From Lepus europaeus (lineage: Eukaryota; Chordata; Mammalia; Lagomorpha; Leporidae), in NCBI RefSeq assembly GCF_033115175.1, contig NC_084838.1, positions 38,047,468-38,111,467 on the forward strand: a stretch of 64,000 nucleotides of DNA, written 5' to 3'. The position numbers and the translations under genes are program-made. How positions within the stretch are numbered: position 1 is the stretch's first letter; each line of letters begins with the position of its first letter. The notes beneath the pieces are model-generated. The model was not told the DNA's origin, made no database searches, and saw only the letters and a list, made by a program, of their open reading frames with translations. Of this stretch, positions 1 through 64,000 are shown one piece after another.

Positions 1-639
1 TGGGTGGGGGCCGTGTTCCGGGACAGAGCTCAGCCTCAGGCAAGTTGATTCTGCCATCCTTTTCTCTGAGTGCACGTCGGGGTGGGAGCCCGGATGAGCC
101 TGCACGTGGGGCGGCTTCCAGGAGACCCGGGTCTGGGGGCGGCTGGCACGGCGCCTGGCAGCGCAGCCTGAGTAAGCGGTTGCCGCCACTGTCATGATTA
201 GACTTCTCAAGCAGTAAACCTCAACTCTCTATTTCCCCCTTCCTGGCTCGCAAGCCGGCGGCCGTCGTTAATACATTTTCCTAAGTGCCTCCCGTTCCCA
301 TTTGTCTCCCCCCAGCTCCCCCGCCCCCCGGCCTGGGCCCCCTTCAATAATCTCGCTCTAATTGGAAATCGGGGTTGTCAGGGTGACCTTCCTCTCCCCT
401 CTCTGGTTCTCACCTTGGTCTCCCCGTCCCTGATAGATGCAAACATCCCCCACGGCTCCCAGCAGAAACCACAGACCCGGAGCGTGACCCTCCCATGGGC
501 GCCGTGGCGGGCAGGCCCTGGGGCCCCAGCTTCAGCCGCCACGCGGGGAGTGGGCCTGGCACCTCTGCCCCTGCTCCGTGCTGATGCGGGCCGCCCCGGG
601 GGAGCGTCCCCAGCCTGCCACGGTGGCTCGGGCGGCAGG
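1..639. other. GC-rich unique sequence
   Basis: No repeat or supported exon is visible. The stretch is GC-rich, most strongly around 490-640, with short AT-rich islands near 195-225 and 345-370. ORFs on both strands here look like by-products of the high GC content. It may be the outer part of the conserved-looking element that follows. Confidence 0.4.
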
Positions 640-1170
640 TTTATCACGCTGGCTGAGAAAAGACATAATCAATTCCCCAGCTGGCACTTTGCGCTGAATA
701 CCCACTTTTTCAGCTTGATAGCAGGACTAAATTAGTTATTTAGCAACTAGGCCCTAATTTAGAGCGAGCGAAAGCCTTGACAAGGATCATTGTTCAAGGC
801 CATCCCCCCTTTGCCTTCAGATGGGAGGCCCACAAATCCCCAGAAGGTGATAAATAGACAATTAGAAAATAGATATATTTGGTTAGATCTACAAGGCTCC
901 CCAGCGCTGTCAGGCTCACAATGCAGGGGCCGGGGTAAATTGGTGGCCAATGAACACCAGCTGCACGGCCATCCGTCCTGCAGACACTCGGCCATATGTG
1001 GCCATTTACAGGCCGGCCTGAAGAATAGATGGGACCAATAAGACCAGAGGGAACTAAAAATACTTGACAAAGTTGGCTGCTCTTCATTTAACAAGAATAA
1101 AATATCTAATGGGGTGTAATGGAGACCATCAATCACCTGCTGCCAGGCCCGCCCGCTGGACCACACTTTT
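640..1170. promoter_or_regulatory. Candidate conserved noncoding element (putative enhancer)
   Basis: This is unique, AT-rich sequence embedded in GC-rich surroundings. It is dense in TAAT/ATTA cores (for example around 715-765 and 855-885), CCAAT-like and CAGCTG-like motifs, and shows no SINE, LINE or microsatellite. That texture is typical of deeply conserved developmental enhancers, and the MELK-PAX5 interval is a plausible place for one. Conservation itself cannot be seen from a single sequence, so the call is inference. Confidence 0.35.
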
Positions 1171-1316
1171 TAACTATTAATGCAACTTTTTCTCTCTAAT
1201 AAGTGGGACAGCCACATCCACTTTGTACCCGGGGCGGGTGTTCGGGGAGTGGAGATGAATGGAAGGTGCTGGGGAGCTGTGGTAGAGGCTGAAAAATAGG
1301 AAAGGGGTGGTGGGGA

Positions 1317-1596
1317 GGGAAAACTGCGGCCACCGTGGAAAACAGCATGGCGGGCAGCTCCTCCAACAGTTACACACAGACATCGTCCAGAACCCAGCAG
1401 TGCCACCCCCGGGTCCCCGCCCAAGCGAACTGAAACCTGAGACCCAGCCAGATGTTTGATCCCCATGTTTATAGCAGCGTTGTTCACAATACGCGGAAGG
1501 TGGGCGCTATCCCAGCGCCCCCTGGTGGACGAAGGGCTAAACGCGACATGGAGTACACATGCAGTGGAGTACTAGTCAGCCCTAAAAAGGAGATTC
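1317..1596 (+). mobile_element. Old L1 (L1M-type) 3' end, left half
   Basis: The order of motifs matches the 3' end of old mammalian L1M elements: a 'gtggaaaacagcatgg' box near 1337, 'ccatgtttatagcagc' near 1463, 'tgttcacaata' near 1480, then 'agtcagccctaaaaagga' near 1573. The match stops where HSP90AB1-like sequence begins and resumes near 6972, so the retrocopy inserted into this L1. The copy is diverged and GC-enriched. The exact subfamily is not assigned. Confidence 0.7.
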
Positions 1597-3124
1597 TCTC
1601 GCAAGTCGGACGCCCGGGGTTCACGGGGCTCCTCAGTGTTTGCAGCCCTTTATCTTCAAGCTGTGTGGAGACGCGCGCCGTGGAGAGAAGGAGCTGCCGC
1701 CTTGCAGGCAGAAACCGCTCAGCTCGTGTCTCCTCAGTACCTCTGTTCCCACAAAGCATCCTTCCTTCGGAAGTTGATCTCGGATGCTTCCGAGGCAGGG
1801 GCCAGGCTTCTCCATGACAGCTTCAAGGGCTCTTCTGATTCGGGCAGTGATTGAGAGCTGGAGAGCGACATCGCCCGCAGCTCCCAGGAACGCACCCTGG
1901 CCTTGGCAGCCTCGGGCACTGCCATGGTCAAGGCCGATCTCATAAACACTTTGGACTCATCGCCTCCTAATGCATTGATGGAGGTTCTTCAAGCCGGAAC
2001 AGACGTCTCCGTGATGGGGGCGATTTGGCATTGGTGTGTATTCTGCCTCCCAGTGGCAGGGAATGTGGTGGTGATCACGGCACACAATGACGATGCACGG
2101 TCTGCCTGGGAGTCTTTTGCCGGCAGCTCCTTCGCTGCTTGTGCCGGCCATGGTGCGCTCGTTTGCCGTGGCAGCAAAGTGGTCTTCCGTCTGAAAGATT
2201 GCCAGGCAGAGTGCTCGGAGGAGAGGTGGGTCCAGGCAGTGACGACAGACACTTGAGGTTCGTAGCCCGTCCTATCACCCTTTTCTGGAGAAGGAATGAG
2301 AGAAGGAAACCAGTGACGATGAGGTGAGAAATAAGAGGAAGACAAAGCTGATGAGCCCCAGGTTGCAGGTGTGGGATCAGACGAAGAGGATGGCAGTGGT
2401 AAGGATAAGAAAAAGAATGCCAAGAAGATTAAGGAGAAAATCATTGATCTGGAAGAACTGAACAAGACCAGAACGTTGGGCCAGGGACGCTGAGGACACC
2501 ACCCAGGAGGAATATGGTGAACCCCACAAGAGCCTCACCGGTGACTGGGGAGGCCACCTGGCAGTCCTGCTCTTCTCTGCACAAGGTCAGTTGGAAGTCA
2601 GGGTATTGTTATCCAGGTCAGTTGGAAGTCAGGGTATTGTTATCCAAGATCAATTGGAAGTCAGGGTATTGTTATCCGGGTCAGTTGGAAGTCAGGGTAT
2701 TGTTATCCGGGTCAGTTGGAAGTCAGGGTATTGTTATCCAAGGTCAGTTGGAAGTCAGGGTATTGTTATCCGGGTCAGTTGGAAGTCAGGGTATTGTTAT
2801 CTGGGTCAGTTGGAAGTCAGGGTATTGTTATCCAAGGTCAGTTGGAAATCTGGGTATTGTTATCCGGGTCAGTTGGAAGTCAGGGTATTGTTATCCAAGG
2901 TCAGTTGGAAGTCAGGGTATTGTTATCCGGGTCAGTTGGAAGTCTGGCTATTGTTATCCGGGTCAGTTGGAAGTCTGGCTATTGTTATCCGGGTCAGTTG
3001 GAAGTCAGGGTATTGTTATCCAGGTCAGTTGGAAATCTGGGTATTGTTATCCAAGGTCAGTTGGAAGTCAGGGTATTGTTATCCAGGTCAGTTGGAAGTC
3101 AGGGTATTGTTATCCGGGTCAGTT

Positions 3125-4400
3125 GGAAGTCAGGGTATTGTTATCCGGGTCAGTTGGAAGTCAGGGTATTGTTATCCAAGGTCAGTTGGAAGTCAGGGTA
3201 TTGTTATCTGGGTCAGTTGGAAGTCAGGGTATTGTTATCCAAGGTCAGTTGGAAGTCAGGGTATTGTTATCCGGGTCAGTTGGAAGTCTGGGTATTGTTA
3301 TCTGGGTCAGTTGGAAGTCAGGGTATTGTTATCCAAGGTCAGTTGGAAATCTGGGTATTGTTATCCAAGGTCAGTTGGAAGTCAGGGTATTGTTATCCAA
3401 GGTCAGTTGGAAGTCAGGGTATTGTTATCCAGGTCAGTTGGAAGTCAGGGTATTGTTATCCGGGTCAGTTGGAAGTCTGGCTATTGTTATCCGGGTCAGT
3501 TGGAAGTCAGGGTATTGTTATCCAGGTCAGTTGGAAGTCAGGGTATTGTTATCCGGGTCAGTTGGAAGTCAGGGTATTGTTATCCAGGTCAGTTGGAAGT
3601 CAGGGTATTGTTATCCAAGGTCAGTTGGAAGTCTGGCTATTGTTATCCAGGTCAGTTGGAAGTCAGGGTATTGTTATCCAGGTCAGTTGGAAATCTGGGT
3701 ATTGTTATCCGGGTCAGTTGGAAGTCAGGGTATTGTTATCTGGGTTTGTTGGAAGTCAGGGTATTGTTATCCAGGTCAGTTGGAAGTCAGGGTATTGTTA
3801 TCCGGGTCAGTTGGAAGTCAGGGTATTGTTATCTGGGTCAGTTGGAAGTCAGGGTATTGTTATCCGGGTCAGTTGGAAGTCTGGGTATTGTTATCCAAGG
3901 TCAGTTGGAAGTCTGGGTATTGTTATCCCGGTCAGTTGGAAGTCAGGGTATTGTAATCCAAGGTCAGTTGGAAGTCAGGGTATTGTTATCCAAGGTCAGT
4001 TGGAAGTCAGGGTATTGTTATCCAAGGTCAGTTGGAAGTCAGGGTATTGTTATCCAAGGTCAGTTGGAAGTCAGGGTATTGTTATCCAAGGTCAATTGGA
4101 AGTCAGGGTATTGTTATCCGGGTCAGTTGGAAGTCAGGGTATTGTTATCCAAGGTCAGTTGGAAGTCAGGGTATTGTTATCCAAGGTCAGTTGGAAGTCT
4201 GGGTATTGTTATCCGGGTCAGTTGGAAGTCAGGGTATTGTTATCCGGGTCAGTTGGAAGTCAGGGTATTGTTATCCGGGTCAGTTGGAAGTCAGGGTATT
4301 GTTATCCGGGTCAGTTGGAAGTCAGGGTATTGTTATCCGGGTCAGTTGGAAGTCAGGGTATTGTTATCTGGGTTTGTTGGAAGTCAGGGTATTGTTATCC
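3125..4400 (+). repeat. Higher-order repeat copy A of the minisatellite (1254-bp period)
   Basis: Rare unit variants recur exactly 1254 bp apart. TGGGTTTGTT lies at 3741 and 4995, and at 4369 and 5623. TTGTAATCC lies at 3951 and 5205. CAATTGG lies at 4093 and 5347. GTCTGGC lies at 3475 and 4729, and at 3631 and 4885. A block of about 40 units was therefore duplicated in tandem. By eye the copies differ at only a few positions. Confidence 0.9.
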
Positions 4401-5654
4401 GGGTCAGTTGGAAGTCAGGGTATTGTTATCCAAGGTCAGTTGGAAGTCAGGGTATTGTTATCTGGGTCAGTTGGAAGTCAGGGTATTGTTATCCAAGGTC
4501 AGTTGGAAGTCAGGGTATTGTTATCCGGGTCAGTTGGAAGTCTGGGTATTGTTATCTGGGTCAGTTGGAAGTCAGGGTATTGTTATCCAAGGTCAGTTGG
4601 AAATCTGGGTATTGTTATCCAAGGTCAGTTGGAAGTCAGGGTATTGTTATCCAAGGTCAGTTGGAAGTCAGGGTATTGTTATCCAGGTCAGTTGGAAGTC
4701 AGGGTATTGTTATCCGGGTCAGTTGGAAGTCTGGCTATTGTTATCCGGGTCAGTTGGAAGTCAGGGTATTGTTATCCAGGTCAGTTGGAAGTCAGGGTAT
4801 TGTTATCCGGGTCAGTTGGAAGTCAGGGTATTGTTATCCGGGTCAGTTGGAAGTCAGGGTATTGTTATCCAAGGTCAGTTGGAAGTCTGGCTATTGTTAT
4901 CCAGGTCAGTTGGAAGTCAGGGTATTGTTATCCAGGTCAGTTGGAAATCTGGGTATTGTTATCCGGGTCAGTTGGAAGTCAGGGTATTGTTATCTGGGTT
5001 TGTTGGAAGTCAGGGTATTGTTATCCAGGTCAGTTGGAAGTCAGGGTATTGTTATCCGGGTCAGTTGGAAGTCAGGGTATTGTTATCTGGGTCAGTTGGA
5101 AGTCAGGGTATTGTTATCCGGGTCAGTTGGAAGTCTGGGTATTGTTATCCAAGGTCAGTTGGAAGTCTGGGTATTGTTATCCGGGTCAGTTGGAAGTCAG
5201 GGTATTGTAATCCAAGGTCAGTTGGAAGTCAGGGTATTGTTATCCAAGGTCAGTTGGAAGTCAGGGTATTGTTATCCAAGGTCAGTTGGAAGTCAGGGTA
5301 TTGTTATCCAAGGTCAGTTGGAAGTCAGGGTATTGTTATCCAAGGTCAATTGGAAGTCAGGGTATTGTTATCCGGGTCAGTTGGAAGTCAGGGTATTGTT
5401 ATCCAAGGTCAGTTGGAAGTCAGGGTATTGTTATCCAAGGTCAGTTGGAAGTCTGGGTATTGTTATCCGGGTCAGTTGGAAGTCAGGGTATTGTTATCCG
5501 GGTCAGTTGGAAGTCAGGGTATTGTTATCCGGGTCAGTTGGAAGTCAGGGTATTGTTATCCGGGTCAGTTGGAAGTCAGGGTATTGTTATCCGGGTCAGT
5601 TGGAAGTCAGGGTATTGTTATCTGGGTTTGTTGGAAGTCAGGGTATTGTTATCC
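4379..5654 (+). repeat. Higher-order repeat copy B of the minisatellite
   Basis: This is the second copy of the 1254-bp block, directly adjoining copy A. The two visible differences are CCAGG in A against CCGGG in B near 3594/4848, and TATCCCGG in A against TATCCGGG in B near 3926/5180. Similarity ends at about 4400 in A and 5654 in B, where the following units differ (CCGGG against CCAAGG). Confidence 0.88.
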
Positions 5655-6971
5655 AAGGTCAGTTGGAAGTCAGGGTATTGTTATCCGGGTCAGTTGGAAG
5701 TCAGGGTATTGTTATCCGGGTCAGTTGGAAGTCAGGGTATTGTTATCCGGGTCAGTTGGAAGTCAGGGTATTGTTATCTGGGTCAGTTGGAAGTCAGGGT
5801 ATTATTATCCATCCCTTGCCAGGCTGCCCTTGATCTCTTTGCAAACCAGAAGAAAAGGGCTAACACCAAACTCCGTGTCCACCGTGTTCGCCATGGACAG
5901 CTGAGATGCAGTGACATCAGAGAATCTCAACTTCACCCACGGTGTGGTTGGCTTTGAGGACTGCCCCTGAACCTCTCCCGAGAAATGCTCCAGCGGAGAG
6001 AAAGTCCTTGGAAACCATTTGCAAAAGCATTGCCAAGAAGTGCCTTGAGTTCTGTGAGCTGGCAGAAGACAAGGAGAACTACAAGGCGCTCTCCGAGAAC
6101 CTCAAGCTTGGTCTCCGTGAGGTCCTCACCAACCCGGGAGCCAGGGCTCCTCTCTGAGCTGCTGCACTGTCACCTCCCCGTGTGCAGCCAAGGTGACTCC
6201 GCGGCAGAGCTTGCCTATGCAGGGGGGAGACGCAGGGGTCCGTCCCCTGTGTCACTGGTGAGGCAGACAGCAGGGGCCGCTCTGCTTTCGTGCTGTGAGT
6301 GCGGACGCCGAGCTTCGCGGTAGGGCACAGGACCCAGCCTGGTGCAAAGCACTGCGTGCTGCAGCTCAGGGCGTCTGCTGGGGAGAGCCTGGAACTGCCT
6401 GAGGAGCAAGGTGAAGTTTGGGAACCTCTGCAAACTCCTGGAAGAAGCCTTGGATAAGGAGGCCGAGAGAGCAGCAGCCTTCCAGTCTCCACCCGCTGCC
6501 TCGCAGTGGCCAGCTCCCGCGGAGCTGTGGGGCTCCGCCAGCACGGAGTGGACCACAAAGGCCCAGGCCCTGAAGGCAGCTCTGCCTGGGCTTGAGGCTG
6601 GCAGAGAGCACCTGGAGTCGAGCCCTCACCACCTTTGTGGAGAAGCCGCGGCAGGAGCCTGACGCATTCCAGCCACATGGGTCACGTGGTCCCGCAGGAC
6701 CTAGGCCCTGATGGGGACAAAGTGGCAGCAGAGGGACCTGGTGCTGCTGGTCCTGATGGGGGCGCCCCTCTAGAGGGCGAGGAGGATGCGTCTCGCATGG
6801 AAGCAGTAGACTTGGGGTACGACTTAGTCACGTTCTGAACAGCGTCCCCTGGCCCCCACGGCCCCCTGACCCCCCGGCCCCCATGGCCCCCACGGCAGCT
6901 TGGCTCCCTCTGCTAATGTCCAGAGGCCTTTTTCTCTCTACAGCAGGGAACAAGGACCTCAACTGGAGAAC

Positions 6972-7260
6972 GGAAGGAGATGCTGGTACCTGCTGCCCAC
7001 GGACGAACCTTTATAACACACTCAATAGAATGAGTCTCGCACAAGAGGTTCCCTGCTGTATGAGTCCGCGCATGGCAGGTACCTAGAGCAGGTGGACGCA
7101 GACACAGGCAGTAGAACGGGGGTGACCAGGAGCTGGGGGAGAGCAGATTAGGGGGGTCAGTGTTCAATGGCTATAGAGTGGGTGCATGAGACGGTGAAAA
7201 AGTCCTGGAAATAGAGAAAGATGACAATGTACAACTTATGGCTACAGAGCTATGAACCTA
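6972..7260 (+). mobile_element. Old L1 (L1M-type) 3' end, right half
   Basis: Motifs continue the L1 interrupted at 1596. A degraded 'acggacgaacctt' stretch near 7001 and 'gcacaagagg' near 7039 are followed by 'ggtacctagagcag' near 7078, 'ggcagtagaac' near 7107, 'gaccaggagctggggga' near 7123, and 'acaatgtacaactt' near 7225. An 'aaggagat' string flanks both sides of the retrocopy (about 1588 and 6975) and may be the remains of the target-site duplication. Confidence 0.65.
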
Positions 7261-7880
7261 AACATTGTCAAAATCATAGGCTTGACATTATGCGTCCCTT
7301 ACCACTGTAGGGAAAAAATTCTGATAGGAAAGGAAGCAGAGGGAAGCCACTGGACTCACGCTGCACTCAGACACCGGGCAGGGGGTGGTTATTTTCTACA
7401 AGGGGGAGTGTTTCAGTCTATCTGTTCCTTCAGTTCCCTTCTGTTCAGTTCAGTCCCTCCTAGAACTGGCAGCCCGGGCCAGTTCTAGGAGTCTTCTTCC
7501 GTGTAGAACATGGTCCTAGGACGGAGGATGCTTGTGCGTCAGGCCACGCCTGCTCTCCAGGGGCTTCCATTCCACGGAGGAAACAGGAGCACAGAGAGGC
7601 AGGAAGCTGCACACCTGAGGAGCGGCATCCAGGAGGGGCAAGAGACCCCCGAGGAGGGAGGCTGTGGCACTGGACGTGAAAGGCAGGCCCTTGAGCTGGG
7701 CGTGGGCGATGGGTGAGCCTTGGCCAGGAAGAGAGCCAGGAGGAGTCCTCCGTGCGGGGGAGGGGTGCTGGGGGGGGGGGCTGGCCATCAGGACACACAC
7801 CTGTTGGGCTGCAGAGAAGAGCAGGTGAGGGGAGGAACGGAAGAGGAGGTGGAGGGAGCTGAGGGGAGCATTTGTTCATT
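7261..7880. other. Unique sequence, no gene seen
   Basis: This is mixed unique sequence with a short inverted CTAGAACTGGC/GCCAGTTCTAG pair near 7460-7488 and a G run near 7770. No exon, repeat family or RNA gene is recognised. Confidence 0.4.
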
Positions 7881-7893
7881 CACTGTGACTCTT

Positions 7894-8227
7894 TTTTTTT
7901 TTTTTTTTTTTTTTGACAGGCAGAGTGGATAGTGAGAGAGAGAGAGAGAAAGGTCTTCCTTTTTGCCGTTGGTTCACCCTCCAATGGCCGCTGCGGCCGG
8001 TGCATCGCGCTGATCCGAGGCCAGGAGCCAGGTGCTTCTCCTGGTCTCCCATGCAGGTGCAGGGCCCAAGGACTTGGGCCATCCTCCACTGCCTTCCCGG
8101 GCCATAGCAGAGAGCTGGCCTGGAAGAGGGGCAACCAGGATAGAATCCGGCGCCCCGACCGGGACTAGAACCCGTTGTGCTGGCGCCGCAAGGCGGAGGA
8201 TTAGCCTGTTAAGCCACGGCGCCGGCC
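7894..8227 (-). mobile_element. CSINE, full length
   Basis: The T-rich tail complement is followed by GACAGGCAGAGTGGA and ends at the head complement GGCGCCGGCC. A perfect target-site duplication, CACTGTGACTCTT, flanks it (from 7881 and 8228). The intact CpG-rich head indicates a young copy. Confidence 0.95.
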
Positions 8228-8354
8228 CACTGTGACTCTTGTGTCAGATTCTGGGGTGTGTAGGAGAGGGGAGGGGTATAGAAAGGAGAGCTTCTCATTT
8301 CTCAGTAATTTCCTCCCTTGTTGACTTTATTATATTAAATCGAAGAATCCTCTT

Positions 8355-8705
8355 GGGGCAGGTGTTTAGCTTAGCGGTTAAGAACCCACCTGCCACATCT
8401 CAGTACATGAGTTCAATTCCCAACTCCAGCTCCTAATTCCAGGTTCCTGCCCCTGCAGAGGCTGGGAGGCAGAAGTAACCCAACCCAGTGATTGGTTCCT
8501 GCCACCCACGTGGTAGACCTGGACGGTGTTCCCAGTGCCCGGCCCAGCCCCAGCCCAGGCCCAGCCGTCATGGGCCTTTCTGGAATGAGCCTAAAGCAGG
8601 GAGTTCTCTTTCTCCCTCTCCCTCCCTCCCTCCCTCCCTCCCTCCCTCCCTCTCTTCTCTCTCTTTTTCTCTCTGCTTCTCAAATAAGTAATTTTTTTTA
8701 AAGAA
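8355..8705 (+). mobile_element. CSINE with expanded CCCT tract
   Basis: A diverged head starts GGGGCAGGTGTTTAGC. The CT-rich part has grown into a (CCCT)n tract at about 8616-8652. The target-site duplication AAGAATCCTCTT lies at 8343-8354 and 8706-8717. Confidence 0.9.
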
Positions 8706-9338
8706 AAGAATCCTCTTCTAAGGCAGCAGACCCTCCCCACAATGGCACTGACAAAGAAAGCCTGGAACTACTTTGGATGCTAAGTCTGCTTTTCACCCCA
8801 AGGGACAGTCCCAACCCTAACCCGCACCACAGTCCTGCAGTGCAGCCACGAAACGCATCCCGGGCCAGCAGGGAGCAGAAAAGAGAAGATGGTCCCAGGC
8901 GTCAGTTAGGATGCGTTCAGCTGTGCTGACCGGGAACACCGGCCTAAACAACCCAGGAATGTCTCGGCTCCCATCACTGCAGGCCAGAGAGAGAGCAGTC
9001 GCCTGGCTGGGTTGATTTGGAGGGTCAGCCTTGCCATCAAATATCGGAGATCTTTCTGTCTCCAATGAAGACTGGAAACTCACTGACCTGTTTTTGTCTT
9101 TTCCCAGAACACACAGCTAGGGTTCATTTCCCAGCCGCCTTTGCCCTTGGGTTGTGGCCACGCGAGTGAGATCTAACTCAGTGTGGTAGATGCGTGCGCC
9201 CACTCCAAGCCCTGCACAGCAGCCTGCCACACCCAGTCCTCCACCTGCCCACCTGGTGCAGAGGCAGCCCAGGCCACACGGGGTGGCAGGACCGCCTGGA
9301 CCCCGAGAGCGAGGTTCCCTGAACCACGCATGTGCTGA
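8706..9338. other. Unique or old diverged sequence
   Basis: No gene is seen. The part near 8905-9065 resembles a worn interspersed repeat, but I cannot assign a family. Confidence 0.35.
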
Positions 9339-9655
9339 GTTTGCTAGGGTCGCCCCAACAAAGCACGGTGGACAGGGGCGTTGAATACCAGACATGCATT
9401 TTCTCCCAGTTCTGGAGGCCAGAAGGCCAAGAGCAAAGGGTAGGGTCGGCGGCCTCCTTGGCTTGCAGCTGGCCGCCTTCTCGGGGGAGTCTTCACGCCC
9501 TGCTCTGTGCGTGCTCGGCCCTGGGTACTCGTCGACACGATTTCCTCTTGGAAGAGCGCCTGTATGCCGCTGTCTGCGATCCCTCACAGTCTGGGGGCCT
9601 GAGGGCAGGACTCGGACATGGATTTTGGGGGAGGCCCGTTCAGTCCGTGTCACCC
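9339..9655 (-). mobile_element. MLT1/MST-type (ERVL-MaLR) LTR
   Basis: Read on the plus strand it follows the reverse complement of MaLR LTRs: 'tgctagggtcgccccaacaaagcac', 'cattttctcccagttctgga', 'cttgcagctggccgcc', ending 'ggaggcccgttcagtccgtgtc'. Diverged and old. Confidence 0.7.
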
Positions 9656-10236
9656 TAGGGAAGGCCTCTTACGCAGCCTCCTAGCCAGAACGAAGCCTCT
9701 ATGGCGCCGAGACATGGAGGTGTGAGGGTTCCTACAGCAGCTCCTTGTACTTAGCCCAGAGCCACACGCCAGCTCTCAGGACTGCCGGCAACGTGAGCCT
9801 CCCCGAACGCTGCACGCAGGACGGCTGCCAAGAGACCCCGGGCCGTCGGCTTCCTTGTGCACGGCCCCTGGTAAAGACGGGGCTGCCGCGGAGGCTCTCG
9901 GGGAACAGCAAGTCCTCCGCTTTCCCAGAAGCCTCCAGCAACCCTCCAGCTCGTGTTCTGCTGGCCGGAAACAGTCGCGTGCCTGTGATCAAGCCTATGC
10001 CTGGGTAGAGGGAGCCGTTCTACTCGCCTTTCTCATCAAGGGGAGGGAATGCGCCTGGCGACCGCAGAGAGGAAAGGCTGTCCAAACAAAATTAGAATTT
10101 TCTTGAACTGCAGTGAGAGAGAACAGAGGCTGAGAATGGCAGCCAGCGTCTGCTCCCACATTTTTTATCACGTTCTCCTTGTTCTAGAGCCTCCAGGGTC
10201 TGGCCCAGCCCTCCGTGGACAATTTTGCTTATTTGT
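9656..10236. other. Unique sequence, no gene seen
   Basis: GC-rich unique sequence with no splice-flanked ORF and no repeat recognised. Confidence 0.4.
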
Positions 10237-10540
10237 TTCAATATTTATTTTTATTTATTTGAAATGCACAGTGACAGAGGGGGGGGGGGGGTCTTCCATC
10301 CACTGGTTCACTTCCCAAATGGCCTCACGGCTAGAGCTGGGCCAGGCTGAAGCCAGGAGCTAGGAGCTTCTTCCAGGTCTCCCACGTGGGTAACAGGGGC
10401 CCAAGCACTTGGGCCATCCTCTGCTGCTTTCCCAGGGAGCTGGACTGGAAGTGGAGCAGCTGGGACTCAAACTGGCATCCAAATGGGATGCTGGCACTGC
10501 AGGCGGTGGCTTTACCAGCTATGCCACAGTGCTGGTCCCC
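10237..10540 (-). mobile_element. CSINE, old subtype
   Basis: It runs from TTTATTTTTATTTATTTGAAA to the head complement TATGCCACAGTGCTGGTCCCC. An 11-G run lies at about 10280. Confidence 0.9.
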
Positions 10541-10603
10541 ATGGACAGTTTTTAAAGAGACTTGTAGAATGTAAAAACTGAATGAGGCTTTAAGATAACT
10601 CCT

Positions 10604-10928
10604 GGGCCGGCGCCACGGCTCACTAGGCTAATCCTCCGCCTTGCGGCGCCGGCACACTGGGTTCTAGTCCCGGTCGGGGCACTGGATTCTGTCCCGGTTG
10701 CCCCTCTTCCAGGCCAGCTCTCTGCTGTGGCCAGGGAGTGCAGTGGAGGATGGCCCAAGTGCGTGGGCCCTGCACCCCATGGGAGACCAGGAGAAGCACC
10801 TGGCTCCTGGCTCCGGATCAGCGTGGTGCGCCGGCCGCAGTGCACCAGCTGTGGCGGCCGTGGGAGGGTGAACCAACGGTAAAAAGGAAGACCTTTCTCT
10901 CTCTCTCTCTCTCACTGTCCACTCTGCC

Positions 10929-10974
<46 letters not shown>
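10604..10974 (+). mobile_element. CSINE, young, with 42-bp poly(A) tail
   Basis: The head is GGGCCGGCGCCACGGCTCACTAGG, the B box is GGTTCTAGTCC, and a pure A run fills 10932-10973. The short target-site duplication is AACTCCT (10597-10603, repeated at about 10975). The long pure A tail suggests a recent insertion. Confidence 0.95.
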
Positions 10975-10978
<4 letters not shown>

Positions 10979-11081
10979 CCTTTATTGTATGCATGAATGG
11001 GCAGATTCCCAGAGCCTGCCCAGGCTAAACCAGATTCTCCAGAAGTAGATCCCAGAATTCTGATTAAAAAAAAAAAAAAAT

Positions 11082-11360
11082 CCAGGGCCAGATGCAGTGC
11101 CAGCATCCCACATGGGTACTGGTTCGAATCACAGTTGCTCCACTTCCAATCCAGTTCTCTGCATTGGCCTGGGAAAGCAGAGGAAAGATGGTCCAAGAAG
11201 CCCGGAGGAAGCTCCTGGCTTCTGGCTTTGGATCGGGGCAGCTCCAGCTGTGGCGGCCATTTGGGGAGTGAACCAGCGATGGAAGACATCTCTCTCTCTG
11301 CCTCTGACTCTCTGTAACTCAGCCATTCCAATAATAAATAAATGATTTTTTTAAAAAAAT
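11082..11360 (+). mobile_element. CSINE, 5'-diverged
   Basis: The tail is AATAATAAATAAATGATTTT. The B box GGTTCGAATCA is present near 11120. Confidence 0.88.
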
Positions 11361-11437
11361 GAACAGACACACAAAAAAAAGAAAAAAAATGAACAGACAC
11401 ATCACTATATCTTTAAAAAAAAAAAAAAATCAACCCT

Positions 11438-11777
11438 GGGGCCGGCGCTGTGGTTTAGCGGGTAAATCCGCCGCCTGAAGTTCCATCATCCTATGTGGAC
11501 ACCAGTTCGAGTCCCATCTGCTCCACTTCCGATCCAGCTCTCTGCTGTGGCCTGGGAAAGCAGTAGAAGATGGCCCAAGTCCTTGGGCCCCTGCACCCAT
11601 GTGGGAGACCTGGAAGAAGCTCCTGGCTCCTGGCTTCAGGTCAACTTAGCTCCAGCTATTGTGGCCATCTATAGAATGAACCAGTGGATGGAAGATCTCT
11701 CTCTTTCTCTCTCTGCCTCTGCCTCTCTGTAACTCTGCCTTTCAAATAAATAAATAAATCTTTAAAAAAAAAAAAAA
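11438..11777 (+). mobile_element. CSINE, full length
   Basis: The head is GGGGCCGGCGCTGTGGTTTAGC, and the tail AAATAAATAAATAAATC plus A run ends at 11777. An imperfect AATCAACNCC target-site duplication flanks it. Confidence 0.93.
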
Positions 11778-13029
11778 GAATCAACACCACACTTTTTTCA
11801 AGAGAAAATCCTTCTTATATTCTAATTTTCCATAAGAACAGAAAACCTTGCGAATGCAGTTCCTGCAGGGGTAGTTTTCAGCAGGCGACCCAGAAGGCCG
11901 ATCTTCTCCCGGGCAGATCATCCGGTGGGGGACTCCGTTTCCTTGGCAGTAGCGGGTAGATCCCGTCCTCTCTGCCTCCACAGCCGAGGGAGGCCCGCGT
12001 GAGACACATAGGACAGGCACGTGCTTTGCAAACTCCCAGCACTGCGCGTTTCCACCCTCCGCACCCCCTTTCGTTTAGGGAAGCAGACTGAAGGCGCTTT
12101 GTCCTTGGCGGCTGGGGACATCAGGTCCCCGCCGGTGGAGACCGGCCCCTGTCCTCAACCCACCGCCCACTTGGGAAGCCTCCCCCCTTGGCCACTGCTG
12201 GTTTCATGCATTATTCAGTCACAGGTGCCACCCCACAGTGGCCTGATGGTGTCCTTCACACAGCCTGTGGTGTCTCCAGGTAGGACAGACGAGGAGCAAG
12301 AGGCTGAGTGACTTTGAACACACCTGCGCGATGCAGTGGAGCAGGTGTTTGGCAGCGTGGGACTGAACGCTCTTGGTGGGGAAGGCAGCCGAGGTCTGGG
12401 CACTCGAGGGGACGTTGACAGCTACAGACTGTTGGCCATCAGGTCCTCGCTAATGCCCGTGGCTTGGGCTTTTTGAAGTCTTCCCCCTCCCCCTCCACCA
12501 ATGCATATTTGAGTTTGCTGTGAGAATTCTTTCTATTTCAGTTTGTAGAACACCCGCACCTCTTAACTCACGGGATGCTCAAAACCACCTTGTACATAAA
12601 CAGACCACGTGATTCCTTCTCCTGGACCTGCCATGCTCTGCTGAGTCCTGGTTCACCGAGTTTGTTTAGCTCGGTCCCTCGCTTCACTCTTTCATATACC
12701 ATGGTGAACGCAGATGCCCTGTGGCCCCTGTCTTTGTCCATCTGACAATATGCTTGATAATGAACTCACTTAGCAAATTATATTAGGTGGGACTCACAAG
12801 CAGCGGAGAACCAATTCAAATGACCTTAGGCAAGAAAAAGGAAAAGAGACTCAAATGGAACCCAAAACAGGAAAATAGCCTCTCTCTCTCTCTTTCTCTC
12901 TCTCCCTCCCTCCCTTCCTCCCTCTCTCTCTCTCTCTCCTCTGTCTCACTGAGCTTTGCCTCTTACATTTCTATCTACTGGGAAGAATGAAATATATACT
13001 GGCCTTCCTTCTATCTCAAGTTTTATTCA
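11778..13029. other. Unique sequence with a CT-rich simple repeat
   Basis: No exon is supported. A polypyrimidine CT/CCCT tract lies at about 12880-12950. The rest is unassigned. Confidence 0.4.
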
Positions 13030-13328
13030 TTTTTTATTTAAACTTTTTTTCCACTTTATTCGAAAGGCAGAGAGACAGAAGCAGACCGAATGAGATCTCC
13101 CACCCACTGGTTCACTCCACAATGCTCACAACAGCCAGAGCTGGGCCAGGCTGAAGCCAGGAGCCCAGAACTCCATCCTGGTCTCCCACGTGAACGACAG
13201 GGACTCAAGTATTTGAACCATCACGTGCTGCCTCTCAGGGTGCACGATAGCAGGAAGCTGGATTAGAAACTGAGCAGGATGCTGGCATCCCACATGGCGA
13301 CATAGCCATTGCACCAAACACCCAGCCC
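13030..13328 (-). mobile_element. CSINE, old and diverged
   Basis: The tail complement TTTTTTATTTAAAC near 13030 is followed by GAAAGGCAGAGAGACAG. It ends near the degraded head CATTGCACCAAACACCCAGCCC. Confidence 0.85.
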
Positions 13329-13623
13329 ATCTCAAAGTTTAGAAGTCCCAGTAAGGGGCCCACTGGCCCAGGTACCCACTCCTGGGCCAATCACCAGTGG
13401 GAACACCATGTGGATAGAACAAAGGGTTAGGGGTAATCCTAGAAGAAAACACTGAGAGTATTGTGCTGGGAGACAAAGCAGCAGCATTTCTCTGGGCCAC
13501 CGTGGGTGAGACATCCACCCATGGCAAAGTCCTCAGAGAGCATCCTCGTTGGGATGAATGAGACTGTGCCTTTTAAATAAATAAATCTTTTAAAAAGGGT
13601 TCTGAGGTCAAATTCATTTTCTT

Positions 13624-13949
13624 TTTTAAACATTTATTTATTTATTTGAAAGGCAGAGTTACAGCAGAGAGAGAGGGAGAGGGAGAGGGAGAGAGAAAGA
13701 GAAATCTTCCATCTGCTGGTTCACTCCCCAGATGGCTACAATGGTCAATGCTAGGGCAGGTCAAAGCAAGGAGTTTCTTCCCGGTCTCCAGGTGGGTGCA
13801 GGGACCCAGGTACTTGATGTCTTCTGCTGCTTTCCCAAGTGCATTCACAGGGAGCTGGACTGCAAGTGGAGCAGCCAGGACTTGAGCCTGTGCCAATTTG
13901 GGATGCTGGCATTGCAGACTGCAGCTTAACCCTGTGTACCACAGCGCCA
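13624..13949 (-). mobile_element. CSINE
   Basis: It runs from TTTAAACATTTATTTATTTATTTG to CTTAACCCTGTGTACCACAGCGCC. A purine-rich GAGAGGGAGAGGG tract lies at 13667-13700. A separate tail-like scrap, CTTTTAAATAAATAAATC, lies at about 13568. Confidence 0.9.
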
Positions 13950-14663
13950 AATGTATTTTAGAAACACTGGATTGGTCAGAGTTCAACCGTTCTCTCTACT
14001 GCAGTGCTTGTTGGAGATTTTTATGTGCCACGGTGTCCAGAGAATCTCTAGAGAAATCCTCTTCCTAGTCAAAACAGCCTTTATAAGTAGTGTCTTCAAA
14101 CGTGAGCAAAAGTACCGTGTTGGAAAACCCTGGTTTCCGGATGGGAAGACTCCTGCTCAGACGTCCAGCTCAGTAGTGCCAGCATCTCCACTGACCTCCC
14201 CGGCCTCCCTCGCCCTTCTTCCTTGCGTGACCGAGGTCATGGCTGCCAGATAACCATGGTCCAGCCCCTTCCCAGCCACAGTAGCCCAGGTAACCCCTCT
14301 CTACCAACGAGACTTCTGCTGGGAGACTAGAGAGAAAGACTGTGCTTCTGATACAAAGAAAGGCAAATAGGAGGTGTTCTCTCACGGGCTTCTTTCCTGC
14401 TTTGGGGCTTTGTGGAGAGCAGATGCGGTGCCGTGAGTGACCGCAGCCACCTTGTGATCAGGAGGTGAGAGTTCACTGGGAAAGTGATGAGGCATACAGT
14501 CCTTGATTGTTTTGTTAAGGCACCGGACGGTTTCTGCAGCCCTCCACCTCTGGGCGTCTCGCGACGAACGCTGACTTCCAGGAGGGTGATCTCTTACTTG
14601 CAGCCGAAGAGACAGCCATCTGTACTAGTTCAGGTCTCAGCTTGGGCCATCTATCCTGGGCTT
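13950..14663. other. Unique sequence, no gene seen
   Basis: No repeat family or exon is recognised. Confidence 0.4.
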
Positions 14664-14680
14664 TTAGAATACAAAGTGCC

Positions 14681-15037
14681 GGGGCTGGTGCTGTGGCGCA
14701 GCGGGTTAACGCCCTGGCCTGAAGTGCTGCCATCCCATACGGGCACCGGTTCTAGTCCCAGCTGCTCCTCTTCCAGGCCAGCTCTCTGCTATGGCCTGGG
14801 AAAGCAGTGGAGGATGGCCCAAGTCCTTGGGCTCCCGCACCCACATGGGAGACCAGGAAGAAGCTCCTGGTTCCTGGCTTCGGATGGGCGCAGCTCCAGC
14901 CTTTGCGGCCATCTGGGGAGTGAACCAGCGTGTGGAAGACCACTCTCTCTCTCTCTCTCTCTCTGCCTCTCCTCTCTCTGTGTAATGCTGACTTTCAAAT
15001 AAATAAATAAAATCTTTTTATAAAAAAGGCATATACA
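14681..15037 (+). mobile_element. CSINE with perfect 17-bp target-site duplication
   Basis: The duplication TTAGAATACAAAGTGCC lies at 14664-14680 and 15038-15054. The head is GGGGCTGGTGCTGTGGCGCAGCGG. The perfect duplication makes this one of the best-bounded copies in the window. Confidence 0.97.
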
Positions 15038-15782
15038 TTAGAATACAAAGTGCCTCCCTGTTTAATCTTTTCCTATAAAATCCTGCTTCATTTTAATACC
15101 CAAATTTTATAGAACATATGTACCTTTCAAAAAAATCTTATTTCAGTCTGTATTCTTAGAGGAACATTTAACATTTGTGACTTCAAAAACTCACTGTGAC
15201 ATCACGAACAAAACAGTGTGGGAGCAAAGTCTGGAATTACGGCCCAACTCCGGTCGCTGGAGCCCCAGACTCCCAGACGAAATCTCGAAGAGCTGCTTAC
15301 GAAATCACCAGAGAAGACGCGTGCCAGGCGGAGCCTCGTCACCATCCACAATTACCAACGACCCTGTGGACCACCGGATGCCAGGAAGGGGTGTACACGC
15401 ATCCTTACCTCCTAAGAGGAGCGTTTCCAACAGCAATAAAGGCCTCTGATTATGCTGTACAACTTACAGAACATGTTGGTTAAAGAGTTTGGGCTGGCCT
15501 GTAACGCATTGTATTTCCTCCAATGTAAGAGCAAGGGAAAAACGGGTTCCCAGGCAGCATCTCTGTGTGGAACGTGGGATTTTTCAGAATGGGTTGCCGC
15601 AAGTACAGACACCTGTGATTTCATGTGGCAGGAATCTGGGCTTGAATTGTTTTAGAAATGCCTTTGCTGAAATACAAATCAATACCCCTCTTGCATTAAG
15701 AATCAATGTGATAATTGGCTGTGTTCGGAGCTGCTGTATCTTCCAAGGAGCAGCAATTACTCATTTGTGTTCCATAAACCAC

Positions 15783-15932
15783 TGAGCCATGGGCTGTGCA
15801 TCAAACCCACCTGAGAAGCCCTTAAACAAAATTAGACACAATTAAAAGGGATTTCTAGGCATGAGGCTTGTGCCTCAGTACTTTTGAAATTGTCCAAGTC
15901 ATCGAAAGTTTGAGAACCATTGCCCTAAGCAA
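15783..15932 (+). mobile_element. Old hAT-type (Charlie/MER-like) fragment
   Basis: The end 'agtttgagaaccattgccc' and the middle 'cacctgagaagcccttaaac' resemble short non-autonomous hAT elements. The family is not assigned. Confidence 0.4.
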
Positions 15933-16216
15933 CAAATTCCCCCAAGATGTTAGGAATAGGAAAATATTGATATGACAATATGAATAAAGAAACCCACTAA
16001 TTTTCCTTCTATCTTGGCCACCAGGAAGCTCAATCATCCCACCTAGTCCCTGGTCCCTGGTTCTTGTTTCTGTTAACCCTCTCCTTGCTGCATATGTCCA
16101 GGTGTTGCTTCTTTTATTTTAATTCACCAGGATGCAATAAGAATCCCAAGTCTTCCAACCATCCTGCCATCAGACCTGCCACCCAGCCTGACCAGCTTCT
16201 GCATACGCGACCACAC

Positions 16217-16240
16217 GTACACACACACACACACACACAC
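16217..16240 (+). repeat. CA microsatellite
   Basis: About twelve CA units within 'acgtacacac...accagggg'. Confidence 0.9.
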
Positions 16241-17324
16241 CAGGGGTTACGCTTCTGGAAGTCCCACCTCCAGCCGCTGCTGTCACCTTGGTTTCCTCCC
16301 CCGGAAGTCTGATGGCCTAAAGCACGTTCCACAAGGTGAAAGCCTTGACTAATCCAATTTCCTATGAGTCAGGGATATCAACTGTTAATATCAACCTACT
16401 TTCTATGGCGAAAAAAATACATTTTACTTTAGGAATGAAATATACGGCCTCATCTATGCCTGAGTTCATCAATCAGCTAGGCGTTCTTGTGTTGTTCTTT
16501 TCATCAGCTCTGACAAAGCGATATGGAATTAGACACCCTGCGAACTGTTTCTCTGCTCTAATGTGGGAGCTGCGCTCCACTAGAGGGGATAAAAGAATCC
16601 ACTGTCATTTCTGTTCTTATCATACTCATTTTTGGCAGAGAATTTATTCACTCCCCACTGTATAGTTATTTATGTGCTGCAGCCTCACATTTTTGCATTC
16701 CCCAGAGAACGCACCATTAAAACTCTTAATGTGACACCTCATATTTTTAGTAGACTAGAAAATAGTTACAATTTTAATTTAAATTGAAATGACTATGTAA
16801 TAGCTGGACAAATCAGCTTGAGATCCCCAGAGTTCTTAATTGTAATTCTCCATTGTTTTCTATGCATAAATTTCTTTTCCAAAGTGCTCATTCTGAAATA
16901 CTCCCTCATTTCTTTCAGCTGTCCCAGGCTCATTCCGAACTCACTTATTTAATAATTTTCTATGGTTAACAACTTCATGATTAAACTTTAATGTTAAATA
17001 TAAATGGTTGAAATAATAGGCTTATTAGAGTATTTAGAAAAGAAAGCAGACTCCACAATTTAAAGAATCGTGAACTTCAGTATCCAATAGGAGAAAAGGA
17101 GAGACACTCAATCTGGCTAAGATGAAACAGACTTTGATGATTTAAATGTACATATTATTTATTATTCAAGAACGCGCACTAGAGAGCTATGCGGTAGACG
17201 CGAAGAGCGAGCGTGGACGTGCAGGAGCCCAGGCTGGAGCTGCTATGAGGGCATCTCCTGCCACGGCCTCAGCTCACAGAGCAGGAGTCCAGGGTGCAGA
17301 AAAGGGAGGTGCTTCTTGGCTTTC

Positions 17325-17649
17325 TTTTTTTTTTTTTTAAGATTTATTTATGTATTTGAATGTCAGAGTTACACAGGGGGGGTGGAGAGAGAGGTCTTCC
17401 ATCTGCTGGTTCACTCCCCAAATGGCTGCAACAGCCGGAGCTGCGCCGATCCGAAGCCAGGAGCCAGGAGCCAGGAGTTTCTTCCAGGTCTCCCACACGG
17501 GTGCAGGGGCCCAAGGACTTAGATCATCTTCCACTGCTTTCCCAGGCCACAGCAGAGAGCTGGATCGGAAGAGGAGCAGCTGGGACTTGAACTAGTACCC
17601 ATATGGGATGCCGGCATTTCAGGTGGCAGCTATGCCACAGCGCTGGCCC
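17325..17649 (-). mobile_element. CSINE
   Basis: It runs from the T run and AAGATTTATTTATGTATTTG to the head complement CTATGCCACAGCGCTGGCCC. GCCAGGAGCCAGGAGCCAGGAG is locally triplicated near 17455. Confidence 0.93.
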
Positions 17650-18611
17650 AATCTTGATTTTCAAAATCAAATGATTTATTATCCAAGACCAGGCTAAGAG
17701 AAGAATCAGAAGGGACCTTAGAGGCACGAGGGAAGGAATTGTCCTACCCCTCAGCCAGTCTCTTTGTGGGCCCCACATCCGACACAAGGGCCTGGACGTG
17801 CAGTCAGCTCCCGTGGTTCCTGGGCTCCTGTTCCCTGCCCCGCTGAGCGGGAATGTCAGGGCGTGTGGTTCTTAGCTTAAAAACAAAGCAGAAAAAAAAA
17901 AATACCTGGGGACTCTGAGATCAGATTTGATTCTAACCCTGCCTGGCTGCAGGTAGAAGGCGAAAATGTCTTCAAGAGAAAACTAGCGAAGGCATCTCAG
18001 AGAGGACTTGCAGGCTCTGCACAGCTCCCCTGGACACTGGTGGAAGTGAGAACCTCATTCTTCCCCTCCATGCCACTCCCCAGATCATACACACACACAC
18101 TTACATGCACACACATACATGCACACATGCATACTGAAGACTGACGGCAGAGCCCTCCCGCTATTTAGTGAGGAACATTGGAAGCACCTAGGAAAGAGCC
18201 TTGGATAGGCCCCAAGCAATCTGGTGACTAACACCGACCCTGCCAAGGACTGGCCATGTGACCTGGGTCAAGTCCACTTCCCACGCTAGGCTTCAGGTTC
18301 CTCAACAGCTGAATGAGAAGTTAGGCCCAAGGGCATGGCACCTCCCATCCCTTAGCTCCATCTTGTGTCCTGTCTTCTCTAGGCAAGTCTGTGCTGGGCA
18401 TGGGTGTCAGAGTGAGTGACAAACTCACCGGGGCCCAGCGTCTGCGGGAGACAAACGACATAGACTGAGCAAGCTGAGCAAGAGGGGTTTCCAGCGTGGC
18501 CATGTGAGCAGGTGCTCATGTCACTGTCCAAAATGGATAGAGTGGCCATTTCACGTCTCTTGTAGACCAGGAAACTTTGAAGTAAAAGAGGCGGGTTATC
18601 AGTTGTTACGC
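17650..18611. other. Unique sequence with one MIR-like fragment
   Basis: No exon is supported. A short CA-rich patch lies at about 18088-18128. The MIR-like part is listed separately. Confidence 0.4.
18238..18330 (+). mobile_element. MIR-like ancient SINE
   Basis: 'catgtgacctgggtcaagtc', then 'ggttcctcaacagctgaatg', follow the MIR core order (tgtgtgacctt-gggcaagt, tttcctcatctgtaaaatg). Confidence 0.55.
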
Positions 18612-18945
18612 TGGGGGGCTGGCGCTGTGGCGCAGTAGGTTAATCCTCCACCTGCAGTGCCAGCATCCCATATGAGCACCGATTCCAGTCCTGGCTGTTC
18701 CACTTCCCATTCAGCTCTCTGCTGTGGCCTGGGAAAGCAGTGGAAGATGGCCCAAGTACTTGGGCCCCTGCACCCACATGAGAGACATGGAAGATGCTCC
18801 TGGCTCCTGGCTCCTGGCTTCTGATTGGCACAGCTCCGGCTGTTGCAGCCATTTGGGGAGTGAACCAGTAAATGGAAGACCTTTCTCTCTGTCCCTCCCT
18901 CTCACTGTCTGTAATTCTACCTTTCAAATAAGTAAATAAATAAAT
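18612..18945 (+). mobile_element. CSINE
   Basis: The head is GGGGGGCTGGCGCTGTGGCGC and the tail CAAATAAGTAAATAAATAAATAAG. Confidence 0.93.
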
Positions 18946-19208
18946 AAGTTATAAATTAGTCTTCCACTAAGATTGTCCCAGGCAACCTGCATGTATGGTC
19001 ATCCTACAGATGGGGCCTGGGGAGGATAACATCTGGGGCATAATAAATTTCAGTCTAGAAATACTGCCTGTCACGTGTCTGTGGAACACCCAACTGGAGC
19101 TGCACAGTGGCAAGGTAGGCAAAGGGGCTTGGAACTAAGGAGAGACACAGAGCTAGGAGCCATCAAGAGTCATAGGATGTCTAGATCATCCAGAGAATCA
19201 GAAGAACA

Positions 19209-19550
19209 GGGGCTGGCAAGATGGCACAGCAGATAAAGCCACCACATTGAAGCTTGCATCCTATATGGGTGCTGGTTTGAGTCCCAGTTGCACCACTTTG
19301 GTCCAGTTCCCTGATAATGCACCTGGGAAAGCAGCAGCGGAAGGCCCAAGTCCTTGTGCCCCTGCACCCGCATGGGAGACCTGGAAAAAGCTCCTGGCTC
19401 CTGGCTTTGGCCTTGCCCAGCCCTGGTTACTGGGGCCATTTGGGGAGCCACCCAACAGCTGGCAGATCTCTCTCTCTCTCTCTCTCCCTCTTTCTTTCTC
19501 TCTCCCTCTCTGTAACTCTTTCAAGTGAATAGATAAATCTTACAAAAGAA
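19209..19550 (+). mobile_element. CSINE
   Basis: The head is AGGGGCTGGCAAGATGGCAC. A CT/TTTC-rich tract and GAATAGATAAATC form the tail. Confidence 0.9.
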
Positions 19551-19833
19551 AAAGAAAGGAAAAAAGAATATAAGGGGAGGAGGGCCAGAATTGGATGCCT
19601 GGAATTAATATGGGTGGGGGGTAGGCAGAGGAAAGGGTTGAAAATGATACAGAGGTTACAGGGAGGCCTCCAGGTGGTGGAAGGGGCCAACAGTGTGGGA
19701 GGCAGAGTCCTGGCATGGAGCAAGTCAGCCACAGGTGCCCCCGGAAGTGCCCTCCGGGCAGTGTCCAACACAGCCCCCCTGTATAAGGCCCTTGAAACCA
19801 AGACTCTCCACCTTCTCTTTAAAGCTAGTCCCA

Positions 19834-20170
19834 GAGCCGGCGCTGTGGTGCAGTTGGTAAAGCCACCACCTGCAGTGCCGGCATCCCATATGGGTGCCGG
19901 TTCGAGACCCAGCTGCTCCACTTCCAATCCAGCTCTGTCCTATGGCCTGGAAAGCAGTAGAAGATGGCCCAAGTTCTTGGGCCCCTGCACCCATGTGGGA
20001 GACCCTAAAGAAGCTCCAGGCTCCTGGCTTTGGATCGGCACAGCTCCGGCCATTGTGGCCATCTGGGGAGTGAACCAGTGGATGGAAGACTTCTCCCTCT
20101 CTCTCTGAGTTTGTCTCTCTGTAACTCTGCCTTTCAAATAAATAAATAAATCTTAAAAAAAAAAAAAAAT
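19834..20170 (+). mobile_element. CSINE with CTAGTCCCA target-site duplication
   Basis: The duplication lies at 19825-19833 and 20171-20179. The B box is GGTTCGAGACC and the tail AAATAAATAAATAAATC with an A run. Confidence 0.95.
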
Positions 20171-20179
20171 CTAGTCCCA

Positions 20180-22137
20180 CCTGTGTGGAGTCTGTGCCTC
20201 TGGAAGCAGAGATGACATTCAAAACCCAAATTGCACCCGGGACCTAAAGCGTTCTTTGCAAGTGGTAATTACTTTACTGGGTTCCCTTCCCCTCTTCCCT
20301 ACCTCACACCCTTTCTGTCTCCAGCATACAGCCGTTTTTGCTCATCCCCACCCTCTTCCCCTTCCGCTTTCAATTTCTATCCCATTTTCCTCTTATTTCA
20401 GCTTTAGGGCTTGGTGGTGTAGCCTCCACCCAGCCATTCTTGCAGCCAAGGCCATGAGCACGCGGTGGGAACTTCCCTGCGGCCCAGCTTCTGCCCCTGC
20501 CGCAGTGTGGCGGCCACGCTTGCTTCCTCCCAGACACAGCCAGTGCTCCCCTCTTGGTCCCTGGCCTGCCTGTCCCCTGCCACCTCCGGTGCTGCCAGCT
20601 TCCCAGGGCTCCATCTTGACTTTGCTCTCCCCCTACTTCCTCTCCCCTCTCTCTTTGACTCCTTCACTAGGCTCAGAGCTGTGGTTTGCCATGGCTGAGT
20701 GCAGTCACAGTCTGCTGGGGCTTGGATCTAGCCACAGAACCGTGGGGTCAGGGCAGGTGCTGGCCTGTTGGAAAGGGCCCAATTTCCTCTTCCTCAAGCC
20801 ACACCCTAAATTTGAATTTGCTCTCAAGAAACTCTGAGGTCTCCCACTCTCTAACCTCAAATCCAGGTCCTAGATTCTCATGCTGAGAATCTCAAAGAAT
20901 TAGTGCCTCTTGGGTTTGATTGAAGAGGACCTCAACTGCTGTGGGCAGACATCGCTTACTCCTTGTAACACCTCCTTCTGCCTCTGCCCAGGCACCCAGG
21001 GATGGAGAGCTCGCCAGTTCCAGGGCAAACAGCTAAGAACAGTGTCTCACCTCCTACCAGGCCAAACCTGCCTTCTTATTCTACCCAGGCCTTCGGTCTT
21101 CTCTATGTCCCATGGGTCCAACCAGCAGAGGTCAAGTCCCTCTTCCATACATCTCCAGGGTCATGAAGGTGCCCATCATATCTCCTGCTCCATCCAGCCT
21201 CCTCCATTCTTTCCTCTGTGCCTCACATCACCCAGCCGCAGATCCCTCACAGCCCCGGCCCACTCGCCTGGGTGTAACCATCTCCAAGAGCATGAAATGT
21301 GTGCACGCACGCGTGTATGTGCTTAGGGAACAAAAGGACTATCTTTCAGTTTTTCCTTTAAGTAGTTCGTTTTTGCGAACATCAGGGGACAACCTCCAAG
21401 AGGCAGCATGACATATGATGACATAGAAACAAGGTTATCCAGGAGCCCGGCGCGTCAGACCGTCTGGAAAACCCTTACGTGAAGAATGCTTGTCTCCATG
21501 AAACCTTGGTAATTTAAAAGAGACAATGACCATCTGAGGCAGTCAAGGTCTCCGTTAAATCCAGCTAAGCCAGGCGACGAAAGGGGGAGGACTTCTCACG
21601 CAAGGGGACCCTTTGGTCTTTAGCGACATCATTATCTGTGGGTTATTATCATTACTACAAATACTAATACACTTTTATTAAGCACCGGCAATGACCCAGG
21701 GCAAGTGAGTTTAAGTTCATATTATATCCATTTTCATTATCGAGAGAAAAGAGGAGAATGAACAAAGGACTATAATGTGAAATTCTAAAGGAGGAAAAAT
21801 GAAAAAAGGTTAATTAAAAAAAAAAGCCCACAGTGTAAAGAGAAAGGCTCCAACTGTTCGTGGTCAGGAGCCATGATGAATGGCGGCTCTCGTCACCCTG
21901 GCCTTGTCCCCCTGCAATTTCTTTCCATCTCTCTCGCTAGAAAAAAATAAAAGATCCTCCCCCCAGCTAAGGACATGGCGGGGACAGGCTAGGGGGGAGG
22001 CCCAGAAAAGTAGACCTTCACCTCAAGGGCCCCTTGTGGCTCTGAAATTCTACAAATCAGTGCTTCCTAATTCCAAAACCCAGGCCCCAAACGATACCAC
22101 ATTTAACATTAAACATGCACTAGAATGGAGGAGTAAA
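20180..22137. other. SINE-free unique sequence, no gene seen
   Basis: Pyrimidine-rich unique sequence at 20270-21290 gives several open frames without initiation or splice context. From 21400 to 22137 it is mixed unique sequence. No repeat family is assigned. Confidence 0.4.
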
Positions 22138-22460
22138 GGGGCTGGCCAAGTGGGGCAGCGGGTTAAACTGCTGCCTGCAGCCTCAGCCTTCCATATGAGC
22201 ACCAGTTCGAGTCCCACATGCTCTGCTTCCAGTCCAGCTCCCTGCTAATGCTCCTGGGAAGGCAGCAGAAGGTGGCTCAAGAGCTTGGGCCCCTGCACCC
22301 ATGTAGGAGACCCTGATGGAGTTGCAGGATCCTGACTTCAGCCTGGCCCAGGCCTGGCTGTTGTGGCCATTTGGGGAATGAACCAGCAGATGGAAGATCA
22401 CTCTCCATCTCTCTCCCTCTGTCTATATAACTCTACCTTTCAAATGAATAATTTTTTAAA
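22138..22460 (+). mobile_element. CSINE
   Basis: The head is GGGGCTGGCCAAGTGGGGCAGC, the B box GGTTCGAGTCCC is wholly or nearly intact, and the tail is CAAATGAATAATTTTTTAAA. Confidence 0.92.
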
Positions 22461-23613
22461 ATGTAGAAATAAAAATATTAAATCCTGAGAGGCACTCCTT
22501 TAAAACTCCCCAAAAATGTTCTTTGCACCTTGAGAAATAAAACATTGAAATCCACTGCCCCCATCAGTGCACCTGGCCTGCTGGACACTTCACATGGGAG
22601 ATCAACCATCAAATTCCCGCTCTGTGACTCTGGGTTTGGTAACTTGGATTCTGTTTCCATGCAGGCAGCTTCTCTCCATCAAGGGGATGACTGAGGCTTT
22701 GAATAAACCAGAATGGGAGCTCGGAACACCAAGCAGGGCAGCGGAATGTCATCAGAGGTGTGTCATCCAGGCCAGAGGGAGCACTGTGCCCGGGGTGTGG
22801 ATGACATCATATAGTGAGGTCACAATGTTGGAGCCAGTTATCCTGGCTGAAACGACCATTCATCATCCCAAATGACACACGGACCCTTGATGTCCCCTTG
22901 TGATGTCAGCTCAGAGGGACTGGAAAATAGATGTGTCGTCTGCTTGCCTGTGGGTGCCATGTGTGAAGAAAGAATCCTGGCAATGGCAGAGCCAGGTCTG
23001 CGCTCCAAGCTTGGGTGCTTTGCCAGCCGACACACAGTGACGCGGATGACCACTGCTGCTCTTGGCGAATCCTTTGCAGCACCCAAGGAGTAGGAGGTCC
23101 CACCCATACACTGTGAGGACCATAGCATGCCGTTCTCCTGGAAAGTTGACTTAGATTGTGTAGCAAGGAGGCTCAAAGACAGCCTGTGTGTGGATGTGGG
23201 TGCACCTGCCTGCCACCCTGCGTCTTTCTCTTGGAGACCACACACACCTTGATGGCAGGAGGACACACGTATTCTCTTTCGTACCCCATCCCGCGCCAAC
23301 CACGACGTGCAAATGCAGGAAAGCTGACTGAATAGGTGAGTCAAGAACAGAACGAGTCAGGGTGGGAACACGTATCAGATTTGTGTCTGGAACAGGTCAC
23401 ACCCCACGGAGGTCAGGCGGGAGGCAGCTGTGAGCTTACGGGGCTCCCTTCGGGCAGACCCTGTGCTCCGAGGAGCTCATGTATCCTAACCTTACGGCCT
23501 CACTTCGAGGAAGGCACTTGCAGCTGACAGCCTGAAGCTGTAAGAAACCAACCAACTGCTTAAAGTCACGCTGCTAGGACATAACAGAGCTTTTCATTTG
23601 AAACTGCCATCAA
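22461..23613. other. Unique sequence, no gene seen
   Basis: No repeat or exon is recognised. Confidence 0.4.
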
Positions 23614-23952
23614 CGGGGCGGCGCTGTGGAGGAGTGGGTTAAGCCGCCACCTGCAATGCTGGCATCCCACATGGGTGCTGGTTTGAGATTCGGCTGCTCC
23701 ACTTCCAATCCAGCTCCCTGCTAAAGTGCCTGGGAAAGCAGTGGAGGATGGCCCTAGTGCTTGGGCACCAGCACCCATGTGGGAGACCCAGAAGAAGCTC
23801 CTGGCTCCTGGCTTCGGATCTGCCCAGCTCTAGCCAGGCACGTTGGCAGGGAGCTGGATCAGAGTGGAGCAGCTGGGACTGCAGCTGGCACCCAGATGAG
23901 AAGCTGGTGCCACAGACAGCTGCTTTACCTGTTGCGCCACAGCACCAGCCCC
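23614..23952. mobile_element. Palindromic CSINE (two heads, inverted)
   Basis: From 23614 to about 23834 it reads as a plus-strand CSINE from the head. From about 23835 to 23952 it reads as the complement of a CSINE 5' half, ending in the head complement GCGCCACAGCACCAGCCCC. The two heads therefore point outward from a central junction with no tail between them. Confidence 0.85.
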
Positions 23953-24317
23953 AAGTTTTTATGTTTTTAAATCAGTTGGGTAAAGACCTACAAGCATAAT
24001 TACTTATGTTTATGATTATGTGTGGCTTTGTTAGAAACCATAAAAATGTTTTCCAGAGTGAATGGACCATTTTGTACTTCTGCTAACAATGAGAGAGAGT
24101 TCCTGCTGCTCTATGTCCTTGTCAGCATTTGGTATTGTCAGGATTTTTTTTGGATTTTAGCCATTCTACTGGGGACGTGTATCATATTGTTTTAATTTGA
24201 AATTCCCTGAGGACACATGATATTATGCATCTTGCCTGTGTTTATTTACCAACTATCTATCATTGGTAAGGTATCTGCTCAGACCTTTTGCCTATTAAAG
24301 TTGGTTGTTGTTTTTTA

Positions 24318-24755
24318 AGGTTTATTTACGGCCAGCGTCGTGGCACAGTGGGTAAGGCTGCTGCCTGTGATGCCGGCATCCCATAGGAGTGCTTGTTTGT
24401 GTCCCAGCTGCTCTGTTTCTGATCCAGGTCTCTGCTAGTGGCCTGGGAAAAGCTGCAGAAGATGTTTTATTTTATTTATGTATTTGAAAGGGGTTAGAGA
24501 GAGAGAAAGAAAGAATCTTCCATCCACTGGTCCACTCCACAAATGGCCACACTGCTATGCTGTAGCCAGGCTCCACCCGGGTCTCCCACGTGGGTGCAGG
24601 GGCCCAAACACTTGGGCCATCCTCTGCTGCTTTCCCAGGCGTATCAGCAGGGAGCTGGGTCAGAGTTGGAGCAGCCAGGACTCGACCAGCACTCATATGG
24701 GATTCTAGCATTGCAGGAAGTGACTTTACCCACTATGCCACAACAGTGGCCCCAA
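24318..24755 (-). mobile_element. CSINE split in its A-rich part by a 5'-half CSINE of opposite strand
   Basis: The minus-strand copy starts at TTTTTTAAGGTTTATTTA and resumes at TTTTATTTTATTTATG (24465). It ends at the head complement CTATGCCACAACAGTGGCCCC. Between these, about 24330-24463, is a plus-strand 5' half (CGGCCAGCGTCGTGGCACAG onward) without a tail. Confidence 0.85.
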
Positions 24756-24988
24756 CTGTTGACTTTAAAGAAGTTTTTATATTTTAGATACAAATCATTT
24801 ATCAAACATGCTTTACATTTTCTCTGATTCTGTGGGTTGTGGTTTCCTGATGGTGTCCTTTGAAGCAAAACTTTTTTTTAAAAAAAAACTTGTGAAGCCC
24901 TGCGTATCTATTTTTCCTCACTTCTTGTGCCTTTAGTGTAGTATCTGTGAAACTACTGCCTAATCCAAGATCTAAATTATTTACTCCT

Positions 24989-25334
24989 GGTCCGCGCCAC
25001 AGCTCACTAGGCTAATCCTCCGCTTGCGGCGCTGGCACACCAGGTTCTAGTCCCGGTCGGGGCACCAGATTATGTCCCGGTTGCCCCTCTTCCAGGCCAG
25101 CTCTCTGCTGTGGCCAGGGAGTGCAGTGGAGGATGGCCCAAGTCCTTGGGCCCTGCACCCCATGGGAGACCAGGAAAAGCACCTGACTCCTGCCTTGGGA
25201 TCAGCACAGTGCACTGGCCGCAGCGCGCCAGCCGCGGCGGCCATTGGAGGGTGAACCAACGGCAAAGGAAGACCTTTCTCTCTGTCTCTCTCTCTCACTG
25301 TCCACTCTGCCTGTCAAAAAATAAAAAATAAAAT
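24989..25334 (+). mobile_element. CSINE with 15-bp target-site duplication
   Basis: AAATTATTTACTCCT lies at 24974-24988 and 25335-25349. It belongs to the young CTAGGCTAATCCTCCGC head group. Confidence 0.96.
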
Positions 25335-25410
25335 AAATTATTTACTCCTATATTTTGTTCTAAGAAATTTTAAATCATTTTAGCTCTTACATGTAAGCCC
25401 CTGATCCATT

Positions 25411-25713
25411 TTTTTTTTTTTTTTTTTTGGACAGGCAGAGTGGACAGTGAGAGAGAGACAGAGAGAAAGGTCTTCCTTCTGTTGGTTCACCCCCCAACTG
25501 GCCACTATGGCCAGCACGCTGTGCTTATCCTGGTCTCCCATGGGGTGCAGGGCCCAAGCACTTGGGCCATCCTCCACTGCACTCCCGGGCCACAGCAGAG
25601 AGCTGGCCTGGAAGAGGGGCAACTGGGACAGAATCCAGCGCCCCGACCGGGACTAGAACCTGGGGTGCCGGTGCCGCAGGCAGAGGATTAGCCAAGTGAG
25701 TCACAGCGCCGGC
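25411..25713 (-). mobile_element. CSINE with internal deletion
   Basis: CCCCTGATCCATTTTT is duplicated at the two ends (from 25397 and 25713). The GCCAGGAGCCAGG segment normally present between 'gtgctt' and 'cctggtctcc' is missing near 25530. Confidence 0.92.
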
Positions 25714-25739
25714 CCCCTGATCCATTTTTATATTGCCTT

Positions 25740-25777
25740 TTAAAAAATATTTTTATTTGAAAGGCAGAAAGAGGGGG

Positions 25778-25828
<51 letters not shown>

Positions 25829-26092
25829 TAGAAAGTCTTCCATCTGCTGGCTTACTCTCCAAATGTCCACAACAGCCAAGTCTGGCTGAAGCCAGGAGCC
25901 AGGAACTCCATCCAGGTCTCTAACACGGATGGCAGGGGCCCCAAGTACTTGGGTTTGGTTTTTGCTGCCTTCCCAGTAGCATTAGCAGGAAGCTGGATTG
26001 GAAGTGGAACAGCTGGGGCTTCAACCAGCACTCTGATATGGAATGCTGGCATTGGGGAGGGAGTTTAATCCACTATACCACAAAGGCCCCCA
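25740..26092 (-). mobile_element. CSINE with long GA tract
   Basis: A (GA)n run at about 25783-25820 marks the CT-rich part. The head complement is CTATACCACAAAGGCCCCC. Confidence 0.9.
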
Positions 26093-26107
26093 GGTCCCTG
26101 ATTCATT

Positions 26108-26421
26108 TTTTTTTAGATTGTATTTATTTATTTGAGAGGCAGAGTGACGGAGAGACAGAGAGACAGAGAAAAGTCTTCCATTCGCTAGTTCATTCCCTAA
26201 ACAGCCGCTTAACAGCCAGAGCAGGGCTGATCCAAAAGCCAGGAGCCAGGAGCTTCTTCCAGGTCTCCCACATGGGTGCAGGGGACCAAGCACTGGGGCC
26301 ATCCTCCACTGCTTTCCCAGGCCATTAGCAGGGAGCTGGACTGGAAGTGAAGCAGTCAGGACTTGAATCAGCGCCAGTGTCACAGGCGGTGTCCTAACCT
26401 GGTGCATCACAATGCTGGCTC
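26108..26421 (-). mobile_element. CSINE
   Basis: It runs from TTTTTTTTTAGATTGTATTT to GCATCACAATGCTGGCTCC. Confidence 0.9.
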
Positions 26422-26440
26422 CAAACGCTATTCTTTCCCC

Positions 26441-26800
26441 CCCTTTTTTTTTTTAAATTTATTTATTTTTGACAGGCAGAGTGGACAGTGAGAGAGAGAG
26501 AGACAGAGAGAAAGGTATTCCTTTTGCCGTTGGTTCACCCTCCAATGGCCGCTGCGGCTGGCGCGCTGCGGCCGGCGCACCGCGCTGATCCGATGGCAGG
26601 AGCCAGGGGCTTTTCCTGGTCTCCCATGGGGTGCAGGACCCAAGGACTTGGGCCATCCTCCACTGCACTCCCTGGCCACAGCAGAGAGCTGGCCTGGAAG
26701 AGGGGCAACCGGGACAGAATCCGGTGCCCTGACTGGGACTAGAACCTGGTGTGCCGGCGCCGCTAGGTGGAGGATTAGCCTATTGAGCCGCGGGGCCGGC
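26441..26800 (-). mobile_element. CSINE, young, with 13-bp target-site duplication
   Basis: CTATTCTTTCCCC lies at 26428-26440 and 26801-26813. The CpG-rich GCGCGCTGCGGCCGGCGCACC segment is intact. Confidence 0.96.
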
Positions 26801-26853
26801 CTATTCTTTCCCCTTTTAAATTGTCCTGATGTATTTGTCAAAAATGAGTTGGC

Positions 26854-27163
26854 TTGGGGGCAGGTTAATCCTCTGCCTGCGGCACCGGCATCCCATATGG
26901 GCACCGGTTCTAGTCCCGGCTGCTCTACTTCCGATCCAGCTCTCTGCTATGGCCTGGGAAAGCAGTAGAAGATGGCCTAAGTCCTTGGGCCCCTGCACCC
27001 ACATGGGAGACCAGGAGGAAGCACCTGGCTCCTGGCTTCGGATCAGCGCAGTGCCGGCCGTAGTGGCCATTTAGGGATGAACCAACAGAAGGAAGACCTT
27101 TTTCTCTGTCTCTCTCTCTCTCTAACTCTGCCTGTCAAAAAAAAAAAAAAAAAAAAAAAAAAG
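26854..27163 (+). mobile_element. CSINE, 5'-truncated, long poly(A)
   Basis: GAGTTGGC is duplicated at 26846-26853 and 27164-27171. The element begins within the A box (GGGGGCAGGTTAATCC). Confidence 0.93.
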
Positions 27164-27296
27164 GAGTTGGCCTTTGCAATAGGCAGAATAACACCCTATC
27201 ATCCAGGATTTGTGAATGTGACATTGTCTCATGAGAATTAAGGTTTCTGATGGAATTAAAGTTGCCAATCAGCTGACCTTAAGATAAGGAAATGAG

Positions 27297-27623
27297 GGGC
27301 TGGCACTGTGGTGCAGCAGGTTAAAGCCCTGGCCTGGAACGCCGGCATCCCATATGGGCGCCGGTTCTAGCCCCGGCTGCTCCTCTTCTGATCCAGCTCT
27401 CTGCTATGGCCTGGGATGGCAGTAGAAGATGGCCCAAGTCCTTGTGCCCCTGCACCTGCGTGGGTGACCCGGAAGAAGCTCCTGGCTCCTAGCTTCAGAT
27501 CGGCGCAGCTCCGGCCGTTGAGGCCATCTGGGGAGTGAACCAGCTTAGAAGATCTCTCTGTTTCTACCTCTCTCTGTAACTCTCTTTCAAATAAATAAAT
27601 CTTAAAAAAAAAAATAAAAAAAA
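27297..27623 (+). mobile_element. CSINE with ATAAGGAAATGAG target-site duplication
   Basis: The duplication lies at 27284-27296 and 27624-27636. The next SINE starts at the very next base. Confidence 0.95.
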
Positions 27624-27636
27624 ATAAGGAAATGAG

Positions 27637-27978
27637 GGTCAGTGCTGTGGTGTAGCCGGTTGAGCTGCTGCCTACGGCACTGGCATCCCATATGCGTGCT
27701 GGTTTAAGTCCCAGCTGCTCCACTTCCCATTCAGCTCCCTGCTAATGACCTGGGAAAGCAGGGGAAGATGCTAATGACCTGGGAAAGCAGGGGAAGATGG
27801 CCCAAGTGCTGGGGCCCCTGCACCCATGTGGGAGACCCAGAAGAAGCTCTTGGTTCTCGGCTTTGGTTTGCCCCAGCCCTGGCCACTGGGGCCATTTGGG
27901 GAGTGAACCAGGGTATGGGAGATCTCTCTCTCTCTCTCTCTAACTATGCCTTTCAAATAAATAAAATTTAAAAAAACA
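27637..27978 (+). mobile_element. CSINE inserted back-to-back, with internal 30-bp tandem duplication
   Basis: It uses the same ATAAGGA target as its upstream neighbour (ATAAGGACATGG follows at about 27981). A segment of about 30 bp beginning GCTAATGACCTGGGAAAGC is present twice in tandem from 27743. Confidence 0.93.
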
Positions 27979-28036
27979 CACATAAGGACATGGTCCTGCA
28001 CGTCTGGGTGGACCCTATGTAATCGTAAGTACCCTT

Positions 28037-28250
28037 TTTTTTTTTTTTTTTTTTTGACAGGCAGAGTGGACAGTGAGAGAGAGAGAGACAGAGAGAAAGG
28101 TCTTCCTTTGCCGTTGGTTCACCCTCCAATGGCTGCCGCAGCTGGCGTGCTGCAGCCGGCGCACTGCGCTGATCCGAAGCCAGGAGCCAGGTGCTTCTCC
28201 TGGTCTCCCATGGGGTGCAGGGCCCAAGCACTTGAGCTGTGGCGCCGGCC
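28037..28250 (-). mobile_element. CSINE with large internal deletion
   Basis: A GTAAGTACCCTT-type target-site duplication (28025, and ATAAGTACCCTT at 28253) brackets it. The middle, from 'cacttg' directly to 'agctgtggcgccggcc', lacks about 130 bp including the B box. Confidence 0.93.
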
Positions 28251-28815
28251 TCATAAGTACCCTTAAAAGTGGCAAAAGAAAGCATAAGAGTTCAGAGTCA
28301 GAGGGAAATGTGAGTATGGAAGAAGTCAGAGTGACGTGTTGTGACAAGAACTGACTCGTTTCTGACTTCCAGAAATAAAGGAAGGGAACCATGAGCCAAT
28401 GATTGTGGGAAGCTCCTAAAAGTAAAAAAAAGACAAGGAAATGGATCTGCCCAGAACAGAAAGGAATTCAGCCTGTTGATGCCTTCATTTTATCCCAGGG
28501 AAACAACTGGTAGACCTCCTAACTCTAGAAGATAATAAATCTTGTTTGTTTGTTTGTTTTAAGTCACTATATTTGTGATGACTGAGTGAAAAAATTAGGA
28601 CCATCATAAATGTTCATTTTTGGACTCTCCTGTTCCACTGATTTATAGTTATGTACTTACAGCACTACCACTGCCCTGATTACTATAGCTTTGTAGTACA
28701 TTTTGAAATCAGGAGATGTAAATTCCCCAATTCTATTTGTTTTTCAAGATTGTTCTGGCTATTTTGGGTCTCTTAAATTTTCATATGAATTTTTGAATCA
28801 GCTTGTCCATTTCTT

Positions 28816-29175
28816 TTTTATTCTTTTTTTTTAATTTTTTAATTTATTTATTTATTTTGACAGGCAGAGTGGATAGTGAGAGAGAGAGACAGAGAGAAAG
28901 GTCTTCCTTTTTGCCGTTGGTTCACCCTCCAATGGCCGCTGCGGCCAGCGCATCGTGCTGATCCAAAGCCAGGAGCCAGGTGCTTCTCCTGGTCTCCCAC
29001 GCGGGTGCAGGGCCCAAGCACTTGGGCCATCCTCCACTGCCTTCCCGGGCCATAGCAGAGAGCTGGCCTGGAAGAGGGGCAAATGGGATAGAATCCGGCG
29101 CCCCGACCGGGACTAGAACCCGGTGTGCCGGCACCGCAAGGCGGAGGATTAGCCTGTTAAGCCACGGCGCCGGCC
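28816..29175 (-). mobile_element. CSINE, young, 16-bp target-site duplication
   Basis: AGCTTGTCCATTTCTT flanks it (from about 28799 and 29177). The head complement AAGCCACGGCGCCGGCC is intact. Confidence 0.95.
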
Positions 29176-29213
29176 GAGCTTGTCCATTTCTTAAAAAAAA
29201 ATCAGCTGGGATT

Positions 29214-29895
29214 TTTTAAAAGATGTATTTATTATTTTATCTTAAAGGCAGAGTTACAGAGAGAAGGAAAAGAAGAGACAGAGAGAGAGATCTTCCATCC
29301 GCAGCGTTCACTCCCCAGATGGCTGCAACGGCCAGGACTGAAGCCAGAAGCCAGGAGGTACATGCAGATCTCCCACATGGGTTCAGGGGCCCAAGCACTT
29401 GCGGCATCTTCCACTGCTTTCCCAGGCACATTAACAGGGAGCTGGATCAGAAGCAGAGCAGTGGCTGGCGTCATGGCGCAGGTTAATCCTCCGCTTGTGG
29501 CGCCAGCATCCCATATGGGCATCGGTTCTAGTCCCGGCTGCTCCTCTTCCAATTCAGCTCTCTGTATGGTCTGGGAAAGCAGTAGAAGATAGCCCAAGTC
29601 ATTGGGCCCCTGCACCTACATGGGAGACCCAGAAGAAGCTCCTGGCTCCTGGCTTCAGATTGGCACAGCTCCGGCTGTTGTGACCATTTGGGGAGTGAAC
29701 CAATGGACCGAACCTTTCTCTCTCTTTCCCTCTTACTGTCTGTAAATCTACCTCTCAAATAAATAAATAAAATCTTAAAAAAAAAAAAAAAAAAAAAAAC
29801 AACAAACAGAGCAGCTGGGACTCCAACCAGAGCCCATATGGGATCCTGACATCTCAGGCAGTTGCTCAACCTGTTACATGACAATGCCAGCCCCA
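29214..29895 (-). mobile_element. CSINE split by a nested plus-strand CSINE
   Basis: The outer parts are 29214-29462 and about 29801-29895. The end is the diverged head GTTACATGACAATGCCAGCCCC. Confidence 0.92.
29463..29800 (+). mobile_element. CSINE nested in the preceding CSINE
   Basis: Target duplication GCAGAGCAG (29453) against ACAGAGCAG (29806). The tail is AAATAAATAAATAAAATC with a run of about 22 A. Confidence 0.93.
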
Positions 29896-30591
29896 TTTAG
29901 GAGTACTGCCATCTTAACCAAATTAAGTCTTGCAATCCATGAACATGGGCTGTCTCTCCATTACTTAGGTCTTATTTCTCTCATTCTTGTTTTATAATTT
30001 TTTGTTGATATCTTACAATTCTTTTTTCTACATATTTTCTTTTTTGAATTGATCTTGGTTCTCTTAATTTCATTTTCAGATTTCTCATTGTTAGTGTACA
30101 GGAACACAATTGATTTTTATATAATGACCTTGTATCCCTCAACTTTGCCAAATTTATTAGTTCTAATTGTGTGTGTGCACGTATTTCTTAGTGTTTGCTA
30201 TATACAAGATCATGTTATTCTTCCTCTCCACTCTAGATGCCTTTTCTTTCTTTTTCTAGCTTAATTTCTGGCTAGATCCTCTAGTAAAAATCTAAATAGA
30301 TGTGGCAAGCACATTCTTGATTTGTACTTGATCTTAGGGAAGAAAGCATCCAATCACCACAAAGTATGATTTTAACTTTGTGTTTTTTGCAGGTGGCCCT
30401 TATCAGACTGAGAAAGTTCCCTCTTATCCTAGTTTGTTGAATGTTTCTACCAGAGAAGGGTGTTAGGTTTTGTCAATGCTTTTTCTGCATCTGTTGAGAT
30501 GATCATGTGATTTCTCTTATTCTATAAAAAGGTATATTACATTAATTTATTTTTGGATTTGAAGTCAACTTCCAGCACATTTAAAAATGTT

Positions 30592-31030
30592 GCAGCCATT
30601 TGGTGAGTGAACCAGCAGATGGAAGATATCTCTTTTCTTTTTTTTTTAAAGATTTATTTATTTGAAAGTCAGAGTTACACAGAGAGGAGAGGCAGAGAGA
30701 GAGGTCTTCCGTCCAATGGTTCACTCCCCAGATGGCCACAATGGCCAGAGCTGCGCCAATCTGAAGCCAGGAGCCAGGAACTTCCTCCAGGTCTCCCATA
30801 CGGGTGCAGGGGCCCAAAGGACTTGGGCCATTGTCCACTGCTTTCCCAGGCCATAGCAGAGATCTGGAAAAGAGGAGGAGCAGCCGGGACTAGAACCGGT
30901 GCCCATATGGGATGCCGGCACCCCAGGCCAGGGCAATAATCCGCTGCACAACAGTGCCAGCCCCGGAAGATATCTCTTTATCTCTCTCCTCTCTGTATCT
31001 GCCTTTCAAATAAGTAAATTTTTAAAACAG
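30592..31030 (+). mobile_element. CSINE 3' part split by a nested minus-strand CSINE
   Basis: The 3' part (GCCATTTGGTGAGTGAACCAG) is followed, after the nested copy, by CTCTGTATCTGCCTTTCAAATAAG. Confidence 0.9.
30635..30964 (-). mobile_element. CSINE nested, 14-bp target-site duplication
   Basis: GGAAGATATCTCTT lies at 30621-30634 and 30965-30978, both inside the outer SINE. Confidence 0.97.
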
Positions 31031-31034
31031 TTTT

Positions 31035-31312
31035 AATCAATTTTATTTACCTGAAAGAGATCTCCCATCTGCTGATTCACTCCCACAAATGCCTGCAACA
31101 GCCAGAGCTGGGCCAGGCCAGGAGCCAAGAACTCAATCCAGGTCTCCCACGTGGGTGGCAGGGACCCAACTCCTTGAATCATCACCTGCTGCTCCCCAGG
31201 GCATGCATTAGCAGGAAGCTGGAATCAGGAGTCGAGCCAGAACTTGAACCCTGGCACTTGGATTGGAATACAGATGTCCCAGGTGGTGTATAAGGGCTGT
31301 GCCAAATCCCCC
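31035..31312 (-). mobile_element. CSINE, old
   Basis: It begins TTTTATTTACCTGAAAGAGA and ends GGGCTGTGCCAAATCCCC. Diverged. Confidence 0.85.
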
Positions 31313-33392
31313 TGCCCCCCACCCAGCCTGCTTAGTGCATTTTTCAAAACACCCACTTTGTGCAAAGTTCTATGATTCAATATATGAGTCTGGGTCATTT
31401 ACAGGATATTCCAATACATTCCAACTTCCTCGTAAAATGACTGTCTCACAGGCATTACGAAAGCAATTAAAGAGACCAAAGAGGCTTAACTCAGCTTCAT
31501 GGCTAACACTGGCCGGGACAGCGTCGCACCCAATTCTCCTCACGGGGCCACTTTGCCTCTGTCCTCCTCACACATCAGTCCAGGGCCAGGCAACTCAGAA
31601 AGCATGGAAAAGACAGGACTAGCAGAAGGACTTCGCCACAGCCAAGTGTTCCTCCCGTCCCCCGATCCCTTTCAGGCAACGGCTGACGACATCCGAGGGC
31701 TGAACGAAACATTCGAGCGACTGCTGAGTCCCTCCTCCCACCACAGTCCTCTTCCCCAACCCACATCATTGAACTCATTTCCAGAGGTGAGTTCAAGGGT
31801 ATGGGTCCCCCACCGCGCCTCCCCGAAGCAAGCACCAGACATCCTGGATGCCCTGAGTCAAGCACCTGTCGGAAGCATGAACTCTTCCCCAGAGCCCTGC
31901 CACCTAACAGAAGGTCTCTTGTCCCAGCTGATCTGAATATCTAGGCTGCATCTTGGTAGTCGGGATTCTGAGCTTGAATCCCAGGTCCTCTCCCTTTCCG
32001 TTCCTGGCTCCAGCAGACGCCCCAGTGGCCGGTCAGTGGGCACAGCCCTTCCCGGAGCAGGTGTGCGTGCGTTGTGGCTTTCAGGTCCTCATTCTCAGCC
32101 CCTTCTGCTCCCCGAGGCTTCTCTACATCGTCTCATTTCCTTGGCGAATCCACTGTCCTATACATTTGCCTTAGTTTCTCACCATGTTCTCAACATCATT
32201 AGGTCACTCGGGTTCTGAGGACCCCATAAGCCAGCACACGGAGAGCTTCTCAGGGCGCGGCGTTCACCTCGTGTGAACCGTCACCATCATCACGTGCCAT
32301 CACTCCAGCACCTGCTCCACAGCCTCGCCAGACTCAGAAACATTGATGGCACTGGATGGCACTATCTTAGTACATTAACCCTCAATCCTCTGCTTGGGGT
32401 TATCCCAAACACTTTTAGCAGTGGCAGTAGGGGAGGGTGGCAGGGGATTAAACAGGAACGCCACGAAGGATGCTCCTGGCAGTAAGCTGACTCTCCCAAG
32501 AAAGGTGCCGCACAACCTCGAACACGGAACACTCGGCGAACACCAATGAGTACAGGGCCGACTCGCAGCACACTCCCGACCCTTCCCAAGGAACTCAGAC
32601 CCTGCCCCGCGGCCTCCTCCAAGCCCCCTAACTGAGGAACAAGCTAAATAAGGCTTTGCCAAAGCTCAGCGTGTTTCATATATATGAAATGAATCCCAAA
32701 TCCTGCCCTGGAGCCTGCTGGGTGAGCAGTGGGCCAATCGGAAGAGCCCCGGGTACAGTGCACTACTGGGAAAAGGAGCAGCAGATACCACATGTCTGTC
32801 CCATATCCTAGGAAGGCAAGTCCCACCTTCACTGTGGTCAGCGTCAGAGTCCCACGTGTGGCCACAGGCACCACCTATCTGTTCTGTGTAATACCACATC
32901 CAAAGAACTAGTAATGCCATCCCTTTCTATCTTGATCTCTTTTTATCTTTATGGTCGCTAAAAGATCACTATATCCACTTTCTTGCCTGCTGGGCAGAGT
33001 ATTATTCTATTACAGAGATTAGACAACTGATGGTTAGAGCAGAGAAAGGAAACTCATCCAAGACTGTGGGCGGTGAGCAGGAGTCCGAGCTAGACGCCAG
33101 ACTTCTGACTCCGTGTCCGGTGCTCTCTCTGCTGAAGCTGCCCTTTGGCGTGGCTTCATCACTTCCCATGTATCCCAGGATCTCCCTCAGTCCAAATATA
33201 CTTCAAAGCCAATAACAATGATCTGAGTGCTGAGCACATTTTCCCTCTTCAGAGAAGAGAATTGTAACAAGTGTATATTTTTCCTGAGGGCATCTATGCA
33301 ACAACCTAAATGAACAAATTCAGACGTACTTAAATTACATGCTTCTTTAAAAATAACATAAATCCTTACTAGTTTGTAAAGAGATGGGGAAA
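31313..33392. other. SINE-free unique sequence with one unexplained ORF
   Basis: This is about 2.1 kb without lineage SINEs and with scattered CpGs. It contains an open frame of 145 codons at 31499-31936 (+) rich in Ser and Pro, with no recognised family, plus one MIR-like fragment. No splice-supported exon is seen. Confidence 0.4.
33005..33135 (-). mobile_element. MIR-like ancient SINE
   Basis: 'attacagagattagacaact', 'aaactcatccaagactgtgg' and 'gaggagtccgagct'-like order match the complement of MIR. Worn. Confidence 0.5.
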
Positions 33393-33398
33393 GAGATC

Positions 33399-33844
33399 TG
33401 TTGCAGTTGATTTCTCCACAATGTTGCAGTGGGTTCATTTCTGAGAGGAGCAGCGTGGTGGGGGCAAGAGGCGCGGAGTCAACACACAGACTCCGGGAGT
33501 CGGGTGAAAGCAGGCTTGAGGCGAGCAGCCCGCAGACTCGTTTATTACAGTTGGTACAACAGCTTATATAGCCAAGACCAGCCAATCTGGTCAAGGGGCG
33601 GTCTATACCCCAACCAATCACAGCCTGTCGCCAGGCAGTTTCCAGAGCCATCCAATCACAGCCTGTCGCCAGGCAGTTTCAAATCCATCCAATCACAGCC
33701 TGTCGCCAGGCAGTTTCCAAAGCCATCCAATCACAGCCTGTTGCCAGGCAGTTTCCAAAGCCAGGTGGGTTTCAAAGCCATTCCTGACTAACTGACGCTC
33801 GCTTGCCAGTGGCCACCTTCGCATGGCCTTCTCATTCCACTACA
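33399..33844 (-). mobile_element. Solo LTR, class II (ERV2/ERVK-type) endogenous retrovirus
   Basis: The 446-bp element begins TG and ends CA. It is flanked by a perfect 6-bp target duplication, GAGATC (33393-33398 and 33845-33850), the length typical of class II retroviruses. On the minus strand it has a TATATAAGC box (complement of 33561-33570) and AATAAA (complement of 33541-33546), so the LTR reads leftward. Upstream of its TATA box, in the U3 position, are four direct repeats with CCAAT boxes. No gag, pol or env sequence is present. It is most likely the product of recombination between two LTRs. Confidence 0.88.
33614..33765 (-). repeat. Four 37-38 bp direct repeats with CCAAT boxes in the LTR U3
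   Basis: CCAATCACAGCCTG starts at 33614, 33652, 33689 and 33727, each followed by T(C/T)GCCAGGCAGTTT. Another CCAAT occurs at about 33578. Each unit offers an NF-Y-type site upstream of the LTR TATA box, an enhancer-like layout (function inferred). Confidence 0.93.
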
Positions 33845-34354
33845 GAGATCAGCCTATTAAATATTAGAATTGCAAATCATGAAGCAGTATTTGTTTACTT
33901 TTAAATATATGATTTCGTTGGCTATTACTTAACCCAAGCTTTTCAAACACAGAAAATTACTATGGAATCCAGGAACTCAGTCTTTCAGTTCTGTTCTGAG
34001 GAGCCTAGAGTCTTTCAGAGGAAGACACTGTGAAGCTGTTACTTTTATTAATCAGATTCACACAACACATTCAGCTGTAGTAAGCTGCACAGCACTATGG
34101 TCGGCTTGGTCAAGTTCTCCTACATCCCCACCGCCTCCTTAAGACCGTTGCTATCAGAAGGCACACACTCCTGCTTTCCTATACGGTACAACTCGAGGAG
34201 AAAGTATTTCTAGTTCTAGAACAGGCAAGACCCCATCACACATCGTCCAAATCCAATGTACCTGGAAGGTCTATGGCCTCACCTGTTTGAGCCTCACCGG
34301 CCTCTGTGAAAAGGGAAGCCACCGACCTTGCTGATGTAAAGACTACACGGGCTG

Positions 34355-34920
34355 ATTTGTATACTATCCAGGGCTGTGGCGACGGTTTGAAAAATCTTTA
34401 TCAGAATCAGTCCCAGCAAATTTTTTTCATAAAGGTTCAGACAGTAAAAATAAATAAATAACACTCGACAAAGTTAGAGAGAGAGAGAGAGAGAGAGACC
34501 TTCCATCCACTAGTTCATTCAACAAATGGTCACAATAGCCAGGGCTGGGCTAGGCCAAAGCCAGGAGCCCAGAACTCCACTTGCGTCTCCAAGGCTGCAG
34601 GGGCCCAAGCACTTGGGCCATCTTCCGTTGCTTTCCCAGGTGTATTATCAGGGAGCTGGATCTGAAGTGGAGCAGCTGGGACTTGAACTGGTGCTTCCAC
34701 CACAGGTGGCATCTCAACCCACTGTGCCACAATGCCAGCCCCTAGATGGTAAAAATTTTTATAGTTTCCAGGCCATACAATCGCTGACAAAACTACACAA
34801 CTCTGCCACTGTAATCACAAAAGACAACGCAAGCATAGCTGTGTCATTATAAAACTTACCCAAAAAAACATGTGGCCACGGGCCAGACCACAGAACACTG
34901 TTGGCTGATCTCTGGTACAA
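34355..34920 (+). mobile_element. Old hAT-type DNA transposon fragment, split by a SINE
   Basis: The left piece (to 34451) reads 'cccagcaaatttttttcata', 'aaggttcagacagtaaa'. The right piece (from 34743) reads 'ttccaggccatacaatc', 'ctacacaactctgccact', 'cacgggccagaccacagaac' and 'ctgttggctgatctctg'. This matches the order of a common non-autonomous hAT element with terminal inverted repeats of the CAGGGGTCGGCAAACT kind. Confidence 0.6.
34452..34742 (-). mobile_element. CSINE
   Basis: It runs from AAATAAATAACACTCGAC and a GA run (34478-34496) to CTGTGCCACAATGCCAGCCCC. Confidence 0.9.
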
Positions 34921-37060
34921 ATCCGCCAGTGCAGGTGGGGTCTGGCACGTTCTGGATGCTCACTATGATAGCTACCAAGATTGCTATTTCACTTCCCCCT
35001 ATTACACCCAGCAAACACAATGTGTTCCATCATCCCCAAATCCCAAAAAGCCCAGACTGTCTAAAATGCTGCTGTCGAGGCTCCTGTCGCTCTACTCCCA
35101 GCCGCCACAGCCTGGTCCAGCATCTCCCGCGCTGCTCCTGGATCACAGCCGCGAAGGATGAGAGGAGCTTCAGGACACCAGCCTTTTACTCCGTTCTTAA
35201 CTCCTCCCATGACGTATGCCACGAATGGCTACCCAACGTGACTGAACAGCCCCAATGACAGGGAAACCACTGTGTCGCTAAGCAGCCCGTCTTCTCAGGT
35301 GGTTCTGACGGTTTTTTGAAATTGCTTCATTGAGAGTTTATGCTCAGCCTGGTTCCACTTCCTAAATATATGGCAAGTCCCTGCTATGTCCCAGACACGG
35401 CTACATGCTGGGAACTCAAAGACGAACAGATATAACTTCTCCCTTTAGCTTTTCACTGGACTTAATCTGCCTGCTGCTGTTACCACAAACAAGTCCCATA
35501 GGAAACCCCTCATGACTGCCGTTTGTTTAACTACTTGGGGTAAAAGCCCTAAGGCTTCGCCAGGCCCCGAACTTCCAGTTCCTTCGCCCACCTTTCAGGT
35601 TCCCTTCATACTGCCTCCTTCTGAGCATAAGTTCGCAGACACCCGCAAAGAAGCCCAGGTATGGCTGACCAACGGGGAGTAGAGCAGACTTCCAACTGTG
35701 CAGGTTTAGTTTAAGGTCAACCATCTAAATCATATTTGCCTCTCAGGAGCTAACCCGGCCTCATTTACTTAGCTCATAGCGCTATTCCTTTAATTTCCCA
35801 AGTGGTTCTATGGAAATTAGAGCTAAGTGATAGATTTTAGATGATTTGGCAACCATTGACATTTTACTGTCCTTTTTTACAAAGTAAGATTTAGCCTAAG
35901 TAGCAGAGCATCTATTTTTATTTGATTCAATCTGATTGGCAGTAAAACAAACAGCATTTGTAGTCCCAAGGGTGTTGTAAATAAAAAATCATATACATTT
36001 ATAAAAGTTGATTTCACAATTCCTACGTATCCATTAGTAAGTAACAAACTCACATTTCTAGCTCCTAGCTCTCTGTCACTCTCTTGGGTTTCAAATAAAT
36101 GTTTCTTCCGCATATTAGAAATTTCCACCTGGAAGTCACACCAGCATCTCAGATGCAATAGGTGCAAAAGTGAACTTGGGCTCAACTCCCTAGAACAGCT
36201 CCCTCCCCTGTAGCAGTCACTCCCTGTCTTGGTAGAGGGCTTGCCTCTCTGCCTAGAAACACCACAGTATTCTTTATTCCACCGTCTCATTTCCCTCTGA
36301 CAACTAATCACTTCCTAAATCCTGATTATTCTCCCCATCTCCTGTATTTACCCTTTAGCCTACTTCCTGGGCAACAGCAGTAGCTCATGAGCTTCTTTCC
36401 TAGTTACTGTGGCTTCCCCATTCTACTCCAGCATCTCACAGACGGCAGCCTGCCCAACTCATCAGTGTGGTCATGAAGTAAATTTACTAAGCTTCCACCT
36501 GCTTTATTTAAGAATAAAATAAGGCTTTTTCTCAGGATGGAATGGTTTGTGGCAGACCAATATTCCTACAAATTAGAAAAGCTGATTAAAAAAATTGGGG
36601 GGGGGGGGTAAAAGCCCCAGGGAGCTACGGAAGCGATGAGCCCAGGCTTCATCCAAAAGTGGGGCACTGCTGAAGACCAGAGAAACAGCAGAGCTTTGGA
36701 AGCTTGTGCAGGGCGGGAGTAACAGAGCTGGAGACTTCAGGGCTCTCAACCACATGGTCGGCTTCCCATGTAAGATACTCAGCCAATTTTGAAGCTGTGC
36801 AAAGGTAGAAGTGAAAAATTACGCCAAAACCTAACCAAAAGCAGTTTCCTGCAGTCTTTTAGTGATGAGGAGGCAAAACTCGGATTCCAGGACCTACTGG
36901 GCACACAGTCCTGGTCAGTATGGCACTAAGTATGGCACTCTCCGTTGAAAGCCCTGCTTCAAGTCAAACCATCAGCTCAGTCCCAAGGATGGAATTAATT
37001 CGGAGCTCACCCTGGGCTCTTTCTGCCTGACAGAGAAAACACTGAATTTTTCTTGAGGAA
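34921..37060. other. SINE-free sequence, no gene seen
   Basis: About 2.1 kb with no lineage SINE. Parts (35390-35460, 'ctatgtcccagacacggcta') resemble the 3' end of old L2-type repeats. A G run lies at about 36598-36608. No exon is supported. Confidence 0.35.
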
Positions 37061-37364
37061 GATCCCATCTGGAGCTTTGACAGTTTTTAATATACAATGT
37101 CTAGACAAAATTACTAGACACGCCTAGAAACATGGTAGAAAATCAAAGAAAGATACATATAGTGAAAAATGACCCAACGGTGATTCTAATATTGAACTTT
37201 AATTAAACACTTTTTAAAATTTCCTGATATTTATGCTCAAGGAAACAAATGAAAAGATAAAAATTTCACGAGAATTAAAATCCAATTAAATAAAAAAAGA
37301 ATCCAATGGAAATTGAAAAGTTAAAAATATAATCACAATAACTAAAAAATTAAAAATGTATGAT

Positions 37365-37670
37365 AACAGAGTTGGACATTTGGTGCAGGGGTTAAGTTGC
37401 CATTTGGGAGTCCCACATCCCATATCAGAGTGCTGGTTTGAGTCCCAGCTAATCCACTTCCTGTCCAGCACTCCCTGGGAGGCAGCAGAGACATCTTGCT
37501 TACTTGTGTCCTTGCTACCCATGTGCAACCCAGATTGAGACCCAGGCTCCTAGCTTCAGCCTGGCCCAGCCTTAGCTGTTATGGACACTGGGGGAGTAAA
37601 GAAGCTGGCAGAAGATCCCTGTCTGTTTGCCTTTCAAATGAAAGATGAAAATGAGTAAATTTTTAAAAAT
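37365..37670 (+). mobile_element. CSINE, old subtype
   Basis: The head is GAGTTGGACATTTGGTGCAGG, the B box TGGTTTGAGTCCC and the tail CTTTCAAATGAAAGATG. Confidence 0.88.
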
Positions 37671-38317
37671 ACAATTACCACTTTTTAAGGACCAGTAGAT
37701 GAGTGTTAACTGTAGATCAGGCACAACAGACAACAAAATTAGTGAACCAAAAGACATGTCAGCGGACAAAATAAAGCACAGAGAAAGTGGGAAACCCACA
37801 GAGCTTTAGTAAAAGACATGTGGGGCACAATGGAAATGCTTAACTTACACGAGCTGGAGTCCCAGGACAGAAAGAATGGAGTAAAGCAGTATTTTGAAGA
37901 GATACTCAAAATGGCTGAGACCTTTTTGAAATGTGTAAAAGGCATCAACTCAAAATTCAACCTCTTAACAAACCCCAATCAGCATAAATTCCAAGGAACA
38001 AAATAAAGCAAAGTATTACACGTATCACAGTCAACCTACTGAAACCAAAAACAAACAAAAAAATAGTTCTTTCAAGCAACCAGAGGAAAAGGAACATTTC
38101 CTGCAGAGGCAACAACAAAAGTGAAAGCTGATTTCTCAAAAGAAATGATGGAAGCCAGAAGGAAATGAAATGTCTTTAAATGCTGAAAGAGGATAAAGTG
38201 AGCCCATCTTGAATTATACATCCCACAGGAAAATCCTCATAAACTGAAGTGAAATAAAAATGTTTTCAGACAAACAATAAAATGAAAGAATTTACCATTG
38301 GTAGACCTGTGCTGTGA

Positions 38318-38612
38318 GTATGGGGCAAGCATTTGGCACAGCAGTTGAGATCCCACACGTAACACCCTCATCTTACACTTACACTTGGATTCGTGTCCCA
38401 ACTCTGCCCTGCTAATGTCCCTGTGAGGCAGTGGGTAATGGCTCATGTAGGTGGGTCTCAGACACCCACAGGGGAGACCCAGATTCAGTTTCAGGCTCCT
38501 GGCTTCGGACTGGCCCAGCCCTGGTTAATGCAAGCATTTGGGAGGTAAACCAGCAGCAGATGGAAGTTCTGTCTCTGATTTTCAAATGAATAAAATAAAA
38601 ATATTTTAAAGC
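38318..38612 (+). mobile_element. CSINE, old subtype
   Basis: The head is GGGGCAAGCATTTGGCACAGC and the tail TTTCAAATGAATAAAATAAA. Confidence 0.88.
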
Positions 38613-38812
38613 TTTTTAAATAAAATGAATTTAAGATAGGGTTTTTTAGGCAAAGGTTAAACCCAAAAACAACAATACTTCAGATGAAAATATAGAAATG
38701 CAGGAAGGAACAAAATAAAAATCAATGAAATGAGTCAATGTTTAGGTAATTATCAACATATACTGGCTGTAAAATGCAATAACAATAATGTCTCTTGATA
38801 TTTAAAATGCAG

Positions 38813-39027
38813 GGGCCGGCACTGTAGTGTAGCAGGTAAAGCCGCCGCCTGCAGTGCCAGCATCCCATATAGGTGATGGTTCAAGTCCCAGCTGGTCCAC
38901 TTCTGATCCAGCTCTCTGCTAAGGCCTGGGAAAGCAGCAGAAAATGGCCAATGTACCCATGTGGGAGACCTGGATGAATCTCCTAGTTTCAGCCTGGCCT
39001 AGCCCTGGCCATTGTGGCCATTTAAGA
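38813..39027 (+). mobile_element. CSINE, 3'-truncated
   Basis: The head is GGGGCCGGCACTGTAGTGTAG. It stops after GCCATTGTGGCCATTTAAG without CT tract or tail. Confidence 0.88.
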
Positions 39028-39074
39028 AAATACAAAGCCAGATAGGAGAGGACCATGTTTCATTTTAAAATTTT

Positions 39075-39405
39075 ATTTAATTATTAAAGATTTATTTATT
39101 TATTTATTTGAGAGGAAGAGTTACAGAAAGAGAGAAGGAGAAAGAGAAAGAGATCTTCCATCCGCTAGTTCACCCCCAGAATGGCTGCAATGGCCGGAGC
39201 TGGGCCAACCCGAAGCCAGGAGCTTCTTCCAGGTCTCCCACATGGGTGCAGGAGTCCATGGACTTGGGCAATCTTCCACTGCTTTCCTAGGCTCACTAAC
39301 AGGGAGCTGGATTGCAAGTAGAGCAGCTGGGACTCGAGCCAGCACCCATGAGACACCAGCACTGCAGATGGCAGCTTAACCTGCTATGCCACAATGCTGA
39401 CCCCA
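39075..39405 (-). mobile_element. CSINE
   Basis: It runs from AAAGATTTATTTATTTATTT to CTATGCCACAATGCTGACCCC. Confidence 0.92.
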
Positions 39406-39435
39406 TATATAAAGCACTGTAAAAACTTAATAATT

Positions 39436-39765
39436 GGGGCTGGTGCTGTGGCTTAGTGGATAAAGCCGCCGCCTGAGGTGCTGGCATCCCATAAGGGTGC
39501 CAGTTCAAGAACCGGCTGTTCCACTTCTGATCCAGCTCTCTGCCATGTCCTGGAAAAGAGTGGAAGATGGCCCAAATCCTTGGGCTCCTGCACCCGCATG
39601 GGAGACCCAGAAGAAGCTCCTGGCTCCTGGCTTTGGATCTGTGCAGCTCCAGCCATTGTGGTCAATTGGGAAGTGAACCAGCGGATGGAAGACCTCTCTC
39701 TCTCTCTCTCTGCCTCTCCTCTCTGTGTAACTGTGACTTTCAAGTAAAATAAATAAATCTTAAAA
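39436..39765 (+). mobile_element. CSINE
   Basis: The head is TGGGGCTGGTGCTGTGGCTTAG and the tail AAATAAATAAATC. Confidence 0.92.
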
Positions 39766-39879
39766 ACAAAAACAACCCACTACCACTACCTCTCTTGGAG
39801 CCACCCTGCAGGCCACTCTGGCTGGAAGCTTCTGAGTTAAATAAATCTTCCTTTAAAAAAAATTAACAAAATAACACAG

Positions 39880-41012
39880 GTTAATTAAAAACGGGCCAAG
39901 AATCTGAATATATTTCTTTAAAACAGATATATAAATGGCCAATAAGCCCATGCAAATCAAAACCACAATGAAATATCATTTCAGACCCACTAGGATGGCT
40001 AAATAAACAAAAATAGCCAGTAACGGCCGGCGCCGTGGCTTAACAGGCTAATCCTCCACCTTGCGGCGCCGGCACACCGGGTTCTAGTCCCGGTTGGGGC
40101 GCCGGATTCTATCCCGGTTGCCCCTCTTCCAGGCCAGCTCTCTGCTATGGCCCGGGAAGGCAGTGGAGGATGGCCCAAGTGCTTGGGCCCTGCACCCGCA
40201 TGGGAGACCAGGAGAAGCACCTGGCTCCTGCCATCGGATCAGCGAGATGCGTTGGCCACAGCGGCCATTGGAGGGTGAACCAGCGGCAAAAAGGAAGACC
40301 TTTCTCTCTGTCTCTCTGTCTCTCTGTCTCTCTGTCTCACTATCCACTCTGCCTGTCCAAAAAAAAAAAAAAAAAAAAAAAAAAGCCAATAACAAGTATT
40401 GAAGAATGTGGAAAATTTTGAAATTTAGACAGTACTGGTGGATCATAAAATGGTATAGGAGCTTCAAATGAAAACAGATGGCTCTTCAAAGTGTTGAATG
40501 ACCCAGCAATTTCATTCCTGGGTATACACACAAGAAAACTGAAAACAAATGTTCACACACAAACTTACACCCAGGTGTTCACAGCAGCGTTACTCGTGAC
40601 AGCCAATGTCCATCACCTGAGAGACGGATGGATGTGACGCCCAGATACAACGGGAAGGGGCAGAGCTCAATGATGGGATGCGGTGCTGACACATGGTACA
40701 ACACGATAAACCTTGAAAACGTTATCCCACGGGCTGCATGCTGTGTGATCCCATTTGTATGGAATGTTCGGAATATTCAATCCACAGAAATAGAAATGAA
40801 ATGAGTAGTTGCCAGGGCTATGGGGTGGAGAAATGGGGAGTGACCTCTTTTAGGAAGGGCCTCTTTTTGGGATGATGAAAATCTTCTAAAGTTGGGTTAT
40901 GGTACTGGTTGCACAACTATGAATATACTAAAAAGCCACTGCATTGTACACATTTTAAAGGGGTGAAATTTTATGGAATGTGAAGCATATTTCAATAAAG
41001 TTATTAAGTAAA
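39880..41012 (+). mobile_element. Old L1 (L1M-type) 3' end, split by a young SINE
   Basis: 'catgcaaatcaaaaccacaa' (39950), 'gtagacagtactggtggatc'-like sequence (40430), 'cagcaatttcattcctgggt' (40504), 'gttgccagggctatggggtg' (40810) and 'ggttgcacaactatgaata' (40907) match the L1M 3' end in order. The SINE at 40025-40383 duplicates AGCC(A/G)(G/A)TAAC-type target sequence. Confidence 0.85.
40025..40383 (+). mobile_element. CSINE inside the L1
   Basis: AGCCAGTAAC (40015) against AGCCAATAAC (40384) is a one-mismatch target-site duplication. The CpG-rich head is intact and the A tail is 24 bp. Confidence 0.95.
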
Positions 41013-41032
41013 AAACTGAAAACCCTTTGATG

Positions 41033-41378
41033 GGGCCAGTGCTAATGGGTAGTAGACTAAGCTTCCACCTGAGGCACCAGCATCCAATACAGGCACTGGT
41101 TCTAGTCCTGGCTGCTCCTCTTCCGATCCAGCTCTCTGCTATGGCCTGGGAAAGCAGTAGAAGACGGCCCAAGTGCTTGGGTCCCTGCACATGCATGGAA
41201 GACCTGGAAGAAGCTCCTGGATCTCGGCTTCAGATCAGCATAGCTCCAGCTGTTGTGACCATTTGGAGAGTGAACCAGTGGATGGAAGACCTCTCTTTCT
41301 GTCTCTCCTTCTCAGTCTGTAATTTTACAGCTCAAATAAATAAATGAAATCTTAAAAAAACAAACAAACAAAAAAACC
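41033..41378 (+). mobile_element. CSINE
   Basis: CCTTTGAT is duplicated at 41025 and after the tail at about 41377. Confidence 0.92.
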
Positions 41379-41384
41379 TTTGAT

Positions 41385-41822
41385 AGCTCTCCTTTGCCCA
41401 AGCACTTAGTCTACTGGGGCATTTAAGTTCCTTTCTGACTGGTTTCCAACTACATTTTCAACCATTATTTCCTGCTGTTTCTCTCTTACACCATCTTTAG
41501 CTAATACTCCAAACACTTAATGTCAGTTTATGATTCCACGACTTTGTACATACCATTCCTATTGTCAAGGATGTAACACTCTCTCTTCTCTTTCTGGTAA
41601 ACGCCAATAAATCCAAAAAGAACAAATGCTGTTTCTTCCAAGAAATCATCCCTAACTCAAAATACAGTTGATCCTCCCCTGTATAGTACAAATACTGGTT
41701 TATGCACCTACCCTGACAACAGACTCTGAACTCCCTGGTTTTACCAGATAGTATCATTTTCTGGCCCAGAACTCAATGCTTGTAAGTACTTAGTAAACGT
41801 TTATTGAATAAATGAATAACAA
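41385..41822 (+). mobile_element. L2-type LINE 3' end
   Basis: Old and worn. The end 'agtacttagtaaacgtttat' followed by 'tgaataaatgaat' and the upstream order ('catccctaactcaa', 'ctctgaactccctgg') follow L2 3' ends. Confidence 0.6.
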
Positions 41823-42312
41823 AACACTCCCTCACTACTGACCAGAAATAGAGTGATTTTTTTCTCCATGCAGTTTAATTGGTAAAATCCATACAAATAC
41901 AACTTGAGTTCTGGCCTTCAGAGACCCATAAAATGAAATAAAAATACAAATTTGAGGCCAACATTCAGACTTAGGGAAATTACCACAGAGTAACATTTCA
42001 TGGGGGTTCCTAGTTGGGATACTTATCATTGTTGACCGAACACACTTCCTGGAGTCAATACTCTTATTCAACATATTAAATGTGTTGTTTAACTCTAGTA
42101 ACCACAGCTGTGACTTAGTTAACGATCTCAATAAATCCTACTTAAATCAGAGACAGGAAAAAATTATGCAAATGAATTCTTATCTGTTTTTCTGCCCAAG
42201 GCATATTTGATAACAGATAAAACATACTCCAGATCGTCTCTACTTAATAGTCAGGAAACCATCTGAGGCTTTATTTGGATCAAAATCAAATACAAAGAAG
42301 AAAAAAAAGCCT

Positions 42313-42662
42313 GCTATATTCACAAATGGTTTTATTTCAGAAAGAAATTATATATTAAAAGAAACAGAGTTAAGAGCTTACATTCACATATGAAAGTGAA
42401 TCTAGGAAAGTCAACAGTTATTAATACACAAACCACATGATTAAAAAAGACAGTAACAGATAATGACAGATGGCCTTGCCTTAGGCTCATCCACAAAACA
42501 GTATCTTTTGTTTAAAAGCAAAAAGATATTGGTCTTTAAAATAGCTCTTCAGAAATGAGTTTGTAGTTGCAATGAACTTTAAAATCAAACAATCACACTA
42601 GACTCTGTGTGCAGGCTGTATCACACCCACATTTGTCCAGCAGGATGGAAACCATCCATCAA
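42313..42662 (-). other. MELK: MELK 3' untranslated region
   Basis: The sequence downstream of the MELK stop is free of SINEs and follows the remembered human MELK 3' UTR closely, for example the complements of 'gatggatggtttccatcc', 'aatatctttttgcttttaaac'-like and 'accatttgtgaatata'. The 3' end is placed a short way past the AATAAA; the exact cleavage base is inferred. Confidence 0.85.
42331..42336 (-). terminator. MELK: MELK polyadenylation signal AATAAA
   Basis: TTTATT on the plus strand gives AATAAA on the minus strand, followed by ACCATTTGTGAATATAG, about 330 bp after the stop codon. Confidence 0.85.
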
Positions 42663-42840
42663 TTACACCTTGCAACTAGATAGTATATCTTCCACTAATC
42701 TCTTATAAACCCAGGCATCTCCCTTAAGCCGCTGCCTCCTGATACCCACCACGTCAGGTTTTTGAAGCTGGCACACTTCTAGTTCGAACTGCATTGTCAC
42801 TTTGCCAAAGTCTGACTGTGTCTGACATTTCAGTGTATAG
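42663..42840 (-). CDS. MELK: MELK last coding exon (KA1 domain, stop)
   Basis: MELK is a Ser/Thr kinase of the AMPK/SNF1-related family with cell-cycle-linked expression. This exon encodes human-equivalent residues 594-651 plus the stop. It starts YTLKCQTQSDFGKV, ends LVEDILSSCKV, then TAA (complement of 42663-42665). It carries most of the KA1 domain, which binds membrane phospholipid and the kinase domain. The acceptor is ttctcacag|C, and the incoming phase 2 completes a Gly codon split GG|C with the exon at 45602-45705. Several segments, including the last 20 residues, equal the human sequence as I remember it, showing strong constraint. The three-prime neighbour is the 3' UTR. Confidence 0.96.
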
Positions 42841-44312
42841 CTGTGAGAAACAAGAAGCCAGTTAGTAGGAGAACCATGAATATTCTGCTTATTACAAGCG
42901 GTTTCAGCCTCCAGGAGGCCAATGGAGAAAATGAGCCATTATTTCACATTAAGCAATGTATCACTGCTTACAATTTCCAAATGGCCTTGCTATGCATTGG
43001 TGATAGAGTATGACTGGTGTTTTCCCAGAAGCTTAACTGGAATCCCAAAAATTATAAGGATAAAGGCTTTACCAGAATTCTCCCTTGCTCCAAAGCAAAG
43101 CCCTATTTTCATAGCTCTGCCATTCATGTCTAAGAAATCTTCTGGCATTCTCTATGCAACCCTTTCAACAGTGTAATCCAATAGCACCAGGCCCTTTCCA
43201 CAAAGCTCACAACACAAGAAAGTGCAGGGAAGATTAAGAACATTTTGTGTGTGCACCTCATTAGAAACTTCTGCCTTTCATATAAATAAAGCTGAGGCCT
43301 GTCAGGAGACATGAGTTTTTGAGGTTTTTCTAATAGTAGTAAGATGTCATGATCATTATAACATCTCATGGCAGAAAGAGGAGCAAAAACAAGCCCAAAG
43401 AGATGATGTGTTCCCAGAGTTGAAACACATGGCATCTATGGTCAAAACTCCCATAGCACCTACCCTGATAATGGAAAGGCTCAGTCGAAATAAAGCCTTA
43501 AACTCACCTAAAGAAATAGGTTACATAAACTGAATTCATGTAAAAAGTATTCTTAATTAGGTCATGTTATATTTTATTTATTTGTTGATCCTGAATAAAC
43601 ACAATAAGCAATAGGATCTCAAATTTCAGATCCTTAAATATTCAAAGGTCCATGAATGGGCATGGTTCTGCAGTATTACAGAGAAATTACTTTGTATCTA
43701 TTATGCATTATGAGGTTTCATAAAACATCATTTCTTTTCTTGATAACTTGGCTATGTGTTTTGGGGAAGGAACTTGATCCCTTAAAAATAAGGAGTCAAT
43801 ATCAACACAGCAAAAGGAGCACCCTGCAGTCCAGGATCTTTCCAGGAAGATGAAGCATGGCATAATTTAATAAAATGGAAGATTAAAAACAATTTCTCCT
43901 GACTAGGAAAAGCTAATAATAGGATATAATCAAGATTAGCAACATCATTCCACTGAAAAGCTAACCTTTATCATTCTGCTTCATCATAAACAATGCAAAA
44001 AGAGAAAAATAAGAACAGAAAGGATGCAGAGACCTGTGGATTGAACAGGAAGTTAGGATAAAGTATTGCTTAGCAGTTAGTGATAGACCACAAGCTGAAG
44101 GAAAAATCATCAAAGGTCTGTGATAGAGATTTGGCTTGAGGTTCTGGAACCAGAGATAAGCCTCAAGCATAAAAAAGAGATCAGAGTGATGCAGAGAAAT
44201 GTGTTCTAACAAAGCCTAAAGAAGAAAACCACAGTTCCCATAAGTAATGCCTGCCAACATTCACAGATAGAATTAAAACTACATTTGCAAAAGATTTCTT
44301 AAACTTTATTCT

Positions 44313-44625
44313 AGGGGCTGGAGCTGTGGCATAGCAGGTAAAGCTGCCGCCTGCAGTGTCAGCATCCCATAAGGGCGCTGGTTTGTGTCCTGGCTGCTCC
44401 ACTTCTGATCCAGCTCCCTGCTAATGTGCCTGGGAAAACAGCTGAAGATGGCTCAAGTGCTTGGGCCCCTGCACCCATGTGGGAGACCCAGAAAGAGCTC
44501 CTGGCTCTGGTTTGGCGCAGCTCTGGCAGTTGCGGCCCGTTGGGGAGTGAACCAGCAGATGGAAGACCCTTCTCTCTCTCTGCTCCCGCCTCTGCCTCTC
44601 AAATAAATAAATCTTAAAATAAGAA
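44313..44625 (+). mobile_element. CSINE in MELK intron
   Basis: The head is GGGGCTGGAGCTGTGGCATAG and the tail AAATAAATAAATC. Confidence 0.92.
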
Positions 44626-44671
44626 AAAAACAAAAATCACCTCATTCTAACATTGACTATTCTATTTGCAG

Positions 44672-44991
44672 GTTGGGTTTGTTTTTTTGTTTTTTTTTTT
44701 TTTTTTGGACAGGTAGAGTCATAGACAGTGAGAGAGAGAGAGAGAGAAAGGTCTTCCTTTCCGTTGGTTCACTCCCCAAATGGCCACCATGGCCGGTGCT
44801 GCGCCAATCTGAAGCCAGGAGCCAGGTGCTTCCTCTCCCATGCCCAAGAGCTTGGGCCATTCTCTACTGCCCTCCAGGGCCACAGCAGAGAGTTGGACTA
44901 GAAGAGGAGCAACCGGGACTAGAACCCGGCGCCCATATGGGATGCCGGTGCCACAGGCGGAAGATTAACCAAGTGAGCCACAGCGACGGCC
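44672..44991 (-). mobile_element. CSINE in MELK intron, with target-site duplication
   Basis: CTATTTGCAGGTT is duplicated (about 44662 and 44992). It has a long T run and head complement GCCACAGCGACGGCC. Confidence 0.93.
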
Positions 44992-45471
44992 CTATTTGCA
45001 GGTTTTGGTAACTCTGTTAGTGACTCTACATAACAAACTTTAGAGACTTAAATTAGTGGAAATGCTAACAAATATGAACATCTCAGGTAGCCAGAAGAGG
45101 TCTGCCTATTCAGACCATGAGATCATCATTAAGGAGCCTTTTATAGCATTCACTCAACAGTAGGGGAAAGACTAAGAAATATCTCCCTTAAAGTACTGAA
45201 ACCCAGTCCTGCAAGATGGAAAGGCATGAAGAGAAGGATGCTATACACCCTGAGTGTCTAATTAATTTAGATTATAATGTGTAAATACCATTGCAAAGCA
45301 GAAAACCAGAAGAAAATAGAGGATTTAAAACAAGTTCAGATTTTACTACTCTGAAATGAAGTCTAACTTTGAAAGTGGGGACAGCATGGGCACTTAAAAA
45401 ACTTCTACAGCTCAAACAAAAGAGAATAAATCATGATACTATCATAAAAGTTGTTTGTAGTTAGTGGGAGA

Positions 45472-45512
45472 AATATATATATATATATATATATCTCGAA
45501 AATATATATATT
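45472..45512. repeat. AT microsatellite
   Basis: About eleven AT units, then TCTCGAAA, then a second short AT run, 90 bp from the MELK exon at 45602. Confidence 0.9.
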
Positions 45513-45601
45513 TAAGTGGTGAGGTGAAAGGGAATCAATCCATATTTCCTCAGAGTTCAAAAGATAGTAAGTATAAATACAAGTCAATAAGTGCTTCTTA
45601 C

Positions 45602-45705
45602 CCCTTTTGTACAAAATCAACATGCTTCTTTGGAAGAACAGACATGATTTCACTCAAGAGTTGATCTGGATTCACTAATCTGGTTGTCGTCACGTTATAG
45701 TGAAG
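45602..45705 (-). CDS. MELK: MELK penultimate exon (start of KA1 domain)
   Basis: The exon is 104 bp, incoming phase 0 and outgoing phase 2. It reads LHYNVTTTRLVNPDQLLSEI then MSVLPKKHVDFVQK plus GG of a split Gly, human-equivalent residues 559-593. The acceptor is ttttttaag|CTT (45706 onward on the plus strand reads cttaa) and the donor is GG|gtaag at 45601. Differences from the remembered human sequence are conservative (Asn to Ser, Ile to Val). It contributes the first strand and helix of the KA1 fold. The frame joins correctly to both neighbouring exons. Confidence 0.95.
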
Positions 45706-46669
45706 CTTAAAAAAAGGAAAAGGTGAAGTAAATATGTATGTCAACACAAGGACTATCCTACCTGAACCAAAGATCTAAAATGCCTCAATACAGGAGTACC
45801 TTTTCAAACGGAAATATTTCAAGAAAAATAATGAAAGAATTTACAGTCAATTCTTGATAAATTGGATTAAGATGGCCCTAGGAAAGCTTAAAGAAATGAT
45901 ATTTATTAGTAACGACATCCATATCATCCCTTTTGCAACTTTATTTTCCTTTTCTACTAATCTTTCCTAAAGAAATAAATATTAAATAGTAGCAGTCTAT
46001 CTGAGCTTTACCAGTATATTCCTTCCCACATCATGATATACACACTAACAGCCCTAAAGGTAAACTAAGGGAAAATGAAACAAATGCCTTAGAAAGTTGC
46101 TTTGTAATAGTTGAATACATTTACTTAAATTCTTCATGGATTATTTAAAGAATATTAGAGAATTCCAGGAGTTAATTCTAAGATAATTCTATGAGAGAAT
46201 GAATATAACAGATATCCCTTTTAGAAAAGTAGTGAGAAGTTTTTTTTCTCACTGATTGAGAGCATATTTCTAAGAGGTAATTTCATTCCTAAGCAGCTTC
46301 TATCTATTCATTTAACACCTACTGGATGCTTACTAGGTGCCAGGCACTGTGTTAGTAAGTCCTACAGAAAGGAAAAACTCCTCCCCTTCCTAACAGTTTC
46401 ATTACTGTCAAAATAGTTTAAGAGACACACAGGTATGAGTCATACAATGGAAAGACAAGGAGGGACACACAGAGGGAATATTAATTAAGTGGTCTGTAAA
46501 CTCTAAGTATGAATAAGATCATCAAAGTTTATGTAATAATTGTTAAGTTTAAAAACATTTCTGTATTTAAAATTGCTAGACTCATCTAATATCCTTTATT
46601 AATAAAAATGTATTTCAATGTCAAAAAATAGTTTTGATGTCTTTTAGATCTGAATTGTTTCTTTTGTTA

Positions 46670-47342
46670 TTTTTAAAGATTAATTTATTTGAAACTGAGT
46701 TACACACAGAGAAGAGAGGCAGAGGGTTGGGGGGTGTCTTCCATCCACTGGTTTACTCCTCAGTTGGCCGCAAGGGCCAGAGTTGCGCTGATACAAAGCC
46801 AGGAGCCAGGCCAGCGTCGTGGTTCAATAGGCTAATCTTCCGCCTGTGGCACCGGCACCCTGGGTTCTAGTCCCGGTTGGGGCACCAGATTCTGTCCTGG
46901 TTGCTCCTCTTCCAGTCCAGCTCTCTGCTGTGGCCCGGGAGTGCAGTGGAGAATGGCCCAAGTCCTTGGGCCCTGAGCCTGCATGGGATACCAGGAGAAG
47001 CACCTGGCTCCTGGCTTCGGATCAGCGCAGTGCACCAGCCGCAGCAGCCATTGAGGGGTGAACAAACGGAAAAGGAAGACCTTTCTCTCTGGCTCTCTCA
47101 CTGTCCACTCTGCCTGTCAAATAAATAAATAAATAAATAAAAATAAAGCCAGGAGCCAGGAGCTTCCTCCAGGTCTCCCACGCGGGTACAGGACCTAAGG
47201 ATTTGAGCCATCTTCTACTGCTTTTCCAGGCCATAGAAGAGAGCTGGATCGGAAGTGGAGCACCCGGGACTTGAACCAGTGCCCATATGGAATGACAGCA
47301 CTGCAGGCAGCGGCTTTACATGCTATGCCACAGTGCCAGTCC
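46670..47342 (-). mobile_element. CSINE split by a nested plus-strand CSINE
   Basis: Outer parts 46670-46810 and 47145-47342. The head complement is CTATGCCACAGTGCCAGTCC. Confidence 0.95.
46811..47144 (+). mobile_element. CSINE nested, perfect 16-bp target-site duplication
   Basis: AAAGCCAGGAGCCAGG lies at 46795-46810 and 47145-47160, within the outer SINE. The tail is (AAAT)n rather than pure A. Confidence 0.97.
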
Positions 47343-47619
47343 CTGAATTGTTTGTTAAAAAAACCTGGAAAAATATATATAATATACATGCAATAATAAC
47401 TGCAATATACTGTCACTCTCTTAAGCTGACACATAAAAATTACATATATTTATGGGGTACCATTTTATGGGGCATCAAGTGATGTTTCAACTTGAGTTCT
47501 TTTTATAAGCAACAAAATACTAAGACTCAACTATCTAACTTTTCAAAATAAGAACCTGAGCTCAAAGAAGAGATAATTAAAAAAAAAAAAATCTATGGAG
47601 CTTCACCATGGAGTTCCTC

Positions 47620-47952
47620 TTTTGTTTGTTTATTAATTTGAGAAGCAGAGAGACAGAGAGAAATAGACAAACACATACAGACACACAGAGCTCCCATCCG
47701 CTGGTTCACTCTCCCAAATATCCACAATAGGAAGGGACAGAGCAGGCTAAGCTCAGAGCTGGTAACTCCATCCAGGTCTCCCACATGGCTGGCAGGCACC
47801 CAAGGACCTGAGCTATCACCTGCTGCCTCCAGAGTGTGCATTCGCAGGAAGATGGAATTGGAGTGAAGCCAAGACTCAAACCCAGGAAACACTGATTATG
47901 GGTTGTGGGTGTCTCAAACAGCATTTAACCACTAGGCCCAATGTCTGCCCCT
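47620..47952 (-). mobile_element. CSINE, old subtype
   Basis: It begins TTTGTTTGTTTATTAATTTG and ends near CTAGGCCCAATGTCTGCCCC. Confidence 0.88.
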
Positions 47953-48116
47953 AAATACCCTGAGGTAGAATTTCCCAAGGTGTCACATAAGTTATCACTG
48001 GAGACACACAAACTACCTGACACATAAATACCACGACAAACAGATATTTATTATTATATATTTATTCCAATCCAATTGACAAGCTTATTAGGCCAAAACT
48101 AGTAACATATAGTGTT

Positions 48117-48413
48117 TTTTTTAAAAAAGATGTATTTATGTGAAAGGCAGATGGACAGAGAGAAAGGGGGAGGCAGAAAGAGATCTTCCATCTGCTGACT
48201 TACTCCGCAAATGGCCACAATGGCCAGGGCTGAGCCAGGCCGAACCTAGGAGCCTACAACTCCTTTTGGGTCTCCCACATTGGTGGCAGGAGCCCAGGTC
48301 CTCGGGCCATCCTCCACTGCTTTCCCAGGCAGGGAAAGGGACCTAGATTGGAAGCAGAGCAGCTGGGACTGGAATTGGCATTCAGATATGGGATATGCCA
48401 CAACACAGGCCCC
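48117..48413 (-). mobile_element. CSINE, old subtype
   Basis: It runs from TTTTTTAAAAAAGATGTATT to GATATGCCACAACACAGGCCCC. Confidence 0.88.
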
Positions 48414-48437
48414 TATAGATTTCTCTTAAATAAATTC

Positions 48438-48465
48438 AATATATATATATACATATAATGCTAAA

Positions 48466-48505
<40 letters not shown>
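48438..48505. repeat. AT/GT microsatellite pair
   Basis: Two AT runs separated by ACATATAATGCTAAAGTG. The phrase ATATAATGCTA(A/T)AGT recurs on the far side, so the unit including its border was locally duplicated. Confidence 0.85.
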
Positions 48506-48506
<1 letters not shown>

Positions 48507-48582
48507 ATGCTATAGTACATTGACAGTACATTTTAAAATATGTATAGTTTAGAATATATGAATCATTAACTCCATAAATCTA

Positions 48583-48899
48583 TTTTTTTAAGATTTATTT
48601 ATTTGAAAGGTGGAGTTACAGAGAGTAAGAGACAGAAACCTTCATCCAAAGTTACAGAAGAGAGGTAGACAGAGACAGAGGTCCTCTATCTGCTGGTCAC
48701 TCCCCAAATGGCCATAACAGCCAGAGCTGAGCTGATCTGAAGTCAGGAGCTCTAGCACTTAAGCCACTTTCCACTGCTTTCCCAGGCCATTAACAGAGAG
48801 CTGGATCAGAAGAGGAGCAGCTGGGACAGGAACGGTGTTCATACAGGATGTTAGCACCACAGGTGGAGGCTTAACTTACTACGCCACAACACTGGCCCC
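48583..48899 (-). mobile_element. CSINE
   Basis: It begins TTTTTTTAAGATTTATTTAT. A short duplicated GTTACAGA-GAG block lies in its CT-complement part. The end is ACGCCACAACACTGGCCCC. Confidence 0.9.
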
Positions 48900-48927
48900 A
48901 TAATCTATTTTTGAAAACAGGGTTGGA

Positions 48928-49262
48928 GGGGACCAGCGCTGTGGTGCAGCGGGTTAAAAGCCCTAGTCTGAAGCACTGGCATCACACATGAGTGCCGGGT
49001 TCTAGTCCCAGCTGCTCCTCTTCCGATCCAGGTCTCTGCTGTGGCCTGGGAAAGCAGTAAAAGATGCCCCAAGTCCTTGGGTCCCTGCACCCGCATGGGA
49101 AGACCGGGAGGAAGCTCCTGGCTCCTGGTTTCGGATCGGTGCAGCTCGAGCTGTTTTGGCCATCTGGGGAATGAACCAGCAGATGGAAGACCTCTCTCTC
49201 TGTCTCTACCTCTCTCTGTAACTGTGTCTTTCAAATAAATAAAATAAATCTTTAAAAATAAA
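48928..49262 (+). mobile_element. CSINE
   Basis: The head is GGGGACCAGCGCTGTGGTGC and the tail AAATAAATAAAATAAATC. Confidence 0.93.
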
Positions 49263-49283
49263 AGAAAGAAAGAAAACAGAGCT

Positions 49284-49605
49284 GGGGTTGGTGTTGTGGC
49301 ATAGTGGGTAACGCTGCCACCTGCAACATGGGCATCCTATATGGGTGCTGGTTGATGTCCCAGCTGTTCCACTTCTGATCCAGCTCCCTGCCAATGGCCT
49401 GGGAAAAGCAGCAGAAGATGGCCCAAGTACTTGAGCCCCTGCCACCCATGTTGGAGACTTGGAAGCTCTTGGCTCCTATCTTTGGCCTGACCCAACACTG
49501 GCCATTGTGGCCATCTAGAGAGTGAACCAGCAGATGGAAGATCTCGCTCTGTCTCTCCCCCTCTCTGTGTAACTCTTTTAAGTAAATAAATGAATCTTAA
49601 AAGAG
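49284..49605 (+). mobile_element. CSINE
   Basis: The head is CTGGGGTTGGTGTTGTGGCATAG, landing just after the tail of the preceding copy. Confidence 0.92.
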
Positions 49606-49900
49606 AGAGAGAGAGTCAACATAAACAAAATCCCAGATAAATCACAGAGCAGACAATATGCCAATATGATCAACATGGTGAAGGAGAATGCTAAATGGGT
49701 AGAGTTTGGGGACCTTGGCTTTAAATTATAAAAGGGACAAGTAGGACAACCATGAGACCCTCTGTCCCCCAGTGCTTTTCATCAAACTAAACTGCCTCTG
49801 TCAAGATAATAACTGAACATTTCTAAACTATAACTTAAACTATTGCTTTTATAAAATCATCCTATTTATCTAAGTTTCAGATTTTCATAAATTGCTTTTT

Positions 49901-50228
49901 TTTTAAAGATTTATTTATTTTTATTTGAAAGAGTTACACAGAGAGAGAGGCAGAAAGAGAGAAAGAGAGAGAGAGAGAGGTCTTCCACCCGATGGTTCAC
50001 TCCCCAATTGGCCATAACGGCCAGAACTACACCGATCCAAAGCCAGGAGCCAGGAGCCTCCTCTGGGTCTCCCACGCGGGTGCAGGGGCCCAAGGACTTG
50101 GGGCATCTTCTACTGCTTTCCCAGGCCACAGCAGAGACCTGGATCGGAAGTGGAACAGATGGGTCTCCAACCAGTGCCCATATGGGATGCCAGCGTTTCA
50201 GGCCAGGGCGTTAATCCAGCGCCAGCCC
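49901..50228 (-). mobile_element. CSINE with 15-bp target-site duplication
   Basis: CATAAATTGCTTTTT lies at 49886-49900 and from 50229. Confidence 0.95.
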
Positions 50229-50647
50229 CATAAATTGCTTTTTAAGAGGGCTTCACTGCATGTTACTTGCCATCTTTTTGAAAAAACTGAAGTGTTCTTT
50301 GTACTATTCTTTCAACTTTCTGTAAATTTATCATTTATATATATAAGAAGTTTGAGGGGTAGGATGAGGCTAATTTCCTAACGTGCTTTAGGTTCCGCAA
50401 AAGCTTAAAGCATTAAAAAGGGTTAGAAAACCAAAGTCAGATCAAGTTTCAGATTTGACGTTTGTGCTAATTAGGACAGTTAATTCTACTACACTTCAGT
50501 TAAGATGATCAACACTGATAATAATAATAGTTCTTGATATTGGAACAATATGTTGTATTAAAGCATTTCATATGTGATGTAGCACTGCATATGTGCAGCC
50601 TTGTTTCTATGGCCCAGTTCTACGAGGTTGCCTCTGGCTTTTACAAA

Positions 50648-50732
50648 TGAAGGCACCGAGGAAATCAGGAATAAAGTGACTTCTCTGAGTTACATGGTAT
50701 GAAGCTGGGGCTAGAACTCGGGTCTTCTGGGG
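50648..50732 (-). mobile_element. MIR-like ancient SINE
   Basis: 'caaatgaaggcaccgagg', 'agtgacttctctgagttaca' and 'ggctagaactcgggtct' follow the complement of MIR. Confidence 0.55.
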
Positions 50733-51085
50733 CCGGCACTCTGGCACAATGCATTAAACTGCTGCCTGCGGGGGCGGCACTGTGGCATGGTGGGCTAAGC
50801 CTCAGCCTGCAGCCCCAGCATCCCATATGGACGCCAGTTCGTGTCCCCTATGCTCCTCTTCTGAGTCAGCTCTCTGCTATGGCCTGGGAACACAGAAGAT
50901 GGTCCAAGTGCTTGGGCCATCCATGTAGGAGGCCCAGAAGAAGCCCCTGACTTCGGATCAGCTCAGCTCTGGCAGCTGTGGCCATTTGGGGAGTGAACCA
51001 CCAGATGGAGGACCTCTTTCTGTCTCTCTCTAACTCTGCCTTTCAAATAGAATAAATAACTTAAAAAAAAAAAAAAAAAAAAAAA
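50730..51085 (+). mobile_element. CSINE preceded by a 40-bp CSINE head
   Basis: A bare head (GGGGCCGGCACTCTGGCAC to CTGCTGCCTGCG, about 50730-50769) stops abruptly and a second, nearly complete CSINE starts with its own head (GGGGCGGCACTGTGGCATGG). The tail is AATAGAATAAATAACTT with an A run. Confidence 0.88.
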
Positions 51086-51088
51086 CAG

Positions 51089-51410
51089 GCCGGCGCTGTG
51101 GCTCAACAGGCTAATCCTCCGCCTTGCGGCGCCGGCACACCGGGTTCTAGTCCCGGTCGGGGTGCCAGATTCTGTCCCGGTTGCCCCTCTTCCAGGCCAG
51201 CTCTCTGCTGTGGCCAGGGAGTGCAGGAGGATGGCCCAAGTGCTTGGGCCCTGCACCCCATGGGAGATCAGGAGAAGCACCTGGCTCCTGCCATCGGATC
51301 AGCGCGGTGCGCCAACCGCGGCGGCCATTGGAGGGTGAACCAACGGCAAAAAAGGAAGACCTTTCTCTCTGTCTCTCTCACTGTCCACTCTGCCTGTCAA
51401 AAAGTAAAAA
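51089..51410 (+). mobile_element. CSINE, young, adjoining the previous tail
   Basis: GGCCGGCGCTGTGGCTCAAC starts just after the previous A run. The CpG-rich body is intact and the tail is CTGTCAAAAAG. Confidence 0.94.
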
Positions 51411-51827
51411 AAAAAACAAACAACCAAAAAAAAAAAAAAACAAACAGCAGCCAAGGGGAGCTTGGCTTCCTGTCTTCCACACTTTAAAAAGAACTCAGGT
51501 TTTCTCATTCCCAATCTTGGGATTTCACCCCTATACCTTGAATGTACTGGGTGACTACACAGAAAATTAACACAGCAGTTCCTTTTGAAAGATGTATTCA
51601 GGTTGTAAGCAAATTCACACAGACAAATACTTTTAGAACATTATCCATAGTGTTTGCTCACTGCTTAGCTTCTCAATGACATATCTAATTTAGATAAGTT
51701 TCCTGAATTTTATTTAGTGTGTTTCAGTTAAACTGTATTATTGTTTTCTTAATCCCAATGTTAGGATTTGAACCATTTCAAATTATGAGGATACTTCAAA
51801 AAGTTCACAGAAAAATATAACACAGCA

Positions 51828-52141
51828 GGTTGTGGCACAGCAGGTTAAGCCACCATTGGGACACCAGCACCCCATATGAGTGGCCAGTTGAGTCCCAAAT
51901 GCTCCACTTTTGATCCAGCTTCCTGCTATGTGCCTGGGAAGGCAGCAGAAAATGATTCAAGTGCTTAGACCCCTGCCATCCATGTGGGAGAGGAGGATGG
52001 AGTTCCTGATTCCAGACTTGAACCTGGCCTAGAACTGGCTGTTACATCCATTTGCAGAGTGAAGCAGCAGATGGAAAATTGATCTCTCTCTCTCTCCTCA
52101 CCCCTCTATCACTATAGCTTTCAAATAAATAAATAAATAAA
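51828..52141 (+). mobile_element. CSINE, old
   Basis: A diverged head (CAGGTTGTGGCACAGCAGG) and tail AAATAAATAAATAAATAAAG end 55 bp from the MELK exon border at 52197. Confidence 0.9.
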
Positions 52142-52196
52142 GCAATCCAGCCAGCAGTCAGCTCCTGAAATCCATACAGAATTCCAGTTCATTTAC

Positions 52197-52365
52197 CTTT
52201 AGCTTTCTTGGTCCGTCTTTGACACAGCCCTTCCTTTTGCTCCTGGTAAGCACAGTAATAACCTTATCCAATCCTCTTTCAAGACTCCCAAACACTTTGG
52301 TTCCTTTTCTTCTTGGAGTATCCTCCATATGTGCTTGGTTGAGATCCAGTTCCACTGAACGGCAC
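52197..52365 (-). CDS. MELK: MELK exon encoding the region before KA1
   Basis: The exon is 169 bp, incoming phase 2 (one base completes Arg CG|G) and outgoing phase 0. It reads CRSVELDLNQAHMEDTP, RRKGTKVFGSLERGLDKV, ITVLTRSKRKGCVKDGPRKLK, human-equivalent residues 503-558. The acceptor is tttttaag|G and the donor AAG|gtaaat. It holds the last TP site of the linker (EDTP) and a highly basic stretch leading into KA1. Reading through the donor gives an ORF that continues into the intron and stops, which is why an automatic ORF call here has a false C-terminus. Confidence 0.96.
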
Positions 52366-53062
52366 CTTAAAAAACAACAAAAAGCACAGGTAACACTGGG
52401 CCTCCTGCCTGCTGGGGCTCTGAAAGGTCAACAAAGAGGGAGGTCTACACACAGCAGGGACTCCAGGGCCAGATCACCTCATTCCTCTTCAAGGGCAGAG
52501 GCTAATGCCATCTCCCACTGGGAAAAAGTCATCACTCTCCCTTCAGCCAACTGCCACTTGGCAAAAACTATTATTCCCCCTCTTTTTCACTTGGAGAATG
52601 GATCAGAGTATGGAAGATCTGTCTCTCTTTCAAATAATTCAATAAGTAAATCAAAAACAAAACTATATTGAGATGCATTTAAAAATTTAAATAAATACAA
52701 AATATATGCAAAAGTTGAAAGAACAGTATAATGAACACCCACACACAACCTCCTAGAATCAATAATTGTTAATATTTTGCCACACTGGCTTTCTCTACGC
52801 ATACAGGTAATAAACACATTACATATATGTAAATTTTGGCTGAGCCATTTGAAAGTAATCTATTTGATGATATCATGGCACTTCACTCTGAAACATTTTA
52901 GGAAACATCTCCAACGAATAAGGACATGTTAGAATATCATTATCACATCAAGAAAATTAACAATTCTGTAATGTCATCTAATATCCAATCCCCATTCTCA
53001 CTCCCCAATTGTCTCCAAAATGGATTATGCTTCAGAAAAACATCTGTAAAAAACAATGAAGG

Positions 53063-53392
53063 GGGGCCAGCACTGTAGCTAGTAGGTAAAACCGCTGCCT
53101 GCAGTGCCAGCATCCCATATGGACGCCAGTTCAAGACCTGGCTGCTCCGCTGCTGATCCAGCTCTCTGCTATGGCCTGGGAAAGCAGTAGAAGATGGCCC
53201 AAGGACTTGGGCCACACGCATGGGAGACCTGGAAGCTCATGGCTCCTGGCTTCGGATCGGCACAGCTCCGGCCATTGTGGCTATCTGGGGAGTGAACCAG
53301 TGGATGGAAGATCTCTCTCTGTGTCTCCTCTCTCTGTGTAACTCTTTCAATAAATAAATAAATCTTTAAAAACAAAAACAACAACAACAACA
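53063..53392 (+). mobile_element. CSINE, first of four in a row
   Basis: Starts GGGGGGCCAGCACTGTAGC after AACAATGAA. Its tail ends in an (AAC)n tract followed again by CAATGAA. Confidence 0.92.
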
Positions 53393-53398
53393 ATGAAA

Positions 53399-53691
53399 GG
53401 GGCTGGAGCTGTGGCATAGCAAGTAAAGCTGCCACCTGTGTCATCAGCATCAAATACGGGTGCTGGTTCGAGTCTTGGCTGTTTCACTTCCCATCCAGCT
53501 CCCTGCTAATGCGCTTGGGGAAGCAGCAAAGGATGGCACAAGTGCTTGGGCCCCTGCATCCATGTGGGAGACCCGGAAGAAGCTCCTGGCTCACTCACTT
53601 CTGTCTGGCCTAACTTCAGCCATTGAGGCCATTTGGGGACTGCACCAGTAGAAAAAAGACTTCTCTCTAACTATCTTTCAAAAAAAAACAC
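53399..53691 (+). mobile_element. CSINE, second of four
   Basis: Starts GGGGCTGGAGCTGTGGCATAG. After its A-rich tail comes CAGTGAAGGATG, a variant of the same target. Confidence 0.92.
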
Positions 53692-53701
53692 AGTGAAGGA
53701 T

Positions 53702-54030
53702 GGGGCCGGTGCTGTAGCGTAACGGGTTAAGCCGCTTTCTGTGATGCCAGCATCCCACATGAGGGACAGTTCAATTCCTGCTGCTCCACTTCCCATCCAG
53801 CTCCCTGCTAAGGTGCCTGGGAAAGCAGTGGAAAATGGCCAAGTGCTTGGGCCCCTGAACCCATGTGGGAGACCCAGAAGAAGCTCCTGGTTCCTGGCTT
53901 CAGTCTAGCCCAGCTCTAGCTGTTGCAGCCATTTGGGGAGTGAACCAGCAGATGGAAGATCTCTCTGTTTCTCCCTTTCTCCCTCTCTCTCTCTGTAACT
54001 CTGCCTTTCAAATAAAATTTAAAAAATAAT
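53702..54030 (+). mobile_element. CSINE, third of four
   Basis: Starts GGGGCCGGTGCTGTAGCGTAAC. The tail AAATAAAATTTAAAAAATAATAATG leads directly into the fourth. Confidence 0.92.
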
Positions 54031-54032
54031 AA

Positions 54033-54325
54033 TGGGGGCCAGCACTGTGGCATCACAGGTAAAGCTGTTGCCTGCATATGGGCACCGTTTTGGGTACTAT
54101 ATGGGCACCAGTTTGAGTCCCAGCTCCCTGGTAGTGTGCCTGGGAAAGCCCCTGCAAGGACTGGAAGAAGCTCTTGGCTCCTGGCTTTGGATGAGCCCAG
54201 CTCTGGCCGTTGCGGCCATTTGGGGAGTGAATCAGCAGATGGAAGACTTCTCTCTCTCTCTCCCTGCTGTTGCCTCTCTGTAACTCTGCCTTTCAAATAT
54301 ATAAATAAATCTTTAAAAAACAATA
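54033..54325 (+). mobile_element. CSINE, fourth of four
   Basis: Starts GGGGCCAGCACTGTGGCATC. The GGGCACC B-box region is locally duplicated (about 54078-54120). It is followed by CAATAATGAAGGATCAC. Confidence 0.92.
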
Positions 54326-54745
54326 ATGAAGGATCACTAATGCTGCAGAACTTTTCATAAGAGAAAAGCGGGTTTTCTCTGAAACCTGTTAGTGTCTTTA
54401 CAATTTGGGAGGACCACTGTTAGTGGATGCTTATTGGCAGAGGAAGGCATGGGCCCCAGAGAAGGAACCACAAGGCTGGGGTCAGCACCACTGTCTTCCC
54501 AGGCTGCTGGACTTTAACGTGCAGGTCCCACTGCTGATTAGGCTGATGATCCTGCCCCATGAGCGCTAGAGAAAGAAGTGGCAACAGATTCAGTAATGGC
54601 CACTGACCATTCTCCAACAGCCAGACATCCCTGCGTATCCACTAGAATCCATGTGACGATTCACCTTCACCAGGTTTATTGCATTTGAAAACAGAAATCT
54701 GGTTACATACAGCAAAGATCAAAGTCTAAAACATGGAGCACTTAC

Positions 54746-54842
54746 CGCCTCTCAGGGCTAATGACACCTGTTATTAACTGGTCTGTTCCTGCTGCATTTA
54801 CTGGTGTTTTAACTGGAGTTGCTTTCAGGCACTGGTTTCTAG
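54746..54842 (-). CDS. MELK: MELK exon, TP-rich linker (second part)
   Basis: The exon is 97 bp, incoming phase 1 (split Ala G|CT) and outgoing phase 2 (split Arg CG|G). It reads (A)RNQCLKATPVKTPVN, AAGTDQLITGVISPER(R), human-equivalent residues 470-502. The acceptor is tagtag|CT and the donor CG|gtaagt. It is the most diverged of the six exons relative to human (IKIPVNST becomes VKTPVNAA), but keeps the TP whose phosphorylation in human (Thr478) is known for binding the splicing and phosphatase regulator NIPP1. It also gains an extra TP (KTP). Confidence 0.94.
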
Positions 54843-55120
54843 CTACTAGAAAACAAACACAAACCATATGCAGCTCACATACTATGATTCCAAAATCAAC
54901 AATGCATAAATCACCTCACTCATTGACCCAAAAATATTCACCTGGCCAGTAATATTAAAGATTCTAGTTTTTAAAGAAATGTTTCCATATGATTCATAAT
55001 AAAAACAAAAGTATTTAGTTTTACATATATGGCTTTTCTTTTTTTCACTGAAAACTAAAGCCATGTTTATAATTAATCTAATACATCATTTAAATATAGA
55101 TTTTACGATTACTAATTCTT

Positions 55121-55480
55121 TTTTTTATTTTTATTTTTTAATTTTTTATTTTTGACAGGCAGAGTGGACAGTGAGATAGAGACAGAGAGAAAGGTCTTCC
55201 TTTTTTGCCGTTGGTTCACCCTCCAATGGCCGCCGCGGTTGGCGCGCTGCGGCCGGCGCACCGCGCTGATCCGATGGCAGGAGCCAGGTGCTTCTCCTGG
55301 TCTCCCATGGGGTGCAGGGCCCAAGCACTTGGGCCATCCTCCACAGCACTCCCTGGCCACAGCAGAGAGCTGGCCTGGAAGAGGGGCAACCGGGACAGGA
55401 TCGGTGCCCCGACCGGGACTAGAACCCAGTGTGCCGGCGCCGCAAGGCGGAGGATTAGCCTAGTGAGCCATGGCGCCGGC
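55121..55480 (-). mobile_element. CSINE, young
   Basis: Target duplication CTAATTCTTT (left at about 55112, right at 55481). The CpG-rich GCGCGCTGCGGCCGGCGC segment is intact. Confidence 0.95.
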
Positions 55481-55496
55481 CTAATTCTTTCTTTAA

Positions 55497-55827
55497 AAAA
55501 AAAAGATTTATTTATTTATTTGAAAGTCAGAGTTACACAGAGAGAGAAGGAAAGGCAGAGAGCGAGAGGTCTTCCATCCACTGGTTCACTCCCCAATTAG
55601 CCGCAACGGCCGTAGCTGTGCCGATCCAAAGCCAGGAGCCAGGAGCTTCTTCCAGGTCTCTCACGAAGGTGCAGGGGCCCAAGGACTTGGGCCATCTTCT
55701 ACTCCCTTCCCACGTCATAGCAGAGAGCTGGATTGGAAGTGGAGCAGCTGGGTCTCAAACCGGCGCCCATATGGGATGCCAGCACTGTAGGCAGCAGCTT
55801 TACCCACTATGCCACAGTGCTGGTCCC
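55497..55827 (-). mobile_element. CSINE directly behind the preceding one
   Basis: Starts AAAAGATTTATTTATTTATT. After its head complement the target word ACTAATTCT appears a third time (55828), so two insertions used nearly the same site. Confidence 0.94.
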
Positions 55828-56103
55828 ACTAATTCTCTTTCCTATAAATAAAAGTCAACCTGTATTTACACAAGGACTCAGTTTGTGCCTTTATTTGATA
55901 CATTATTGAAAGGCTTTAATTCAACTCATAGCCTTACTGAATTGCTGTTAAGCAAACAGATCAGTCTCCTGTGAAAACTTGACAAGTTATTAAGGTGTGA
56001 GATTTCGTATTTTGCATATTTTCTGTTTCAAAATTTTGTGCTCTATTCTAGGAAGGGCATTTGCATACCATATAGCATGTCACATATTTACATGAACAGA
56101 CAT

Positions 56104-56400
56104 GGGAGTTTGGCACAGTGGGTTAGGCACCAGCATCCATACTGGAGTGCATGGGTTCAAGTCCCAGCTCCTCTCATGATTCCAGCTTCCTACTAATGTG
56201 CAACATGGAAGGCAGCAGGTGACGGCTCAAGTACTTGTCTCCCTACCATACACATGGGAGACCTGGACTGAGTTCCCAGCCAGCTCCCCACTTCAGCCAG
56301 GCCCAGCCCCAGCTCTTACAGGCATTTGGGAAGTGAGGTAGCAGATGCAAGATCTCTCCCTGTCTTCCTCTGCATTAAAATAAATAAAACAAATTTACAT
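56104..56400 (+). mobile_element. CSINE, old subtype
   Basis: The head is GGGAGTTTGGCACAGTGGG and the tail ATTAAAATAAATAAAAC. Confidence 0.88.
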
Positions 56401-58069
56401 AAACAAATCAGGTTACCACCACTGATTACCTTTTTATTCATGATCTTAAAGTTTTACAGATTTTAGAGAGAGTATCCACTTTATGATAACAAAGATATGA
56501 TACCAGATTTTTCAAAAGGGATTGGAGTTCGGTTTCGTTTGTGACTATTCAACTTTATTTTCACTAGTTCCACAAGAACAAGAAAATGAGCACAACCAAA
56601 AGTATCTGAAAAGTTTTCATCTTTGCATCCTAACAGTCTCTAGTACCATGCATGCTTGCCCTTCGACAAATTGTCACTAAATGGATTGTCACAGGAGTCA
56701 CAAAAATAAAATTAATGTTTATGTCAAAAATAACTCACAGTGAAAGTAAAATGCAAAGTACTAATGGAAGCTATCGATCATGGCTCCCCTAGGCAGCTTT
56801 TACATTTAAAGAAAAATAGCCAATAAAAGCTTTTGACTAACACAATCTTTCTCACAGAGGCAAGATATGTAAACTGATGATACTTCAAGATTATAAAATA
56901 AATTCCTCAAACTACTCACATTTCAAATCCTTCAGAGTTATATAAGAAATAGAAAATATCAATACTAAAAGGGACTATAAAGTCAAAAGGTGTGGGGCTT
57001 TTTGTTGTTGTTGTTATTTTAAAGCCTTGATTGAGCTTATGTGAGCTCAGGTCCATCTTATCTCTCTGCCTAACCCCATGACCCATGGCAGATGTGTTTG
57101 TATCAACAGATATAACAGAAGACTCACTGGGAAAAGATGGAAGAGTATTCACTGCTGAGGTCCTACTGTGTTATCTGCAAATGTTATCTCACTGAGCCCT
57201 CACAAGTCACCAGCAACCACACACACAAACACACATCATTACACCAAACTGGCCTCACATTTTTTGGGAAAGTGCTATTTGAGATGATGAAATGGAGAAT
57301 TCTATTAACATAATAATGAGGTTTTTTGGTAACTATTCTGACAAAGCATTCTATAACATCTTCATGGATAAGCTAACCTCTTGAACTATCAGCCCCATTA
57401 ACAAACTAGCAAAGCATGATGGTAGGAGGTAGTTTAGCAGTTCACACAGCAATGCTTCAGAGTTTGGGTTCATTAGGATCTTAACATGAGAAGGTCACAA
57501 TCGCTGGACAAAAGGCTAATAAAGCTTAGGTGTCATTTTCAGAAGTGATATAGACTAAATAAAATTCCTTCAGGCTCTAATTTACTCTTTGACTTGACAA
57601 ACATAGTCCCTACTGAATACTATGCCATGCTGTAATAAGCATCTTTACTCTCATGTCATTACCACCTTAGCCTGGTGAGATCCCATCCTAGAAGACTGGG
57701 TTCAGTTTTAGGTTTCATATTTCCAGAGGTATGGTGACAAAGTAGAATGTGTCCTCACTAGGGCAACAACCAAAACACTGAGGTGTCATAAAGGAAACTT
57801 TAAATAATCATTGGTGATGAAAATGAAGAGGAAATCGAGGGAGATGAGTTTTACTATCCGGACACAGACACAGACATCTGAGAAAGGCATCCAGATCCGC
57901 CCTACTGCAGGGTATGGGTAGTAACACAACAGGCCAGAACAGGACCTGATCAGAACTGGAGTTCAGGGGAGTAAGGACGACTTAGCAGAGACTTCAGTTT
58001 GAGTCACACTGTGTATAAGTGGGTGAGTGTGTGTGTGTGTGTGTACGTGCAGTTGGCAGGGGAATAGAC

Positions 58070-58205
58070 AAGGTCTAACCCTGGATATCTAATATTGGGC
58101 AAATCACTTCAAGCCTTTGAGTCACAAGTTCCTAAGCTATGGAAATGGGAGTTGGATTAGCTGAGCTCTAACTTGCCTTTCAGATCTGATACTCTTTGAT
58201 GTTAA
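58070..58205 (+). mobile_element. MIR-like ancient SINE
   Basis: 'ttgggcaaatcacttcaag', 'cctaagctatggaaatggg' follow MIR order. Worn. Confidence 0.5.
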
Positions 58206-58313
58206 TATTGAATTTTATAAATGTGAAAAAAGAAAAGCAAAATTTGAGAAAAATTAAAAGAAAAATTAATATGCTTTTACTTCAACCAGTGCAAATAACA
58301 TATGATTTTTCTT

Positions 58314-58675
58314 TTTTTTTCTTTTCTTTTTTTTTTTTTTTTATTTTTGACAGGCAGAGTGGACAGTGAGAGAGAGAGACAGAGAGAAAGGTCTTCCTTT
58401 TGCCGTTGGTTCACCCTCCAATGGCCGCCGCGGTAGCGCGCTGCGGCCGGCGCACCGCGCTGTTCCGATGGCAGGAGCCAGGGGCTTATCCTGGTCTCCC
58501 ATGGGGTGCAGAGCCCAAGGACTTGGGCCATCCTCCACTGCACTCCCTGGCCACAGCAGAGAGCTGGCCTGGAAGAGGGGCAACCGGGACAGGATCGGTG
58601 CCCCTACCGGGACGAGAACCCGGTGTGCCGGCGCCGCAAGGCGGAGGATTAGCCTGTTGAGCCACGGCGCCGGCC
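58314..58675 (-). mobile_element. CSINE, young, 17-bp target-site duplication
   Basis: AACATATGATTTTTCTT is perfect at 58297-58313 and 58676-58692. It lies 156 bp downstream of the MELK exon at 58831. Confidence 0.97.
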
Positions 58676-58830
58676 AACATATGATTTTTCTTAAAAAAGC
58701 AGCTTGACTTCTAGAAATTTCAGAGAACCATGCTGGTAATTTCTGACCAGCTATACGTTTATTTAACATGAAATGAAATGAATGACATTTGAAATTTTTT
58801 TTAACCACTACTTAATCACTTAGCAAATAC

Positions 58831-59062
58831 CTTTTGAGGGTGTAGTGTGACGATTTGGTGTACTGAGTATCTCCCTTTTCTGCTGGCTCTTGTTAACTGG
58901 AGTCTTTGGCTCTGGATAAGCAAAGCACTCTTCATTCTTCACAGCAGACTTAGGAGTATATACATTCTCTTTGTTCTTTAATTTATTTGCAGATTCTCTG
59001 CATAATACTGGAGTTAATGATTTAGATTCCAGACCATTTGATTCTGTCCAATGCTTGGTAAA
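58831..59062 (-). CDS. MELK: MELK exon, TP-rich linker (first part)
   Basis: The exon is 232 bp, incoming phase 0 and outgoing phase 1. It reads FTKHWTESNGLESKSLTPV, LCRESANKLKNKENVYTPK, SAVKNEECFAYPEPKTPVNK, SQQKREILSTPNRHTTPSK, human-equivalent residues 393-469. The acceptor is ttttccag|TTT and the donor AAAG|gtattt. TP motifs equivalent to human Thr409, 428, 446, 460 and 466 are kept, and the one equivalent to Thr415 is replaced by Glu-Ser (codons GAA TCT). These TPs are mitotic phosphorylation targets in human and frog MELK. An ORF starting upstream at MSSVCFIQWLFLFQ is intron read-through, not the true start. Confidence 0.97.
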
Positions 59063-59828
59063 CTGGAAAAGAAAAAGCCACTGGATAAAGCACACTGAAG
59101 ACAAAAGTCAATTTCTTTACAACATGCCCTAATCATTTGCAAATTACCTTGCACTATTTTTATTAAAATGAAATACTAACAAAAGGATTTTATTGGCAAT
59201 ACCAAGATATTTAAAAATGTATATTCAGTTCTCCTAAGTACATGCAGATCATTTTAGTCTGCTCTATTGGCAGGCAATTTACAACATGTTTCAGGCTGAG
59301 TGTTCAAACATACCCAGAATTCTAAGGCAATACTCAGAGTAGTCACAAATAAATCCCTAAGAAATGCTTCTTATATCTGGATTGCCACGGTTTGCCTCTA
59401 ATATGCACCAAAAAATAAAAATCACCTAGTCAGTCAGCAGAAAACAACTCGCTAAAGTAACAGAAACACCGGATAAAAATATTATTTAATCCTCTCAAAT
59501 TTGTGGTTGCAATTGCAAAAGAGTAAGGAAAATTCCAAGGTCAAACTAAAAACTAGGGCGCAAATCCAAAGATATAACGAAGGCTGAAACTATCTGCTGC
59601 TCTACGGGCAACCACTTACTGTCTCTGATGACCTACAGCCTGGGTTTATACAGTCATGGAAGCTTAGGCTTATGCAAGATGGTAAGTTAGATCCAAAGCT
59701 CCCATGTAAAGCCAGGAGGGGCTATAATTAAAATATAAAGATGTATTAAATATAAATCTGCTCTTCAAAGGGAATCTATCTTGGCCTAGGAAGGAGGAAA
59801 AAATGTCCCTTAATAATCTGTAAGCAGG

Positions 59829-60122
59829 AGTGGGCATTTGGTGAAGCAGTTAAGACGCCACCAGGGACACCCACATCCCATTATCAGAATGCCTGGCTTC
59901 AAGTCATGGCTCTGATACTAACTCCAGCTCCTGCTAATGGGCACCCTGGGAGGCAGCTGTGAGGGCTCAAGTAGTGGGTCCCTGCTACCCACACAGAAGA
60001 CCCAGACTGAGCTCCTGGCTCCTGGTTTCAGCCTGGCTCAGCCCTGCCTATTGCAAGCATTTGAGGAATGAACCAGTAAATGAGAGATCGTGTTGGGGTT
60101 TCAAATAAATAAGAATTAAAAT
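59829..60122 (+). mobile_element. CSINE, old subtype
   Basis: The head is GGGCATTTGGTGAAGCAGTT and the tail TTTCAAATAAATAAG. Confidence 0.88.
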
Positions 60123-60227
60123 AATAATAATTTATAAGTTACCACAGGACTATCTTCACATGCCTACATGGTCCTAGAAACCTCAAGCCTAAATTTTATT
60201 TAACTTAATTCTTTGCGGGGAAAGAGA

Positions 60228-60530
60228 GGCCAGTGCTGTGGCGGAGTAGGTTAAGCCTCCGCCTGTAGCACCAGCATCCCATATGGGCAACAGCCGCTCC
60301 ACTTCCAATGCAGCTCCCTGCTAATTCACCTGGGAAAGCAACAGAAGATGGCCCAAGTCCTTGGGCCCCTGCACCTACATGGGAGACCAGGAAGAAGCTC
60401 CTGGCTCCTTGGTTTCCATCTGGTCCAGCTCTAGCCGTTGAGGCCATCTGGAGAGTGAACAAGTAGACGGAAGAGATCTCCCTCTGTAACTCTGCCTCTC
60501 ACATAAATAAATAAATCTTTAAAAAAAAAT
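60228..60530 (+). mobile_element. CSINE
   Basis: The head is AGGCCAGTGCTGTGGCGGAG and the tail ACATAAATAAATAAATC. Confidence 0.92.
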
Positions 60531-60861
60531 CTTAGTATATAAACAAACACAATTCTTATATGAAGAAAAGTTTCATTCCAATCCACCTCAAGTCCACAAC
60601 TCTTAACCCAAGCATCAAAGATTTCCCAGAGTTCAAAGAAAAATGAGCCTATCAAAAAATAAAATACAAAGGATACAAACACAGTAAGCAGAAGTCAGCA
60701 GAAAAAAATAAGCAACAGAAGCAGACCATAAAGATATCAGATATCAAAATGATCAAATATAGAACATAAATATATTTATATATTTAAAAACTGAAAATAA
60801 AATCATGAGAAGAGAACAAGAGACTACCCAAAATGGTCAAACAGATTTTTAGAAAGAATAA

Positions 60862-61545
60862 TGGGCAGGCATTGTCACACAATGGGCCAAGCCACTGGTT
60901 GGGACACCTGCATCCCATATCAGAGTACTGAAGTGACACCTTGACAGTAGGGACTTCATTTTAAAGCATCCGAAACTCCATCTTGAGAAAGCATCCCCCA
61001 ACACAAGACTATGGTCTGAAACTAATTATGGTCTAAAACTTAGACAATAACGGCACACTGCATCCTACTTGGCAGAACATAGAAACACCCTAGCATGATC
61101 ATTTAAGCTTAAAACAGGCTGCACTTAGAGTAATGTTAGAGTGTAATACGTCTATTGTCAAGATTGTAATTGATCTTGGTTTTGGATGGGCCTTAGGTTA
61201 GCTTGACCTAGTAACCATGTATTTCCCCTGAACCTAGCAATTAAGTATTCTCCCTCCCCTCCTTGTGGTTTTTGCCTTTATAAACTCTGTTGCTTTGAGC
61301 TTTGGTGTCGAGAGTTCTTCAGGGCATGAGCCCGCTCTCCACTGGCGGCAATAATGGACCATCAGATTTTATCAATGTGTGCTGCTCCTGTTACACTCGC
61401 TCAGGCACAGCAGTATCAGTTCAAGTCTCAGCTCCTCTGCTTCCAATCCAGCTCCCTGCTAATAAGAAGGAAGAGGACAATGGCCCAAGTACTTGGGTTC
61501 CTGCTTCGACCTGGCACAACCCTGGCTATTGCAGGCATTCGCTTC
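60862..61545 (+). mobile_element. CSINE split by an LTR
   Basis: Outer parts 60862-60928 (GGGCAGGCATTGTCACAC to CATATCAGAGTAC) and 61413 to about 61545 (from TTCAAGTCTCAGCTCC). Its 3' part is lost where the next SINE fragment joins. Confidence 0.85.
60929..61412 (+). mobile_element. Solo LTR, class I (ERV1-like) endogenous retrovirus
   Basis: The 484-bp element starts TGAAGTGACACC and ends GGCACAGCA. Flanks are GTAC (60925-60928) and GTAT (61413-61416), a 4-bp duplication with one mismatch, the class I length. It has a TATAAA at 61279-61284, followed by a CTCTGTTGCTTTGAGC stretch where transcription would start. No internal viral genes remain. It sits antisense to MELK inside an older SINE. 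Confidence 0.75.
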
Positions 61546-61797
61546 CAACACTGGCTGCTCTGCTTCCGATCCAGCTTGCTGCTGATGTGCCTGGGAAAGC
61601 AGCAGATGATGGCCCCAGTGCCTGGGCTTCTGACACCCATGCAGGAGACCCAGATGGCTCCTGGGTTTGGCCTGGTTTAGCCCTGGCTAGTGCAGCCAGC
61701 CATTTGGGGAGTGAATCAACAAATGGAAGATCTCTCTCCACCACTCCCCCTCTCTCCATAACTCTGCCTTTCAAATAAATAAATCTAAAATATAATA
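61546..61797 (+). mobile_element. CSINE, 5'-truncated
   Basis: Begins at the B-box region (TGGCTGCTCTGCTTCCGATCC) and ends AAATAAATAAATC. Confidence 0.88.
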
Positions 61798-61827
61798 ACA
61801 ATAATAATGGCCAAAAACTTCTCATTT

Positions 61828-62085
61828 TTTCTCAATTTTATTTTATTTGAAAGAGTTATATATACAGAGAGAAAGAAAGAACTTCCATCTGCTGGAAAAA
61901 AGGTGGCAAAGGTAAGGGCTGGGCAAGGCCAAAGCCAGGAACTAGGAGCTTCCTCTCTGTGTCCCATGTGGGTACAGGGTCCCAAGCACTTGGGCCACTC
62001 TCTGCTGCTTTCCCAAGGTGCCCATTCAGGATGTTGGCATTGCAGGTGGTGGCTTAACCTGCTACGTCACAGCGCCAGATCCCAA
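61828..62085 (-). mobile_element. CSINE with internal deletion
   Basis: It runs from TTTTATTTTATTTGAAAGAG to CTGCTACGTCACAGCGCCAG. The segment carrying the usual 'agctggactggaa...' part is missing near 62015. Confidence 0.88.
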
Positions 62086-62597
62086 AACTTCCCATGTTTG
62101 AATTTAAAAAATCAATACTAATCTACATATCCATGGAGCTCAACAAACACCAAGTAGGATAAACAGATTATCAAAAGGAGAGAAAAACTGATGGGTTGCT
62201 CCTAGAGTTTGAGGGGAGTTGCCCACAAAGGACCATGAGGGAATTTTGGTCAACAGAGCTGTTCTGTTTGGTGGTAGATACATGCAGTTGTCAAAACACA
62301 CAGAGTTGCATACTAGAAAGCATGAATTTAATAAACCACATGTAAATTTTACCTCATTTTTAATAAAAGAGGTGATGAGGAAAAGGAGTAATAAAACGCT
62401 CTAAAATGAAATCTTGGCTTTCTTCAACTTGGAAATAACTGAATTCCATTTCATTCATACTCTAATAATCTCTCATTATGTTTTCAATAGTTTAGGAATT
62501 CACCTAAATTTGTAAGCACACACTTCATTTTGTTTGTCTAGATATTTTTATAATTGACACATATATTCTCCTTTAAATAACAATAAATATTATCAAC

Positions 62598-62720
62598 CTG
62601 TGATGTTTGAGGAGTTGCCACACCTGTTGATGAACCGTCTTCACACCATCCACAGTCAATCAATCCAGCCACATAATTTTCATCGCTTACAGTCATATCC
62701 TCCAGACTCAAATTCTTTGA
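62598..62720 (-). CDS. MELK: MELK exon (C-terminal central region)
   Basis: The exon is 123 bp, phase 0 at both ends. It reads SKNLSLEDMTVSDENYVAGL, IDCGWCEDGSSTGVATPQTSQ, human-equivalent residues 352-392, matching the remembered human SNNWSLEDVTASDKNYVAGL. The acceptor is tttaatag|TCA and the donor CAG|gttgat. This is the most 5' MELK exon in the window. The kinase domain (residues 11-263 in human) and the UBA-like helix lie beyond 64000. It keeps the ATP site equivalent to human Thr387. Confidence 0.95.
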
Positions 62721-63300
62721 CTATTAAATGGAAAGAGAAAAATTTAGGAATAATAATCTACACATTTTAAAAACAGTATATTCCAAGCACAGGTCAAAGC
62801 CCTAGAAGCCCAAAAAAATGAGACACACTATTGAAGGAGCTCATCACCCATTGTGGAAAACAGGAAGTCAAAGTATTTTAGCTCAAATTATTAGACAGGA
62901 GAATCTCTGACTATCAGACAATACATCTTTGAACATTCTCACATGTATGGCATACTAGTCATCTTATTATTCTCATACAATTACTACAATACCAGATAAC
63001 TCCTTTGCAAATTTACAAATAAAAAGCTCTGACAAAGCAGATGATGAAGATTAAATGTCTCTGAAATACAGGTTTCTTAGTTTTAAGAACACACAGAGTA
63101 GTTAATAATTTCTACCAGGAATAAATTAGCTGTGTGAAAGATCTCCCAGGCACAGGACACCTGGGATCCTGTGTTAACACCACCACCAGAGTAATTTATT
63201 TTCCTTTATTCTCCTACATTCATAAACTACGGGTATGTTAGATATACCCAGAAGTCTAAGACTGTGGGAATTAGATTTTTTTTTTTTTTTTTTTTTTTTG

Positions 63301-63700
63301 CAATTTCTTCCTCCTTCCTTTTCCTTCAACTTGTTAACCTGGCCAGGCAATTGTACTTGATTTTTTCATATCTCATCCTTCTTTTCCAGACCTACTGCTA
63401 CCATCCTAGTTCAAGGACAATTAGTTTTATAACTGAACTATTCAAACAATTGGTCTCTGCCACCAATCTTTCTACCTTCTCTACCAGGGTGACAGAGTTC
63501 CCCAGGACTGCTATTACAGTTGTCTCTCTCTTGCTCTGTAAACAGCGATTCCCCATTACCTGCTGCACAAAGTCTAAAACTCTAACATGGCATTCCAAAG
63601 TTCTCTGTAATCTAGCTCTTACCTTCCTTTTTAGTTCATTTGTTCTCTCTCCTGCTCTCATCTCTTCCCGACTTGAACTCTTCATTTTAAGTCAAGCAAA
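63301..63700 (+). mobile_element. L2-type LINE fragment
   Basis: 'gcgattccccattacctgct' , 'acaaagtctaaaactctaac' , 'atggcattccaaagttctct' and 'gtaatctagctcttacc' follow the order of L2 3' sequence. ORFs here on both strands are repeat-derived. Confidence 0.6.
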
Positions 63701-63749
63701 ATCAGGTGCCAGAGTTTTGCTAATTCCACTCCCCTTGCCCTGAGCACTT

Positions 63750-63752
63750 CTT

Positions 63753-63808
<56 letters not shown>

Positions 63809-64000
63809 GGCAAAGTTAGACAGTGAGATGGAGAGAGACAGAGAAAAGGTCTTCCTTTTCTGTTGGTTCACCTCCCAAATGGCCGCTGCGGCGGCATGCT
63901 GTGGCCAGCATGCTGCACCGAGCCGAAGCCAGGAGCCAGGTGCTTCCTCCTGATCCCCAATGCAGGTGCAGGGCCTAAGGACTTGGGCCATCCTCCACTG
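63750..64000 (-). mobile_element. CSINE, truncated by window end
   Basis: A TTTTC-rich and T-run tail complement leads into ACAGGCAAAGTTAGACAGTG. The head lies beyond the window. Confidence 0.92.

Follow-up and report, generated by a model that had tools for sequence, protein, structure and literature searches.

From what sequence did the large tandem array in this stretch of the Lepus europaeus genome arise, and when and how did it grow? Many arrays are left without a surviving ancestor; here the parent gene, a dead copy of it on both sides of the array and every unit are present in one assembly, so that the founder sequence, the founding end points, the relative age and the growth steps can be read together. 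In the window, by which we mean the whole 64,000-nucleotide stretch analysed (contig NC_084838.1, positions 38,047,468 to 38,111,467; all features below lie on its forward strand), Tandem Repeats Finder (TRF) reported one array at 2585-5810 with a period of 31, 103 copies and 93% match, and a unit parse divided it into 103 units, of which 68 had 31 bp, 34 had 32 bp and the last was taken as 30 bp. The first-pass annotation had proposed about 100 units at 2585-5811; the count and the start were borne out by TRF, and the end moved to 5810. With head-to-tail units in the range of roughly 10-100 bp the array is a minisatellite, and an exact search of the hare's own genome with a 19-base unit core placed 76 of 76 matches inside it (reversed control, 0), making the array single-locus by this exact-core search, neither dispersed nor satellite-scale. 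A subtelomeric position is common for minisatellites and not required; a subtelomeric origin was weakened by the location of the locus, at 38.05 Mb in a contig 105.67 Mb long.

The array lies within a processed HSP90AB1 pseudogene. Its 5' part (1670-2584) corresponds to CDS bases 10 to 972 and its 3' part (5811-6810) starts with the I-P codons and ends at CDS base 2171, both in alignment to the human CDS and to the CDS of the own-genome parent; the protein of this human CDS equals a solved HSP90-beta chain at 724/724 positions. When the flanks were joined with one unit kept, they aligned to human CDS 10-2171 with 1463 of 1924 ungapped positions identical and a score of 1621, compared with 820 ± 45 (maximum 920) for 60 codon-shuffled CDSs encoding the same protein, and to the parent mRNA over positions 10-2321 with 1538 of 2056 identical. 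AB1 was the closer parent than AA1 (alignment score 1497 vs 814), and the left-flank translation likewise matched solved HSP90-beta (41.8 bits) better than full-length HSP90-alpha chains (30.5 bits), while a 43-residue translation of the right flank found no match among solved structures. The mRNA alignment continued through the CDS end into a 3' UTR remnant (6811-6962) up to mRNA position 2321, 146 bases beyond the stop, where the human 3' UTR scored 54.4 (shuffle maximum 33, n=300); the 5' UTR scored 18 against the locus, below its shuffled maximum of 27.8. The own-genome parent has 10 introns in its CDS, one of them ending 15 bases ahead of the unit, and all are absent from the retrocopy, which carries no insertion above 8 bp except the array. 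No poly-A tail was visible by eye in 6940-6985. Candidate target-site duplications, AAGGAGATTCT on the left (1587-1597) and AAGGAGATGCT on the right (6974-6984), match at 10 of 11 bases and are weak, the single-mismatch 11-bp pair being equalled by 28 of 400 random pairs. Further copies of the insertion-site flanks were absent from the window, and a genome search returned this locus alone, so the idea that the flanks are an old L1 was unsupported.

The retrocopy is dead and old. Its reading frame is disabled by frame-shifting gaps and by stops within the matched pieces, and it has diverged from human almost evenly across the three codon positions (0.214, 0.256 and 0.249), as expected without constraint. 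At sites where human and the own-genome parent agree, 343 of 1636 (21.0%) are changed. Among 220 sites where these two differ, the retrocopy has the human base at 104 and the base of its own parent at 88, so its age may be great enough for pika to share it.

The unit itself leads back to this pseudogene. Its identity to CDS bases 973-1002, which code for GQLEFRALLF, is 25 of 30 bases, whereas its second-best site on the CDS reached 17 and none of 300 shuffled units exceeded 19. With one unit kept, the alignment crosses the array without a single gap over CDS 908-1070 (124 of 163 identical), and the last unit (5781-5810), which is continuous with the 3' part, is 24/30 identical to the human CDS. 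Apart from the array, only four insertions longer than 3 bp occur in the retrocopy (5, 5, 4 and 8 bp). The first-pass annotation had identified the unit with the HSP90-beta codons at this very point, had described the flanks as contiguous in HSP90AB1 and had held that a segment of about 31 bp alone was amplified, all of which agrees with these alignments; its detail of the right flank needs correction, as the I-P codons (ATC CCT) precede R-R. Growth in place from a single-copy HSP90AB1 segment, as it had also proposed, is supported by collinear flanks, a unit that matches exactly the interrupted codons, a core absent elsewhere in the genome and the missing parental introns. That a pre-existing minisatellite was inserted here and resembles HSP90 by coincidence is ruled out to near certainty by the same codon match, by a CDS that neither loses nor gains a base across the array (CDS 908-1070) and by the exact core being found at this locus alone; nothing was found in favour of such an insertion.

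The locus was also compared with other HSP90 copies in the genome. Other decayed HSP90AB1 processed copies are closest to the same parent (L041, L047 and L050, with L046 nearest to AB1 narrowly, 622 vs 601) and differ in that no internal array was seen in any of them, although L041, L047 and L050 cover the segment incompletely. Three of the 12 copies examined (L042, L043 and L046) cover the segment, each at single-copy length (44-46 bases), and these are AA1-like or distant. The one-unit ancestor of the array is one that we infer from a single species and a single assembly.

Our preferred account, to which we give a probability of about 93%, runs as follows. An HSP90AB1 mRNA was reverse-transcribed and inserted long ago, as the absent introns and the 3' UTR remnant show, and the composition of the dead copy shifted strongly towards G+C as it decayed. 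Later, an already mutated stretch of 31-32 bp would have been duplicated head to tail, perhaps where a break or stalled fork led to template switching or end joining. Variants shared among units suggest that the array was then enlarged and partly homogenised by unequal exchange or gene conversion, and one 40-unit duplication would have brought it to its present size.

The founding step can be set against the model of Haber and Louis, in which slippage reportedly occurs between direct repeats, 5-10 bp long, on either side of the unit. Reconstruction of the one-unit state at offsets 30-33 left just CA (2 bp, offset 32) at the unit edges, the longest repeat found there; AGTC, a 4-bp match at offset 33, is found 22 bases upstream and marks no boundary of the unit, and the human CDS has no direct repeats of at least 3 bp at the edges. 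Short-repeat slippage is thus not visible, and a 2-bp match fits template switching or end joining. Folding of 124 bases of the array was no better than that of shuffles on either strand (z = -0.28 and 0.10), which also speaks against slippage. Since the flanks are old and changed (21% at the agreed sites), flanking repeats of 5-10 bp could have decayed after founding the array, and the founding end points of the unit are blurred by subsequent mutation; even so, we consider slippage quite unlikely.

The in-place array looks much younger than its host, because its units differ from one another by a mean of 3.4% and the copy has diverged by 21%. In all 103 units, the two terminal ones included, positions 20, 25 and 29 are changed, and the parental T at position 13 is kept by 0 of 103; human and the own-genome parent agree at these four sites, which are 4 of the 26 unit sites where they do so. 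It is doubtful, on this evidence, that the array is as old as the retrocopy and was homogenised since, in which case low internal divergence would not be a date. Concerted evolution can keep units alike, and the sample, one array and four of 26 sites, is small; terminal units, however, are expected to exchange least, and both carry the same founder changes.

In this one assembly the last growth step appears as a duplication of 40 units (1,254 bp), which is either real or an error of assembly. Its first copy (3122-4375) and second copy (4376-5629, with near-identity extending to 5654) form a 1279-bp run at lag 1254 with 2 mismatches, and 40 of 63 units match at a unit lag of 40; the unit-lag score was 108.9, whereas 100 shuffles gave at most 17.9. 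Scanning the array base by base also turned up partial likenesses at further lags (the best at 784 bp, 4607-5019), although with loose scoring and no null, and no events are claimed from them. Both the number of units and the block come from a single assembly and may contain an error of haplotype stitching, and two differences in 1279 positions are possible between two haplotypes. An array of about 63 units, real and inflated in length by the joining of two haplotypes, is nevertheless improbable in our view, as block duplications are usual in minisatellites.

The host pseudogene has drifted strongly to G+C. AT-to-GC changes (203/792) exceed GC-to-AT changes (87/845) by a ratio of 2.49, and the excess extends to codon position 2 (111/426 vs 23/191); such an excess is expected of a tract of GC-biased gene conversion. 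The drift is unlike that of 10 of the 12 other HSP90 loci compared in the same genome, although the 12 include three clean AB1 copies, of which just one clearly drifts the reverse way. A tentative explanation, which we regard as possible but less likely than not, is that the retrocopy lies in a long-lived meiotic recombination hotspot, where GC-biased conversion would have caused the drift and error-prone break repair at the same place would have founded and enlarged the array. If true, a single locus would record both a conversion history and the birth of a minisatellite, with the parent gene as outgroup. The unusual drift of the host means that the proposed connection between recombination and the origin of minisatellites can be tested at one locus.

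The array is without evident function. Two forward frames stay open through it (1,075 and 1,074 codons) and lack an ATG up to the end of the array; in the third, two stops occur, and the first stop-to-stop piece (2448-3956, 502 codons) has an ATG at residue 23, within the pseudogene flank. A coding function thus appears unsupported by the reading of the forward frames. No protein resembled a 312-residue array translation at E 0.001 among 7993 candidates scored, and Rfam gave 0 hits across the window at gathering thresholds. The 30-base unit had 0 matches in viral contigs and 0 in prokaryote genomes, as expected for a mammal.

Arrays with single-copy ancestors are already known, so that the first-pass view of array births as seldom traceable was overstated. 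The 33-bp VNTR in the TRIB3 promoter (PMC7425993) occurs as a single copy in apes and other mammals, and it resembles the hare array in the expansion of a unit of about 32 bp from single-copy sequence; it has 1-5 copies in the promoter of a living gene, whereas here about 100 copies lie in a dead retrocopy. The 33-bp minisatellite at 16q24.1 near FOXF1 is likewise a kilobase-scale array, flanked by an old retroelement and unstable in length (PMC4411736); no single-copy ancestor is named for it in the examined parts of that paper. Among the open-access matches listed, as judged by titles and abstract openings and with subscription literature mostly outside, no minisatellite was traced to a processed pseudogene, and the accessible text of a review of minisatellites (PMC6947457) contains no word starting with 'pseudogene' and has retropseudogenes only in a figure legend, as a dispersed-repeat class. 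Further close parallels are the minisatellites that this review, in the same text, derives from Alu, B1, MaLR (Ms6-hm), soybean Gmr9/ogre and other elements: in these, as in the hare, part of the interior of a retrotransposed sequence of known ancestry grew into an array. In the hare the ancestor is a processed pseudogene of a protein-coding gene, and the parent gene is present in the same genome.

The minisatellite at window positions 2585-5810 lies in a processed HSP90AB1 pseudogene (window 1670-6962), 38.05 Mb into a 105.67-Mb contig of the 2.93-Gb genome. Our queries were the human HSP90-beta protein, which equalled a solved chain at 724/724 residues, and a coding sequence (CDS) that translated to exactly this protein. 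The real CDS scored 1621 against the flanks plus the last unit, compared with 820 ± 45 (maximum 920) for CDSs with shuffled synonymous codons (60 trials, same protein), so the copy matches HSP90AB1 DNA and not merely its protein. The parent gene, found by genome search on contig C3, was rebuilt with 10 CDS introns bearing GT-AG ends and a product identical to the human one at 717/724 residues. The copy aligned to bases 10-2321 of this parent's mRNA (1538/2056 identical), extending 146 bases into the 3′ UTR, and its largest insertion besides the array being 8 bp, it carries no introns. The scores (AB1 1497 vs AA1 814) identify AB1, not AA1, as the parent.

The array arose in place from one HSP90AB1 segment. 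The first-pass annotation had proposed that about 100 units grew from such a segment between contiguous flanks, and the alignments support this: the flanks joined through the last unit aligned to CDS 10-2171 (1463/1924 identical), non-array insertions >3 bp in the alignment to the parent's mRNA were just 5, 5, 4 and 8 bp, and CDS 908-1070 aligned to the copy carrying one unit with zero gaps (identity 50/65 on the left, 24/30 in the last unit, 50/68 on the right). The consensus unit was identical to CDS 973-1002 (codons GQLEFRALLF) at 25/30 positions, the next-best CDS place reaching 17 and shuffled units ≤19 in 300 shuffles, and all 76 genomic matches to an exact 19-base unit core fell inside the array. 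Against the parent from the same genome, the consensus was identical at 23/30 positions; it sides with human against today's parent at unit positions 7, 21 and 27 and with the parent at position 30, while CATCCCT in the right flank agrees with the parent and not with the human CDS.

Tandem Repeats Finder (TRF) reported 103 copies of a 31-bp unit, and cutting the array at TTGGAA likewise gave 103 units, in 19 types, with lengths of 31 bp in 68, 32 bp in 34 and a last unit counted as 30 bp. Units end in TCCG (41), TCCAA (34), TCCA (14), TCTG (12), TCCC (1) or, in the last unit, TCC (1). The 32-bp form is probably ancestral, because its TCCAA end carries on from the pseudogene's AAGG just ahead of unit one, matching GAAGG in the parent. 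On the + strand at 2448-5904, two of the three forward frames stay open for >1,000 codons across the array with no ATG upstream of its end, and the third, open over 2448-3956, has an ATG that lies in the pseudogene flank. Automated gene prediction could report a spurious repeat protein here. A second, small array lies at 33610-33763 (~4 copies of a 38-bp unit, 94% match by TRF).

Unit identity at lag 40 was found in 40/63 comparisons, with every other lag printed (1-89) at ≤0.30; the score at lag 40 was 108.9, whereas 100 shuffles gave no score above 17.9, and scores at other lags (≤9.2) were within the null. At base level, 3122-4400 equals 4376-5654 (lag 1,254 bp) with 2 mismatches in 1279 bp; weaker likenesses at other lags had no null behind them and are not interpreted. 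Given the lag-40 score and this near-identity, about 40 of the 103 units stem from a single late duplication of a block, which is either real or a product of the assembly. As for founding, a review (PMC6947457) credits Haber and Louis with finding that flanking repeats of 5-10 bp serve as the founding device. In the one-unit reconstruction scanned at offsets 30-33, the sole edge match was the 2-bp CA at offset 32, a 4-bp AGTC at offset 33 lying 22 bases upstream of the unit edge, and the human CDS had no repeat runs ≥3 at the unit edges; the device is thus not visible at this array and could have decayed. At human meiotic hotspots, according to PMC7615360, side-by-side duplication is the model for 63% of unique-DNA insertions, microhomology being mainly 1-10 bp, and 0-3 bp is usual in non-homologous end joining; a 2-bp match thus cannot choose among these routes.

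At sites where human and parent agree, the copy diverges at 343/1636 (21.0%), and the mean pairwise difference between units, taken across the first 30 bases, is 3.4%. Human and parent agree at 26 of 30 unit positions, and the unit differs at four of these, a small sample: positions 20, 25 and 29 are changed in 103/103 units, and at position 13, 97 units carry G, the other 6 carry A, and none has the parental T. The simplest reading is that the retrocopy is old and that the array is much younger, having started from a segment that had already mutated; alternatively, continued homogenisation rather than youth might keep unit divergence low. Among 220 sites differing between human and parent, the copy has the human base at 104, the parental one at 88 and neither of the two at 28; the other AB1 copies, by contrast, agree more often with the parent (human vs parent: L041, 51 vs 86; L050, 12 vs 29; L047, 24 vs 29), which suggests that the copy inserted early in the parent's lineage, although GC drift disturbs the underlying counts.

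This drift was measured by polarising substitutions solely at sites where human and parent agree. Over the pseudogene, AT→GC changes (203/792, rate 0.256) exceeded GC→AT changes (87/845, 0.103), a ratio of 2.49 (p = 4e-16), with 75/269 vs 31/332 at codon position 1, 111/426 vs 23/191 at position 2, where the parent hardly changes, and a weaker excess at position 3 (17/97 vs 33/322). When the alignment to the human CDS was made stricter, the position 2 excess held with both flanks pooled (p = 0.001), and was not significant in the right flank alone (38/142 vs 9/57, p = 0.14). Local GC is 0.57-0.59 in bins around the pseudogene, 0.46-0.48 in array bins and 0.45-0.49 over the 10 kb leftward, and the peak is not unique, since values of 0.53-0.60 recur in seven bins lying 16-30 kb leftward. 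GC-biased gene conversion is one explanation of the drift; a regional mutation pattern or CpG hypomethylation is another. CpG number in the copy (41 and 41 in two parts) is not reduced relative to the human CDS (43).

As controls, we fetched 12 of at least about 23 other HSP90-like loci, a grouping of our own resting on at least 78 matching rows with 62/100 candidates scored; the 11 left out were single-piece matches of ≤178 residues. Against the closer parent, control ratios were 0.13-1.08, significantly below 1 (p < 0.05) in 10/12. Six (L042, L043, L044, L045, L048, L051) are closer to AA1, a parent that could not be polarised, and L046, L049 and L052 are either distant or of uncertain placement, L052 possibly being a gene. 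The three clean AB1 controls count against our reading of the drift as unusual: a clear reversal is confined to L041 (0.32), L050 (0.91) and L047 (1.08) are neutral, and a second, inverted piece of L047 shows 2.06 (p = 0.006). Flank GC was 0.33-0.46 at the three AB1 controls vs 0.47 and 0.51 at the array locus. L047 (G000:C39:21276000-21278200) is a retrocopy in two oppositely oriented pieces, an arrangement suggestive of twin-primed insertion, and its AT→GC-rich piece covers mRNA 1646-2439. L041 (G000:C3:92738000-92740500), also a retrocopy, is interrupted at ~1020-1330 (- strand), in the charged-linker region, by what looks like a lagomorph C SINE. In the window, five query pieces of this SINE matched 28, 9, 15, 11 and 9 places (≤3 mismatches, counts with no null), which makes a lagomorph source likely, and positions 1-1200, with AT-rich motifs, resemble by eye candidate conserved non-coding sequence.

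The locus is a minisatellite inside a processed pseudogene, and among the open-access papers listed in our searches, none derived a minisatellite from the processed pseudogene of a protein-coding gene. A known single-copy ancestor is described for the TRIB3 array (PMC7425993) and likewise for transposon-born arrays (PMC6947457). Beside these, the present array is a well-recorded case, with GC drift as its one testable twist.
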